Part shown: positions 1 through 55,192 of the stretch, piece after piece | Position numbering within the stretch: the stretch's first letter is position 1 | How the letters are laid out: every line of letters begins with the position of its first letter | Source: Desulfovibrio sp. | Lineage (GTDB): Bacteria > Desulfobacterota > Desulfovibrionia > Desulfovibrionales > Desulfovibrionaceae | DNA length: 55,192 nt | Direction of reading: 5' to 3' | NCBI GenBank assembly: GCA_014804965.1 | Contig: JAAUYU010000039.1 | Span: 1-55,192, forward strand | Notes under the pieces: model-generated | Databases searched by the model: none | What the model was told of the DNA's origin: nothing | The model's input: only the letters and a program-made list of their open reading frames with translations | Program-made: the position numbers and the translations under genes

Positions 1-207
1 AAAATCTTATTTTTTAGGATTCTTCCGGCACCAGCGCTGCTGTCGATGCCCGTAGGGCTCGCTTTGCTCGCCAACGGGCACGGCGCTTCGCGCCGCCATC
101 CGGTCGCAGCACCCGTCTTCCGCTTCGCTCCAGACGGATTTAAGGAGGTACGTCAATCAAGTTAAGTATCCATCCTTTTTTCAAAAATCTTCGTCAGAGC
201 GCCCTCG
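1..207. other. Gene-free edge with three consecutive hairpins
   Basis: No gene is supported here. The stretch holds three inverted repeats in a row: TGCCCGT (47-53) with ACGGGCA (74-80), CGGCGC (81-86) with GCGCCG (90-95) around a TTC loop, and CCGTCT (113-118) with AGACGG (132-137). The run lies just downstream of the thiE stop on the minus strand. It could end that operon or belong to whatever lies beyond the window edge; its role is unknown. Confidence 0.5.
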
Positions 208-864
208 TCAGCGTGCCCGCGCGGCTTTTCCGGCCTGAATTGCCTCGCGCACACAGGCCACGGCCGCGCCGATATTTTCCGCGCCCACCAGCGCGGAGAC
301 CAGGGCGCAGCAGTCCGCGCCATGCGCGGCCACATCCGCGGCGTTCCACGCCTTGATGCCGCCGATGGCCACAAAGGGCAGGCGGATATGCGCGGCCACC
401 CAGTCGAGGTAGGCGAAGCCCACCGGGGCCACCACATCCTCCTTGGTCTGGGTGGCGAAGATGGGGCCCACGCCGATATAGTCCGCCCCGGCCTCCACGG
501 CCACCCGCGCCTGCTCCGGCGAATGGGTGGACAGGCCGATGATCATCTCCGGCCCCACCAGGCGGCGCACCTCGGGCACGGGCAAATCGTCCTGGCCCAC
601 ATGCACGCCGTCCGCTTCGACCAGCAGGGCGATGTCCACATGGTCATTGACGATGAAGCAGGCCCCGGCCTCGCGGGTCATGCGCCGAAGCTCGCGGCAT
701 TCGGCGAGCATGGCCCCGGCCGGGAGCCGCTTTTCCCGGTATTGGATGAGGCGCACGCCCGCGGCGAGCAGGGCGCGGGCCACCTCCAGCACGGGGCGCC
801 CCAGGGAGAGGCGCGCGTCCGTGAGGGCGTAAATATCCGTCTCGCCGGGCAATATGCGTGGCAT
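208..864 (-). CDS. thiE: Thiamine phosphate synthase ThiE
   Basis: Couples HMP pyrophosphate to thiazole phosphate, giving thiamine phosphate, in the cytoplasm. The 218-residue protein has the usual family length and a TIM-barrel pattern: IQYREK near residue 40 (diphosphate and Mg binding), a VNDHVDIA stretch followed by DGVHVGQDDLP, the GLSTHS loop, YIGVGPIFATQTK, and a late AIGGI phosphate-binding turn. These are signature ThiE segments. It is the last gene of a minus-strand series, 24 bases after the EamA exporter. The other thiamine genes in the window (thiSGHF) lie 26 kb away. I found no recognisable TPP riboswitch before it, so it is probably read through from the upstream genes. Confidence 0.95.
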   Translation of the reverse strand: MPRILPGETDIYALTDARLSLGRPVLEVARALLAAGVRLIQYREKRLPAGAMLAECRELRRMTREAGACFIVNDHVDIALLVEADGVHVGQDDLPVPEVRRLVGPEMIIGLSTHSPEQARVAVEAGADYIGVGPIFATQTKEDVVAPVGFAYLDWVAAHIRLPFVAIGGIKAWNAADVAAHGADCCALVSALVGAENIGAAVACVREAIQAGKAARAR

Positions 865-888
865 GGCAAAACCCCTTTTTCGCGCCGC

Positions 889-1833
889 TCAGGCCTTGGC
901 GGCCTCTTCCTTTTTCACGCGCCTGCTCTTGCCGAGATTGGTGATGGCCATGCCGATGACGATGACCACCATGGCCGCGCACTGCGTCCAGTGCAGCTTT
1001 TCGAGGCCGATGATGACGCAGGCGATGGCCGCGCACACAGGCAGGAGATACTGATAGAGCGACACGAGCTCCGAGCCGATCTTCCTGATGGCGGGCTGCA
1101 CGAGGAAATAGGCGATGAAGGTGGGACAGAAGAGGATGAAGGCGATCCAGAGCCAGGGCGTGGCGGTTTCGGCGTGGACGATGGGCATGTCCTGCATCCC
1201 CGGCACGAGGAGGAGACCGGGAATGGCTGCGAAGAGAAAGACCCAACGCAAAAGCGAAAGCGGGTGATAGGTGTGCGTCGGCTTCTCGAGGATGACGAGA
1301 TAGAAGGCGTAGCAGATGGTGGAGGCGATGGCGATGACGTCCCCGAGCAGGATGTTCGAGCCCGACTGGGTGTGGCTCGAACCGGTCACGATGACGATGA
1401 CCGCGCCCGCGAAGGAGATGATGAGGCCCGCATATTCGGCCAGCGAGGGCCGCTCATGCATGAAGATCACCTGCATGAGCACCACGAACATGGGCGGCAG
1501 GGTCATGATGATTGAAATGTCGATGGCGTTGCCGAATTTCAGCGAGGTCACGAAGAGAAAGATGAAGAGGAAGAGGCCCACGGCCCCGCCGAGCACGATC
1601 CTGGTCCAGTCGCCCTTCTGGATGGGCTGGCACCTGATGAAGAGCGACGCCAGCCAGAAGAGGATGCAGCCGCCCACGAGGCGCACGGCCGAGATGCCGT
1701 CGGCGGTCATCCATTCGGGGATGAGCACCTTGGTGGCGGGCACGTTGATGCCCCAGAAGATGGTCGCCAGGAGGATGCAGCCGTTGCCGAGGAGAAAGTT
1801 GCCCACGCCGCCTTTGCCGGGAGTTACCGCCAT
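889..1833 (-). CDS. EamA/DMT-family permease
   Basis: Inner-membrane transporter of the drug/metabolite superfamily, probably an exporter of a small metabolite; the substrate cannot be read from sequence. The 314 residues form about ten hydrophobic helices in two EamA repeats, the first starting with LLATIFWGINVPATKVLI and the second around GDVIAIASTICYAFYLVI. The C-terminus is a short basic tail after the last helix, typical of the family. It lies directly upstream of thiE on the same strand, so a link to thiamine or its precursors is possible but is only a guess from position. The ATG start puts the first helix about 16 residues in. Confidence 0.88.
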   Translation of the reverse strand: MAVTPGKGGVGNFLLGNGCILLATIFWGINVPATKVLIPEWMTADGISAVRLVGGCILFWLASLFIRCQPIQKGDWTRIVLGGAVGLFLFIFLFVTSLKFGNAIDISIIMTLPPMFVVLMQVIFMHERPSLAEYAGLIISFAGAVIVIVTGSSHTQSGSNILLGDVIAIASTICYAFYLVILEKPTHTYHPLSLLRWVFLFAAIPGLLLVPGMQDMPIVHAETATPWLWIAFILFCPTFIAYFLVQPAIRKIGSELVSLYQYLLPVCAAIACVIIGLEKLHWTQCAAMVVIVIGMAITNLGKSRRVKKEEAAKA

Positions 1834-1917
1834 GAGGGTATCCTGCTGCTGAAAAAGGTGAAGATCTTGCCGCGCGCCGCCGGCGAGAGCCCCCGCGGCC
1901 GTCAGGCAAAGAAATGC

Positions 1918-2259
1918 TTAATGCCCGGAAAAGTCCAGCACATTGTTGAGCGGGGCCGAGCGGGACGTGATACGGCCGTCCGCGAACTCGTGCCGCGTGA
2001 GCCGCCACGCCTCGAGGTCCAGCACGTCGAGCTTGCCCTTCTGCCCCGGCGTGAGGCGCGCCGCGAGCGCCTCGAGCACGTCGTCCACCGGAAAAAAGAG
2101 CCCCTCGAAGGAGATGCGCACAAGGTCCCCCGCGAGCGTCACCACCGCGTCGCCGCCCTCCTGCACGCAAGTGGCGCTGGCCCGGACGAGGGCCTCAAGG
2201 TCCGCCGCGTCCGCCGGATAGAGATTGCCATAGACCTTGAGCAGCACGGGCTGGCTCAT
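1918..2259 (-). CDS. Conserved-looking hypothetical protein, 113 aa
   Basis: Function not recognised. The start is set at the ATG whose first bases overlap the stop of the upstream TPR gene in an ATGA arrangement (2256-2259), which argues for translational coupling. The protein begins MSQPVLLKVYGNLY, has no signal peptide or membrane segment, and is acidic with alternating hydrophobic residues, consistent with a small alpha/beta domain. It contains the phrase RISFEGLFFPVDDVLEALAA, compatible with a helix after a strand. Its coupling to a secreted TPR protein and a lipoprotein suggests shared regulation rather than a known pathway. A longer in-frame extension upstream reads inside the TPR gene and is not supported. 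Confidence 0.75.
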   Translation of the reverse strand: MSQPVLLKVYGNLYPADAADLEALVRASATCVQEGGDAVVTLAGDLVRISFEGLFFPVDDVLEALAARLTPGQKGKLDVLDLEAWRLTRHEFADGRITSRSAPLNNVLDFSGH

Positions 2260-3377
2260 GGCGTCGCCCCTTCGCCGCTTCCGGCCGCGTCGCCCCGGCA
2301 CTGGCCGCGGCTGCGGGCGAGCGCCAGGCCCTCGCAGTCCCCGAGGGCGCACGCGGCGGCAAAATCCGCGCACATGCCCGCCACATTGTGCCGTGCGAGG
2401 CGCACTGCCGCCCGCGCGCGCAGGCGGCGCGCCCGTTCCGCTTCGTCGGGCGCGCTTTCCGCCACCGCGGGGTGCAACGCGGCGTCAAGGTCCGCCTCGG
2501 CGAGGGCCGGCTGGCCCAGCCGCCAATGGGCGAGGCCGCGCACATAGCGGGCGCGGGCGGCCAGCCGCGCGTCCGCGGGATGCTTCGCGCCGTCGCCTCT
2601 ACTCTTCAGCGCCTCTGCGGCCGCGGCCACGGCGCCCTGCGGCAAATCCCGCTGAAGGCGCGCCTCGGCGAGCAGGAGCCACAGGGCCGCATTGTCCGGC
2701 GCGCCCCGTACGCCCCGCTCCAGCGAATCGAGCGTCTCCGGGCCGCAGGCCCACGGCCCGGCTGCGCCTTGGACCGCCGCCAGCGCCCACCAGAGGGCTT
2801 CAAGGCGCAGGGCGGCCGCATCCAGCGCCATCGCGCGCGTGCGCGCCTCCGCCAGGCTGGTCGGCCAGTCCCGCTGCACGGCCAGCAGGGTGGCCTCCAT
2901 ATCCAGCAGCAGCGCGCGCTGCACGGCCAGCAGGTCCTCCTCGCGCAGGGCGCTGGCCCGTGCTTCGGCGGGCGCGGGCACAAGGCGCACGGCCACGGCA
3001 ATGTCCGGCGAATCGTCCGGCGTGAGGTGGTCCAGCCTGTGCTGCCGGGCGCACAGGGCGAGCCGCCCCGCGCGGTCATCCAGGCCCGAGGTGGCGAGGC
3101 CCCGGCGCGCCGCAGCCGGAAGCTCCGGGCAGGCGGCCATGAGCGCGCTCATCCACGCCACCCCGCGCGCCCAGCGGTAGGAGAGCGGCACGAGCAGCGG
3201 AAAGGGCCGCGGCACCACTTCGGTCACGGCCGCGCCCGCGGGCGGAGTGTCCTGCCCGGAGAGGGCTGCGGCCGAAACCCCGGACGGGAGCACCGCGCCC
3301 AGCAGGCAGAGCAGCGCCGCGCCCACGGCCCGGAGCCGCCAGGACGCAGGGCGCGCACTTGCGGGCACAAGCCGCAT
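2256..3377 (-). CDS. Secreted TPR-like repeat protein
   Basis: Unknown function. The 373-residue product starts with a basic stretch and a hydrophobic core (VGAALLCLLGAVLPSGVSA) ending in an AxA-like cleavage site near residue 37, so it is probably exported. The remainder is alanine- and leucine-rich helix; residues about 200-345 show TPR-like spacing, for example ALWLLLAEARLQRD, YVRGLAHWRLGQPALAEADLD and ARLAR repeats. A short cysteine-containing tail follows. It sits 6 bases after the lipoprotein gene and overlaps the next gene by 4 bases, so the three form one transcription unit. A periplasmic scaffold or assembly role beside the lipoprotein is a reasonable inference only. Confidence 0.8.
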   Translation of the reverse strand: MRLVPASARPASWRLRAVGAALLCLLGAVLPSGVSAAALSGQDTPPAGAAVTEVVPRPFPLLVPLSYRWARGVAWMSALMAACPELPAAARRGLATSGLDDRAGRLALCARQHRLDHLTPDDSPDIAVAVRLVPAPAEARASALREEDLLAVQRALLLDMEATLLAVQRDWPTSLAEARTRAMALDAAALRLEALWWALAAVQGAAGPWACGPETLDSLERGVRGAPDNAALWLLLAEARLQRDLPQGAVAAAAEALKSRGDGAKHPADARLAARARYVRGLAHWRLGQPALAEADLDAALHPAVAESAPDEAERARRLRARAAVRLARHNVAGMCADFAAACALGDCEGLALARSRGQCRGDAAGSGEGATP

Positions 3378-3383
3378 CCCGGC

Positions 3384-3986
3384 CTAGTTCTTCTTTGCGT
3401 CGATGGTCTGCACGATCTTCTGGGCCATGGGCTTCACAAGGTCGCGCAGGGTGTCGAGCAGGAGATTGTCCGCCGTGGAGCCGGAGGGCAGCCCGCTGCG
3501 GCTCTGGCTCGCGTTGCAGGACTCGCTCCAGAGGCGCCCCTTGCGGTTGGCGAGCGCGCACTTGACCCGCATCTGCGAGGTGATCTCCAGCGAGGAGTTT
3601 TCCTTGAGCCACACCTCGTCCACCTGCCCGGTGACGAGATAGTCAGGATTGCCGCTGCGGGCCTGGTTCACATTCGCGGCAAAGGTCACCTGGAAGCCGC
3701 TGCGCGCGAGCTCGTCGGCAAGTGCGCGGCTGATCCACTCGGCCACGTTGCCGCTGGTGGTGAAGGCACTGCCGTCGCGGCGAACGCCGACGGAGGATGT
3801 GTCCACGCGCTTGTCCTCAAAGCTGACCACGCTCACGCTGGGCGCGTTGGGCGCGGGGAGCACCGAGGCGTCCAGCGGCGGCGGGGGGAGCAGGCGCACG
3901 GTATTGCTGGGCCCGCAGGCCGAAAGCAGGAAAACGGCCCCGAGCAGGGCAAGAAGGACGACGGGCATTGAGCGGCGGTGCTGCAT
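3384..3986 (-). CDS. YajG-like outer-membrane lipoprotein
   Basis: A 200-residue lipoprotein. The signal peptide ends in a clear lipobox, LSAC, with the acylated cysteine at about residue 24. The mature part starts with a proline-rich linker, then shows strand/helix segments (SVSVVSFEDKRVDTSSVG, ISRALADELARSGFQV, YLVTGQVDEVWLKE) that resemble the YajG or curli/flagellar-assembly lipoprotein fold, in which paired strands pack on a helix. Precise function is unknown. It is the first gene of the leftward series and is preceded by a plausible promoter at 4011-4040. A GAGG ribosome-binding sequence shortly before ATG 3986 supports this start over an internal methionine. Confidence 0.8.
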   Translation of the reverse strand: MQHRRSMPVVLLALLGAVFLLSACGPSNTVRLLPPPPLDASVLPAPNAPSVSVVSFEDKRVDTSSVGVRRDGSAFTTSGNVAEWISRALADELARSGFQVTFAANVNQARSGNPDYLVTGQVDEVWLKENSSLEITSQMRVKCALANRKGRLWSESCNASQSRSGLPSGSTADNLLLDTLRDLVKPMAQKIVQTIDAKKN

Positions 3987-4010
3987 GGCTGCCTCACGGG
4001 AAAAAAGTTG

Positions 4011-4040
4011 ATTCTAGAATCTGTTTAGAGATACACGCAA
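4011..4040 (-). promoter_or_regulatory. Sigma70-like promoter for lipoprotein operon
   Basis: Reading leftward, TTGCGT (4040-4035) is followed after 18 bases by TAGAAT (4016-4011), five of six matches to the consensus -10. The -10 lies inside a 10-bp perfect palindrome, ATTCTAGAAT (4011-4020), which could also bind a regulator. The region also separates this operon from serS. Confidence 0.45.
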
Positions 4041-4091
4041 TGGCGGCGGCTTGCAAGGCGCCGGCCGCCATGCTACCAACGGGGCGGCCTT

Positions 4092-4116
4092 GCCGCCGTG
4101 AACGGCGGCCGGACGG
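4092..4116 (+). promoter_or_regulatory. Hairpin in serS leader, terminator-like
   Basis: GCCGCC (4092-4097) and GGCGGC (4104-4109) form a stem around GTGAAC, flanked by further complementary GGCC/GGCC bases, and are followed by CGGACGGCTTTTC. This is 24 bases before the serS ribosome-binding site. It could attenuate serS or may be incidental in such GC-rich DNA. No T-box specifier structure was recognised. Confidence 0.3.
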
Positions 4117-4139
4117 CTTTTCAGGAAGGAGGGCAGGCG

Positions 4140-5417
4140 ATGATCGACCTCAAGCTGGCGCAAAAGCAGCCGGAAATCGTGGAAAAAGCGCTTGCGGAGC
4201 GCCATTCCAAACTCGACATGAAGGAATTTCGCGCCCTTGACGAGCGGCGTCGCACCCTGCTCGCCGAAGTGGAGGCCCTGAAGAGCAAGCGCAACGCGGC
4301 CTCAAACGATGTGGCGGCCATCAAGCGCGCGGGCGGTGACGCCAGCGACCGCTTCGCCGCGCTGGGCGAGCTTTCGGAGCGCATCAAAAAGCTCGACGCC
4401 GAAGTGGCCGAAGTCAAGGCAGAGGAGGAGGCCTGGCTGCTCTCCGTGCCCAATCTGCCGGACGCCTCCGTGCCGCAGGGCACGGATGAAAAGGAGAATG
4501 TGGAGGTCGCGCGCTGGGGCACGCCGCGCAGCTTCGACTTCCCCCCCGAGGAGCATGGCGAGCTCGGCACGCGCCTCGGCGGCCTCGACTTCGCGCGCGC
4601 GGCGAAGCTCACGGGGAGCCGCTTCGTGGTGGAACGCGGCTGGGCCGCGCGCCTTGAGCGGGCGCTCGTCAACTTCTTCCTCGACCAGCACACGAAGCAC
4701 GAGGGCTATATCGAGATTTCGCCGCCCTACATGGTGAATCGCACCACCATGACCGGCACCGGGCAGCTCCCCAAGTTCGAGGAGGACCTTTTCAAGGTGC
4801 GCGACTGGGACTATTACCTCATCCCCACCGCCGAAGTGCCGCTCACCAACCTGCACGCGGGCGAGACCCTTGACGAGGCCGAGCTGCCGCTGGCCTACTG
4901 CGCGGCCACGCCCTGCTTCCGCTCCGAGGCCGGGAGCGCCGGCAAGGACACGCGCGGCATCATCCGCATGCACCAGTTCACCAAGGTGGAGATGGTGCGC
5001 TTCGCCCACCCGGACGACAGCATGAACCAGCTCGCGCTCATGACCGGGCACGCGCGGCATCTGCTGGAACTCATGGAGCTGCCCTACCGCGTCATCACCC
5101 TCTGCACCGGGGACCTGGGCTTCAGCGCCGCAAAGACCTATGACGTGGAGGTGTGGCTGCCCTCGCAGAAGACCTACCGCGAGATCTCCTCCTGCTCCAA
5201 CTGCACGGATTTTCAGGCCAGGCGCGCCAATATCCGCTTCAAGCCCAAGGGGGGCAAGGCCGCCTGGGTGCACACGCTCAACGGCTCGGGCCTCCCCACC
5301 GGGCGCACCATGGCGGCCATCCTTGAAAACGGCCAGCAAAAGGACGGCAGCGTAGTGCTCCCCAGGGTGCTTGTGCCCTATATGGACGGGGTGGAGGTCA
5401 TCGAGCCCGCGCGCTGA
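4140..5417 (+). CDS. serS: Seryl-tRNA synthetase
   Basis: Charges tRNA-Ser (and tRNA-Sec) with serine. The 425-residue product has an N-terminal antiparallel coiled-coil arm (residues about 30-100, rich in K/E/R with [13 protein letters not shown]) that grips the long variable arm of tRNA-Ser. The class II catalytic core follows: motif 2 with [14 protein letters not shown] near residue 260 and motif 3 with [16 protein letters not shown] near residue 385. The start is the ATG at 4140, 7 bases after a strong AAGGAGG; an in-frame ATG at 4098 would lie upstream of that site and is rejected. The gene is alone on its strand, between a divergent lipoprotein gene and a convergent glycan gene. Confidence 0.98.
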
Positions 5418-5464
5418 GGCGGCCGGGCGCGGACGCGTCGCCAGGACGCTCCCGGATGCAGGCG

Positions 5465-6880
5465 CTAGTCTACGGCCCCCTGTCCGGGGAGGGTGCCCTC
5501 GCCCTCGTGATAGTCATAATCCGTATTGATGTTCCAGAGCGGGTGGTGCCTGTTTTTCGCGATATTCTCCGCTGCCAGCATGCCCATGAGGATGCTGTGG
5601 TCCTGGTTGTTGTACTTGAACGCGCCGTTGCGGCCGATGCAGGTCAACCAGGGAATGGCGTCCACCGCGTCCTGGATTATCCGTAAATGCTCTTCATAGC
5701 CGTTGGCATAGACGGGATAGGAGCGGTGCAGGCGCACCACATGGGCATCCTCCACCATGCCGGGCTCGACGAGCCCGGTCTCCACGATCTCTTTTGCCGC
5801 CAGCGCTTCCAGCTCCGCATCCGAGCTTTTCCATAGCGCGTCGGCATCGTTGGCCCAGTATTCCATGGCGAGGATGGTTTTCTTCGAGCCGTGCAGCATG
5901 TGCTTCGACCAGTTGCGGAAATTGGTGATGCGGCCGGTTTGGAGGAACGGCGCATGGACATAGATCCAGTTGTCCTGAAAGATGGCTTCGCTGTTGATCA
6001 GTAAATAGACGATGATGGTATTGCGGTAGTGGAGTTTGCGCGCCGCCTCTTTCGCGTTTTCGCCGAAGGCGGACGAGTTTTCCACCACGTCCGTGAGCGG
6101 CATGGTCGAGACCACATGGTCAAAGGTTTCCGTGCCGGCGCTGGTCCGCACCTCCACCGCGCGGCCGCCGGCCACAGGCTCAACTCCTAATACCTTTGAA
6201 TCATAGATGATTTTACCCCCCCCCCGCGTTATTTCGTCCGCCATCCTTTCATAGGGCTGCCCCGCGCCTTCAGTGGGATAGGCGAACTGCTCCACCAGGG
6301 TCTTGTGCTTGGTCTTGCCGGAGAAGAGCGCGTTCTTGACCGCCTCATAGAGGCTCAGGCCCTTGATGCGCTGCGCGGCGAAGGAACTGTCGAGCTCGTC
6401 GCAGGAGATGCCCCAGAGTTTTTCGGAATAAGACTTGAAGAAAATCTCGAACAGCCGCTTGCCGAAGCGGCGCGAGACCCACTGGGCAAAGGTCCTGTCC
6501 TCGGCTCCGGACGGGAGCAGTTGCGCCGCGAGATAGCTGGCGCCGCAATGGACCGATTCGGCAAATCCGAGCTTGGTCAGGGCGTCCACGGGCTTGATGG
6601 GGTAGGCGAAAAATTTTTTCTTGTAAAAAATGCGGGTGAGCCTGTCCACGAGCACAAAATCATCGCCCAGGGGCGCGCGCCAGAAATCGGTCACGCCGGC
6701 GTCCATGCTGAAAAAACGGTGCGGCCCGAGGTCCACGTTCATGCCCCACAAATCGAAGCTGCGGCACAGGCCGCCGGGAACGGCGTCCGCCTCGAAAAGG
6801 ACCACCTCCACATGCTGCCGGGTGAGCGCCAGTGCGCAGGCAAGCCCCGCGGGACCGGCTCCTATAATGCCTACTTTCAT
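5465..6880 (-). CDS. FAD-dependent glycan oxidoreductase, UDP-galactopyranose-mutase-like
   Basis: A 471-residue flavoprotein of the amine-oxidase/UDP-galactopyranose-mutase-like superfamily. The N-terminus gives the dinucleotide-binding GAGPAG (residues 7-12) followed by an acidic strand end (VVLFEADAVPGGLC), then PHRFFS, a YPIKP segment and SEKLWGISCDEL. A second FAD contact (CIGRNGAFKYNNQDHSILMG) is near the C-terminus. Members occur in O-antigen or glycolipid loci; exact substrate unknown. The start MKVGIIGAG lies 2 bases after the GtrA gene, implying coupling. A run of ten G residues on the coding strand (6216-6225, encoding RGGG) lies at about residue 220; a one-base slip would truncate the protein. 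The 3' end faces serS with 47 bases between. Confidence 0.85.
   Translation of the reverse strand: MKVGIIGAGPAGLACALALTRQHVEVVLFEADAVPGGLCRSFDLWGMNVDLGPHRFFSMDAGVTDFWRAPLGDDFVLVDRLTRIFYKKKFFAYPIKPVDALTKLGFAESVHCGASYLAAQLLPSGAEDRTFAQWVSRRFGKRLFEIFFKSYSEKLWGISCDELDSSFAAQRIKGLSLYEAVKNALFSGKTKHKTLVEQFAYPTEGAGQPYERMADEITRGGGKIIYDSKVLGVEPVAGGRAVEVRTSAGTETFDHVVSTMPLTDVVENSSAFGENAKEAARKLHYRNTIIVYLLINSEAIFQDNWIYVHAPFLQTGRITNFRNWSKHMLHGSKKTILAMEYWANDADALWKSSDAELEALAAKEIVETGLVEPGMVEDAHVVRLHRSYPVYANGYEEHLRIIQDAVDAIPWLTCIGRNGAFKYNNQDHSILMGMLAAENIAKNRHHPLWNINTDYDYHEGEGTLPGQGAVD
6216..6225. repeat. C10 homopolymer inside coding sequence
   Basis: Ten consecutive C on the plus strand (G10 on the coding strand) within the FAD oxidoreductase gene. 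The present length keeps the frame open (codons CGG GGG GGG GGT). Long poly-G tracts in surface-glycan genes are a known substrate for slipped-strand phase variation in other bacteria; whether that happens here is inference. Confidence 0.9.
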
Positions 6881-6882
6881 GT

Positions 6883-7305
6883 TCAGCCTCGCTTGAAAAA
6901 CCGGGAAATGCCCGTCGCCCTGAAGGTCAGGAAGTTGTGCCCCAGAAAGCTCGCCACAAATGCCGTGCCGATGCCGAGGCAATGGGCAAGGGCCTTGGCC
7001 ACGGGCTCCGCCAGCGCCAAACGCCCCCGCAGCATGTCGAGCGCCACCACGGAGACCACCGTCGTCACGCCCAGGCCCAACAGGGCCACCAGCGTGAATT
7101 TCGACAGGGTTTTCGTGGTGGTCGCACCTGTGTAGGAAGAAAAGACATATTTCCTTGAAAGCGCATAGTTCACCAGCATCCCGGTAAAATACGCGGCAAC
7201 CACAGAGACCCAGAACTCACAGAACAGGTCGTAAAAGAACCTTGAGCCGAAATTGACAAGGGCGGCCACGCCGCTCGCGAGAAAGTAGAGAAAGATCCTG
7301 AGCAT
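6883..7305 (-). CDS. GtrA-family membrane protein
   Basis: A 140-residue protein with four predicted membrane helices, matching the GtrA family in size and pattern: an early FLASGVAALVNFGSRF helix, the VAAYFTGMLVNYALSRKYVF segment that is highly typical of GtrA, a third helix (LVALLGLGVTTVVSVVAL), and a fourth ending in FLGHNFLTFR before a basic tail. GtrA proteins take part in flipping lipid-linked sugars such as undecaprenyl-phosphate glucose across the inner membrane, or related polyprenol phosphates. It lies 2 bases before the FAD oxidoreductase and downstream of galE, consistent with a glycan-modification cassette. Confidence 0.9.
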   Translation of the reverse strand: MLRIFLYFLASGVAALVNFGSRFFYDLFCEFWVSVVAAYFTGMLVNYALSRKYVFSSYTGATTTKTLSKFTLVALLGLGVTTVVSVVALDMLRGRLALAEPVAKALAHCLGIGTAFVASFLGHNFLTFRATGISRFFKRG

Positions 7306-7408
7306 GGCGCAGCAATTCCCGCATGGACCTATGCGACGTCAATGTCTGGCCGACAGGGGGCGACGGGCGGCCCCGGCGCGGGACAGGCGCGAAAATTTTC
7401 GGCCCGGT

Positions 7409-8383
7409 TCACGCGTCTTTCCGGGCCGTCAGGAAATTCCAGGCATCTTCGAGCATGGTTTCCAGGTTCCTTTCCGCCTTCCAGCCGAGCACCTCCCGCG
7501 CCTTCGCCGCATCGGCGACGAGCACGGCGGGGTCGCCCGCGCGCCGTTCCATGGCGCGGGCCGGCACCTGGCGCCCGGAGATCTTTTCCACGCCCCGGAT
7601 GATCTCGCGCACCGAGGCGCCGCGCTCGGTGCCCAGGTTGAGCGCCATGCTCTCCCCGCCATCCACCAGGTGCTCCAATGCGCGGATATGCGCCCGCGCG
7701 AGATCATCCACATGGATGTAGTCCCGGATGCAGGTGCCGTCCGGCGTGGGATAGTCCGTCCCGAAGATGTCGATGGCGTCGATGCTTCCCAATGCGGCGA
7801 ACATCACCCGGGGGATGAGGTGAGTTTCGGGTTCGTGCAGCTCGCCGATCTCGCCCCGCGGGGAGCTGCCCGCGGCATTGAAGTAGCGCAGGCTCATCCA
7901 GCGCACGTCGTGGGCCGTGGCGAAGTCGGCGAGCATCCGCTCCATGAAGAGCTTGGAGGCGCCATAGGGATTGATAGGATTGGGCGGGCAGCTTTCGGCG
8001 ATGGGCACCTCCTTGGGCTCTCCGTAGACGGCGCAGGTGCCGGAAACGACGATGGCCGGGCAGCCCTCGTCGCGCATGGCCTCAAGGATGCTCAGGGTGC
8101 CCCCCACATTGTTGGAAAAATACTTCCCCGGGTCCACCACGGATTCGCCCACATAGGCGCTGGCCGCGAAATGGATAATGCCGTCCGGTTTGAACTCGCG
8201 CAGGCAGGCGCGGAAGCGCGCCGTGTCACGGATATCCCCGTGGCGGAAGGGCCCCCACCTGACGAAGCTCCGATGCCCCGTGGAGAGGTTGTCGTAGACA
8301 ACGACTTCATGCCCGGCTTCCGCCAGTGCCTTGCATACATGGCTTCCAATATAGCCGGCGCCGCCGGTGACACATATTTTCAT
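7409..8383 (-). CDS. galE: UDP-glucose 4-epimerase
   Basis: Interconverts UDP-glucose and UDP-galactose (or the N-acetyl forms). The 324-residue extended short-chain dehydrogenase has the NAD-binding GGAGYIGS at residues 7-14, HFAA near 72, the catalytic SGTCAVYG serine region near 117-124 and YGASK (Tyr and Lys) near 143-147, and a NPYGASKLFMER helix. RYFNAAGSSPRGEIGE is the substrate-binding signature of bacterial GalE. A GGAGA ribosome-binding sequence is placed properly before ATG 8383. It supplies sugar nucleotides to the neighbouring glycan genes. A 103-base gap separates it from the GtrA gene and 67 bases separate it from the AT-rich gene upstream. Confidence 0.95.
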   Translation of the reverse strand: MKICVTGGAGYIGSHVCKALAEAGHEVVVYDNLSTGHRSFVRWGPFRHGDIRDTARFRACLREFKPDGIIHFAASAYVGESVVDPGKYFSNNVGGTLSILEAMRDEGCPAIVVSGTCAVYGEPKEVPIAESCPPNPINPYGASKLFMERMLADFATAHDVRWMSLRYFNAAGSSPRGEIGELHEPETHLIPRVMFAALGSIDAIDIFGTDYPTPDGTCIRDYIHVDDLARAHIRALEHLVDGGESMALNLGTERGASVREIIRGVEKISGRQVPARAMERRAGDPAVLVADAAKAREVLGWKAERNLETMLEDAWNFLTARKDA

Positions 8384-8450
8384 ATAGATGTTCTCCTATG
8401 TTCATATTCCGCCGTCAATAAAAGCAAGCTCGGCTAGTTAAAATCTCGCC

Positions 8451-9713
8451 TCAGCCTACAGCCTTTCTTGAAGAACTATTAATATTTTTCAGGAAAATAT
8501 ACAGAATTATAAAAATCGTTATGCAATATATTCTATAGGTAAACCATCCATGTATTTGTGAATGGTTCGCAATGACCAGAGTCCAAAGAAAGGGAGTACA
8601 TCCTATAAGCAAGAGCGTCCAATATAATCTGTAATCTTTATAAAAATTTATATTTATACTTCGCAAGCCTTTCTGGAGCAGAAAGATCAGGGTGAGAACA
8701 AATAATAGAGTGATAAGTAAACTCTGGGCTGCGTCAAAAGGGGAAATCACGCACCACAAGTTATGTTTCAGCGCGAGAAAGGAGTCTACTTTCAGGTTTA
8801 GTTTTGGAACTTCACCATGAACTCTAAAGTATACAGTTTTAATCGCATCATATATAATATTTTTTTCTAATATAATCGTAGCTACCATCCATTTTGCGAG
8901 CCAAATTCCCACATAGCCAGTAGCCCATATAAAAAAAAACTGAATAATTTTCCAAGGCCTAGTGAGAATACTATATTTTTCATAATCCCAAATACAACCA
9001 ATAGCAATAAGCATACCCACTGGCAACAAAGGCGTGGTCAGAAGGTCAATAAACGATGTTGCGCCCCCCAAAAGGAATATATAGTATGAGAAATATTTGG
9101 ATTCACAAATAGGGTTATTAATGTACTTTCCCATAAAAATAAAGATAAAAAGAAAAACAAAAAAGACATAGAACATGAGGCTGAGTGAAAGACAAAATGG
9201 AACGATAAAGCTTTTTACGGCTATTACTGCAGCCAAGAACGCAAGGGAAACCTGATTACTTAAGGCCCTTGCGAGTAAAATTGCAGCAACGACAGTGCAA
9301 GCTGTGAGTAAAAAAATGTTTAGCAATCGTAATTGCGAATAATTAAATATAATCATCAATGGGCGCATTATCACACAATAGCCATGCCAGTATCGTGAAT
9401 AATGGTTCATATCAAGAGCCGCTTGCCAAGGATTTAAACTCATATCGTGTGGAACCATCTTATCAATCATGACTTTATCTATATAATTTTCGAAAGCAAA
9501 TGCTTGACACTTGTAAATATTTTCACTTACAAAAGGAAAGAGATTTAAATATTTATTCTCTTTTTCTAATATCCTTAGACTCTGTATGACATTGCCCTCG
9601 AGTTTTTGTGATTTAATACTATATACGGCAGACAGCAATACGTTAAAAACAAAAAAGAGGATGAGAAAAATATAAACATATGGCTTCACCGTACTGATTT
9701 TCGGTAACTGCAT
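8451..9713 (-). CDS. AT-rich polytopic membrane protein, GT-C-like
   Basis: A 420-residue membrane protein with about ten hydrophobic helices and a large loop after the first helix. That loop (residues about 35-115) contains PHDMSLNPWQAALDMNHYSR followed by WHGY, reminiscent of the first extracytoplasmic loop of GT-C glycosyltransferases where acidic catalytic residues sit, but no definite family was recognised. Base and codon use differ sharply from everything around it: the gene is visibly AT-rich with A/T-ending codons (many Ile, Phe, Tyr, Lys, Asn), a sign of recent transfer. A GGAGG sequence 8 bases before the ATG supports the start. It starts 14 bases after the upstream hypothetical gene and precedes galE, so a role in surface polysaccharide is likely. 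Confidence 0.75.
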   Translation of the reverse strand: MQLPKISTVKPYVYIFLILFFVFNVLLSAVYSIKSQKLEGNVIQSLRILEKENKYLNLFPFVSENIYKCQAFAFENYIDKVMIDKMVPHDMSLNPWQAALDMNHYSRYWHGYCVIMRPLMIIFNYSQLRLLNIFLLTACTVVAAILLARALSNQVSLAFLAAVIAVKSFIVPFCLSLSLMFYVFFVFLFIFIFMGKYINNPICESKYFSYYIFLLGGATSFIDLLTTPLLPVGMLIAIGCIWDYEKYSILTRPWKIIQFFFIWATGYVGIWLAKWMVATIILEKNIIYDAIKTVYFRVHGEVPKLNLKVDSFLALKHNLWCVISPFDAAQSLLITLLFVLTLIFLLQKGLRSININFYKDYRLYWTLLLIGCTPFLWTLVIANHSQIHGWFTYRIYCITIFIILYIFLKNINSSSRKAVG

Positions 9714-9727
9714 AATATATTCCTCCC

Positions 9728-10477
9728 CTAACGCTCCACGGCGAAGATATTGCGGTAGATGAGGTCCGCGTCCTGCTCGCGGACCTCAATGATGACCTGG
9801 GCGTTGACGAGGCTGTACTGCTCGGGCACGCGAGCCACCATGACAGCGCGCTTGAAGCGGCTGATGCGGAAATTGCCCACATCTTCGGGGTCAAAGGCGA
9901 GCGGGCACTTCTGGCCCGAGGCCGTGACGAGGGTGGCGGAAACCGAGCCCGCGAGGAGTTTCCGGCTGTCAGGGTTGCGCAGGTCAAGGCCGATGCGCAG
10001 GCCATTGCCGCGCAGCGCCCGGGCCTGCACATTGCCCACCTTGATGGCGCCCGTATCCACCACGGGAAATTCCTCGTGCCCCGGCCCTTCGCCCAGGGCT
10101 GAGGCCGCGGCGCCCTGCGGCGTCTCTCCAGCCGCGGAGGCCTCCTGCGGGGCTTCGCCGCCCGCACGCGCGAGACGACGGAGCAAGAGCTCGCGGCCCT
10201 GCACACCTTCCTCCCGCAGCAATTCCTCAAAATTCTGCAGGCGCTCGGCCGTGGCCTGGGCCGCCTGGGTGTCCATCTCAAAGCGCTGCATGTTGGCACG
10301 CAGGCTGGCGTTCTCCTGCCAGAGCTGCCAGCACTGCCACCCGAGGGCGACGCAGAGGAAGGGCAAACAGGCGAAAAAGGCGACGAGCGCGAAAAAAAGG
10401 CTCCGCCGCAGGCGGAAACTGCGGCGCGGGCCATTGTCGCGCATGAGGATGATGCCCAGCTGTTCGTGGTAGCGCAC
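9728..10477 (-). CDS. Membrane-anchored coiled-coil hypothetical protein
   Basis: Unknown function. The 249-residue protein has a basic cytoplasmic N-terminus, one membrane helix at about residues 28-50 (LFFALVAFFACLPFLCVALG), then a coiled coil (LWQENASLRANMQRFEMDTQ and onward to about residue 105), an Ala/Gly/Glu linker, and a C-terminal beta-rich domain from about residue 140 (VGNVQARALRGNGLRIGLDL to the end). It therefore probably exposes a globular domain to the periplasm. It begins 3 bases after the L,D-transpeptidase stop, on the same strand, suggesting joint action at the cell envelope. Confidence 0.8.
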   Translation of the reverse strand: MRYHEQLGIILMRDNGPRRSFRLRRSLFFALVAFFACLPFLCVALGWQCWQLWQENASLRANMQRFEMDTQAAQATAERLQNFEELLREEGVQGRELLLRRLARAGGEAPQEASAAGETPQGAAASALGEGPGHEEFPVVDTGAIKVGNVQARALRGNGLRIGLDLRNPDSRKLLAGSVSATLVTASGQKCPLAFDPEDVGNFRISRFKRAVMVARVPEQYSLVNAQVIIEVREQDADLIYRNIFAVER

Positions 10478-10480
10478 GGC

Positions 10481-12700
10481 CTACCTCGCCGGAGCCTCGG
10501 GGGCCCAGTCCTCGCGCTGGATGCGCCAGCCCGTGCCGTCATAGCGCAAAAGCAGGGTCTTGACGCCGCGGTCGCTGCGGCCCGCGCTGTCGGCATAGGC
10601 CTGGGTCATGTCCGCGCGGATGCCGCGCCTGTCCATGGCGAGGCGCAGGCCTGAGAGATTGACCATGGTCGGCCGGACGCGGCTCCAGAGGTCCTCCTTC
10701 TGGCGGCGGATGGTGCGGCTGCCCGCGCGGCCGCCCTGCACGGCGTCCGGCGTGTAAAAGGCCATGTAGTCGTCCACGCGCGCGCCTTCCCAAGCCTTGC
10801 GCCAGTCCTCCACGGCGCGGCTCACCTCGCCGCTGACCATTTCCAGATAATCGGCGGCAAGTCCGTATTCGCCGGGCCTGAACTCCGAGCCCACGATGCG
10901 GAACTCGCCGTCGGCGTCCTTGCGCCACCAGAGGGTCCGAAGGCCCTGCACCGCGCCCTCGGGCCCGACCACCATCTGCTCGCAGCGGCTCACGGCCACG
11001 GGGTAATGGTATTCCAGCACGGGCTCGCGCTCCACGAGCCTGAGCCAGGGCTGCCGGAATTCCCGCTGGAGGGCGCGCATGGCGCTGTCGTAGGACGGCC
11101 CGCGCGGCACGCCCAGCGCGGACGGCAGGCGGTTATAGTCCTTGCGGTCGTAAAAATCGGCAATGTCCGCGGAACGGTCGGCAAAGGCCCGGTTCCAGGC
11201 GCGCACGTCCCGCGCGAGGGCGGCCTTGTCCTCAGCGGTGAAGGAATCCTGCACCGGCGCGAGCTGCGCGGCAGGTTCCTGCGGCGTGGTCACGGCCGCC
11301 GGGGGCGCCTGCGGGGCGGCTGCCGGCGCGGGAGCCGATGCCGGAGCGGTCGCCGGGGCTGCGGGGGCCGGAGCGCTTTCCTGCTGGGCGGCCGGGGCTG
11401 CGGGGGCTGGCGGGACCGCCTGCGCTGCGCCGGGCGCGCCCTCGCGCGCGTCCATGCTCCTGCCGCTGCCCCAGGTGATTTCCGCGGGCGGTGGCACGGG
11501 CGTCTTGCGCGGCACCAGCGGGTCGCTGATGGCGACGAGCTGGCCCCCCTCCGGCGCCGTGGCCGGTGCGGCGGCAATGGCGGGGCCTGCCTTGGCCGCT
11601 GCTTCGCCTGCTGCGGCCGTCGGTGCCCTTGCCGGGGCGGCCACCGCCGCGGCCGGGGCCTCGGGCATGTCGAGCCGTGGCGGGACGGGCATTTCCGGGT
11701 CCGCGCCGCCAGCATCCGTGCCGATGTTGTGCGGGGCCTCGGCCACGAGCCGCCCCTGCTTGAAATCCGCCTGCATCCCCACATCGCGCGGCGTCCACTC
11801 CATGCCCACGATGCGGAACTTGCCGTCGTCGCCCTTCTGCCAGTAAAGGCGGCGGATGCCCTCGGTGGAGAGGTTGGAGGCCGTGTAGAACTGCTCCGAC
11901 CACGTGACCCAGTAGCCGGGCCCCTCGAGGGCGTGGATCTCCCGGTTATAAATCTTGATGAAATTCAGGATCTTGAAGAGGCGTTCCTTGTTGCGGCGGA
12001 AGGCCCCGAAATCCTCGGTGGCACGTGAATAGGCCGGGGCGTCGTAAAAATCGAAAAGCGCGTCGGAGCGCGAGGCCCAGGCATTGCTCCAGTCGCGCAT
12101 GAGGTCCCGAAGCTCGGCCGCGGTACCGTCATCGGGCACCGGTGCGCGGGCGGCGTCAAATTCCTCCGCGAGCACCACGGGTGTACCCGGCGTGAGCAGG
12201 GGGCCCACTTCGGCGATGTCCTTGAGGCCGATGGCCACGCAGCCCTTGGTGGGCACGAGGTCGAAGCCCTTGCTGTGGATCCAGATGCCGTGGCCGGTCT
12301 TGCCGCGCAGGCGGTCCACCGGGTTGGGGTAGTTCAGGGTATAGGCGATGCCGCCGTATTCGCGGAAGTCCAGCCCGCCCGCGATTTTATACTCCACAAA
12401 GTACACGCCCTCGGGCGTCTTGAGGTCGTTCACCTGCTGCTTGTCGCCCTCGAGCTGGCCGGTCACGCAAGGGTAGGAATAGCGCAGCTTGAGCGGGCTC
12501 TTTTTCTCAAAATAATGGAAAGTCTTGTGCTTCTTGTCCACGCCCACGAGCTTCGAGGGCAGGCCCTCGTTGCGCAGGGTGGCCTGCCAGTTGTCGGCCA
12601 GCGCCACCGACGGCGCGAGCCCGGCCAGCCCCAGGAGGGCGGCCAAAAGGGCGCAGGCGAAGGCGCGCCCCTGCGGCCATCTGGCGCGTTCAGCGGGCAA
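10481..12700 (-). CDS. L,D-transpeptidase with three NTF2-like domains
   Basis: Likely crosslinks peptidoglycan or attaches proteins to it in the periplasm. With the TTG start at 12700 the product is 739 residues. A signal peptide (core FACALLAALLGLAGL, ending ALA) is followed by a YkuD domain whose catalytic motif is HGIWIHSKGFDLVPTKGC, with His142 and the nucleophile Cys154. Three NTF2-like repeats follow, each with an acidic/aromatic helix and a final GxFRIVG or WRIQRED strand (about 190-310, 495-626 and 627-739). A Pro/Ala-rich linker of about 180 residues separates the first from the second. The start overlaps the end of pyrE; AAGGAG lies 10 bases before the TTG. No ATG or GTG fits the signal peptide, so the start is less certain than the protein. 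Confidence 0.88.
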   Translation of the reverse strand: MPAERARWPQGRAFACALLAALLGLAGLAPSVALADNWQATLRNEGLPSKLVGVDKKHKTFHYFEKKSPLKLRYSYPCVTGQLEGDKQQVNDLKTPEGVYFVEYKIAGGLDFREYGGIAYTLNYPNPVDRLRGKTGHGIWIHSKGFDLVPTKGCVAIGLKDIAEVGPLLTPGTPVVLAEEFDAARAPVPDDGTAAELRDLMRDWSNAWASRSDALFDFYDAPAYSRATEDFGAFRRNKERLFKILNFIKIYNREIHALEGPGYWVTWSEQFYTASNLSTEGIRRLYWQKGDDGKFRIVGMEWTPRDVGMQADFKQGRLVAEAPHNIGTDAGGADPEMPVPPRLDMPEAPAAAVAAPARAPTAAAGEAAAKAGPAIAAAPATAPEGGQLVAISDPLVPRKTPVPPPAEITWGSGRSMDAREGAPGAAQAVPPAPAAPAAQQESAPAPAAPATAPASAPAPAAAPQAPPAAVTTPQEPAAQLAPVQDSFTAEDKAALARDVRAWNRAFADRSADIADFYDRKDYNRLPSALGVPRGPSYDSAMRALQREFRQPWLRLVEREPVLEYHYPVAVSRCEQMVVGPEGAVQGLRTLWWRKDADGEFRIVGSEFRPGEYGLAADYLEMVSGEVSRAVEDWRKAWEGARVDDYMAFYTPDAVQGGRAGSRTIRRQKEDLWSRVRPTMVNLSGLRLAMDRRGIRADMTQAYADSAGRSDRGVKTLLLRYDGTGWRIQREDWAPEAPAR

Positions 12701-13247
12701 GGTCCACAAGCTCCTTGCGGGTGAAGAGCGAAAGAAGGTTGTAGCCCGCCTCGGCAATGGCCTCGCGGCCGCCCTCCTCCCGGTCGAGGATCGCGCAGAC
12801 GGCGGCGATTTGGAGGCCCGCGTCACGCACGCGCTCGCAGGCCTTGAGCAGGGAGCCGCCCGTGGTCACCACGTCCTCGAGCATGGCAACCGCGTCGCCG
12901 GGCGCGAAATTGCCGAGCCCCTCCACAAACTGGCCCGTGCCGTGGCCCTTGGCCTCCTTGCGCACGATGAGCCCGTGCAGCGGGCGGCCGCGCTCCCACG
13001 AGATGACCGTGGTGGCCGTGACCAGCGGGTCGGCCCCGAGGGTCATGCCGCCCACGCCGCGGATGGCGAGGTCAGAAAGGAGGTCGTTGAAGAGCGAGCC
13101 GATGAGCCACGAGCCCTCGGCCGACAGCGCGGTGACACGGCAATCGAAGTAATAGTCGCTCCTGCGGCCCGAGGCGAGGACAAAATCCCCCTCGCGGTAG
13201 GATTTTTCCTTGAGGATGCGGGCGAGGCGGCGCTTTTGCTCCTGCAT
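12690..13247 (-). CDS. pyrE: Orotate phosphoribosyltransferase
   Basis: Transfers phosphoribosyl from PRPP to orotate in UMP synthesis. The 185-residue product shows family landmarks: FVLASGRRSDYYFDCR near residues 25-40, the catalytic loop RKEAKGHGTG near 105-115, and the PRPP-binding signature VAMLEDVVTTGGSL near 135-150 (acidic pair replaced by E-D). The start MQEQKRR at 13247 is chosen because purB ends 10 bases upstream; a longer frame exists but overlaps purB. The gene overlaps the L,D-transpeptidase start by 11 bases. Together with pyrK and pyrD it covers two consecutive steps of pyrimidine synthesis, although in separate transcription units. Confidence 0.95.
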   Translation of the reverse strand: MQEQKRRLARILKEKSYREGDFVLASGRRSDYYFDCRVTALSAEGSWLIGSLFNDLLSDLAIRGVGGMTLGADPLVTATTVISWERGRPLHGLIVRKEAKGHGTGQFVEGLGNFAPGDAVAMLEDVVTTGGSLLKACERVRDAGLQIAAVCAILDREEGGREAIAEAGYNLLSLFTRKELVDLAR

Positions 13248-13257
13248 GGGGCCTCCG

Positions 13258-14562
13258 CTAGTTTTCCGCGTCCGGGCCGAAGACGCGGGCGAAAATGGCG
13301 TCCTCGTGGCGCAGGTAATAGGATGGGTCGAAAAGGCCGTCGAGCTCCGCGCCGAGACGCCCGGCGATGGCCGCGTCCTCCCGCACCAGTTCCGGGAAGG
13401 GGCGGCGGCTCTGCCAGCTTTGCATGGCGAGGCGCTGCACGGCCTCATAGGCTTCCTGCCGGGGCATCCCCGTGGCGATGAGCGCGGTGAGCACCCGCTG
13501 CGAGAAATAGAGCCCGAAGGAGCGCTCCATGTTTTCCAGCATCCGCTCCGGGTGCGTCACAAGGCCCGCGAGCACGCGGGTGAGGCGCGCCAGCGCGTAG
13601 TCGGCCATGATGGTCGAGTCCGGCATGATGACGCGCTCCACCGAGGAATGGCTGATGTCGCGCTCGTGCCACAGGGCCTGGTCCTCCAGGGCGGCCAGCG
13701 CGTTGCCGCGCAAGAGGCGCGAGAGCCCGCAGAGATTTTCGGCCGAAATGGGGTTCTTCTTGTGCGGCATGGCCGAGGAGCCCTTCTGGCCCTTGCCGAA
13801 GCCCTCCTCCGCCTCCAGCACCTCGGTGCGCTGGAGGTGCCTCAGCTCCACGGCAAGGCGCTCGATGCCGCCACCCATGATGGCGAGCGCGCAGAAAAAC
13901 TGCGAATAGCGGTCGCGCTGGACGATCTGGGTGGAGTGCGGGTCCACCCGCAGGCCCAGGCGCTCAAGGGCCAGCTTTTCCACCTCGGGCGTCACGAAGG
14001 CATAGGTGCCCACAGCGCCGGAGAGTTTGCCCACGCGCACGTTTTCCAGCGCCTCGCGCACGCGGCGGCGATGGCGGGAAAATTCGGCATGAAAGCCCGC
14101 CATCTTGAGGCCGAAGCTGGTGGGTTCGGCGTGGATGCCGTGGGTGCGGCCCATGCAGAGCACGCCCTTGTGGCGCTCGGCGAGGTCCTTCAGGGTGTCG
14201 AGCAGGGCGTCGATGTCCTTGAGGATGAGCGCCCCGGCCTGCTGGAGCAGCAGGGCGTTGGCCGTGTCCACGATGTCGGACGAGGTGCAGCCGAGGTGGA
14301 TGAAGCGCGCCTCGGGGCCGACCTTTTCTTCCAGCGAGGTGAGGAAGGCGATGACATCGTGGCGCGTCACTTCCTCGATGGCGAGGATGCGGTCCACGTC
14401 GATGTCCGCCTTTTCGCGGATGACAGCCACGGCCTCGGCAGGCACGCGGCCGAGCTCGGCCCAGGCCTCGCACACGGCGAGCTCCACGGCAAGCCATGCC
14501 CGGTAGCGGTTTTCCAGAGTCCAGATGCGGCCCATTTCCGGCCGGGTATAGCGTTCGATCAT
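13258..14562 (-). CDS. purB: Adenylosuccinate lyase
   Basis: Cleaves adenylosuccinate and SAICAR, releasing fumarate, in purine synthesis. The 434-residue protein belongs to the fumarase/aspartase superfamily: the signature SSAMPHKKNPI near residue 262, TSSDIVDTA near 85, and MGRTHGIHAEPTSFGLK near 135. The start MIERYTRPEMGRIW matches the usual PurB N-terminus; an upstream in-frame extension lies within the zinc-ribbon gene and is not needed. It is followed 10 bases later by pyrE, linking purine and pyrimidine synthesis in one unit, and preceded by the FmdB-type gene, whose stop lies 19 bases before the purB start. Confidence 0.97.
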   Translation of the reverse strand: MIERYTRPEMGRIWTLENRYRAWLAVELAVCEAWAELGRVPAEAVAVIREKADIDVDRILAIEEVTRHDVIAFLTSLEEKVGPEARFIHLGCTSSDIVDTANALLLQQAGALILKDIDALLDTLKDLAERHKGVLCMGRTHGIHAEPTSFGLKMAGFHAEFSRHRRRVREALENVRVGKLSGAVGTYAFVTPEVEKLALERLGLRVDPHSTQIVQRDRYSQFFCALAIMGGGIERLAVELRHLQRTEVLEAEEGFGKGQKGSSAMPHKKNPISAENLCGLSRLLRGNALAALEDQALWHERDISHSSVERVIMPDSTIMADYALARLTRVLAGLVTHPERMLENMERSFGLYFSQRVLTALIATGMPRQEAYEAVQRLAMQSWQSRRPFPELVREDAAIAGRLGAELDGLFDPSYYLRHEDAIFARVFGPDAEN

Positions 14563-14581
14563 GCCTTCCTCATGCGGCGCA

Positions 14582-14959
14582 TCACGCCTTCTTGGCGGGC
14601 TTGGCCTTGGCCTTGGCGGGCTTGGCCTTCTCTGCCTTGGGGGCGGCTTCCTTCTTGGGGCCGGCGGGCTTGGCGTCCGCCTTGGCAAGTGCCTTCTCGC
14701 CCTGCTTGGCCGGGGTGGTAGGCGTGCTCGGGGCAGGCACGGCAGCGCCCGCGCCGCCGTCCTCGGTGATGCCCTTGCGGTAGCCGTAATCGCTCACATA
14801 CCAGCCGTCGCCCTTGAGCACGAAGGACGTGCGCGAGATGATGCGCGGCGAGAGCGTGCCGCACTGCGGGCAGGGCTCCTCCTTGTGCGCTTCGGAAGCC
14901 TTGGCCCACTCCTCAAAGATGTTGCCGCACTTGGGGCACTGATATTCGTAAATCGGCAT
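14582..14959 (-). CDS. FmdB-type zinc-ribbon protein
   Basis: A 125-residue regulatory-type zinc ribbon. The N-terminal domain begins MPIYEYQCPKCG and has a second pair, CPQCG, about 22 residues later, giving four cysteines to bind one zinc. This pattern is diagnostic of the FmdB/CxxC_CxxC_SSSS family. The second half (residues about 75-125) is a low-complexity tail rich in Ala, Lys and Pro (AKPAKAKAKPAKKA at the end) that would be disordered and positively charged. FmdB was named as a possible regulator of formamidase; most members have no proven role. It leads the purB-pyrE series. Confidence 0.92.
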   Translation of the reverse strand: MPIYEYQCPKCGNIFEEWAKASEAHKEEPCPQCGTLSPRIISRTSFVLKGDGWYVSDYGYRKGITEDGGAGAAVPAPSTPTTPAKQGEKALAKADAKPAGPKKEAAPKAEKAKPAKAKAKPAKKA

Positions 14960-15181
14960 GGCAAAGAACTGCGGCCCGGCGGGATGCCGGAAGCCGTCTC
15001 CCTAGAGGTTGCGCCGTCCCGGCGGACAGCCGGGATACGGCCTGAAAAACGCGCAGAACGCCGGGCACGCAAAAGCGCGCGCCGGACGTCCTCTCTTGAC
15101 CACTGACGCAATAACGCCGCACTGCGGCGGAATTTCCGCACCGCGCCCCTGCCGGATTCCCGGCCCAGGCTGCGGAGCGCC
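14960..15181. other. 222-base gap between zinc-ribbon and small basic gene
   Basis: No gene supported. On the minus strand the stretch contains short GC-rich stems, for example CCCGGC and GCCGGG around TGTCC close to position 15030. No clear terminator U-run and no known riboswitch was recognised. Confidence 0.4.
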
Positions 15182-15292
15182 TTAGGCCTTGAGGCCGCTG
15201 CGCGCTTCGCGGAAACGGAGCTTCATGCGCTCGGCGCGGCGCTTGCGGCGGCGGTCCAGCTCTTTCTTGCGCTCGATCTTCTTGTGGGCCAT
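15182..15292 (-). CDS. 36-residue highly basic protein
   Basis: A very short but convincing gene: ATG at 15292 is preceded by a strong GGAGGAG ribosome-binding sequence. The product begins MAHKKIERKKELDRRRKRR and consists almost entirely of one amphipathic basic helix, with about half its residues Lys or Arg. It has no membrane segment. It might bind ribosomal RNA or DNA. It is too short and lacks the N-terminal motif of ribosomal protein bS21, so I do not assign it there, although the C-terminal half of bS21 is similarly basic. A longer in-frame reading upstream lacks a plausible start signal. The neighbours are a zinc-ribbon gene and larE. Confidence 0.75.
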   Translation of the reverse strand: MAHKKIERKKELDRRRKRRAERMKLRFREARSGLKA

Positions 15293-15404
15293 GAGTCTCT
15301 TCTCCTCCACTGTGGTGTTCCGTGCCGCGCACGCGCTGCGCGCGCAGCCGAAGTGCTTATGAATAGGACATCCCGGACGGAAAGTCCAGTCCGGCACCCG
15401 CACA

Positions 15405-16232
15405 TCAGCGCGGCCCGGCGTCAAAAAAGCCGCTCACCGTGCCCCCCGTGACCACGCTGAGGGGCGCGAAGCCCTGCTCCGCGAGAATGGCCTCCGCCGC
15501 GGCCGCCAGCCTTTCCGGGAGGCGGGCGCACTGGAGCACGGGCTCCGGCGTAAGGCGCAGCCGAAAATCGCCGAAACCGCCCTCCGGGCCGTGGGTGTCC
15601 CGGTCGGCCGCGTCCAGCGCGGCCAGCGCCGCCTCGGCGGCCGCCACGCGCGCGAGCTGCGCCGCATCGGGCCTCATGCCGTAGGCGAGCCGCGTGAGCA
15701 GGCAGGGCCGCGCCGCCTGATCCGGGCGGTCGAGGCCCGTGGCCCGCGCGAGCTCCCGGATGGCCGCCTTGGTGAGCCCCGCCTCGGCCAGCGGCGAGCG
15801 CACGCGAGCCTCGGCCACGGCCCGCAGCCCCGGCCGAAAGGCGCGCTGGTCGTCCAGATTTCCACCGTCGCAGAGCGCGCGCCCCTCCTCGCCCGCCGCC
15901 GCCAGGGCCGCGCGCATCTCGCCGATGAGCGCCCGCTTGCAGGCATAGCAGCGCTCGCGGCTGTTGGCCGCCACTTCCGGCAGGCCGAGCGGGTCATGGA
16001 CGAAGGTGAGGAGCCTGAGGCCCCGGCCCCGCGCCCATGCGCGGGCGGCGGCGCTTTCCTCCGCGGGCACATGCGGGCCCTCGCCGTGCAGGGCCAGCAC
16101 GTCGCAGCCCGAGGCCAGCGCCATGTGGCAGAGAAAGCGGCTGTCGAGCCCGCCGGAGAGGGCCACGGCGATACGCGGCAGGCCGGAGAGCACTGCGCGC
16201 AGGCGATCCTCCGCTTCCGTATGCCCTGCCAT
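15405..16232 (-). CDS. larE: LarE-like ATP-dependent sulfurtransferase
   Basis: A PP-loop ATP pyrophosphatase of 275 residues. The PP-loop SGGLDS is at residues 26-31. A CYAC pair lies at 95-98, in the place where LarE proteins carry RCYYCK. Cys177 in ARPCLLTRLAYG aligns with the sacrificial cysteine of the LarE family, which donates its sulfur to the nickel-pincer cofactor of lactate racemase. LarB and LarC are not in the window, so the true client could be different. Three starts are possible: ATG 16247 would overlap hisF, while ATG 16232 follows an AGGGGC sequence and is preferred. It is the third gene after hisH and hisF. Confidence 0.85.
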   Translation of the reverse strand: MAGHTEAEDRLRAVLSGLPRIAVALSGGLDSRFLCHMALASGCDVLALHGEGPHVPAEESAAARAWARGRGLRLLTFVHDPLGLPEVAANSRERCYACKRALIGEMRAALAAAGEEGRALCDGGNLDDQRAFRPGLRAVAEARVRSPLAEAGLTKAAIRELARATGLDRPDQAARPCLLTRLAYGMRPDAAQLARVAAAEAALAALDAADRDTHGPEGGFGDFRLRLTPEPVLQCARLPERLAAAAEAILAEQGFAPLSVVTGGTVSGFFDAGPR

Positions 16233-16240
16233 GTGAGCCC

Positions 16241-17020
16241 CTACCATATGAGGCGCGTCCGCACGCCGCCTGCCGCAAGGCATTCCTTGCAGGCGCGGAT
16301 GCTGTATTGCCCGAAATGCACGATGGACGCCACCAGTGCCGCCGAGGCCCGCCCCTCGGTGACGGCCTCCAGAAGATGCCGCGGCTCGCCCGCGCCGCCG
16401 GAGGCGATGACCGGGATGCTCACAGCGTCGGCAATGGCGCGCGTAAGCCTAAGCTCATAGCCGTCGCGCGTGCCGTCGGCGTCGATGGAATTGATGCAGA
16501 GCTCGCCCGCGCCCAGCGCCTCACAGCGGCGCGCCCAGGCCAGCGCGTCGAGCCCGGTGCGCTTGCGCCCGCCGTGGACGACGATTTCATAGCCCGAGGG
16601 CACGGCCCCGGAAGGCGGCACCGCGAGCACGTCCATGCCCACCACGATGGCCTGCGAGCCGAAGGCCTCGGCGCCGCGGGCGATAAGCGCAGGCTCCCGC
16701 ACGGCCGCGGAATTGACGGACACCTTCTCCGCCCCGGCGAGCAGCACGGCGCGCATGTCGGCCACGCTCGAGACACCTCCGCCCACGGAAAAGGGAATGA
16801 AGATTTCCCGCGCCACGCGCGCCACCACGTCGAGAAAGATGCCCCGGCGCTCGGCGGAGGCCGTGATGTCGTAAAAGACGATCTCGTCCGCGCCTTCCTC
16901 ATAATAGCGGCGCGCGCTTTCCACGGGGTCGCCTATGTCCTCGTTGCCCGCGAAGCGCACGCCCTTGGTGAGGCGCCCGTCGCGCACGTCAAGGCAGACT
17001 ATGACCCGTTTCGAGAGCAT
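16241..17020 (-). CDS. hisF: Imidazole glycerol phosphate synthase cyclase subunit HisF
   Basis: Uses ammonia from HisH to close the imidazole ring, giving IGP and AICAR in histidine synthesis. The 259-residue TIM barrel carries the two catalytic aspartates at expected positions: Asp11 in VCLDVRDG and Asp130 in VVGMD. FSVGGGV and ASGGAGE phosphate-binding turns are present. The start [12 protein letters not shown] overlaps the end of hisH by 22 bases, so the two are translationally coupled and probably form the usual heterodimer. The sequence reads like ordinary histidine HisF rather than the paralogue used for sugar amidination; no WbpG-type partner is nearby. Other his genes are not in the window. 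Confidence 0.96.
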
Positions 17021-17652
17021 GGCGCCTCCCGGCAATAGCCGTAAAAATTTTCCAGCAGCCTGAGCCCCGGCCCCCCGCTCTTTTCGGGGTGGAACTGCAC
17101 GGCCCAGAAGCCGTCGCGCCCGTAGACCGAGCAGAACTCCCGCCCGTAGCGCGTGCGCGCGATTTCGAGGCCGGGCTCGGGATCCACATAGTAGCTGTGG
17201 ACGAAATAAAATTCCGCCTCCGGGCCGATGCCCGCCAGAAGGCGCGAGGGACGCACCTGCTCAAGCCGGTTCCAGCCCATGTGCGGCACCGGGGCGGGAC
17301 TTCCGTCCTCCTCGCGCATATCCGGCGGGAAGCGGCGGCACACGCCGGGCGCGAGGCCGAGGGTCGTCACGTCGCCCTCCTCGCTCTTCTCAAGCAATAT
17401 CTGGCAGCCGAGGCAGATGCCGAGGAAGGGGCGCCCCGCGGCCACGATCTCGCGCAAGGGCGCCTCAAGCCCGGCGGCCGCAAGGGCGCTCATGGCCTGC
17501 CCGGCCGCGCCCACGCCCGGAAAGATGACGCCGGACGCACCAAGCAGTTCCGCGGGGTCCGCCGTCACCACGCTGGGGATACCGCAATGCTCGAGCGCGC
17601 GGCGCACGCTTGTCAGGTTTCCGGCTCCGTAATCCACAATGGCGAGCATCAT
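16999..17652 (-). CDS. hisH: Imidazole glycerol phosphate synthase glutaminase subunit HisH
   Basis: Class I glutamine amidotransferase that feeds ammonia to HisF. The 217-residue protein begins [16 protein letters not shown], a classic HisH N-terminus. The triad is complete: nucleophile Cys80 in LGICLGCQ, and His188 and Glu190 in VQFHPEKSG. The oxyanion region ([10 protein letters not shown]) is present. The first of two adjacent methionine codons is taken as the start; the second would shorten the protein by one residue. It is the first gene of a minus-strand set (hisH, hisF, larE) and is divergent from the APS kinase gene across 247 bases. Confidence 0.96.
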
Positions 17653-17899
17653 CCCCTCCGGCTCACGTTCGCCCTCAGCCGCCCAGCGGACAGCGGGAGG
17701 CCGAGCCTATCCCGCTTTGGCCCGCCTGTACAGCCGCGCGGGCACATCCTTCCCGCCGGGCGTCAAAAAGCTCACGCGAGAGGCGGAAAATCCTTGTCCT
17801 GCAATGTTTGGCCGGCTTCTTGCAAATATCCGGGCAAACATCAACGGCGCAAAGCCAAGGCCCGGCGGCCATGCCGCCGACGGCAAACGAGGTTGCATC

Positions 17900-18496
17900 A
17901 TGCCCGTCATCTGGTTGCTTGGACTCTCCGGCAGCGGCAAGACCACGCTCGGTTCCCTGCTTCGGCTGCATCTTGAAAGCCTGGGCCACAATGTCGCCCA
18001 TGTGGACGGCGACGCCTTCCGGCGGCAGTTCGGCTTTACCGGCTTCACGCCCGCCGACCGCATCCGCAATATCGACGCCATGCGCGAGCACGCGCTCCAG
18101 CTGCACGCGCAGGGCAAGGTGTGCATCGTCACGGCCATCACGCCCTATGAGGTCATGCGCCGCAAAAACCGCGAGCTTTTCCCGCTCTACCGCGAAATCT
18201 GGGTGCGCTGCTCCCTCAAGACGCTCGTCGACCGCGACACCAAGGGCCTCTACGCCAAGGCCGCGCGCGGCGAGCTCGAGCGCCTCACCGGCGTGGCCGA
18301 CGCCTTTGACGAGCCGCGCCACGCCGACGCCGTTATCGACACCGACCGCCTCACCCTGGCGGAAAGCTATGTGGCCTTGCGCGACGTGGCCGAGGAGGCC
18401 CTGAACGTGAGCCGCAGCTGGCGCGAATTCCGCGAGGATCTGCACTCGCCCGTGCTGCCGCTGCCGCCGGCGTCCGTGCACTGCCTGAAACAGTAG
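17900..18496 (+). CDS. cysC: APS kinase-like protein
   Basis: Probably phosphorylates adenylylsulfate to PAPS. The 198-residue kinase starts MPVIWLLGLSGSGKTTL with the P-loop at residues 8-16, followed by HVDGDAFRRQFG, FTPADRIRNI, the helix before VTAITPYEVMRRKNRELF, and RDTKGLYAKAARGEL, which matches the APS-binding loop KGLYKKA of the family. LTGVADAFDEP closes the pattern. No CysN/CysD genes are nearby. The ATG at 17900 is preferred: it follows a GAGG and directly precedes the kinase fold. An in-frame ATG at 17804 has no ribosome-binding site. Some key positions differ (ITPYE for ISPYR), so a related nucleotide kinase function cannot be excluded. Confidence 0.82.
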   Translation: MPVIWLLGLSGSGKTTLGSLLRLHLESLGHNVAHVDGDAFRRQFGFTGFTPADRIRNIDAMREHALQLHAQGKVCIVTAITPYEVMRRKNRELFPLYREIWVRCSLKTLVDRDTKGLYAKAARGELERLTGVADAFDEPRHADAVIDTDRLTLAESYVALRDVAEEALNVSRSWREFREDLHSPVLPLPPASVHCLKQ

Positions 18497-18532
18497 GGCG
18501 CCCCCGTCCGGGCGGGCAGGGACAGGCGGCGG

Positions 18533-19669
18533 TCAGAAAGTCCGCACCCCGTCCCCGGTGACGAGCACCGTGTGCTCCCAGCGCACGCCGCCCCATTCGG
18601 GATAATAGAGGCCCGGCTCCACGGTGACGGTCATGCCCGGCAGAAGCGCGCCCGTGGCGCGCGGCGAGAGGCTCGGGGCCTCGTGGGTCTCAAGGCCCAC
18701 GCCGTGGCCGAGGCCGTGGGTGAAGTGCTTTTCCACCCCGGCGGCCTTGAAAACCTTGAGCGCCGCCGCGTATACATCGGCCAGCGCCACGCCCGGCTTC
18801 ATGAAGCCGATGGCCGCGGCCTGCGCCTCGCGCACCAGCGCAAGCGTGCGCGCAAACTCCTTTGACGGTTTTTCCCCGGCCCAGAAGGTGCGCGTCTGGT
18901 CCGAGCAGTAGGCGTCCACCCGGCAGCCCACGTCCACGAGCACCGGCCCCTCGGCCGGGATACGCTCGGCCCCCGGAATGGCGTGCGGCAGGGCCCCGTT
19001 GGGCCCGGCGGCCACGATGCTCGCAAAGGCCAGGCCCTCGGCCCCGTTTTCGCGGAAAAAGCGCTCCACCTCCCACGCCAGTTCGCGCTCCTCGCGGCCG
19101 CGCCAGTCGCCGCGGGCCAGCCCTTCCTCCACATGCCGCAAGAGGCGGTGATTGAGCACGAAGCTCCGCTCCATGGCCGCCACCTCGTCGGCATCCTTGA
19201 TTTCGCGCAGGCGCTCCACCAGGCCGTCCGCGGCCGTAAGCACGGGAAAGCGCCCCGCGGCGGCCATAAGCTCGCGGCCGAAAGCGAAGCTCACCCCTTT
19301 TGCCTCAAAGCCCGCGCGCCCGCCCGAGCGCCGCAAGAGGCCCGCCAGTTCCTTGGCGGCGTCCGGACCGTATTTATAGATGCGGTCCTCGTCCCAGAGG
19401 CGCGCCGCGGCGTCTGTGTAGCGCGCATCCGTTGCGAGCCAGTCCCGGCCGTCGGCCGTGATGACGAGCGAGCCCGCGCTTTCGTTGCACTGCGGGTCAT
19501 GGAGCTCGAAGCCCGAAAGATAGAAGCGGTTGGCCGCCCGGCTCACCAGAAGGGCGTCCAGCCCGCGCTCCGCCATGAGGCCGCGCAGGCGGTCGCGCCG
19601 CGCCGCGTAGCGCGCCCGCGCTTCGGGTGTCACGCCCGCATCCGTGCCCATGCCTGCTGCTGTTTCCAT
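18533..19669 (-). CDS. Xaa-Pro peptidase, M24 family
   Basis: Cytoplasmic metallopeptidase of 378 residues that removes or splits peptides next to proline. The N-terminal creatinase-like domain (LLVSRAANRFYLSGFE) is followed by the pita-bread catalytic domain with all five metal ligands visible in context: two aspartates in VDVGCRVDAYCSDQTRTF, a histidine in HGLGHGVGLETHE, and two glutamates in TVEPGLYYPEWGGVRWEHT. The start METAAGMGTDAG at 19669 follows AGGAGG by 6 bases. A much longer open frame reaching 20692 is only the reverse of pyrK. It is divergent from the pyrK operon. Confidence 0.93.
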   Translation of the reverse strand: METAAGMGTDAGVTPEARARYAARRDRLRGLMAERGLDALLVSRAANRFYLSGFELHDPQCNESAGSLVITADGRDWLATDARYTDAAARLWDEDRIYKYGPDAAKELAGLLRRSGGRAGFEAKGVSFAFGRELMAAAGRFPVLTAADGLVERLREIKDADEVAAMERSFVLNHRLLRHVEEGLARGDWRGREERELAWEVERFFRENGAEGLAFASIVAAGPNGALPHAIPGAERIPAEGPVLVDVGCRVDAYCSDQTRTFWAGEKPSKEFARTLALVREAQAAAIGFMKPGVALADVYAAALKVFKAAGVEKHFTHGLGHGVGLETHEAPSLSPRATGALLPGMTVTVEPGLYYPEWGGVRWEHTVLVTGDGVRTF

Positions 19670-19711
19670 GCCTGCCTCCTCTCTCTCCGCGCATCCTAGC
19701 GCGCGAAGCTG

Positions 19712-19728
19712 CCGGGGAAAAGCCCCGG
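19712..19728. repeat. Inverted repeat between pepQ-like gene and pyrK
   Basis: CCGGGG (19712-19717) and CCCCGG (19723-19728) around AAAAG form a compact stem loop 32 bases before the pyrK -35 box and 43 bases from the divergent peptidase start. It may be an operator for either gene or incidental. Confidence 0.3.
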
Positions 19729-19759
19729 GCTTCCCGGTTCCTGCCCCGGCCCGGTGCGG

Positions 19760-19789
19760 TTGACCGTGGCGGCCCTCCCGGAGTATAGC
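19760..19789 (+). promoter_or_regulatory. Sigma70-like promoter directly before pyrK
   Basis: TTGACC (19760-19765), 18-base spacer, TATAGC (19784-19789). The -10 ends only 6 bases before the pyrK ATG at 19796, so transcription would begin at or within a base or two of the start codon. No Shine-Dalgarno sequence is visible, which agrees with a leaderless mRNA. Confidence 0.55.
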
Positions 19790-19795
19790 AGGCCC

Positions 19796-20614
19796 ATGCC
19801 AACTCCTTCCACGAGCCTGCTGACGGTCCTCGATCTGGTGCCCTTCGGCCAGACCGGGCCGGAGCACCGCTTCTTCGCGCTGCGCCTCTCCCGCCCCGAC
19901 TGGCCCGACTGGGAGCGCTGGCGCCCCGGCCAGTTCGTCATGGTGCGCCCGCTCTCCTTCGGGCTTGAGATCCCCTGGGCGCGCCCCTTCGGCATCTGCC
20001 ACATGACGGCCCGGCACCTCATCTGTTTTTTCCAGGTCCACGGGCGCGGCACGAGGCGCATGGCGAAGCTCGCCCCCGGCGACCAGGTGCGCGTGTGGGG
20101 CCCGCTCGGCAACGGCTTCGCCATGGAGGACGACACCCCCACCCTGCTGCTCGCGGGCGGCATGGGCATCGTGCCCTTTGTGGGCTATGTCAACCGCCAT
20201 CCGCAGCCGTGGAACCTGACCATGCTTTTCGGCCACCGCGAGCCGCTGGGCTGCTACCCCGTGGACAGCATCAACGAGCGCGTGCCCGTGGACACCCTGC
20301 GCGAGCCCGAATCCGGCGAGCTTGACGACTTCATCTTTTCCCTGCAGGAGCGCATCCGCGACAACGCGGAGCAGCACGGCCTTGTGCTCGCCTGCGGGCC
20401 GAGGCCCTTCCTCCTGACCGTGCAGGAGCTGGCCGCGAAATACGGCGCGCGCGCCCAGCTTTCGCTGGAAAACCGCATGGCCTGCGGCGTGGGCGCCTGC
20501 CTCGGCTGCGTGACGCGCACGACAGCAGCGTGGCCCGTGGCCGCCACGCGCGAGACGCCCGTGCAGGTCTGCACCCAGGGGCCGGTGTTCTGGGCCAACC
20601 AGGTAGAGCTTTGA
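19796..20614 (+). CDS. pyrK: Dihydroorotate dehydrogenase electron-transfer subunit PyrK
   Basis: FAD and [2Fe-2S] subunit that passes electrons from the PyrD flavin to NAD. The 272-residue protein has the ferredoxin-reductase fold: a flavin-binding RPFGICH turn near residue 65, a glycine-rich LLLAGGMGIVPFVGY near 120 and LACGPRPFL near 200. The C-terminal cluster binding part is MACGVGACLGC with a further cysteine in QVCTQGPVF, giving four cysteines. It starts the plus-strand operon and ends 1 base before pyrD. The promoter abuts the ATG, so this gene may be translated from a leaderless message; no alternative start with a ribosome-binding site is apparent downstream. Confidence 0.95.
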   Translation: MPTPSTSLLTVLDLVPFGQTGPEHRFFALRLSRPDWPDWERWRPGQFVMVRPLSFGLEIPWARPFGICHMTARHLICFFQVHGRGTRRMAKLAPGDQVRVWGPLGNGFAMEDDTPTLLLAGGMGIVPFVGYVNRHPQPWNLTMLFGHREPLGCYPVDSINERVPVDTLREPESGELDDFIFSLQERIRDNAEQHGLVLACGPRPFLLTVQELAAKYGARAQLSLENRMACGVGACLGCVTRTTAAWPVAATRETPVQVCTQGPVFWANQVEL

Positions 20615-20615
20615 T

Positions 20616-21542
20616 ATGGACCTTTCCGTCATCCTCAAGGGCCAGCGCCACGACCTCACGCTGAAAAATCCCGTGCTCACGGCCTCGGGCACTTTCGGGA
20701 GCGGGCTGGAATTCGCGCCCTACGGCGACCTTTCCTCCCTCGGCGGCATCGTGGTCAAGGGGCTCTCGCTCAAGCCCAGGCAGGGCAATCCCCGGCCGCG
20801 CATCGTGGAGACCACCGCCGGGATGCTCAACGCCGTGGGCCTCCAGAACGACGGCGTGGAGGCCTTCCTCAAGTACAAGCTGCCGCGGCTCCCCTGGCGG
20901 GAGACGGCCATCATCGCCAACCTCTACGCCACGAGCCCGGAGGAATTCCGCGAGCTTGCAAGCCGCCTCAACGGGGAGCCGGGCATCGCTGCGCTGGAGG
21001 TCAATGTCTCCTGCCCCAATGTGGCGGCGGGCGGCGCGCTCTTCGGGCAGGACCCGAAACTCGCCCACGCCGTCACCCGCGCGGTGTGCGAGGGCGCGCC
21101 GGACAAGCACGTCATGGTCAAGCTCTCGCCCAATGTGACGGACATCGCGCTCATGGCCAAAAGCGTGGAGGACGCGGGCGCGGACAGCATCTCCTGCATC
21201 AATACCCTGCTCGGCATGGCTGTGGACCTCGCTTCCCGCCGCCCGGCGCTCGCCAATATCGTGGGCGGCCTCTCCGGGCCGGCCATCAAGCCCGTAGCCT
21301 TGCGCTGCGTGTGGCAGGTGGCGCGGGCCGTGAGCATCCCCGTGGTGGGGCTCGGCGGCATCGTCACGGCGGACGACGCGCTGGAATTCCTCCTCGTGGG
21401 CGCGAGCGCCATTCAGGTGGGCACGGCCAACTTCCTTTCGCCCGACGCGGCCTTCGCCCTCGTTACCGAGCTCCCGGCCGCCTGCGAGCGCGCGGGCGCG
21501 GCCTCCCCGCGCGAACTCACGGGCGCGCTGGTGACGGACTGA
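20616..21542 (+). CDS. pyrD: Dihydroorotate dehydrogenase, class 1B catalytic subunit
   Basis: Oxidises dihydroorotate to orotate, using NAD through PyrK. The 308-residue flavin barrel begins MDLSVILKGQRHDLTLKNPVLTASG (class 1 N-terminus written here only in part), with TFGSG near residue 28, GIVVKGLSLKPRQGNP near 48, NVSCPNV near 130 containing the active-site Cys (class 1 enzymes use Cys, class 2 Ser), and VGLGGIV and GASAIQVGTANF phosphate-binding turns near 240 and 265. It begins 1 base after the pyrK stop, consistent with a 2:2 complex. The operon continues with an unrelated acyltransferase-like gene 7 bases later. Confidence 0.96.
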   Translation: MDLSVILKGQRHDLTLKNPVLTASGTFGSGLEFAPYGDLSSLGGIVVKGLSLKPRQGNPRPRIVETTAGMLNAVGLQNDGVEAFLKYKLPRLPWRETAIIANLYATSPEEFRELASRLNGEPGIAALEVNVSCPNVAAGGALFGQDPKLAHAVTRAVCEGAPDKHVMVKLSPNVTDIALMAKSVEDAGADSISCINTLLGMAVDLASRRPALANIVGGLSGPAIKPVALRCVWQVARAVSIPVVGLGGIVTADDALEFLLVGASAIQVGTANFLSPDAAFALVTELPAACERAGAASPRELTGALVTD

Positions 21543-21549
21543 GCGCCGC

Positions 21550-22683
21550 ATGGCCCCGCGCATCCTCAAGGTCAGCTCCGGCGAGGAATTCACCGCCTTC
21601 ATCGACCTGCCCTGGCGCGTGCTCGGGCGCTTCCCGCTCTGGGTGCCACCGCTGAAAAGCGAGGACCGCGCCCTGCTCACGCCCGGAAAACACCCTTTCT
21701 GGGAGACGGCGCGGCGCGAGCTCTTTCTCGCCTTGCGCGACGGGCGCCCCGTGGGCCGCATCGCCGCCATCGTGGACGAGAAATACAATGCCTATGCTGG
21801 CGTGAACTGCGGGGCCTTCGGCTTTTTCGACTGCGAGGACGACCCCGAGGCAGCCCACGGCCTGCTCGTCGCCGCGCGCGACTGGCTGGGCAGTCAGGGC
21901 ATGACCTTCCTGCGCGGGCCGCTCAATCCTTCCGCCAACTATACCTGCGGCCTCCTCGTGGACGGCTTCGACCGCCCGCCCGCCATCATGATGCCGTGGA
22001 ATCCGCCGTGGTACGCGCGCCTTCTGGAAAGCTGGCATCTGCGCAAGGAGGCGGACCTTTTCGCCTACCTCATCGAGCGCAAAAGCCTCGACCTGCCGGA
22101 CTGGCTCACCGAGGAGGTGGCCCGCCTCAAGGCCGAGGGCCGCTTCACGGCGCGCACCTCGAGCAAGGCCACCCTGGCGGAGGACATCCGCGCCATGCTC
22201 GACATCTATCGCGAGTCCTGGGCGGAAAACTGGGGCTTTTCGCCGCTCTCGCCCGGCGAGGCCGAGCGCCATGTCAAGGAGCTCAAGACCATCCTCGACC
22301 CGGATTTCTTCCTCCTCTTCTTCCACAAGGGCGAGCCCGCGGCGGGCATGGTGGCCCTCCCGGACATGAATCCCCTCCTCAAGCGCCTGAACGGCAAGAT
22401 CGGCATCTCCGCGCCCTGGCACTGGTGGCGCGCCCGCGCGGAGATTCGCGGCGGCTACCGCATCATGCTCTTCGGTATCAAGCCCGAATACCGCCTTTTG
22501 GGCCTTCCGCTGCTGCTGCTGGACGCCATGCTCGAGACCGCGAGGAGGCGGCCCGACTTCCAGTGGGTGGAGGGCTCCTGGGTGCTGGAGGACAATGTGG
22601 CCATCGACGACCTCATCGAGGATTTTTCCGGCCGCCTCGTCAAGCGCTACCGCATCTACCGCCGGGAGATTAACGAAGCATGA
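21550..22683 (+). CDS. GNAT-fold acyltransferase-like protein
   Basis: A 377-residue protein whose C-terminal half (about residues 190-340) has GNAT-like order: a helix (IRAMLDIYRESWAENWGF), strands with a GEPAAGMVAL turn and a YRLLGLPLLLL stretch in the acyl-CoA-binding position. The signature RGPLNPSANYTCGLLVDGF followed by PWNPPWYARLLE belongs to a poorly described family. From memory, proteins of this family include the GNAT-type ceramide synthase studied in Caulobacter; that match needs a search. It is coupled by ATGA overlap (22680-22683) to a short-chain dehydrogenase-type gene, so both may act on one lipid or sugar substrate. The start is the ATG 7 bases after pyrD. Confidence 0.75.
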   Translation: MAPRILKVSSGEEFTAFIDLPWRVLGRFPLWVPPLKSEDRALLTPGKHPFWETARRELFLALRDGRPVGRIAAIVDEKYNAYAGVNCGAFGFFDCEDDPEAAHGLLVAARDWLGSQGMTFLRGPLNPSANYTCGLLVDGFDRPPAIMMPWNPPWYARLLESWHLRKEADLFAYLIERKSLDLPDWLTEEVARLKAEGRFTARTSSKATLAEDIRAMLDIYRESWAENWGFSPLSPGEAERHVKELKTILDPDFFLLFFHKGEPAAGMVALPDMNPLLKRLNGKIGISAPWHWWRARAEIRGGYRIMLFGIKPEYRLLGLPLLLLDAMLETARRRPDFQWVEGSWVLEDNVAIDDLIEDFSGRLVKRYRIYRREINEA

Positions 22684-23753
22684 CCGCCGCCACGGACGCA
22701 AGCCGGAGGGCCGCCGCGTACCTTGCGGGGAAGCGCGTGCTCGTCACCGGGGGCACGGGCTTTCTCGGGGGGCATCTTTTGCCGCAGCTGCTCGCCGCCG
22801 GGGCGGAGGTGACCTGCCTCGCGCGGCAGGGTTCGGACGTAAGCAGGCTCCCCTCCGGTGTGGCTGTGGCCCGCGGCGATTGCGCCACCGGCGAGGGGCT
22901 TGCGGAGGCCATGGCCGGGCAGGAGATCTGCATCCACATGGCCGCCCTGCTCTTCGGGCTGGGCTGGCAGGACTATCTGCGCGCCAACGGCCGCGCGGCC
23001 GCGCAGCTGGCGCGTGCGGCGCAACAGTACCCCACGCTTCGGCGCTTTGTGCTCGTCTCAAGCCTTGCCGCCGCGGGGCCGGCAGACGACCCGGCAAAAG
23101 CCCCCGGAAGCCCCGGCTGCCCGGACATTCCCTGCCGCCCGGTCTCGGCCTATGGCTGGTCCAAGCTCCTTGGCGAAGAGATCCTCGGCCGCGCCCTCGG
23201 GGACCGACTGGTGGTGCTCCGGCCGCCCATCATCTACGGCTCGGGCGACAAGGGGCTCCTTCCGGTGTTCAAGGGCGTGGCCCGCGGCGTGGCCGTGAGC
23301 CCGGGCATGTTCCGCAGCTTCCCCGTGTCCGTCATCCATGCCGACGACGCGGCGCAAGGCATCCTCCTCGCCTGCGGCCCCGAAGCGGGGGGCACCTATT
23401 ATCTCGATGACGGCGAAAGGCACGACATGGCCTCCTTCTGCCGCGCCATGGGCAAGGCGCTCGGCCGGGAGCGCGTGCACATCCTCCACCTTCCCCTGCC
23501 GCTCATGGCCGTGACCGCGGCTCTTGCCAGCGGCGCGGGCGCGGCAGCCGCGCGGTTTGCGCGCCTCTGCGGCCTTCCTGCGCCCCGGCGCGCGCCCAAC
23601 TGGAACCTGGACAAATACCGCGAGGCCCGCGCCCCCGGCTGGCTCTGCAATGCCCGGCGCATCCGCGAGGAGCTGGGCTTTGCGCCGCGCATGAATCTTG
23701 AGGCGGGCATGGCCGAGGCCGTGGCCGGATACCGCCGCGAGGGCTGGCTGTGA
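22680..23753 (+). CDS. NAD-dependent epimerase/dehydratase (extended SDR)
   Basis: A 357-residue Rossmann oxidoreductase. The N-terminus carries VLVTGGTGFLGGHLLPQLL with the glycine motif near residues 24-30, an HMAAL segment near 90, VSSLAA with the catalytic serine near 124, and YGWSK with Tyr and Lys near 157-161. The C-terminal half has HADDAAQGILLA, typical of extended SDRs acting on sterol-like, sphingoid or sugar substrates. The start overlaps the GNAT-like gene by 4 bases, and its TGA overlaps the GTG start of the ABC-F gene. Substrate unknown; pairing with the upstream gene hints at a keto-lipid reductase (inference). Confidence 0.85.
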   Translation: MTAATDASRRAAAYLAGKRVLVTGGTGFLGGHLLPQLLAAGAEVTCLARQGSDVSRLPSGVAVARGDCATGEGLAEAMAGQEICIHMAALLFGLGWQDYLRANGRAAAQLARAAQQYPTLRRFVLVSSLAAAGPADDPAKAPGSPGCPDIPCRPVSAYGWSKLLGEEILGRALGDRLVVLRPPIIYGSGDKGLLPVFKGVARGVAVSPGMFRSFPVSVIHADDAAQGILLACGPEAGGTYYLDDGERHDMASFCRAMGKALGRERVHILHLPLPLMAVTAALASGAGAAAARFARLCGLPAPRRAPNWNLDKYREARAPGWLCNARRIREELGFAPRMNLEAGMAEAVAGYRREGWL

Positions 23754-25783
23754 AGATCGCCGTTCAGGAACTCTCCAAGGCCTTTGGCGGCCGGGACATC
23801 TTCAACAATTTCTCGCTGGAGGTGGATTCCGGCGTCAGGCTCTGCGTCTGCGGGCCCAACGGCACGGGCAAGTCCACCCTGCTGCGGCTGCTCGCGGGCG
23901 TGGAGGCGCCGGACGGCGGCCGCGTGCTCTTGCCCAAGGGCTGCCGCCTCGGCTATGTGGAGCAGGAGCTTTCCGACGAGGCGCTGGACACGCCGCTGCT
24001 CACCTATGTGCTCGACGTGCTCCACGACTGGAACGATTTCTGGGCCCAGTGGGAGCAGGCCGCGGACGCCGGGGACGAGGCGCGCCTTACGCGCCTCATG
24101 GAGCGCCAGGCCGAGCTCGAGGCCGTTTACGGCTACAACCCGGAGCACCGCGCCAAGGCCGTGCTCTCGGGCCTCGGCTTTTCCGAGGCCAAGTGGGGCC
24201 GCACCCTGCGCGAGCTTTCCGGCGGCTGGCGCGAGCGCGCCAAGCTCGCGCGCGTGCTCGTGGCCGGGGCCGACGTGCTCCTCCTCGACGAGCCCACCAA
24301 CCACCTCGACATGGAGGCCGTGGAGTGGCTGGAGGGCTTTTTGCGCGACTTCGCGGGCGCCCTCGTCTTTGTGGCCCATGACCGCGTGTTCATGGACAAT
24401 GTGGGCACGCATGTCCTCTATCTCGGCCTCTCGAAGCCTGTCTTTCGCAAGGCCACCTACAGCCAGTTCTTGCGCCTGCAGGAGGAATACAACACCCAGC
24501 GCGAGCGCGAGGCCAAGGCCCTTCAGGACGAGCTCGACCGCAAGATGGCCTTTGTGGAGCGCTTCCGCGCCAAGGCCACCAAGGCACGGCAGGCGGGTTC
24601 GCGCCAGAAGATGGCGAAAAAACTGGAAAAGGAACTGGAGGACTATCGCCCGGAGCCGAAACGCCGGGAGCTCAGCTTCGTCTGGCCCGAGGCCCCGCAT
24701 TCGGAAAAGGTCGTCCTCTCGGCAGCGGAGCTGGCCTTCCATTTCCCGGACGGCAAGACCATGTGGCCGCCGCTCACCTTCACCCTTTACCGGGGCGCGC
24801 GCATCGCGCTCGTGGGGCACAACGGCTGCGGCAAGTCCACCCTGCTCAAGCTCCTCGCCGGGTGCCTCGAGCGCACGGGCGGCTCGCTCGTCACGGGCTC
24901 GCTGACCCGGCTCGGCTACTACACCCAGCACCAGATGGAGACACTGCGCCCCGACACCACGGTGCTCGCCGAGCTTCGGCGCCTTTCCGACACGCGCACC
25001 ACCGAAGAGGAGCTCATGAGCGTGCTCGGGCTCTTCCTGCTCGGGCAGCAGTATTTCGACCGGCAGGTGAGCGCGCTCTCGGGCGGCGAAAAAAGCCGCC
25101 TCGTGCTGGCGAGCCTTTTCCTCAAGCGCTGCAACTTCCTTTTGCTGGACGAACCCACCAACCACCTCGACCTCGAAAGCCGCGAGGCGCTGGCGCGGGC
25201 GCTGCAAAAATTCGACGGCACCCTGCTCATGGTGGCGCATGACCGCTGGCTGCTCTCGCAGGTGGGCGCCGAGGCGTGGGAGCTGGACAGCCGCGGCATC
25301 ACGGTCTATCCCGATTTCGCGGCCTATGACGCGGCGCACAAGGCCCGGCTGGCCGGGGTGTCGGCAAGCGCGCTGCTGCCGCTTGACGGCGGGGACGCCC
25401 CGGCGCAGGCGGCCGAGCCCGCGCAGGCCAAGGGACCGGCCCTCTCCCGCGCCCCACTCTCCCGGGAGGACCAGAAAAAGCGCAAGCGCGAGGAGGCGGC
25501 CCAGCGCAACGCCCTGCACAAGGCACTCAAGCCCCTGCAGGAGAAATACGAAAAGCTGGAGGCCGAGCTCGCCCATGTGCTCGAGGAGCAGGGCGCCACC
25601 GAGGCCGAGCTCGCCGACCCCGAGGTCTATGCCGACCACGCCCGCTCGGGCGAACTGCTCAAGCGTTTCGAGGAATGCCGCAGCCGCGGCGAGGCGCTGG
25701 TGGAGGAAATGGCGGAGCTTGAGGCCAAGCTGGATGAGGTCCGCGCCCGCCACGGCGCCGCCGGAGCGGAGAAGGACGCATGA
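23750..25783 (+). CDS. ABC-F family ATPase, Uup/YheS-like
   Basis: A 677-residue soluble protein with two ABC ATPase domains and no membrane helix, the hallmark of ABC-F proteins that act on the ribosome. Domain 1 has GPNGTGKST (near 36-44), the signature LSGGWRERAKLAR and LLLDEPTNHLD. Domain 2 has GHNGCGKST (near 358), LSGGEKSRLVLA and LLLDEPTNHLD. The linker between them (about 245-310) is a charged double helix that reaches toward the peptidyl site. The last 120 residues form an Ala/Glu/Lys-rich coiled coil as in Uup. The start is GTG, overlapping the previous stop (GTGA). The next gene overlaps its end by 4 bases. Confidence 0.94.
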   Translation: MKIAVQELSKAFGGRDIFNNFSLEVDSGVRLCVCGPNGTGKSTLLRLLAGVEAPDGGRVLLPKGCRLGYVEQELSDEALDTPLLTYVLDVLHDWNDFWAQWEQAADAGDEARLTRLMERQAELEAVYGYNPEHRAKAVLSGLGFSEAKWGRTLRELSGGWRERAKLARVLVAGADVLLLDEPTNHLDMEAVEWLEGFLRDFAGALVFVAHDRVFMDNVGTHVLYLGLSKPVFRKATYSQFLRLQEEYNTQREREAKALQDELDRKMAFVERFRAKATKARQAGSRQKMAKKLEKELEDYRPEPKRRELSFVWPEAPHSEKVVLSAAELAFHFPDGKTMWPPLTFTLYRGARIALVGHNGCGKSTLLKLLAGCLERTGGSLVTGSLTRLGYYTQHQMETLRPDTTVLAELRRLSDTRTTEEELMSVLGLFLLGQQYFDRQVSALSGGEKSRLVLASLFLKRCNFLLLDEPTNHLDLESREALARALQKFDGTLLMVAHDRWLLSQVGAEAWELDSRGITVYPDFAAYDAAHKARLAGVSASALLPLDGGDAPAQAAEPAQAKGPALSRAPLSREDQKKRKREEAAQRNALHKALKPLQEKYEKLEAELAHVLEEQGATEAELADPEVYADHARSGELLKRFEECRSRGEALVEEMAELEAKLDEVRARHGAAGAEKDA

Positions 25784-26241
25784 AGCCGGCTGCGGCAAAA
25801 CCGGACGCGCTCCCCGTGGTGAACGTGGCCGCGGGCATCCTCTGGCGCGGGGGGCGCCTCCTTGCCGCGCAAAGGCCGGAGGGCAAGCCGCTCGCCGGAT
25901 TCTGGGAACTGCCCGGCGGCAAGCTCGAAGCCGGGGAGAGCGCCAAGGCAGCGCTCGCCCGCGAACTCTCGGAAGAGCTCGGCGTCACGGTGCGCGAAGC
26001 CCGCTTCTGGCGCGTGAGCGAGCACGCCTATCCTGCGCGCGGCATCCGCGTGCGGCTCCACTTCTTCCATGTGACGGACTTCGACGGCGAGCCCGTGGCC
26101 CGCGAGGGGCAGGCCCTCGCCTGGGTGACGCCGGAGGAAGCGGCGGGGCTGGCTTTCCTCCCCGCGGATGCGGAAATCTTGCGGGATTTGCAGGAGCAGG
26201 CGGCAACGGCAGCGGCCGTTGCGTCCACGCTCAGCCGATAA
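25780..26241 (+). CDS. mutT: Nudix hydrolase, MutT-like
   Basis: A 153-residue Nudix protein that probably hydrolyses oxidised nucleoside triphosphates such as 8-oxo-dGTP. The Nudix box is intact: GGKLEAGESAKAALARELSE followed by ELG (glycine, glutamate, then RELSEEL), near residues 45-68. The N-terminal NVAAGILWRGGRLLAAQRPEG and the WVTPEEA near residue 115 match MutT/NUDT1-type members. The ATG overlaps the ABC-F stop (ATGA). Its final 11 bases overlap the tail of thiF on the other strand, so both genes end inside each other. The tail after about residue 138 is Ala-rich. Confidence 0.9.
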   Translation: MKPAAAKPDALPVVNVAAGILWRGGRLLAAQRPEGKPLAGFWELPGGKLEAGESAKAALARELSEELGVTVREARFWRVSEHAYPARGIRVRLHFFHVTDFDGEPVAREGQALAWVTPEEAAGLAFLPADAEILRDLQEQAATAAAVASTLSR

Positions 26242-26863
26242 TCCACTCCAGCACCGCATCGGCCATGAGCGCCGCGGCCTGGGTCACGCGCGGAGCCAGC
26301 GGCGGCGCGTACGCCACATCCGACTGGAAATCCCCCACCAGCACGAGGTTGCCGAGGCGGCGGCGCTGCATGGCTGGCCCGCCCACGCCCGCCATGCCGG
26401 AGGCCGAGGCAATCCGCCGCCCGGCGAGCAGGGCCTGCTCCACAAGGAGGGTCTTGCTCTCGGCCGCGTCAAAGGCCTCCACCCAGAGGGGGCAGGCGGG
26501 GAGCAGGCGGGGCAGAGTGGCTTCATCAAGGCGCGCGTGGACAAGCTCAAGGCGGATGTGCGGGTTGAGCTCGCGCAGCACTTCCCCGAGCGCCTCCACC
26601 TTCGGGCGCCCCACATGGCGCGGCCAGAACTGCTGGCGGTTGAGGTTGGAGGCGTCCACCACGTCGTGGTCGATGAGGAGCATGTCCTCCACGCCCGAGC
26701 GCGCGAGCATGAGCGCCACATTGGAGCCGAGGCCCCCGGCCCCGGCGATGCCTACGCGCGCGGCCCGGAGCCGGGCGAGCTCGTCCGGCGAGAAGTAGCG
26801 GGCAAGCCCTTCGCGGAGCGCGTCGGACGGGCTCCCCGCCTCCCGCGACGGATTTTCGCTCAT
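26231..26863 (-). CDS. thiF: ThiS adenylyltransferase ThiF
   Basis: E1-like enzyme that adenylates the ThiS C-terminus for sulfur transfer. The 210-residue protein contains the nucleotide-binding GIAGAGGLGSNVALML near residues 38-53, LIDHDVVDASNLNRQQF (aspartate and arginine of the E1 active site), and GRPKVEALGE with the conserved lysine. It lacks the CxxC zinc pairs and the extra catalytic cysteine of longer ThiF/MoeB forms, as is usual for this short, anaerobe-type version. The ATG overlaps the thiH stop in an ATGA, and its stop overlaps the end of mutT on the opposite strand. Confidence 0.92.
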   Translation of the reverse strand: MSENPSREAGSPSDALREGLARYFSPDELARLRAARVGIAGAGGLGSNVALMLARSGVEDMLLIDHDVVDASNLNRQQFWPRHVGRPKVEALGEVLRELNPHIRLELVHARLDEATLPRLLPACPLWVEAFDAAESKTLLVEQALLAGRRIASASGMAGVGGPAMQRRRLGNLVLVGDFQSDVAYAPPLAPRVTQAAALMADAVLEWIIG

Positions 26864-27987
26864 GCCGCCGGGTCTTCCCAGTCCTTGAGCACGGGCTGGT
26901 AGCCGTTGGCGGCAAGGTCGGCCATCATCTGCTCGAGGCTGCGGTGGTCGGTGATCTCGAACTGGCCGGGATTGTGCAGGTCTTCTGTGGCGCGACCGCC
27001 CACGGCCGTGGACACGCCCGCCGAGACGCGCGTCACGCCCAGCGGCACCAAGTGGTCGCGCATGAAGGCGCTCTCTCGGCTCGAGCAGGTGATGCCCGCG
27101 CGCGGCAGGAAACAGCGCAGGGCCGTCACATACTGGGCGAGCTCGCGGTCGGTGACGCCGTGCGTGACCTCGAATTCGCCCTCGTGCGGGCAGATGCGCG
27201 GGATGGAGACGCTCACCTCCACTCCGGGGAAGTGCCGCTGGAGCCACCAGGCGTGGAGCCCGGTGGCGAAGGCGTCCTGCTCGAAGGAATCCAGCCCGAG
27301 CAGCGCGCCCACGCCGAGCGAGCGCATCCCGGCGCGCGCCGCCCGCTCCGGCGCGGCCAGCCTGAAGGCGTAGTCCCGCTTGGGGCCCGCCGGGTGCAGC
27401 CAGGCGTAGAGCTCGGGATTGTAGGTCTCCTGGAACATGGTCATGGAGTCCACGCCCGCTTCCACGAGCATTTGATAGTTCTCCTCGGTCTGGGAATAGA
27501 CCTCGATGCCCACCGAGGCGAAGCGCGGCTTGATGCGGCGCACCACGTCGGCGATATATTCCGGCGAGGAGATTTTCGGCGCGTCCCCCGTGAGCAAAAG
27601 GATATGCTGAAAGCCCGCGTCCGCAATGGCGAAGGCCTCGGCCGCGGCCTCGTCCACGCTGAGATGGCGGCGCGGCTGCCTGTTCCTCGCGTTGAAGCCG
27701 CAGTAGCGGCACTGGTTGGTGCAGACATCCGAAATATAGAGCGGCGTGAAGATGCTCACCGCGCGCCCGAAATAGCGCAGGGTGAGCTCATGCGCCTTTT
27801 GCGCCAGGGCCTCGAGGTGTTCCGCCGCCGCCGGGGAAAGGAGGACAAGAAAGTCCTCCGGCGAGAGCCAGTGCCGGGCGAGCTTGTCCAGCACGGCCGT
27901 AACATCCGCGGAAGTGGCGCGGGCCGCAACTTCGCTGCGCCGCCCCGCGGGCCACGCCTGCAAAAATTCCTGAAACTTTTCCATCAT
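26860..27987 (-). CDS. thiH: 2-iminoacetate synthase (tyrosine lyase) ThiH
   Basis: Radical SAM enzyme that splits tyrosine to dehydroglycine for the thiazole ring, the oxygen-independent route. The 375-residue protein has the CxxxCxxC motif with Cys89, Cys93 and Cys96 (SDVCTNQCRYCGF). LLLTGDAPK and VYSQTEENYQML follow in a barrel order typical of ThiH, and SVSIPRICP is near residue 255. It lies between thiG (54 bases) and thiF (4-base overlap). The first of two adjacent methionines is the start. Confidence 0.96.
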   Translation of the reverse strand: MMEKFQEFLQAWPAGRRSEVAARATSADVTAVLDKLARHWLSPEDFLVLLSPAAAEHLEALAQKAHELTLRYFGRAVSIFTPLYISDVCTNQCRYCGFNARNRQPRRHLSVDEAAAEAFAIADAGFQHILLLTGDAPKISSPEYIADVVRRIKPRFASVGIEVYSQTEENYQMLVEAGVDSMTMFQETYNPELYAWLHPAGPKRDYAFRLAAPERAARAGMRSLGVGALLGLDSFEQDAFATGLHAWWLQRHFPGVEVSVSIPRICPHEGEFEVTHGVTDRELAQYVTALRCFLPRAGITCSSRESAFMRDHLVPLGVTRVSAGVSTAVGGRATEDLHNPGQFEITDHRSLEQMMADLAANGYQPVLKDWEDPAA

Positions 27988-28041
27988 GCACCCGGAGTGG
28001 AAAAAAGGTCGCCCCGGCTTCTTGCCGGGGCCTGAAAAAAC

Positions 28042-28815
28042 TCAGCGCAAAAAGCCCGTGAGCGGGGACGAGGCCTCGGCGCCCTCGCCGCGCTTCTTCA
28101 CCGCGCCCGGGCCCGCCAGCCACGCGTCGCGCCCGGCCGCCACGGCCGCGCCGAAGGCCCGCGCCATGCGCACCGGGTCCCCGGAGGAGGCGATGGCCGT
28201 ATTCACAAGGCAGGCCGCCGCGCCCATCTCCATGGCTTCGCAGGCCTGCGAGGGCAGGCCGATGCCTGCATCCACCACGATGGGGATGTCCAGCTCCTCG
28301 ATGAGGATGGCGATCATCTCCCGCGTCTGAAGGCCCCGGTTGGTCCCGATGGGCGCGCCCAGCGGCATGACGGCCGCTGCGCCCGCATCCACGCAAGCCC
28401 TGGCCACATAGAGGTCGGGATTGATGTAGGGGAGCACGGTGAAGCCCTCCCCGGCCAGGATTTCCGTGGCCTTGGCCGTGCCGTAGCCGTCGGGGAGCAG
28501 GTGGCGCGTGTCTGAGATGACCTCGATCTTGATCCAGTCGCCGCAGCCAGCGGCCCGCGCCAGATGCGCGAGGCGCACGGCCTCCTCCGCGGTGCGCGCG
28601 CCCGAGGTGTTGGGGAGAAGGCGCATGTGCGGCGGGATGTGCCCCATGACGCCCTTCTGCTCCGGCTCCACCCGGCGCATGGCCACGGTGATGACCTCCG
28701 CGCCGCTGGCCTCGGCCACGGCGGGGATGAGGGCGTCGTCACCGTATTTGCCGGTGCCGATGAAGAGGCGGCTTTTCAGGGTCACGCCGCCGATGACCAG
28801 TGGATCGTCCCGCAT
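28042..28815 (-). CDS. thiG: Thiazole synthase ThiG
   Basis: Condenses DXP, dehydroglycine and ThiS thiocarboxylate to thiazole phosphate. The 257-residue barrel shows [12 protein letters not shown] near residue 15, [13 protein letters not shown] near 68-80 and the Schiff-base Lys96 in [10 protein letters not shown]-terminal phosphate loops [11 protein letters not shown] and NTAIASS are intact. It is the second gene of the thi operon: thiS is 102 bases upstream, and thiH follows after 54 bases. The final 10 residues beyond the barrel are variable. Confidence 0.97.
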
Positions 28816-28917
28816 AGTGCCTCCGCCGCCCCTGCGGCGGCTCCAAAATATATGCGCTTGGGTAGAAGGAAGGAGAGATTTCCGATACCGGACGGGAAAA
28901 ACCGCGCGGGGCCGGCT

Positions 28918-29115
28918 CTAGCCGCCGCCCACGAACTGGACGATCTCGACCGTGTCGCCGTCGGCGAGCGCGCGGGCGGCGAAGTCCGCCGCGGGAACGA
29001 TGGCGCCGTTGAGCTCCACGACCACGGCTTTGGGCGCGTGGCCGCGCGCTTCGAGCAGGGCGAGCACCGTGGAAAAATCCCCGCTTTCGCGCGTGCCGTT
29101 GATGATGACTTCCAT
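28918..29115 (-). CDS. thiS: Sulfur carrier protein ThiS
   Basis: A 65-residue ubiquitin-like carrier whose C-terminus ends VQFVGGG; ThiF adenylates the last glycine and sulfur is added as thiocarboxylate. The fold pattern is right: MEVIINGT strand, a helix (FSTVLALLEARG), VVVELNGAIVP and a final DGDTVEIVQFVGGG. It is the first gene of the thi operon thiS-thiG-thiH-thiF. The 117 bases upstream, between thiS and the flippase gene end, show no recognisable TPP riboswitch. Confidence 0.94.
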   Translation of the reverse strand: MEVIINGTRESGDFSTVLALLEARGHAPKAVVVELNGAIVPAADFAARALADGDTVEIVQFVGGG

Positions 29116-29232
29116 AGTGTCTCCTGAAATCCGGGACGGGGCCGCAAGCCCCTGCCCGAACTCTCATTCTAAGCCTTGGCAGGGGCGATTGCAAGCGGGC
29201 TTCTCGGGGGCCGACGCCGTGAGGCTCCGGCC

Positions 29233-30804
29233 TCAGCGCCTGAGCAGGGCGAGGCGGAAGCGCACCATGAGCTCGCGCAATTCCTGCCTTGTGAGGCCGA
29301 GCAGGCGCGGGGCCAGCAGGCAGAGCCCACCCGTGAGGAAGGTATAGACCACCCCGGAGAGGACAAAGCGCAGGATGCCGTCGAGCGGCGTGTCGAACCC
29401 TGCGCCCGCGAGCAGATCCCCCAGCGAAGAAGTGGCCTCGCGCGCGCCGAAGGCCAGCGCCAGGAGGGCGGCCACACACAATACCTGATGGGCGGCATTG
29501 CGCCAGAAATCAAAGGGGATGAAGCGCGAGGCCAGCCAGAGATAGAGGTTCACGGTCACGCATTGCACGGCCACGGTCTTGACGGCGAGGCCCGTGGCCC
29601 CGAGGTTGAGGCCCCCGAGCTGCGCCGGGGCGAGCAGCAGCCACGCGGTCGCGAAGCCATAGACACATTCCAGCGCCGCCAGGTTGCGCAAAACGCGCGT
29701 GCGCCCGGTGGCGTGAAACACCGAGCCCGCGAGCTGCCCATAGGCCTGGTGCAGCGGATAGAGCGCCATGATCTGCACCGGGAGCAGGGCCGCGGCGAAC
29801 TGGGCGCCGCCGAAAAATTCCACCAGGGCCGCGCCCTCGGCGAGGGTGAAGCAGGAAAAATAGGCCGCCACGGCGTAGAGCAGGGGCGCGAAGCGCGTGA
29901 GCAGCCGTCCCATGGCCGTGACATCCTTCTGGCCCCAGGCGATGGAGAGCTCGCGCATGACGAGCGGCGTCATGGCCGAGACAAAGAGGAAGCAGGCCAT
30001 GCTCACCTTTTGCGACAGCGCGAAAAAGCCCTGCTGGGCGCTGCCGTCGAACCACTGGAGCAGCCAGCGCTCGGCCGTGAGCATGAAGAAGGAAAGCAGG
30101 GCCTGCACGAAGAGCGGATGGCTGTAGTCGAAAAATTCCCGGCCATAGGCCCGCATCTGGGCCTTGTCCGGCGTAAGGTGCAGGGGCACGCCGCGCGCCA
30201 CCCAGTGGCGGCGGCTCACCAGCCAGAAAGCGAGAGCCGTGGCCCCAAGCATGAGGTACTGCTGCACGAAGAGACTTCCGATGGTGAGCCAGTTCCCCCA
30301 GAAGAGCAGGCCCAAAAGCGCCACGGCGAGGAGGGAAATGACGGTGCGCGCGAGCTCCGAGGGGATGGTGGCCCCGAGGGCGTCGTTCATGGAGCGAAGC
30401 ACGCGGCTCCACCACGTCAAAAAGGCCCAGAGCGCGGCCAGCGGCGCGAGCCACAGCGGCACGCCCGGCATGAGCAGGCCCCCCACGGGCGGCCAGAGCA
30501 TGAGGATGGCCGCAAGGCCGCTCACCACGGCCACGCCGAGGCTCACGCGCAGGTAGAAGCCGGCGAGCGCCGTCTCGTCCCGGCGGCGCGACAGGGCATT
30601 GTAAAAGCAGGTGGAGGTGCCCATGTCGAGAAAGCCGGAGAGCTGCTGGAAAAGATTGGTGGCAAAGCTGTAATTGCCGTACAGCTGCGGCCCGAGGGCG
30701 CGCGGCAGGATGGCCTCCATGACGAGGTAGACCGGGACGGAGGCCATGTTGGCCAAAAGCTTGAAGCCGTAACGGCGCGCCAGCGTGGGCGTGGGGCTTT
30801 GCAT
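29233..30804 (-). CDS. Polysaccharide flippase, MOP superfamily (Wzx-like)
   Basis: A 523-residue integral membrane protein with about 12-14 helices of the oligosaccharide flippase type. The N-terminal part reads ARRYGFKLLANMASVPVYLV followed by LGPQLYGNYSFATNLFQQLSG, the pattern found at the start of Wzx/RfbX-like proteins (LLG..YGxY). It probably moves lipid-linked oligosaccharide to the outer leaflet. The start is ATG 30804; a longer reading upstream is basic and unlikely. It is not next to sugar-transferase genes, so substrate cannot be guessed. Its ribosome-binding site is weak. The gene is divergent from the cupin regulator. Confidence 0.85.
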   Translation of the reverse strand: MQSPTPTLARRYGFKLLANMASVPVYLVMEAILPRALGPQLYGNYSFATNLFQQLSGFLDMGTSTCFYNALSRRRDETALAGFYLRVSLGVAVVSGLAAILMLWPPVGGLLMPGVPLWLAPLAALWAFLTWWSRVLRSMNDALGATIPSELARTVISLLAVALLGLLFWGNWLTIGSLFVQQYLMLGATALAFWLVSRRHWVARGVPLHLTPDKAQMRAYGREFFDYSHPLFVQALLSFFMLTAERWLLQWFDGSAQQGFFALSQKVSMACFLFVSAMTPLVMRELSIAWGQKDVTAMGRLLTRFAPLLYAVAAYFSCFTLAEGAALVEFFGGAQFAAALLPVQIMALYPLHQAYGQLAGSVFHATGRTRVLRNLAALECVYGFATAWLLLAPAQLGGLNLGATGLAVKTVAVQCVTVNLYLWLASRFIPFDFWRNAAHQVLCVAALLALAFGAREATSSLGDLLAGAGFDTPLDGILRFVLSGVVYTFLTGGLCLLAPRLLGLTRQELRELMVRFRLALLRR

Positions 30805-30977
30805 GGGGATGTGGGTGCGCGGCGGGCGCCTGATGCGGCGCGCCCCGTCCGCCAAGAGTGGCATTGTCCGGGCCGCTTGGCAAGGGCGGGGCGGTGAAAA
30901 AGGGGCGGACGGCCGCTCGCGCGGGGAGGGATGGCCGGGGCGTTCCGCCGGAGCAGCCCCTCCCGTCCCCTCCCCGC

Positions 30978-31006
30978 TTGCCTCGGCGCGCGCTTGCCGC
31001 TATAGT
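30978..31006 (+). promoter_or_regulatory. Sigma70-like promoter of cupin regulator operon
   Basis: TTGCCT (30978-30983), 17-base spacer, TATAGT (31001-31006). Predicted start near 31013, 62 bases before the ATG. Just after the -10, CTCCG (31015-31019) and CGGAG (31036-31040) form an inverted repeat that could be a binding site for the encoded HTH regulator (inference). Confidence 0.6.
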
Positions 31007-31074
31007 GCCAGATACTCCGGTTCCGCGCACGAAAGCGGAGCCTGCCACATTCCCATTTTTTCCAAGGAGCCCCA

Positions 31075-31712
31075 ATGCCCGGCCCAGCCACGCCCCCGCG
31101 TGACACCGCCATCGGCGCGCGCGTCCGCGCGTTCCGGGAAGCGCGAGGCCTTGACCTCGCCGCCCTCGCCGAGACCACCAATCTCTCCCCGGCCTTTCTG
31201 GCCGGCCTCGAAAACGGCGACATCTATCCGCCCATCGGCACCCTGCAAAAGGTGGCGCGCGCCCTGGACGTGCGCCTCGGCACCTTTCTCGACGGCGAGG
31301 AATCTACCGATCCGGTCATCTCCCGCATCGAGGATTTTCCCGACGGCCGGCACATGACACCCCCGGCGGAGGACTCCGCCCACGCCCCGCAGGGCGGCCA
31401 CGCCGAGCCCGCGGCGGACATGCGCCGCCCCGGCTACATCTATCAGGTGCTCGGCAAGGGCAAGAGCGACCGCAACATGGAGCCCTTTTGCGTGGAATTT
31501 TTCCCGCCCGCGCCCGATGCCGAGCCGCACCTCTCCTCCCATCAGGGCGAGGAGTTCATCCTCGTGCTGGCCGGGCGGCTCGGCGTGCGCTATGGCCGCG
31601 AGAGCTTTGCGCTTTCGCCCGGCGAGACCATCTATTACAATTCCATCGTGCCCCACGCGCTCACCGCGCTGGACGGGGAGCCGGTGCGCATCCTCGGGGT
31701 GGCCTACAATCC

Positions 31713-31716
<4 letters not shown>
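31075..31716 (+). CDS. XRE-family regulator with cupin domain
   Basis: A 213-residue transcription factor. Residues about 12-70 form a helix-turn-helix of the Xre type (GARVRAFREARGLDLAALAE, then LSPAFLAGLENGDIYPPIGT, with TLQKVARALDV). Residues about 130-205 form a cupin barrel with EPHLSSHQGEEFILVLAGRL and LSPGETIYYNSIVPH carrying the His/Glu metal-type residues. Such regulators usually sense a small acid. AAGGAG 5 bases before ATG fixes the start. It overlaps the acyl-CoA ligase start by 4 bases, so it probably controls this operon. Autoregulation is an inference. Confidence 0.92.
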
Positions 31717-33450
<1,734 letters not shown>

Positions 33451-33458
<8 letters not shown>

Positions 33459-34500
33459 CAACGAATCCACGCCCGTGACGGGGCCCGAAAGCGCGCCCCG
33501 GCCAGCGGCAGGCCCCGGCCGCGACTTCGCCCTTGAGGCCGACAAAGGCTGCGCTGTCTGCCCGCTTTCCCGCATTCCGGCATCCGTGTGGCAGGGGCTC
33601 TTCAGGCCGCCCTTCCGCAAGCGGCATCCCTTCATCTTCTGGGGCCTCTGCCTGCTCGCGCTGGCGGCGGCCGCGGGCATCGGGCGGCTCGCGGCGCTCC
33701 CCGGCCCCGGCGAGCGGCTCGCGCTCGTCACCGTGCGCGGGCCCATCCTTGACCCCGCGCCCACCCTCGCCTGGATACGCCGGCTGGAGCAGGACGGCCG
33801 CGTGAAGGGCGTGCTCCTGCGGGTGGATTCCCCCGGCGGGGGCGCCGCGGCCTCGCAAGAAATCTATGCCGCACTCGCGCGCCTCGCCCGCAAGGTCCCC
33901 GTCGTGGTCAGCATGGGGGCCACGGCGGCCTCGGGCGGGCTCATGGTGAGCATGGCCGGGGAGCGCATCTTCGCCAATCCTTCCACGGTCACGGGCTCCA
34001 TCGGCGTGCGCATGGACATCCCGCAGCTCCAGGGCCTCATGGACAAGGTGGGCGTCGGACAGGAGACGCTCGTGACCGCGCCCTACAAGGACGCGGCTTC
34101 CTACCTGCATCCGCTCACGCCGAAAGACCGCGCCTATCTCGAGCATGTGCTCATGGACATGCACGAGCAGTTTGTGGCCATCGTGGCCAAGGGGCGGCAC
34201 ATGGAGCGGGAGCAGGCCGCCAAGCTCGCGGACGGCAAGATTTTCACCGGGCAGGAGGCCAAGGCCCTCGGCCTTGTGGATGTCATGGGCGGTCAGGACG
34301 CGGCGCTCGACTGGCTTGCGCAAAAAACGGGCGTGCCCGCCGACCGCCCCCTGCTGCGCAGGAAGGAGGGCAGCCGCACCGCCCTTGTGGAGCGGCTCTT
34401 GCGCGGCGCGGCCGAGGCCCTGGGCCTTGCGGACGCGCTGGAGCTGGCCGGGAATCTCGGCGAGCGGGGGCTCGCGCCCGCCTTCCTCTACCAGCTCTGA
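33451..34500 (+). CDS. sppA: Signal peptide peptidase SppA
   Basis: Membrane-bound serine protease that degrades cleaved signal peptides. The 349-residue short (36K-type) form has one membrane helix at about residues 60-80 after a 60-residue cytoplasmic segment. RVDSPGGG (about 124-131) precedes the nucleophile Ser161 in TAASGGLMVSMAG; Lys213 in APYKDAAS is the general base. A TGSIGV strand lies between them. The N-terminus has an unusual CAVC pair (Cys34, Cys37) that might bind metal or sense redox state. Start ATG 33451 follows AGGAG by 6 bases and lies inside the end of the ligase gene. The gene ends 14 bases before the convergent rimO stop. Confidence 0.93.
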
Positions 34501-34514
34501 GCCGGAAGCGCGGC

Positions 34515-35843
34515 TCAGGCGAGGGCGCTCAGGTCGTAGTCCGAGCTTTCCACCATATCGCACTCCAGCAAGGCTCCGGGCGAGACGCCGGGCCCGCTCA
34601 CCCAGGTCGTGCCGTCTACTTCCGGGGCCTGAAACCATGTCCGGCCCCGGTGCAAGCCCGGCCAGTCGGGAGCGGGCGCGTCCACCAGCACGGGGAGGCG
34701 GCTCCCCACGAACTGCGCCAGAATGTCCGCGCTGATGCCCGCCTGAATCTCCATGAGTTGCGCCCGGCGCTCCTCGCGCACAGGCACGGGGACCTCATCG
34801 GGGAGTTCCGCCGCGGGCGTGCCCTCCTCCGCCTGGTAGGCGAAAACGCCGAGATGCGTGAAGCGCGCCTCCTCCACAAAGCGGCAGAGCTCCGCAAACT
34901 GCGCCTCGGTCTCTCCGGGATAGCCGACGATGAAGGTGGTGCGGATGGCCGCGTCCGGAAGGTACGCGCGCACGCGCTCGAGCACGCGGCGCGGGTCGCC
35001 CGCGAAAGGGCGGCCCATGGAGCGCAAAAGCTTTGGGGCCACATGCTGGAAGGGAATGTCCAGATAGGGGAGCACCGGGGGGCCGAGCTCGGCCATGCGC
35101 CTGAGCAGCCCCTCCGTCACGCCCGTGGGATAGAGATAGAGCAGTCGCAGCCAGGTGAGGCCGTCGAGCCCGGCCAGCGCGGTGATGAGCTCCGTGAGCT
35201 GCGGGCGCTCGCCGCCCTTGAAGTCGCTGCCCCAGGCGGAAACATCCTGCGCCACGAGGTCAAGCTCGCGCACGCCCTGCGCGAGGAGTGAGCGGGCCTC
35301 GGCGAGCAGCGTCTCCATGGGCGTGGAGCGCAGGGGCCCGCGAATGGACGGGATGGTGCAGAAGGCGCAGCGGTGGCGGCAGCCCTCCCCCACCTTGAGC
35401 CACGCATAGGAAGGCCCGGTGGAGAGCAGGCGCCCCTCCGGGCGCGTTTCCGGCGCGGCCGCGAGCCCGAGGGCCGCCCGCACGAGCGCGGGCCAGCGCT
35501 CAAGCTCCTCCGTAGAGAGCCAGAGGTCCACTTCCGGAAGTTCTTTCGCGAGCTCGGCCACGCCGTAGCGGCCCACCATGCAGCCCGCCACGGCGAGCAG
35601 CGGGCGGCGGCGCAGCTTCTCAAGATGCCTGGCCGCGTCGAGCACGGCGCGGATAGACTCGCGCACCGCGGGCTCGATGAAGCCGCAGGTATTGATGAAC
35701 ACAAGGCGGCTTCTGCCCATGTGTGGCACGGGCTTGACGGGGAAGCCCAGCGAGCCCAGCAGGCGCTCGCTGTCCACCCGGTTCTTGGGGCAGCCGAGGC
35801 TCAGGGCCCAGACGGGTAAAGGACGGCGGGAAGCGGAAGGCAT
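34515..35843 (-). CDS. rimO: Ribosomal protein S12 methylthiotransferase RimO
   Basis: Radical SAM enzyme that methylthiolates the conserved aspartate of ribosomal protein S12. The 442-residue protein has three N-terminal cysteines of the auxiliary [4Fe-4S] cluster (Cys18 in LGCPKN, Cys53 in NTCGF, Cys88 in AGCMVGR), the radical SAM triad Cys155, Cys159 and Cys162 (GCRHRCAFC), and a C-terminal TRAM domain with EVDGTTWVSG. LYLYPTGV and YLDIPFQH further fit RimO rather than MiaB. It is the last gene of the glmS series, 4 bases after the possible peptidase gene. Confidence 0.95.
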   Translation of the reverse strand: MPSASRRPLPVWALSLGCPKNRVDSERLLGSLGFPVKPVPHMGRSRLVFINTCGFIEPAVRESIRAVLDAARHLEKLRRRPLLAVAGCMVGRYGVAELAKELPEVDLWLSTEELERWPALVRAALGLAAAPETRPEGRLLSTGPSYAWLKVGEGCRHRCAFCTIPSIRGPLRSTPMETLLAEARSLLAQGVRELDLVAQDVSAWGSDFKGGERPQLTELITALAGLDGLTWLRLLYLYPTGVTEGLLRRMAELGPPVLPYLDIPFQHVAPKLLRSMGRPFAGDPRRVLERVRAYLPDAAIRTTFIVGYPGETEAQFAELCRFVEEARFTHLGVFAYQAEEGTPAAELPDEVPVPVREERRAQLMEIQAGISADILAQFVGSRLPVLVDAPAPDWPGLHRGRTWFQAPEVDGTTWVSGPGVSPGALLECDMVESSDYDLSALA

Positions 35844-35847
35844 CGCG

Positions 35848-36417
35848 TCAGAAGGGCACGCGCAAGAAGCGCGCGCTTTCGGGCTGGATGTGGAGGAGCC
35901 GCTCGGCCGAAACGCGGTCCGCGCTGGTCACAAAGCTCGCCCTGTTGATGTTGAGGATGGCCTCGGCCTCGTGGCTGCAGTCAAAGAGATGGAGGACGTC
36001 GCCGTCCGCGCGGTCGGCCGTGGTCCAGTGGCGGTTCATGGGGCCGCCCTCGGGCGTGAGGCTGCGCAAAAAGCGGAACACGATGGCCCGCCCGCGCCCC
36101 GGCGCCAGCCAGTCCTTGCAGGCGGCGAAAAAGGCGTCCGGCCCGGGCAGCGGCCCCTGCGCGTAGGGCGCGCGGATGTCCAGCGGATAGGCGCGGGACT
36201 GGATGCGGAGCAGATTGTCCACGAGCGGGATATAGTCCGTCTCCTGGGTGAGCACGGCGCGGAAGGCCTCGGGCCGGGAGGCGAGGCCCATGAGGGTCTC
36301 GTTGAGGATGTCGCGCGCCTTGAGCACGCGGATGCCGTAGAGCAGGCGCAGCGCGTTGAGCACCGCGTAGATGGCGCAGAAGGTGTCGAGCTTGCCCTGA
36401 TAGAAGGGTTTCAGCAT
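35848..36417 (-). CDS. Possible papain-like (C39-type) cysteine peptidase
   Basis: An unassigned 189-residue protein with a striking catalytic pattern: Cys14 in DTFCAIYAVLNALR, near the start of a helix, with QGKLDT before it; His130 in MNRHWTTADR; and Asp146 in LHLFDCS. The Cys-helix followed by His and Asp 16 residues apart fits papain-like or C39 folds. No signal peptide or membrane helix is present, so it is cytosolic. It lies between glmS (15 bases) and rimO (4 bases), with conserved spacing that suggests an operon. It could also be an inactive member or a transferase using the same fold; the triad assignment is my reading, not a family match. Confidence 0.7.
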   Translation of the reverse strand: MLKPFYQGKLDTFCAIYAVLNALRLLYGIRVLKARDILNETLMGLASRPEAFRAVLTQETDYIPLVDNLLRIQSRAYPLDIRAPYAQGPLPGPDAFFAACKDWLAPGRGRAIVFRFLRSLTPEGGPMNRHWTTADRADGDVLHLFDCSHEAEAILNINRASFVTSADRVSAERLLHIQPESARFLRVPF

Positions 36418-36432
36418 GGCCCGGCCCAGCCG

Positions 36433-38259
36433 TCACTCCACGGTGACGCTCTTGGCGAGGTTGCGCGGCTGGTCCACATCCTTGCCGAGATAGTCCGCCA
36501 CCTCGTAGCTGAAAAGCTGGAGCGCGGGCAGGGCCGCGAAGGCCGCAAGCGGCGCGGGAAGATACGGGATGCGCCACACGTCGTCCGTGGCGAGCTCCAT
36601 GCCGGGATTGGTGAGCGCGATGACCTTGCCCTGCCTCGCCTGCACTTCCTCGATATTGGACTTCACCTTCGGGAAGAGCGCGTCGTCCAGCGCCAGCGCG
36701 AAGGTGGGGAAGGCCGGGTCGATGAGCGCGATGGGCCCGTGCTTCATCTCGCCCGCGGCGTAGCCCTCGGCGTGGATATAGGAGAGCTCCTTGAGCTTGA
36801 GCGCGCCCTCCAGCGCCAGCGGGAAGCAGTGCCCGCGGCCGAGATAGAAGAAATTGGCCGCCTGCGCGTACTTGAGCGCCAGCTCGCGCGCGGTCTTGTG
36901 CATCTGCGGCAAATGGTCGTCGAGCAGCGCGGGCAGCGACTGGAGCAGGCCGATGCGCTCCTTGCGGGCGGCCGCGTCGAGCGCGCCCGTGCGCTCGCTC
37001 CAATGGAGGGCCATGAGCGCGAGACTCAGCATCTGGCTGCACATGGCCTTGGTGGAGGCCACGCTGATTTCCGGGCCGGCCTGGGTGAAGAACACGGCGT
37101 CCGCCTCGCGCGCGATGGACGAGCCCACCACGTTGCACAGGCCGAGCACGGGCAGGCCCTGCTCCTTCATGAGCCGGAGCGCGGCCAGCGTGTCCGCCGT
37201 TTCGCCGCTCTGGCTGATGACGAGGCCCATCTCGCCCTCGCCGAAGCGCGGCTTCTCGCGGTAGCGGAACTCCGAGGCGATTTCCACCTGCACGGGGATG
37301 CCCGCCCAGGCCTCCAGCAGGTGGCGCCCCCAGAGCCCGGCATGGTAGGAAGTGCCGCAGGCCACCACATGGAGGCGCTTCGGCACGGGGAGCTGCGCGA
37401 TTTCGGGGAGCACCACGCCGTCGCCCGGGTGGGCCACGCGCCCGGCAAGGCCGTCGGTGATGACGCGCGGCTGCTCGAAGATTTCCTTGAGCATGAAGTG
37501 GCGGAAGCCGTCCTTTTGCGCGGCCTGCATGTCCCACTGGATGACCTGGGCCTCGCGCTCCACGGGCGTGAGGTCCGCAAGGCGGAAGATCCCGTGCTCC
37601 GACGCGGTGGCGCGCACGATCTCCCCGTCCTCCAGAAAGACCACCCGCCGCGTGTAGGGCAAAAAGGCCGGGATGTCCGAGGCCACGAAGTTCTCGCCCG
37701 TGCCGAGGCCGAGGATGAGCGGCGCGGACATGCGCGCCGCAAGGAGGGTATCCGGCTCCGCCACGTCGAGCAGGCACACGGCGTAGGCCCCGTGCGCCTC
37801 GCGCAATGCCTGGGCGAAGGCGTGGAGCAGGTCCGGCTCGGTCTTGCGTCGCTCGGCGATGAGGTTGACGAGCACCTCGGTGTCCGTCTCCGAATGGAAT
37901 TCGTAGCCCAGGGCCGCAAGCTCGGTCTTGAGCTCCTGATAATTCTCGATGATGCCGTTGTGGACGAGCGCGAGGGTGCCGTCATTGGCAAGGTGCGGGT
38001 GCGCGTTGCGCTCCGCCGGGACGCCGTGGGTGGCCCAGCGGGTGTGGCCCATGGCGCAGGTGGCGGTGACGGCCGGGGAATCGGCGAGCTTTTCCTTGAG
38101 GGCCGAAAGCTTGCCCTTGGCCCTGAGCACATGGAGCTGGCCCAGCTGCTCCCAGGCCACGCCCGCGGAATCATAGCCGCGGTATTCCAGCCGCTCCAGC
38201 CCCTCCACCACCACGGGAACCGCCGGGCGATGCCCCACATAGCCGATGATGCCGCACAT
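36433..38259 (-). CDS. glmS: Glutamine:fructose-6-phosphate aminotransferase
   Basis: Makes glucosamine-6-phosphate, the first step of UDP-GlcNAc supply for peptidoglycan and lipopolysaccharide. The 608-residue enzyme starts MCGIIGYVG, with Cys2 as nucleophile after removal of Met. GHTRWATHG and LEGCPAL-type substrate contacts (LVHNGIIENYQELK) mark the glutaminase half. Two SIS domains follow, with the isomerase loops CGTSYHAGLWGRHLLE and SQSGETADTLAALR, and the typical C-terminus ending NLAKSVTVE. A glmS ribozyme is not expected in this lineage and none was seen. It lies 27 bases downstream of ppiD on the same strand. Confidence 0.98.
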   Translation of the reverse strand: MCGIIGYVGHRPAVPVVVEGLERLEYRGYDSAGVAWEQLGQLHVLRAKGKLSALKEKLADSPAVTATCAMGHTRWATHGVPAERNAHPHLANDGTLALVHNGIIENYQELKTELAALGYEFHSETDTEVLVNLIAERRKTEPDLLHAFAQALREAHGAYAVCLLDVAEPDTLLAARMSAPLILGLGTGENFVASDIPAFLPYTRRVVFLEDGEIVRATASEHGIFRLADLTPVEREAQVIQWDMQAAQKDGFRHFMLKEIFEQPRVITDGLAGRVAHPGDGVVLPEIAQLPVPKRLHVVACGTSYHAGLWGRHLLEAWAGIPVQVEIASEFRYREKPRFGEGEMGLVISQSGETADTLAALRLMKEQGLPVLGLCNVVGSSIAREADAVFFTQAGPEISVASTKAMCSQMLSLALMALHWSERTGALDAAARKERIGLLQSLPALLDDHLPQMHKTARELALKYAQAANFFYLGRGHCFPLALEGALKLKELSYIHAEGYAAGEMKHGPIALIDPAFPTFALALDDALFPKVKSNIEEVQARQGKVIALTNPGMELATDDVWRIPYLPAPLAAFAALPALQLFSYEVADYLGKDVDQPRNLAKSVTVE

Positions 38260-38286
38260 GGATGCCTCCGGGACGCGGGGCCGCGC

Positions 38287-40206
38287 CTACATGTTCACGC
38301 GGTCAACGAGGTTGCTGTTGACCACTTCCACCTTGGCCTTGTCGGCGAGGCTCTGGATAAAGATGGCATAGACGGCGTCCTCGCGCTCGCGCTTCACGCC
38401 CTCGGCCAGCGCCTCGGCCACGCTCTCGAAGCCCGCGTCGTCGGGCGGGAGCACCTTGGCCACGCGGCAGATGAGCGCGCCCGGTCCCTCCGGGCCCGTG
38501 ACGCTGTAGACGCGGGTGAGCCAGTCGCCGGGCTTGTCCGTGAAGATGGCCGCCGTGAGCGCCGGGTCCTGCGCGAAGTCCGCAAGGCTGCCCCCGCGTT
38601 CCACCACGGGCGCGACCCTGACGCCGAGCTTTTTGGCCTCGGCCTCGGCAAGCGGACCGTTCTTGAGCCCCGCGAGCGTGGCCTGCGCACTCGCCAGCGC
38701 GTCGGCAAGCGCCTTTTCTGCGGAAAGCCGCTTCACGATGCCTTCCTTCACCTCGGCGAAGGGCTTCGTGGACGGCGGCTCCGTGGCAAGCACGCGCGCG
38801 ACGAGGTAGCTGTCGCCCGCCTCGAGAGCGCTGTCCACGGGAAGGCCCGCCCCGGCCGCAAGCAGGGCCTCGGCCCCCTCGGGCTTGACGCCGAGCTTTT
38901 CCATGAGGCCCTCCCTGTCGAGGAAGCCGCTCTCCGCGGCCTTGAGGCCGTGGCGTTCCGCGCTCTCGGCGAGAGGCTTGTTGAGGATATTGTCCTCGAT
39001 GAGGCTGTCGAGCGCCTCGTGGAGCTTGTCCGAGCCCTGCTCGAAGGCCGCGCCCTTGCGCGCCTCGGCAATGACCTTTTCAAAGTCCTGCACGCCGCCG
39101 GGCGTCTTTTCCTCCACAAGGATGAGGTGATAGCCGAAGGGGCTGCGCACCGGCTCCGAGATCGTGCCCGGCTCGAGGGCGAAGGCCGCCTCCTCGAAGG
39201 CGGGAACCGTCTTGCCGCGCGTGATCCAGCCGAGCTCGCCGCCCGGGCCCGCCGCGCCCTCGGGGTTCACCGCGTCGGCGACCTTGGCGAAGGTCTCCCC
39301 GGCCTTGAGGCGCGCCTGGGCCGCGGCGAGCGCCCCGCGGGCCGCCTCTTCGGCCGCCGCGTCGGCATCGGCGGGGAGCGGCACGAGGATATGGGCCGCG
39401 CGCACCTGCTCCGGCTGCTCGAAGTGGCTCCTGTTGGCCTCGTACCAGGCGCGGGCGTCGGCCTCGCTGATGGTTTCGGGCTTGACCAGCTCCTCCGGGC
39501 GCACGGCCACATAGGCCACATTGACCTGCGCGGGGATGGCAAAATCCGCCTTGTGGCCGTCATACCAGGCCTGCGCCTCGGCATCGGTCACCTGCACCTT
39601 GTCGGCAAAGCGGCTTGCGGGCACGAAGATATAGTCCACGCTGCGGCGCTCGCGCAAAAAGTCATAGCGGTGGCGGGCCTCGTCCGGGTCCGTCCAGGCC
39701 GGGGCCGTGACGAGGGCGTAAATCTTGCCCGCCAGGAGCTCGTCCGCCAGTTCCTTCTCGTACTGGGCCGGGCTCTTGCGCTGGGCGGCGAGCACGCGGG
39801 TGTAGGCGTCCGGGTCGAAGCGGCCCTTGTCGTCCTGGAAGGCGCGCATCTTGCCCACGGCCTGGCGCAGCTCCACCGGGGTGACGGTGATGCCCGCGCG
39901 CTCGGCCTCCTGCAGGACGAGGGTCTGGCGGATGAGGTCGTTGAGCACGGTGCGGCCGAGGTGGTCGCGGATGAGCTGCTCGCGGGTGAGGCCGGGATTG
40001 GTGCGGAGCAGGTATTCCTCGGCGTTGCGATAGGCGCGCTCGAACTCCTGCGCCAGGATGGGCTGGCCGTTCACCATTGCGACCACATTGCTGTAGTCCC
40101 GGTCATTGAAATTGCCCACGCCCCAGAAGACGAAAACAAGGATGATGACGCCGAAGGCCACCTTGACGCCGAAGGACTGGGCGCTGGTGCGGATATATTC
40201 AAGCAT
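38287..40206 (-). CDS. ppiD: PpiD/SurA-type periplasmic peptidyl-prolyl isomerase
   Basis: Inner-membrane-anchored chaperone that helps proteins leaving the Sec channel. The 639-residue protein has a short cytoplasmic segment, one membrane helix (VAFGVIILVFVFWGVGNF, residues about 16-33), then a SurA_N-like helical domain (VNGQPILAQEFERAYRN). A parvulin PPIC domain at about 265-370 shows RAAHILVPLP, GELGWITRG and PFGYHLILVEEK. A long C-terminal helical domain follows, ending in VDRVNM. Parvulin domains of PpiD are often inactive; catalytic status is unclear here. A clear promoter precedes the gene at 40261-40289. glmS follows. Confidence 0.92.
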   Translation of the reverse strand: MLEYIRTSAQSFGVKVAFGVIILVFVFWGVGNFNDRDYSNVVAMVNGQPILAQEFERAYRNAEEYLLRTNPGLTREQLIRDHLGRTVLNDLIRQTLVLQEAERAGITVTPVELRQAVGKMRAFQDDKGRFDPDAYTRVLAAQRKSPAQYEKELADELLAGKIYALVTAPAWTDPDEARHRYDFLRERRSVDYIFVPASRFADKVQVTDAEAQAWYDGHKADFAIPAQVNVAYVAVRPEELVKPETISEADARAWYEANRSHFEQPEQVRAAHILVPLPADADAAAEEAARGALAAAQARLKAGETFAKVADAVNPEGAAGPGGELGWITRGKTVPAFEEAAFALEPGTISEPVRSPFGYHLILVEEKTPGGVQDFEKVIAEARKGAAFEQGSDKLHEALDSLIEDNILNKPLAESAERHGLKAAESGFLDREGLMEKLGVKPEGAEALLAAGAGLPVDSALEAGDSYLVARVLATEPPSTKPFAEVKEGIVKRLSAEKALADALASAQATLAGLKNGPLAEAEAKKLGVRVAPVVERGGSLADFAQDPALTAAIFTDKPGDWLTRVYSVTGPEGPGALICRVAKVLPPDDAGFESVAEALAEGVKREREDAVYAIFIQSLADKAKVEVVNSNLVDRVNM

Positions 40207-40218
40207 GGACGCTCCCGG

Positions 40219-40236
40219 CTGCGGTGCTCGCCGCAG
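40219..40236 (-). repeat. Leader hairpin of ppiD
   Basis: CTGCGG (40219-40224) and CCGCAG (40231-40236) pair around six bases, 13 bases before the ppiD start codon. It could affect initiation. No U-run follows, so it is not a typical terminator. Confidence 0.35.
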
Positions 40237-40260
40237 AAAAAGAGGACTTGCGAAAGCGGC

Positions 40261-40289
40261 ACTATACGCGCCGGCGCGGCAAATTTCAA
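40261..40289 (-). promoter_or_regulatory. Strong sigma70-like promoter of ppiD-glmS operon
   Basis: On the minus strand TTGAAA (40289-40284), spacer of 17 bases, TATAGT (40266-40261). Near-consensus in both boxes and spacing. It would drive ppiD, then glmS and the two downstream genes. Confidence 0.7.
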
Positions 40290-40353
40290 GAAAGCCGCAG
40301 AGGGCAGCAACGGAGAAGTCGCGCAGCGCGGCAGGCGGGGATGCGGGGCGCGG

Positions 40354-41376
40354 CTAGCGCGGCTCCACGCCGGGCGGGCAGGGGCGGCCGCCCCCGCACT
40401 GGGTGGTGCCCGCCTCGCCGAGCCCGGTGTCCACGGGCAGGCTCTCGTCGCGGGGCGTGTCATCCACGGGCGCGCTACGGACCGGACGCGCGGCCGCGGC
40501 GGGGCTGCGCGGCTGCTGGCTGCGCTCCACGCGCTCGCGGATGTCGCCGGGAAGGCCCCGCTGCTCGAAGAAGGGCACGCCCTGCGAACCTGCGGCGAAG
40601 ATGTGCGCCTTGTTGCGTAACAGGCGGAAGCGCAACAGCAGCATGTCCGGGCGCCAGGCGGCGAAGCCCGAGGGGGCCTGGGCGTTCTGGCTCTGGGCCA
40701 GGGCCTGCGCGATATTGAGGCCCTCGTCGAGGAGGCTGCGCATCCGCGCCACCTTCCAGACGTCGGCCTCGGTCTCGGCGAGCGGGTAGAAGGCCACGTC
40801 CACATTGCCGGAAAGGGCGTTGATGCCCTCGATGCAATAGCGGCAGGAGGGCGAGAAGAACATGCGCGTGACCGCATTCTCGCTTTCGTCGAGGATGGGC
40901 CAGACATCGGCCTGCGAGCGGGCCACGGCCCCCACATTGATGACAAAGAGCGCCGCCCAGACCCAGAGCAGGACGGAGTGGTGTCTGGTCTCGGGGCGCA
41001 TCCGGCTTTGCGGGGCAGGCACGCGGCGCAGGAGGAAATAGATGATGGCAAAGAGCGCCGCAGCCACGAGACAGCTGATACAGGGCGCGGTGAAGGCCAT
41101 GAGCAGCAAGAGGCAGATGTCGCCCGCAAGGGCGAGGCCCGCGAGGATGCGGCCCCACTCGGCCGCGCCCAGCAGGGAAAGCCCGGCGAGCGCCCCGAAG
41201 GCCGCCGTGCCGAACCACCAGAGGGAAATGCCCGCGACGGTGAAGTCCTGATACAGGGTACAGCCGGTGGTGACGCAGAAATTGACGGCATTGCCGAGTG
41301 CGCTCCACACGCAGAATGCGGTGCCGAGGAGCGCGAAAAACAGGGGGCCGGCGAGGATGGCGTGATTTTTGTTCAT
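40354..41376 (-). CDS. VKOR-like disulfide reductase/oxidase with thioredoxin-like tail
   Basis: A 340-residue membrane protein of the vitamin K epoxide reductase family. Predicted four or five helices carry Cys34 and Cys39 (NFCVTTGCTLYQ) in the periplasmic loop and the active-site CISC pair (Cys99, Cys102). A further segment after residue 165 contains FFSPSCRYC (Cys178, Cys181) as in a thioredoxin-like partner domain. The tail has two more cysteines (TQCGGGRPC). VKOR homologues pass electrons from periplasmic thiols to quinone and replace DsbB. The ATG at 41376 is preferred; a TTG at 41400 is possible. It is upstream of ppiD (147 bases), hinting at a role in periplasmic folding. Confidence 0.82.
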   Translation of the reverse strand: MNKNHAILAGPLFFALLGTAFCVWSALGNAVNFCVTTGCTLYQDFTVAGISLWWFGTAAFGALAGLSLLGAAEWGRILAGLALAGDICLLLLMAFTAPCISCLVAAALFAIIYFLLRRVPAPQSRMRPETRHHSVLLWVWAALFVINVGAVARSQADVWPILDESENAVTRMFFSPSCRYCIEGINALSGNVDVAFYPLAETEADVWKVARMRSLLDEGLNIAQALAQSQNAQAPSGFAAWRPDMLLLRFRLLRNKAHIFAAGSQGVPFFEQRGLPGDIRERVERSQQPRSPAAAARPVRSAPVDDTPRDESLPVDTGLGEAGTTQCGGGRPCPPGVEPR

Positions 41377-41772
41377 GGCAAATGCTGACGCTTTCCGCAA
41401 AGAACTGTGCTGGGCTTGCCCTCACGGGCGCAACGCAAGCGGCCCGGCCCGTGGCCGCGCCGATAGTCATCATGCCGCAAGGCTTTACGATAGAAGTTTT
41501 TGCAGTTTTCGTAAAGACGAAAAGACGGTGCGCCCCCGGCGAAACGGCGCTTCGCAACCGTTAGGGCATTTTCGCCTTCCGGCCGGGGCCAGCGCGTGGC
41601 GGGCACCCGTGTGACGGAGGAGGCGGAAGCGCCTCTTGAACTCTGGCAGGCAGGGGGCTACAAAGGAAACAGGGAATCGTTTATGATATATCCAAAAGCG
41701 CATTAGCCTCTTGAGGTAGCTTGGCGCCCGGTGGCAGGCACCGCCAAACGCCGGAAATAACGGGGAACCGCC
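41377..41772. other. 396-base gap before the large ATPase/helicase gene
   Basis: No gene supported. It contains an 8-bp inverted repeat, CTTTACGA (41483-41490) and TCGTAAAG (41509-41516) with 18 bases between. A possible -10 TATGAT (41682-41687) lies 86 bases before the ATG of the next gene, but no good -35 was found. A GGGGA near 41762 serves as a weak ribosome-binding site. GC content drops clearly in part of this interval. Confidence 0.5.
41483..41516. promoter_or_regulatory. Inverted repeat CTTTACGA/TCGTAAAG
   Basis: Perfect 8-bp arms separated by 18 bases, in an AT-rich patch about 260 bases before the sacsin-like gene. The size and spacing would suit an operator bound by a dimeric regulator or an RNA stem. 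No matching regulator gene is adjacent, so its role is open. Confidence 0.35.
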
Positions 41773-44700
41773 ATGAAAGAAGAGCAGAGGGAATATTTTT
41801 CGCGCCTTACCGCCAAAAGGACGAAGTCCGCGGAAACGCTCCATGACGATGTTGCCTTTCACGGAGTGAAGGACGGCGCCGTGGGAAAATACAGGGAACA
41901 GGCGCACTTTCTTTATGAACTCCTGCAAAACGCCGATGACGCCGGCGCAAGCGAAACGCGTTTTGAACTGGAGGAGGACAGGCTGCTTTTTTTCCACAAC
42001 GGCACGCGTCACTTCAACATCACTGATCCCGAGTCCGAAAATGAGGACCTTGCCAAAGGGCAAATCGGCGACGTCAACGCCATCTGTACCATTGGCGCTT
42101 CGGCCAAGAAGGACGAGGAAAACACCATTGGAAAGTTCGGCGTCGGCTTCAAGGCGGTATTTCAATACACAACGCGTCCGGAAATTTATGATTCTGAATT
42201 TTCTTTTTGTATTGAAAACTTTCTTGTCCCCCGTGTAATAGGGCATGACCATGGGTTACGCCGCCCCGAGGAAACGCTCTTCATCTTCCCCTTTGACCAT
42301 CCTGACCGTGAGGCGAAAGCGGCATTCACGGATATTTCCCAAAAGTTGCGCAGCCTGACCTTTCCCCTTCTGTTCTTGAACAATCTTCAAAGCCTGCATT
42401 TCAGAATCAAGGATAAGCGCGGCGCCTATTCCAAAAAAATCCTTGAACGGGAAGTGGTGGGCGACTGTATCTTTGAAGATACCGAGCTCCTATATGAATA
42501 TGAGGGAAAAAGGGAAACGCGCACGCTTTTTTGCTACTCACAAAAATTCAACGATACGTTACGCTACACCGTCGGCTTCTTCCATGCGGACGGGAAATTA
42601 TACGCCAAGGCCCACCCGGCGTTCTGCTATTTCCCCACCAAGGAGACAACGAACCTCAACTTCATACTGCACGCGCCCTTCAGGCTCACGGACAGCCGGG
42701 AAGGCATCCTCGCGGGCAGCGGGCACAACAAGGACCTGATCCGCCGGCTGGCGGCGCTGGCGGCGGCCGCCCTCCCCCACATCAGGGATTTGGGGCTCAG
42801 GCGCGGGTGCCGGTACATTGATGACGACATTTTCACCATCCTTCCCTATAAGGCGCCCGGTGAGGACAACAGGGACAGCATCTCCTTCCGGCCATTCTAT
42901 GAAAAGATCCAGGAGGCCTTCGCCTCCGGCAAGGACGCCATCATTCCCGCGCAAGATGGCTATGCCGGCCCCGCGGACGCCATCTGGGCTGCCGTGCCGG
43001 AACTCCCCAGGGTGTTTTCCAACGAGCAGTTGCGGGAGCTCAGCGGCATAGCCACCGCCCGCTGGGTATTCTGCAGCCTCGGACGCGACGATATCCAGGA
43101 CCGGGACAAGGAGCTCGCCGCGCATATCGGCGGGATGATCCGCGGTTTTCTCGGTGAAGACGCCATTCTCAAGGGCAGGAGAAAAGGCCAGGAGTTGCCG
43201 GTTCCGGGCATCACCGCGGAGTTCATGGAAAGGCAGTGCCTTGACTGGTGGCATGCCTTTTACGCGTGGCTGGCTGACCCGCGCGGGAAAAACCGGCGGG
43301 AGCTCGCCAAAAGGGCGCCCGTGCTCATCGACGAGCAGGGAAAGGCCTGCATCCCCTTTGATGATGGCGATCATCCGCAAATCTTCCTCTCGGGCGACCC
43401 GGGAGACATGTGCCGGCGCGTCCTCCAACAGCTCCTCGACAGGCAGGAGACCGCCAGGTTTCTGCAGGACTTCGGGCTCGGCGAGGCAAAACCGTTCGAC
43501 AGGATGCTCCTGAGCATCCTCCCGGCCTACAGAGAGGGCAAAAGCCGGGATTTCAAGAATGATTTTCTCCTGTTCTTCGATTGGTACAAGGGGCCAAAAA
43601 CGGACGCTGAAAGGGAAGAGGGGTTTGAAGCTCTCCGCGACTGTCCTTTTTTATTGGCCCAGGATGATGGCAACCTCTACAGGCCTCTGGATTTATACTA
43701 CCCAAAAAGACATCTGAAAGACTGGTTCAGCTGCTCTGGACACGCCAAATATATTGATCTTTCCGTATATCTCACCCTTATCGGTCCTGGCGAGAAAAAA
43801 CTCCTGGTAAAATTTCTTGGGGAATTACAGGTGGCCCACTATCCCCGCCTCTTGCAAAGGGACCTGTCCCGTGAACAGGCCCTGGCCTTGAAAACGGACT
43901 GGACAAAACTTGCCCACCGGCAGGATGAGCACACCTGGCGCGAATGGTATCTGGACGGCATGGATGCCCTGCTCGACATGGCCCAGACGGCCCCCGGCGC
44001 TTCACGGCTGCTGGTCGCCACCCTCCGGAAACTGCTAAAGGAGGGCACTCTACCGCACGGAGCCTCACTTGCTGGCGACGTTCCCCACCTCCTGGGCGGT
44101 GTCCATACCTATGTATACCACAAGGAAAGGACGGAATTTTTTGAAGCCAGCCAGAGTCGCAAGTTGCGCACGCTGCCATGGATGGAAAATGGCAACGGCG
44201 GATTTGTAACCCCCGCCGCCCTCGGGAGCGACGGGATAAAGAAGGTGTACAGGACTGAGCTGGCTGGCCGGTATCAGCTGTGCCGCTTTTTGGAGAGCGG
44301 ACAAAATGCGCTGGGAAGCGTCCAGGATATTCCGGCCTATGCGCAAAGGCTGGGCCTGACCCCCGAAGAAGCTCGCGTGGCCCTTGAGCGTTTTGCAGAG
44401 GCGAAAGACCGGACCGCCCCATCTTTCGATGAGATGGCTTCCGCCGCCGGGGACACTTCCCGGGAGCAAAAGGTGAAAAACCTTTTCCGGAAAGTGTACC
44501 GTGACTTAAAAACGCCCGCGAGCGCCCTCCAGACATCGCAAGCGCCGGAAAACCCGGAGGAGACCGTCCTGGACGACGAATACACCCTGCCCTCGGTAAA
44601 ACTGAAGGAAAGGATCGAGCGCCGGCAGCGGCAGGCGGAGGCGGAAATCCGGGACCTGGTCGAGGTTGGCGAGCAGTGGGACAGGGCCGCGAGGGCGCCC

Positions 44701-46542
44701 AGGTATTCGTACGAGTGGTTCAGGCTTATGATGGAGCTTGAACTGCGGGAGGAGAGGGAAACCTTGGAACAGGCCGGAAGCCTCCGGCTTAACTTCGACA
44801 AGGTCGAGCTGGAAACTCCCGGCGGCAAGACCCTTGTCCTCACACGCCCCGGCAGGCCCATCCCCGCATATCTCGAAGACCTCTCGGACATAACGCTTCT
44901 CATCCATTTTGGCGACGAGTCAAAAAGTGTCCTGCTGGAGGCCATGAGCGTCAAATCCTTCACCCTGCGCGCGAAGCTGCGCAAAAAGGCCCAGCTGGAC
45001 GGGCTGAATCTTGCCCAGGCCACTGGCGCCACGCTGGAAGTGAAGAGTCGCACCTTTCTTTTTAAAGAATTGTACGATGCGTTCATGAACTTGGGCAACG
45101 CGTCCTGCTGGGCCGACGGTCATGACCTGCACGCCCGTTTGCCGGAAAATATCGAATTCGTTTTCGGCCCACCCGGGACGGGAAAAACCACTTGGCTTGC
45201 GCGCAACGTTTTGGCTCCCAGGCTCCGGGAGGAGACGCGGCTGCGTATCTTGTGCCTTACTCCCACCAACAAGGCCGCGGATGTGCTGACCCAGAGCCTG
45301 CGGCGAGAACTCAGCCCCGAAGAAGCGGAAAAGTGCCTGTTGCGCTTTGGCACGACCAACGACGAGGATCTGGAGCAAGCCGGCATATATCGGGAAAGGA
45401 CATTCGACATACATGCACATCCGGTAAATGTAACCATCACCACCATGGCGCGCGTGCCCTATGACTACTTTCTCCTGCAAGAGGGAAAAAGGGAACCGCT
45501 CTCCGCTATGCATTGGGACTATGTGGTGATCGACGAGGCATCCATGATCCATCTCCCATGGATGGTGTATGCTCTTTACAAATTGAAGCCGAAAAAATTC
45601 ATTATCGCGGGCGACCCGTTCCAAATCCAGCCTATCGCGCGTCTTGATGACTGGAAAGATGAAAATATCTATACCCTGACGGGCCTCAAGGATTTTACTA
45701 CGCCTATCACCACCCCGCACCCCTACCCCGTCCAAAGCCTTGACACGCAATACAGGAGCGTCCCCGCCATTGGCGAGCTCGTGAGCCGGTTCACCTACGG
45801 CGGCCTTTTAAGACATCACAGGAGTGCTGAGCCGCCCCGGGAGATTCTTCTCAAGAACGGGCAGACCCTCCGGCCGCTGACGCTGATAAAATTTCCCGTA
45901 AAGGGGTATGAAAGCATCTACAAGGCAAAAAAGATGCAGGGGGGGTCCGCCTATCATATTTATTCCGCACTGTTTGTAAAAGAATTTGTTCAGGAGCTGG
46001 CGGAAAGCCTGCCGGCAAAGGAGGAGTGTACCATAGGGGTCATCAGCCCCTACAAGGTGCAGGCGAAGTTACTGGCAAGGCTGCTGGAAACGCTGGAGCT
46101 GCCCGGAAACATCAGGATTTCGGCCGATACCGTGCATAGTTTCCAGGGTGACAGTTGCGATATCATCATCGCCCTCCTCAATCCGCCCGCCTATATTTCC
46201 GGCTCTCCCCAGATGTTCCTGAACAAGCAGAACATCCTCAACGTCTCCATCAGCAGGGCGCGGAATTTCCTCATCATCCTCATGCCCGATGACGCGACAA
46301 AAAATGTGGAGATGCTAGAAAAAGTCAAGAAAATTGAGGAACTTTGTGCCAAAATCGGCTGTATCACCCACTCCGCGCAGGACCTTGAGGAGAGGATGCT
46401 CGGCAAGCGCACTTGGCTTGAGGAGAACTCCTTTAGCACAAGCCACCAGTCGGTCAACGTCTATACCCGGCCGGAAAAATATTATGAAGTCAGGAGCGAA
46501 GACCTCAGCATTGATGTCCAGATAGTGCCCAAGGGTGAATGA
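41773..46542 (+). CDS. Sacsin-like GHKL ATPase fused to SF1 helicase
   Basis: A 1589-residue protein. Residues about 35-330 form a GHKL ATPase like sacsin/Hsp90: N-box ELLQNADDAGA (Glu49, Asn53, Asp56), an HNG motif at 75-77 in place of DNG, and IGKFGVGFK at 119-127. About 330-900 is undefined helical sequence; about 900-1000 is rich in charged coiled coil. The C-terminal third is an UPF1/DNA2-type SF1 helicase: Walker A GPPGTGKTT (1132-1140), DEAS (1254-1257), AGDPFQIQPIA, LDTQYRS, ISADTVHSFQGD and SISRARNF near 1490. Such ATPase/helicase fusions occur among phage-defence genes, but function here is inferred. Its GC content is visibly lower than its neighbours. The 3' end faces the next gene. 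Confidence 0.85.
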   Translation: MKEEQREYFSRLTAKRTKSAETLHDDVAFHGVKDGAVGKYREQAHFLYELLQNADDAGASETRFELEEDRLLFFHNGTRHFNITDPESENEDLAKGQIGDVNAICTIGASAKKDEENTIGKFGVGFKAVFQYTTRPEIYDSEFSFCIENFLVPRVIGHDHGLRRPEETLFIFPFDHPDREAKAAFTDISQKLRSLTFPLLFLNNLQSLHFRIKDKRGAYSKKILEREVVGDCIFEDTELLYEYEGKRETRTLFCYSQKFNDTLRYTVGFFHADGKLYAKAHPAFCYFPTKETTNLNFILHAPFRLTDSREGILAGSGHNKDLIRRLAALAAAALPHIRDLGLRRGCRYIDDDIFTILPYKAPGEDNRDSISFRPFYEKIQEAFASGKDAIIPAQDGYAGPADAIWAAVPELPRVFSNEQLRELSGIATARWVFCSLGRDDIQDRDKELAAHIGGMIRGFLGEDAILKGRRKGQELPVPGITAEFMERQCLDWWHAFYAWLADPRGKNRRELAKRAPVLIDEQGKACIPFDDGDHPQIFLSGDPGDMCRRVLQQLLDRQETARFLQDFGLGEAKPFDRMLLSILPAYREGKSRDFKNDFLLFFDWYKGPKTDAEREEGFEALRDCPFLLAQDDGNLYRPLDLYYPKRHLKDWFSCSGHAKYIDLSVYLTLIGPGEKKLLVKFLGELQVAHYPRLLQRDLSREQALALKTDWTKLAHRQDEHTWREWYLDGMDALLDMAQTAPGASRLLVATLRKLLKEGTLPHGASLAGDVPHLLGGVHTYVYHKERTEFFEASQSRKLRTLPWMENGNGGFVTPAALGSDGIKKVYRTELAGRYQLCRFLESGQNALGSVQDIPAYAQRLGLTPEEARVALERFAEAKDRTAPSFDEMASAAGDTSREQKVKNLFRKVYRDLKTPASALQTSQAPENPEETVLDDEYTLPSVKLKERIERRQRQAEAEIRDLVEVGEQWDRAARAPRYSYEWFRLMMELELREERETLEQAGSLRLNFDKVELETPGGKTLVLTRPGRPIPAYLEDLSDITLLIHFGDESKSVLLEAMSVKSFTLRAKLRKKAQLDGLNLAQATGATLEVKSRTFLFKELYDAFMNLGNASCWADGHDLHARLPENIEFVFGPPGTGKTTWLARNVLAPRLREETRLRILCLTPTNKAADVLTQSLRRELSPEEAEKCLLRFGTTNDEDLEQAGIYRERTFDIHAHPVNVTITTMARVPYDYFLLQEGKREPLSAMHWDYVVIDEASMIHLPWMVYALYKLKPKKFIIAGDPFQIQPIARLDDWKDENIYTLTGLKDFTTPITTPHPYPVQSLDTQYRSVPAIGELVSRFTYGGLLRHHRSAEPPREILLKNGQTLRPLTLIKFPVKGYESIYKAKKMQGGSAYHIYSALFVKEFVQELAESLPAKEECTIGVISPYKVQAKLLARLLETLELPGNIRISADTVHSFQGDSCDIIIALLNPPAYISGSPQMFLNKQNILNVSISRARNFLIILMPDDATKNVEMLEKVKKIEELCAKIGCITHSAQDLEERMLGKRTWLEENSFSTSHQSVNVYTRPEKYYEVRSEDLSIDVQIVPKGE

Positions 46543-46614
46543 TGGCCCGCAGCCTCAAGATTGGCGCCCCATGTAAAAGGGAACGCCGGGGCTCCCCATT
46601 TTTGCAGGCTGGCG

Positions 46615-46655
46615 CCCCGGCATGTCTGCCCACTCCGGGGGCAGACATGCCGGGG
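46615..46655. terminator. 17-bp perfect hairpin between convergent genes
   Basis: Arms CCCCGGCATGTCTGCCC (46615-46631) and GGGCAGACATGCCGGGG (46639-46655) pair perfectly around a 7-base loop. It lies in the 128-base gap between two convergent stop codons, so it is suited to stop transcription from both sides. There is no long U-run on either side, so it may work with Rho or also serve as a recognition site. Confidence 0.7.
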
Positions 46656-46670
46656 GCCGGGGGATGGCCT

Positions 46671-49600
46671 TTAAAGCCCTTGCTTAAGGCCCTTCAAAAG
46701 CTGGGCGATTCGCTGGGTGTCCAGGCCGCCTGTGAGGGGGTCATCCATGGTGATGATCAGGTTCCCCGCTTCTTCGCGAATGCCATGCTTTGCATAAAGT
46801 TCCTTCTTCGCCTGCCAGTGTTTCGCATACTTTTCATTGCCCAGCATGCCGAGGTGTTCCCAATAAATCGGCCCGTCCCTCCCCATCAGGGTGAAATCGG
46901 GCAATGCCTTGCCGTCTTCCCATTCCAGGGCTTTTTCATAGACGGCGCTGAGGCCCGCCCCAAGGAGCATATTATAGATAACAAGCTCCGATTTTGACCG
47001 CAGCCTCAGGCCGTCGGTGGCCCGGTGAACAAGGCGCTCGTCATGCCAAGCCTTGCTCTGCTCCTCCGCGAAAAATATATCCCCAAAAAGATTGGTAAGC
47101 CGGTTTTGCAACTCGGAATTTTTGGCGTATTCCAGAATCTCGGCAGCGTCCCTGTTGGTAATGATGATGATCTTGTTCCGTTGCCGCGTCAGGGCGGTGT
47201 AAATCATTTCACGACTCAGGAACGGCGATGGCCTTTCGCTTTCGTTCATAAGAACAAGGATGGTGTAGTCAAAGCCGGACCCTTGGGCCTTGTGGATGGT
47301 CAGGGCATAGGCAAGCTCCAGTATGTCTTCGGATTCATCGCTGCCAGCGGCGCTCTTGTACTTGTAGATATAATCTTTCTGGCTGGCAAAACGTACCCCG
47401 TGATGCGTCGTTCTCCACTTATTACCGTATAGCTTGCCAATAATGCCGATTTCCCCGTTGGCGGTCAGGCCCAGGCAATCTTCCAGTTTTTTGCCGGGGA
47501 GCGGTTCAATGGTGCCATTGGGCCGGTTTGCGTTCCAGCTTTCATTACGGGTGCAGATCACCTTTTCCCCATAGCATATGCCGTCCCGGCCCAAGGGGGT
47601 ACGGGTGCCACATTTCCACGTGGACGAGCCGCGTCGCGTTTGCTTGCCGTAGGCTTCATGCACCATGGCGTTGAGGGCCTTGCTGCCGTGATGCTTCCGG
47701 TTGCACCATGGGGTGAGGATCTGCCACCTTTCGACCTTGCCGGGGTCGTTAAAATTCATCCGGTCGCCATGGAGCGTGCCGCCGAGGGATTGGTCAAAGC
47801 GGATAAGCTCGTCGCCGGCGAGGCCGAGCCCGTCGAAGATTTCGCCCATGGCCTCCTTGACCTTGTCCTCGACCAACTCCACACCCTCGCAAGACAGGAC
47901 CTTGAAGGTCTCATCACCCTCCTGCATGATGCGGGCGATGACCTCCCTGTCATTGGCAAAGGGGCAGCCCTCGGCCTTGAACAGGTTCCCCAGGCCCGCG
48001 CCGAAGCCCTCCTGACGGTTGTTGACCTGGAGACAGCTGAAATGCGGCTGGCCTTCCTCCGCCTCCAACTTCCTGCACAGCTCGAAGAATGGCTTGCCGG
48101 CCCCGATGGGGGGTAGCTGATTGGGATCACCAGCAAAAATAATCCTGTCGGCAAAAGCGAGACTCTGCAGGAGAGCCCCCATCATCTCTTCCGTAAGCAT
48201 GGAACTTTCGTCAATAATTACGGTACGGGGAATGGTCTTGTCGGGCGCGCGCCCTGAAAGATAATACCTGTACGAGCGCTCGTCACACCTGTGTTGCCCC
48301 AGCAGATACGCAAAAACGGTTTTGGCCTCATGCACGATGCCATCATCCTGGAGGGCCGAACTCAAGACCACGCGCGCCTTGCCCGTAGGCGTCAGGATGA
48401 GGATGCGACCGGCCTGGATGTCCCGATTATGGCAAAGGGCCCTGAGCGCGCTGGTCTTACCGGTGCCCGCGCCTCCAGTGAGCACGGAAAGGGGCGAGGC
48501 CGCCATCTTTTGAACCGCGTCTTTCTTTTCCGCACGGCTCTTCCGCTCCCTTTCCGTATCTTTGGCCGGGAACATGGCCGCGAGAACGGCGTCCCAGTCC
48601 TCCTTCACCGTGAGGTTCTTGCGGGCCAAGTGATCTTCCACGGCAGCGCGGATGCTCACGTCGATTTCTTCCATCCGGCTCAACTTGCAAATTGTCCTGC
48701 TTTCCTCGCCCTCAGGGCTGCGCAGCGTGACCGTGCTGCTGAAAAAAAGCGGCGCAAAAAAGTCCTTGTGGCGAGTAAGCGCTCTCCCGTATATCTTGGC
48801 ATCCCCGATGCGCACTCCTGGCAAGTCTGTGGTGCGGGTGTTGCAAAACTCGAGTACCTTTTCCTGCGGCATGAAGGTATTGCCCTTTTGTGCCTCCTCC
48901 TCGAGATATTGTGTGACGAGCGCCCGGATGCGTTTTTTATCATTCGCGTCTTCAAGCGGCCTGTCATCCTCCCCGAACCACTCGCTCGCGTAAGGCTCTG
49001 GAGGGAAAAGGGCCAGGTCCACCATGTTAAGGCCAATGACATGGTCCGGATCGACAAGACGCGTCTGCTCATAGAGAATATACGGATTTTTCAGGACCTC
49101 CTTCGCGAGTATGGCTTCGTCCCAGCCAAGCAAGGGGCACACACGCTTGAGCATCGCATATCCATGGCCTTTGCCCTCGCTGCCGGGCAGAAGCAGGTCC
49201 ATCTGGGAGGGGTTCAGGTTCATGCGGGCGAGCAGCTTAACAAAGTCGCCGTTATCCTCTAGCATCCCCAGGATGTTCTCCAGATCCCCGCTCGTAGTAC
49301 GTCCCACAAGCGGTTTCAAATCATCAGGCAGGAAGGCCCGCAGGCTTTTTTTGTTTTCCAGGACCTCACCCAGATGCTCCCAGAGTTCGGGCCCTGGAAA
49401 TTTCTGGCGCAGCACTTCCGCCACATCATACGCAAAGGGCAAGCCCAGGGCGCCGAGCACCGCACCCAAGCCCGGGAAGGGCCCCCGCTGCCGCCAAGCC
49501 CTGTCCAGCTGCTTTGTGCACCATTCCACCTGGGCTTCCCACGAGGTGCCGGGGAGTGCCCGGAAACCGAGCTCCATGTAGGTTTTCAGGAGTTCCCGGG

Positions 49601-50468
49601 CGCGATTGAGGGTAATGATGAGGGCGTCGGGCGAAATATGCTCGCAGCCGTAGGAAAACTCTTGGCGGTATTCATCCGGGGCGAATAAAAGCAGGTCATC
49701 GATAGTGGTGTCCGGGTTTTCACGGACATAGGCCTCGATTTGATGAAAGGGGATCATGAAACCGTCAGGGTTGGTCCCGGAAAGGGCGTGGGTGATTGTC
49801 CTTTCCCACGTCCAGGCCTTAAACTTTTCCTTGCCATCGGGTTTTTCGGCATAGTCGTATTCTTTAAGTTCACCCAGTTTTTGGATGGTGCTCATGGAAA
49901 TGATGACCCGCTTCCCGGACTCACTGAAGGGGACTGCCTTGGCATAGGCCACCACGAGCGACTCGCCCTCCACCACATCCCGCCAGAACTGCTTGAGGAG
50001 CTTTTCCTGGTTGATACCGTTGGAGATGAAGCTGGACTGAAAGTCTTTCAACTCTATATCTTCATCATAGCCGGTGCAGTGGATCTGGTGGACCGCCAGT
50101 CTGGCGTAGCGCGGTTTTAAAAACCAGCCGTAGGGAATACCAATGAAGGAGTTGGGCGGGACGTCGACCTTGGTGTCCAAAAGGTGACTGTATTTTTTAC
50201 TTAATGTGACGTAGGGGTGCTTTGCCATAAAACAATGATCTCGAGGGGAAAGAAAAAATCCGGATTCCCGCAGGCACGGCGGAACGGCCTCGTTGTCCCA
50301 CACCTCGCTGCCTTCACCGCGATGCGCCTCGCACCAGTTTTGCTGCTGTCGCTTGCTGGCAATGTTCTTCAAGATCTTGCATGCGCCGTTATGCTGGGGA
50401 TCCTTGCAGACCTTGCCGTTCCAGCCGTTGTCATGCCAAGGGACGCGCACAGAAATATTTCTGGGCAT
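46671..50468 (-). CDS. RecD-like SF1 helicase with nuclease-like C-terminus
   Basis: A 1265-residue protein. The N-terminus begins MPRNISVRVPWHDNGWNG and holds four cysteines (21, 30, 46, 65) that could bind zinc or an Fe-S cluster. About 100-600 is undefined sequence. The helicase core follows: Walker A GGAGTGKT (665-672), IIDESSM near 753, FAGDPNQLPPIGAG near 775, and LTIHKAQGSGFDY near 1075, as in RecD/TraA-type 5'-3' helicases. Residues 1156-1230 resemble a restriction-endonuclease fold: Glu1161 in SKSELVIY, Asp1191 in LPDFTL, Glu1204 in YWEHLG, then KKELY. The start at 50468 follows GGGAGGA by 6 bases. It is divergent from the kinase gene and convergent with the ATPase/helicase. Function is inferred. 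Confidence 0.85.
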   Translation of the reverse strand: MPRNISVRVPWHDNGWNGKVCKDPQHNGACKILKNIASKRQQQNWCEAHRGEGSEVWDNEAVPPCLRESGFFLSPRDHCFMAKHPYVTLSKKYSHLLDTKVDVPPNSFIGIPYGWFLKPRYARLAVHQIHCTGYDEDIELKDFQSSFISNGINQEKLLKQFWRDVVEGESLVVAYAKAVPFSESGKRVIISMSTIQKLGELKEYDYAEKPDGKEKFKAWTWERTITHALSGTNPDGFMIPFHQIEAYVRENPDTTIDDLLLFAPDEYRQEFSYGCEHISPDALIITLNRARELLKTYMELGFRALPGTSWEAQVEWCTKQLDRAWRQRGPFPGLGAVLGALGLPFAYDVAEVLRQKFPGPELWEHLGEVLENKKSLRAFLPDDLKPLVGRTTSGDLENILGMLEDNGDFVKLLARMNLNPSQMDLLLPGSEGKGHGYAMLKRVCPLLGWDEAILAKEVLKNPYILYEQTRLVDPDHVIGLNMVDLALFPPEPYASEWFGEDDRPLEDANDKKRIRALVTQYLEEEAQKGNTFMPQEKVLEFCNTRTTDLPGVRIGDAKIYGRALTRHKDFFAPLFFSSTVTLRSPEGEESRTICKLSRMEEIDVSIRAAVEDHLARKNLTVKEDWDAVLAAMFPAKDTERERKSRAEKKDAVQKMAASPLSVLTGGAGTGKTSALRALCHNRDIQAGRILILTPTGKARVVLSSALQDDGIVHEAKTVFAYLLGQHRCDERSYRYYLSGRAPDKTIPRTVIIDESSMLTEEMMGALLQSLAFADRIIFAGDPNQLPPIGAGKPFFELCRKLEAEEGQPHFSCLQVNNRQEGFGAGLGNLFKAEGCPFANDREVIARIMQEGDETFKVLSCEGVELVEDKVKEAMGEIFDGLGLAGDELIRFDQSLGGTLHGDRMNFNDPGKVERWQILTPWCNRKHHGSKALNAMVHEAYGKQTRRGSSTWKCGTRTPLGRDGICYGEKVICTRNESWNANRPNGTIEPLPGKKLEDCLGLTANGEIGIIGKLYGNKWRTTHHGVRFASQKDYIYKYKSAAGSDESEDILELAYALTIHKAQGSGFDYTILVLMNESERPSPFLSREMIYTALTRQRNKIIIITNRDAAEILEYAKNSELQNRLTNLFGDIFFAEEQSKAWHDERLVHRATDGLRLRSKSELVIYNMLLGAGLSAVYEKALEWEDGKALPDFTLMGRDGPIYWEHLGMLGNEKYAKHWQAKKELYAKHGIREEAGNLIITMDDPLTGGLDTQRIAQLLKGLKQGL

Positions 50469-50616
50469 TTCTTCCTCCCTATGCTGCCTCTTTTTTTGGC
50501 AAAAAGGATCTGTACTGTTTGCCAGCGCGGGCGCGTGGCGGAGCAACAATGCCCTCCGGGGGGAGTTGGCAGGCCCAATCCTGGGGCAGACAGGGCCCAT
50601 CAGCGGCATCCAACAT

Positions 50617-50645
50617 ACTTTAGAAGATTTCCTCAGTTGCGGCAA
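50617..50645 (-). promoter_or_regulatory. Possible promoter of RecD-like gene
   Basis: On the minus strand TTGCCG (50645-50640), 17-base spacer, TAAAGT (50622-50617). The predicted start would leave a leader of about 140 bases. It is the best match I found in the region but not a strong one. Confidence 0.4.
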
Positions 50646-50738
50646 GCCAGCGGGTCTGTTCCACGCGGCGCACCGTTTCCTGTGTCGGCGCTCAAGCCCC
50701 GGGTAAGCATGTGCCCAAGGGGAACGGCGGGCGGGGCA

Positions 50739-50767
50739 TTGGCAAAGATGCCGCCTTCTCTTATACT
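50739..50767 (+). promoter_or_regulatory. Sigma70-like promoter of hybrid kinase
   Basis: TTGGCA (50739-50744), 17-base spacer, TATACT (50762-50767). Five of six matches in each box. Transcription would begin near 50774, about 70 bases before the GTG start. Confidence 0.65.
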
Positions 50768-50842
50768 CGGGCCACTGTATCGCCGGGCGCCAGCTCTCTC
50801 GCCTTTCCGCGCCCCCTACCGCAACGATAAAGGCTGTACGCT

Positions 50843-53800
50843 GTGAAATATACAAGGGTTTTCCGCATCTTCACCGCTTTTGCGCTCGCCCTGTGTCTGG
50901 CGCTTCCGGCGGCCGCGGCCCCCCGCGACGACGACGGCCGGGTGCGCGCCGGGGTTTTCAATTTCGAGGGCTACCACAGCAAGGACGAGGACGGCAATCT
51001 CGAGGGCTACGGCATGGACCTTCTGCGCCTGCTCTCGCAGTATTCGCATCTCAATTTCGCGTTCTCGGGCTATGACAGGTCCTGGCACGACATGCAGGAA
51101 ATGCTCAAGAACGGCGACATCGACATCGTGAGCACGGCCCGGCGCACCCCGGAGCGGGAAAAGATCTTCGCCTTTTCCCTGCCCGTGGGGCGCAACCACA
51201 CCGTGCTCATGCGCAAGCTCCAGAACTCGCGCCTGCGCGCGGGCGACTACGAAACCTATGACGGCATGAAGATAGGCGCGGTGGCGGGCAGCAGCCAGAA
51301 CGGCTACCTGCCCGACTTTGCGAAAGACAAGGGCTTCACCTACACGCTTATCGAATACGAGTCGCCCGCCGAGCTCGCCGAGGCCCTGCAAAAGGGCGAC
51401 GTGGACGCCGTTCTTTCCAGCAATTTGCGCAAGCCCAACAACGAGACCCTGCTCGACATCATTAAAAGCGACAATTTCTATATCATCGCGCGCAAGGAAA
51501 ACCAGAAGATCATCGACGAGATCAATGACGCCATCGAGCAGATGAACCTCAACGAGGGGGACTGGCAAAACCGGCTCTACTATCGCCACTACGGGCCCGA
51601 GCTGCCGGACAGGCCGGAATTTTCGCCCGGCGAGCAGGCCTACATGGATGCCGTGAAGCGCGGCGACAAGGTCATCACCGTGACGGCGCGCGGCGACAAC
51701 GCCCCCTATTCCTATGTGGAAGACGGCACGCTCAAGGGGGTGCTTCCCGAATATTTCGAGCGCGTCATGCAGGTGGCGGGCCTGCCCTATACCCTCCTAC
51801 TGCCGGGCACGGATGGCGACGACACGCAGGATGGCGGCGAGGCCAAGGCCGATGTGGAGCTGGACCGCCTTGCGCCGGACAGCGCCGACGAGGACGCCCC
51901 CTCCCCCGGCTTTGCGAGCGCCCCTTACCTCGTCACCGGGCTCGCCCGGGTGACCCGGACGGACCATGCGGGCCGCGTCAGCACGCTGGCGCTCCCCACG
52001 GGCACGCCCCTCGATGTGCCGCCCTCGCTGCTGCAGAATGTTGAGGTGCGCACCTATCCCTCCCCGCAGGAGGCCATGCGCGCCGTGCAGCGCCGCGAAG
52101 CCGACGCCGCCTATGTACTGCCGCTCACCGCGCAGATGTTCGTCAACCGGGACCCGGGCGGCGGCCTCACCTACACCATGATGAACGACGGCGGGGCCTC
52201 CTTCCGCATGTATGTGCCCGCCAGCGTGGACCACGAGCTCAGCACCATCCTCAAAAAGGCCGTGCGGGGCGTGCCCGCGGGCACGCTCAACCAGATCGGC
52301 GCAAGCCACACTTCCTATAATGCCGGGGAGATGAGCCTCTCGCACTACCTGCACGCCAACCCCGAGATCGTGTCCGTGGGGGCGGCCGTCATCATGCTGG
52401 CGGTGAGTCTCTTCCTTATCCTGGTGCTCAGGGGGAGGTGGAACCGCCGCCTGCTCACGGCCACGGAGCACGCCAACCACGAACTTTCAAGCCAGCTCGC
52501 CATCGTGGAGGCGCTCTCCCGCGACTATTCCAATGTGCTCGCCATCAATGCGGACAAGGGCACCACCGGCATCATCAAAATTTCCGGCTTCGGACCCGGC
52601 AACGAGACGGAAGCCCCCGGGGAGGAGCGGCCCTACGGAGGTATCGTTGAGGCCTATATCGAGCAGAAAGTCCATCCCGAGGACCGCGACTACCTCAGGG
52701 AGGCGCTCTCGCTTGGGACTATCCGGCAGCAGCTCGCCGAAAAGGAGGAATACAGCGGCACCTACCGCATCGTGGAAAACGGCGAGACGCAATATTTCCA
52801 GTTCACCTTCGTGCGGCCGCACGAGAACGGCAGCCGCGACTATGACCTCATCCTCGCGGGCTTCAGGAACATCGACGACATGATCCGCCGCGAGCAGGAG
52901 CAGAAGCAGGCGCTCGCCGAGGCGCTGGAAAAGTCGCGCTATGCGAGCGCCGCCAAGACGGCCTTCCTCAACAACATGTCGCACGACATCCGCACGCCCA
53001 TGAACGCCATCATCGGCTTCACCGCGCTCGCGTCCTCCAATGTGGAGAACGTGCCCATGGTGCAGCGCTATCTCGGCAAGATCATGACCTCGGGCAACCA
53101 CCTCCTGAGCCTGATCAACGATGTTTTGGACATGAGCCGCATCGAGAGCGGCAAGGTGAAAATCGAGGAACAGGAAGTGAGCCTGCCCGCCATCCTCCAC
53201 GACCTGCGCACCATCGTGCAGGCGGATGTGCGCAGCAAGCAGCTGGACTTCCAGATCGACACGCTCAACGTGGTCAACGAGATCATCTTCTGTGACCGCC
53301 TGCGCCTCAACCAGGTGCTGCTCAATATCCTCAGCAACGCCATGAAGTACACCCAGCCCGGCGGCAAGGTGAGCGTGCGCGTCATCCAGGTGACGCCCGC
53401 CGAGGACGGCCGGGCCACCTTCGAGTTCCGGGTGCGCGACAGCGGCATCGGCATGAGCCAGGAATTCCTCAAGCATGTCTTTGAGCCCTTCGAGCGCGAG
53501 CAGACCACCACGGTGAGCGGCATCCAGGGCACGGGCCTCGGGCTCGCCATCACCAAGAACATCGTGGACATGATGGGCGGCTCCATCGCCGTGGAGAGCG
53601 AGACGGGCAAGGGCTCCGAATTTGCCGTCACCTTCACCTTCCGCGTGGTGGAGGAGGACGCCGCCGACATGCTGCTGCCGCAGTATGAGGGCACGCGCGC
53701 GCTGGTGGTGGACGACGACATCAACACCTGCACGAGCCTCTCCAAGATGCTCTCCGAGCTGGGGCTTAGGCCGGACTGGACTACCCTCGGCAAGGAGGCA

Positions 53801-54493
53801 CTGGTCCGCACCGAGTTCGCGAGCGAGCAGAACGAGGCCTACGGCGCCTACTTCATCGACTGGATCATGGCGGACATGAACGGCATCGAGCTCACGCGAC
53901 GCCTGCGCAAGACCGTGCCGCCGGAGGTTCCCGTCATCATCCTCACGGCCTATGACTGGACGGACGTGGAGGAGGAAGGCCGAGAGGCGGGCGTCACGGC
54001 CTTCTGCTCCAAGCCCGTCTTTCTCTCCGACCTGCGCCACATTCTCGAGAGCCCGGTGACGCAGGACGAGGAATTGGAGGCCCAGCCCGAGGCCGCGGAA
54101 AGTTTCGCGGGCAAGCGCCTGCTGCTCGCCGAGGACAACGAGATGAACCAGGAAATCGCCCAGATGATCCTGGAAAACGCGGGCTTCGAGCTCGACATCG
54201 TGGAAAACGGGCAGCTCGCCGTGGACAAGATGCGCGACATGCCCGCCGGGACCTATGACCTCGTGCTCATGGACGTGCAGATGCCCGTCATGGACGGCTA
54301 TGCGGCCACGCGGGCCATCCGCGCTCTGGAGGACCCCATCCGCTCGGGCGTGCCCATCATCGCCATGACGGCCAATGCCTTTGACGAGGACAGGGAGGAG
54401 GCCATCAATTCCGGCATGAACGGCTATGTGGCCAAGCCCATCGACATCAAGAAGCTCATGGAAACGCTCGACGAGTTCCTGCGCCAGCGCTGA
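50843..54493 (+). CDS. Hybrid sensor histidine kinase with two receiver domains
   Basis: A 1216-residue membrane sensor. A signal peptide (about 25 residues, ending AAAAP) precedes two periplasmic binding-protein-like modules (SBP_bac_3 type, about 33-240 and 265-500), likely sensing amino acids or similar solutes. One membrane helix spans about 513-535. A PAS-like region (about 560-690) precedes a HisKA domain with His714 in SHDIRTPMN, and a GHKL ATPase with [16 protein letters not shown] and [11 protein letters not shown]. Two receiver domains follow: Asp1006 ([12 protein letters not shown]) and Asp1144 ([13 protein letters not shown]). The start is GTG at 50843. A response output protein is not adjacent. 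A terminator follows at 54550-54590. The gene is divergent from the RecD-like gene. Confidence 0.93.
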
Positions 54494-54549
54494 GGCCGGT
54501 AGCGCGCACGCCGGAAGCGCGCACACCGAAATCTCCCCTCTCCTTTTCG

Positions 54550-54590
54550 GGGCCGCTTCTCCTGCGTAGGGAGGCGGCCCTGCTGTTTTT
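54550..54590 (+). terminator. Rho-independent terminator of hybrid kinase
   Basis: GGGCCGC (54550-54556) pairs with GCGGCCC (54574-54580), with partial pairing of TTCTCC and GGGAG inside; TGCTGTTTTT follows at once. It lies 57 bases past the kinase stop. Confidence 0.75.
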
Positions 54591-54647
54591 CTGTTGGCCG
54601 ACAACGCCACCGCCTCTGCGCGCAGCAGGCGCCTTGCGTTAAACGCA

Positions 54648-54675
54648 GGGAGGCGGGCCTTGCGGTCCGCCTCCC
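54648..54675. terminator. Second hairpin between kinase and aspartate decarboxylase
   Basis: GGGAGGCGG (54648-54656) and CCGCCTCCC (54667-54675) form a 9-bp stem, followed by TTTC on the plus strand. It lies 25 bases after the convergent aspartate decarboxylase stop on the minus strand and may stop transcription from that side. Confidence 0.6.
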
Positions 54676-54699
54676 TTTCACTGCCCTTGGCGAAAACGC

Positions 54700-55192
54700 C
54701 TACTTCTTCTTACTGTCCTGATACAGCGTGTGGTACTCCTCCAGCGTCTTGCGGATGAACTTGCCGATCTTGAGGTAGGCCGTCTTGTTGAGGTTGGCGA
54801 GCGACACGCGCACCGACCACTTGGGCCCGTCGAAGCCGTCACCGTTCAGGAGCACCACCGCGTCCTCCTCCGCGAGACGCACCACCACGTCCAGCGGGTC
54901 GAAGTTGGCGTTGAGGTAGGCCGCGAAGTCGTCGCCATAGAACTTCTTCGCCCAGACCATCATGTCGATCTCGCTGTAGTAGCCCGCGCGGTACTTGTCG
55001 GGCAAAAGCGTGAAGCCCGTGGTGTCCCAGAGGGCGGTGAGGCGCTCCTGGATCATGTTGATGAGCTTCGGCTGGAGCTCGTCCTTATGGATGAGCGCGA
55101 AGGCCGAGAAGATGGACATCATGATCTGCTGCGGCGTGGAAAGGCCCGCCGTGTGGTTGAGGCCCACCATGCGGCTGTCGGCCACGAGGCGG
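54700..55192 (-). CDS. Aspartate 4-decarboxylase, C-terminal part (cut by window edge)
   Basis: The C-terminal 163 or so residues of an aspartate 4-decarboxylase/aminotransferase, a PLP enzyme that turns aspartate into alanine and CO2. The fragment reads VADSRMVGLNHTAGLSTPQQ, a segment highly typical of AspD, followed by IFSAFALIHKDE, a middle part with FYGDDFAAYLNANFDPLDVV, and a C-terminal DGPKWSVRVSLANLN containing the arginine that binds the substrate carboxylate. The PLP lysine lies further upstream, outside the window. The reading frame stays open to the last base, so the gene starts beyond position 55192. An AspT antiporter partner cannot be assessed. Confidence 0.85.
   Translation of the reverse strand, partial: RLVADSRMVGLNHTAGLSTPQQIMMSIFSAFALIHKDELQPKLINMIQERLTALWDTTGFTLLPDKYRAGYYSEIDMMVWAKKFYGDDFAAYLNANFDPLDVVVRLAEEDAVVLLNGDGFDGPKWSVRVSLANLNKTAYLKIGKFIRKTLEEYHTLYQDSKKK

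Follow-up and report, generated by a model that had tools for sequence, protein, structure and literature searches.

Sacsin-type ATPases are large proteins whose role in bacterial defence is, to our knowledge, little understood. Several described systems resemble parts of the two-gene locus considered here: Tiamat (TmtA) through a sacsin-type ATPase region, Mokosh (MkoA/MkoC) and Gabija (GajA/GajB) through their helicases, and DISARM (DrmD) and the type I and type III restriction loci through the neighbourhoods in which relatives of the two genes are found. Mokosh is defined by an SF1 helicase with a phospholipase-D domain, either fused to it or encoded by a second gene. Gabija is defined by an OLD-type ATPase/TOPRIM nuclease, GajA, beside GajB. 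A further point of comparison is PDC-S68, a single-gene entry of PADLOC-DB, PDC being expanded as 'phage defence candidate' in the accessible text of PMC11514479. Sacsin is treated together with HEPN domains in a passage of PMC3710099, and DISARM-related YprA systems are treated in PMC12458937, the accessible sections of which mention neither HSP90 nor RecD. A term search of the accessible text of PMC12839542 was without a match for a pair of the kind described below, and such a pair is absent from the helicase passages of PMC7641849. A literature search made up for the most part of papers outside subscription found no paper on sacsin, helicase and anti-phage activity for such a system, no paper with PDC-S68 and no laboratory test of any PDC-S68.

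The window, by which is meant the whole stretch of 55,192 nucleotides that was analysed, lies on contig 39 of a draft genome of 2.54 Mb (39 contigs, 93% complete). The host is Desulfovibrio-like, to judge from the name Avidesulfovibrio of one relative of B and from a congeneric genome whose EVE protein is identical to one of Desulfovibrio sp. ZJ369. The first-pass annotation described two large helicase genes facing each other at 41377-50842, limits that run from the start codon of one flanking gene to that of the other and do not mark the ends of the helicase genes themselves. Both genes, A on the plus strand and B on the minus strand, are open and convergent as described, and the features of the locus are as follows.

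41519 to 50729, no strand: inserted segment (window compared with empty sites by blastn; each junction accurate to some tens of bases)
41773 to 46542, plus strand: gene A, 1589 aa, sacsin/HSP90-type GHKL ATPase with C-terminal SF1 helicase (profiles, motif strings)
41884 to 42213, plus strand: sacsin N-terminal ATP-binding region of A, residues 38-147 (Pfam SACS 5.4e-15; NCBIfam P_loop_sacsin 1.2e-22)
45139 to 46281, plus strand: SF1 helicase core of A, residues 1123-1503, UPF1/SEN1/SMUBP-2/DNA2-like (Pfam AAA_11, AAA_12, AAA_19)
46615 to 46655, no strand: hairpin with a perfect 17-bp stem between the stops of A and B, without a T-run, possibly a barrier to transcription in both directions
46671 to 50468, minus strand: gene B, 1265 aa, PDC-S68 member (PADLOC profile), a RecD2-like helicase with a predicted nuclease-type fold at the C-terminus
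46674 to 47033, minus strand: predicted PD-(D/E)xK-type nuclease fold of B, residues 1146-1265 (motifs SKSE, PDF, YWEHLG)
47148 to 48533, minus strand: SF1 RecD2-like helicase core of B, residues 646-1107 (Pfam AAA_30, AAA_19, UvrD_C_2; PDB RecD2 3e1s 4e-32)
49569 to 50468, minus strand: conserved N-terminal region of B, residues 1-300 (17 B proteins aligned)

The sacsin region of A matches the PDB sacsin structures 5v44-5v47, its helicase core matches those of SEN1, SMUBP-2, UPF1 and DNA2, and the protein carries the ATPase and helicase motif strings. What A has in common with Tiamat is a sacsin-type ATPase region at the N-terminus (136 bits with the best model, residues 3-424), but the TmtA model is matched over positions 37-446 of 1486 alone and not as a whole protein, and A adds a C-terminal SF1 helicase and a neighbouring gene, so that an assignment to Tiamat was rejected. 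With Mokosh the likeness is at the other end, where the SF1 helicase core scores 128 bits, the best stretch being residues 1247-1504. Although this part matches MkoA, no phospholipase-D domain was found in A or B at an E-value of 0.1 with Pfam, the front part of A is sacsin-type, and Mokosh was likewise rejected.

Gene B starts with an ATG at 50468, preceded by GGGAGGAAGAA, and matches the PADLOC profile PDLC05065 with 1039.5 bits over positions 6-1216 of 1221; two other PDC-S68 models are matched over nearly their whole length. Such end-to-end matches make B a member of PDC-S68, with the difference that PDC-S68 is listed as one gene, whereas here B stands with a sacsin-helicase gene. The helicase core resembles RecD2/RecD helicases, as seen in the PDB match listed above and in a score of 177 bits with TIGR01448, but the latter is far under the NCBIfam equivalog cut-off of 500 bits, which places B outside the RecD2 equivalogs. 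B also differs in having a long additional N-terminal part and, at the C-terminus, a nuclease-type fold. The catalytic motif strings of B are present and its C-terminus is predicted to be a nuclease of the PD-(D/E)xK type. The combination of helicase and nuclease follows the logic of Gabija, and both A and B are weakly similar to the GajB (helicase) models. However, an OLD/TOPRIM partner is missing (no OLD or TOPRIM domain in A or B with Pfam; no GajA among the best 25 of 29 PADLOC families for A, nor among 22 for B), the nuclease is fused to the helicase of B and the neighbour is a sacsin ATPase-helicase, and thus the pair is not Gabija.

The conserved N-terminal region of B contains the motifs VPWHDNGW...C..P..N..C and SLVxxYAK...RVI in the alignment of 17 B proteins and falls within a 636-residue predicted model with a mean pLDDT of 86. 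There is a small chance that it forms a far-diverged EVE/PUA-like pocket for modified bases, in which case B would be a modification-reading restriction enzyme, with this pocket, a RecD2 motor that moves along phage DNA and a C-terminal nuclease that cuts it. The sacsin-helicase A would then be an ATP-dependent switch of a general kind, recruited to such nucleases on several occasions. If true, this would define a new class of sacsin-gated restriction systems, working with or without a methyltransferase. A Pfam scan of the 17 B members for an EVE domain was negative, and the N-terminus of B matched a narrow EVE profile, made from 120 close bacterial EVE proteins, with a probability of 0.1% and a score of 13.0, against 15.0 for the unrelated A profile. 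A match to an EVE structure was weak, this part of the model being barely covered by the comparison.

It is clear from related genomes that the segment with A and B was acquired by horizontal transfer as a clean insertion. The genus sample consisted of 79 genomes, including the one carrying the window, and was searched with the left flanking gene and then with the sensor kinase. The left gene was matched in 76 of the 79 and the kinase, at an E-value of 1e-100, in 32, many of the latter matches being paralogues of 30-55% identity. Both flanks were found on one contig at high identity in four other genomes (G793, G803, G792 and G037; left gene 88-96%, kinase 84-94%). In all four of these readable relatives the flanks are divergent neighbours, with ~335-387 bp between the matched parts, and both A and B are absent from the flank-to-flank site. 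G037 was also among 100 relatives searched whole, without A being found, while G793, G803 and G792 were read at the site alone. Two kinase relatives were left out of the count, G004 (83%) having no match to the left gene and G032 (68%) having the flanking genes on different contigs. Homology between the window and G793 (blastn) extends up to 41518 (94.5% over 201 bp) and begins again at 50730 (94.2% over 173 bp), the insert of ~9.2 kb taking the place of ~130 bp of intergenic DNA. The junctions are good to some tens of bases because this ancestral stretch is variable.

The first-pass annotation had proposed an acquired segment on the grounds of a lower GC content than the flanks and had seen no transposase in it, and these statements held up together with the clean insertion for which it had suggested looking in close relatives, none of the four carrying the pair at this locus. 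The GC content is 0.562 for A and about 0.565 for B compared with 0.693 and 0.636 for the flanks, and the corresponding GC3 values are 0.696 and 0.706 compared with 0.894 and 0.887. Ten further ORFs within or at the edges of the insert, a subset of the short ORFs, were without a Pfam match at 0.01, no methyltransferase, specificity or Drm gene was found among the insert ORFs scanned, and no tRNA, tmRNA or Rfam element was found in the window at default thresholds. Transposon ends were rejected, as the best local repeat scores at the edges (23 direct and 23 inverted) were equalled by 42 and 24 of 300 shuffles. Of the names given to the surrounding genes, those of the PpiD-like gene and the sensor kinase beside the insert were confirmed by Pfam, but VKOR, the name given to the left neighbour, was without Pfam support.

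The hairpin reported between the two stop codons is exact, with arms at 46615-46631 and 46639-46655, 17 of 17 pairs and a loop of 7, and it is the only perfect stem of at least 12 bp with a loop of 3-12 nt in the window. Two 12-bp stems, and none longer, were present in 20 Markov-1 random windows. The RNA fold has an energy of -58.7 kcal/mol compared with -41.1 (sd 3.4) for shuffles, which is 5.2 sd better. The hairpin is not followed by a T-run on either strand, and a terminator scan did not list it. It is therefore a strong stem, and possibly a two-way barrier to transcription, but not an intrinsic terminator of the textbook kind.

Co-occurrence of A and B was found at a number of other loci. 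In a Prevotella MAG (L061) and a Bacteroides MAG (L073) B immediately precedes A and overlaps it by 4 bp (ATGA), although A of L073 runs off the contig end, and a third B to A operon with a 4-bp overlap is present on a contig from a viral collection (L206). In a record called a bacteriophage (L112) B is followed by a remnant of A, approximately its 60 N-terminal residues, and beyond this by other genes; the B proteins of L112 and L061 share 91% identity over their 300 N-terminal residues. Sacsin-type genes accompany three more B loci. In G481, a genome of the same phylum as the window, the order is DrmD, a sacsin-type gene without a helicase domain and B (L103). A Sphingomonas plasmid (L116) carries, behind a frame-broken B, first a sacsin-type gene, then one without a match and then a DrmD-like gene. 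At L109, from a Hymenobacter plasmid, B and A are separated by 8.6 kb but belong to one cluster, which also contains type III-type methyltransferase and res genes.

Seen from the side of A, B is present in 4/14 helicase-bearing loci and absent from the stretch read in 10/14. The 14 loci (L054, L055, L056, L057, L060, L061, L073, L113, L109, L202, L203, L204, L206 and L294) are those found with A queries that had both the sacsin and helicase parts and some flank. Cut loci (L058, L059, L288, L289 and the like), a near-copy of L202 (L205) and those with sacsin or helicase only were dropped, and none of 37 such loci (sacsin-only, helicase-only, cut or duplicate) had B. Seen from the side of B, a sacsin-type gene or its remnant lies in the stretch read at 4/17 loci from B queries (L103, L109, L112 and L116), L106 having been dropped as a fragment and L104, L105, L111 and L112 having short flanks. 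An eighteenth B locus, L301, has none, which leaves 14/18 B loci without one. In the control there was no sacsin-type gene in 92 other loci totalling 1.37 Mb, 80 of them viral contigs (Fisher p 0.0004 versus 4/17). A caveat that applies to this value is that the first sacsin profile was seeded with the L103, L109 and L116 regions, so that those three match by construction. A profile made from 60 database proteins, with none of these loci as seeds, found 3/17 (L103, L109 and L112) versus 0/92; the sacsin-type gene of L116 was missed by this profile and rests on Pfam SACS and TmtA.

Surveys of whole genomes are weak evidence either way on the pairing because both families are rare. Among 394 other genomes of the phylum, A was found in three (G104, G224 and G298, the matches covering the sacsin side only), B in three (G219, G389 and G481) and both in none, the A search having missed the sacsin-type gene beside B in G481 (A profile 5e-87, positions 39-919). 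The order of G491 gave A in four, B in two and both in none of 294 other genomes. In the class of G487, a Clostridia MAG, B was found in 0/236, a sample without a known positive in which an empty result shows nothing. A motif scan for further pairs found none, and among the best 80 of 89 loci in a B scan of viral contigs none had a whole-protein match. Scans with Bacteroidota-type A and B led back to the L206 contig and added a single B locus, L301, which is without A. With A and B of L061 as queries no plasmid record had A over 80% of its length, while full-length B occurred in eight, the same set as with an earlier query; among phages there were two records with full-length B and one partial A-type match.

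The recurrence of the pair about which the first-pass annotation had asked is thus borne out, but not its orientation, as pairs elsewhere are co-directional. The L061, L073 and L206 operons and the L112 remnant are on one strand, as are the genes at L103 and L116, and a convergent layout is found in 1/7 loci read, counting the window and leaving out L109 as not adjacent. On trees with 27 A rows and 34 B rows the window pair is well apart from the Bacteroidota-type pairs of L061, L073 and L206 in both cases. The label 'pair' needs two changes on the A tree and at least five on the B tree, where 147/500 shuffles were as low; many rows have unread neighbours, and the placement of L103 and L109 on the A tree is uncertain owing to long branches. 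From these changes it follows that pairing either arose more than once or was often lost. The nearest A and the nearest B are equally distant from the window genes (78% each; P0003, P0123), as if the two had been carried together to judge from these identities, while B relatives at 51-59% are without an A relative of matching identity among the matches listed (next A 43%).

The explanation that is favoured, at slightly better than even odds, is that A and B form a horizontally acquired, stand-alone, two-protein defence module that targets DNA, best called a variant of known helicase-nuclease defence modules. B would be the helicase-nuclease, its RecD2-type motor unwinding DNA and tracking along it and its C-terminal PD-(D/E)xK-type domain cutting it. 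A would be the regulator and loader: its sacsin/GHKL ATPase may change shape on ATP upon an infection cue, and its UPF1/DNA2-like helicase may remodel nucleic acid and hand it to B as a physical partner. Each gene would be transcribed toward the other from putative promoters in its own upstream region, at one end of the insert, and the two transcripts would be kept apart by the hairpin. The convergence might also serve separate control of the two genes, as was first proposed. Several observations count against a module, namely that most A and B loci are without the other gene (10/14 and 14/18), that the genes are on opposite strands here, that no genome with both was found in the phylum and order samples outside the chosen ones and that the pairing label is unclustered on the B tree.

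The absence of the other gene from most loci and the opposite strands also favour a possible, if less probable, explanation in which A and B are two separate defence genes, each a modular accessory of RM-type loci that acts by itself or with various partners, sharing an insertion site by the logic of defence islands, the tail-to-tail arrangement being a coincidence. That the content is of a defence type, as was first proposed, is suggested by the PDC-S68 membership of B and by the RM, DISARM-like and pAgo genes beside the relatives. Type III mod/res genes adjoin A in at least 4/14 loci (L202, L204, L113 and L109), and at L054 A precedes a DrmD-like piece and a second helicase, the neighbours of the remaining A loci having been scanned in part. 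Among the neighbours of B are type I restriction genes: B is part of a type I RM operon with a bSEFIR gene at L210, follows type I RM and pAgo genes at L211 and precedes a type I restriction subunit at L301. A SIR2-pAgo gene is close by at L111 and a type IIG enzyme adjoins B at L118, while at L107 B is flanked by DrmD-like genes, with a type IIG enzyme in the vicinity. Given such varied neighbours both families behave as modules that change partners. Counting against separate genes are the tight B to A translational overlaps in three loci and the remnant in a fourth, the separate joining of B to sacsin-type genes, the 78% identity of both nearest relatives and the one clean insert that holds these two genes only.

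The presence of relatives of both genes beside methyltransferases and DrmD/res helicases would also fit what is left of a larger locus that depended on modification, of the RM or DISARM-like kind, and whose methyltransferase part was lost or left behind. This is improbable, since A and B are both open, no methyltransferase or other helicase piece was found among the insert ORFs scanned, which sets the insert apart from DISARM and restriction loci, and at L206 the three downstream genes scanned were without a defence match, the upstream side being cut at 290 bp. Least probable of all are housekeeping genes for DNA repair or RNA processing gained by transfer, for although RecD2, UPF1/SEN1/DNA2 and sacsin domains are also known, by their PDB names, from repair, RNA decay and chaperones, presence is patchy with empty sites in sister species, B matches PDC-S68 end to end and the neighbours of the relatives are defence genes.

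If A and B do form a module, the single-gene candidate PDC-S68 gains a possible partner. Sacsin-type ATPases are found beside the same helicase-nuclease family in unrelated settings and here in a bare two-gene insert, and what was unexpected was both the recurring sacsin partner and this bare, convergent form. The window pair would be a small system in which the role of a sacsin ATPase could be tested.

Relatives of the two genes are patchily distributed. A scan of genome contigs with A gave at least 28 loci, L061 and L073 among them, and the nearest relative of A has 78% identity over 68% of its length; no full-length A is listed among 100 other relatives of the genome. Full-length B is present among the relatives in G032 (44%) and by profile also in G089 (L107), and the nearest relative of B has 78% identity. 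One of the B relatives bears the name Avidesulfovibrio.

Relatives of gene B, the RecD2-like helicase gene with a predicted nuclease end, occur at other loci among restriction genes. At locus L210 (5463-18337, - strand) a type I restriction-modification operon encloses B together with a bSEFIR gene, and the specificity and restriction genes of that operon flank B. A type I restriction-modification operon is also present at L211 (3478-15054, - strand), where it is followed by B adjoining a pAgo gene; at L111 a SIR2-pAgo gene likewise lies near B. At L301 (1-7310, + strand) B is followed by a type I restriction subunit of 1211 aa (PADLOC REase_I, 2e-41).

Broken copies of B were found on two plasmids. 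The copy on the Sphingomonas plasmid L116 (11929-15721, + strand) is split across three open pieces, with IS3 transposases annotated to its left and right, and that on L119 (11713-17657, + strand) is interrupted by a transposase-looking ORF. The B relative at L099 (6953-12829, - strand), from a genome of the same genus as the window, has ~700 aa added at its C-terminus, a part for which there was no Pfam match.

The gene to the left of the A/B insert (window 40354-41376, - strand) had been named VKOR in the first-pass annotation, a name that Pfam does not bear out, giving no trusted-score match for the gene. The window also holds another stretch of foreign composition at 8001-10000 (GC 0.43-0.46 vs 0.64-0.70 on both sides), at which there are two ORFs, neither with any match in a Pfam scan at 1e-5:
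7304-8437, + strand, ORF at the second low-GC stretch
8451-9713, - strand, ORF at the second low-GC stretch

Among relatives of gene A, the sacsin-type ATPase and helicase gene, a remnant retaining ~60 N-terminal residues directly follows an open B at L112 (3547-3828, + strand), a record called bacteriophage. At L054 (1677-16467, + strand) a DrmD-like piece and a further defence-type helicase lie downstream of the A gene.
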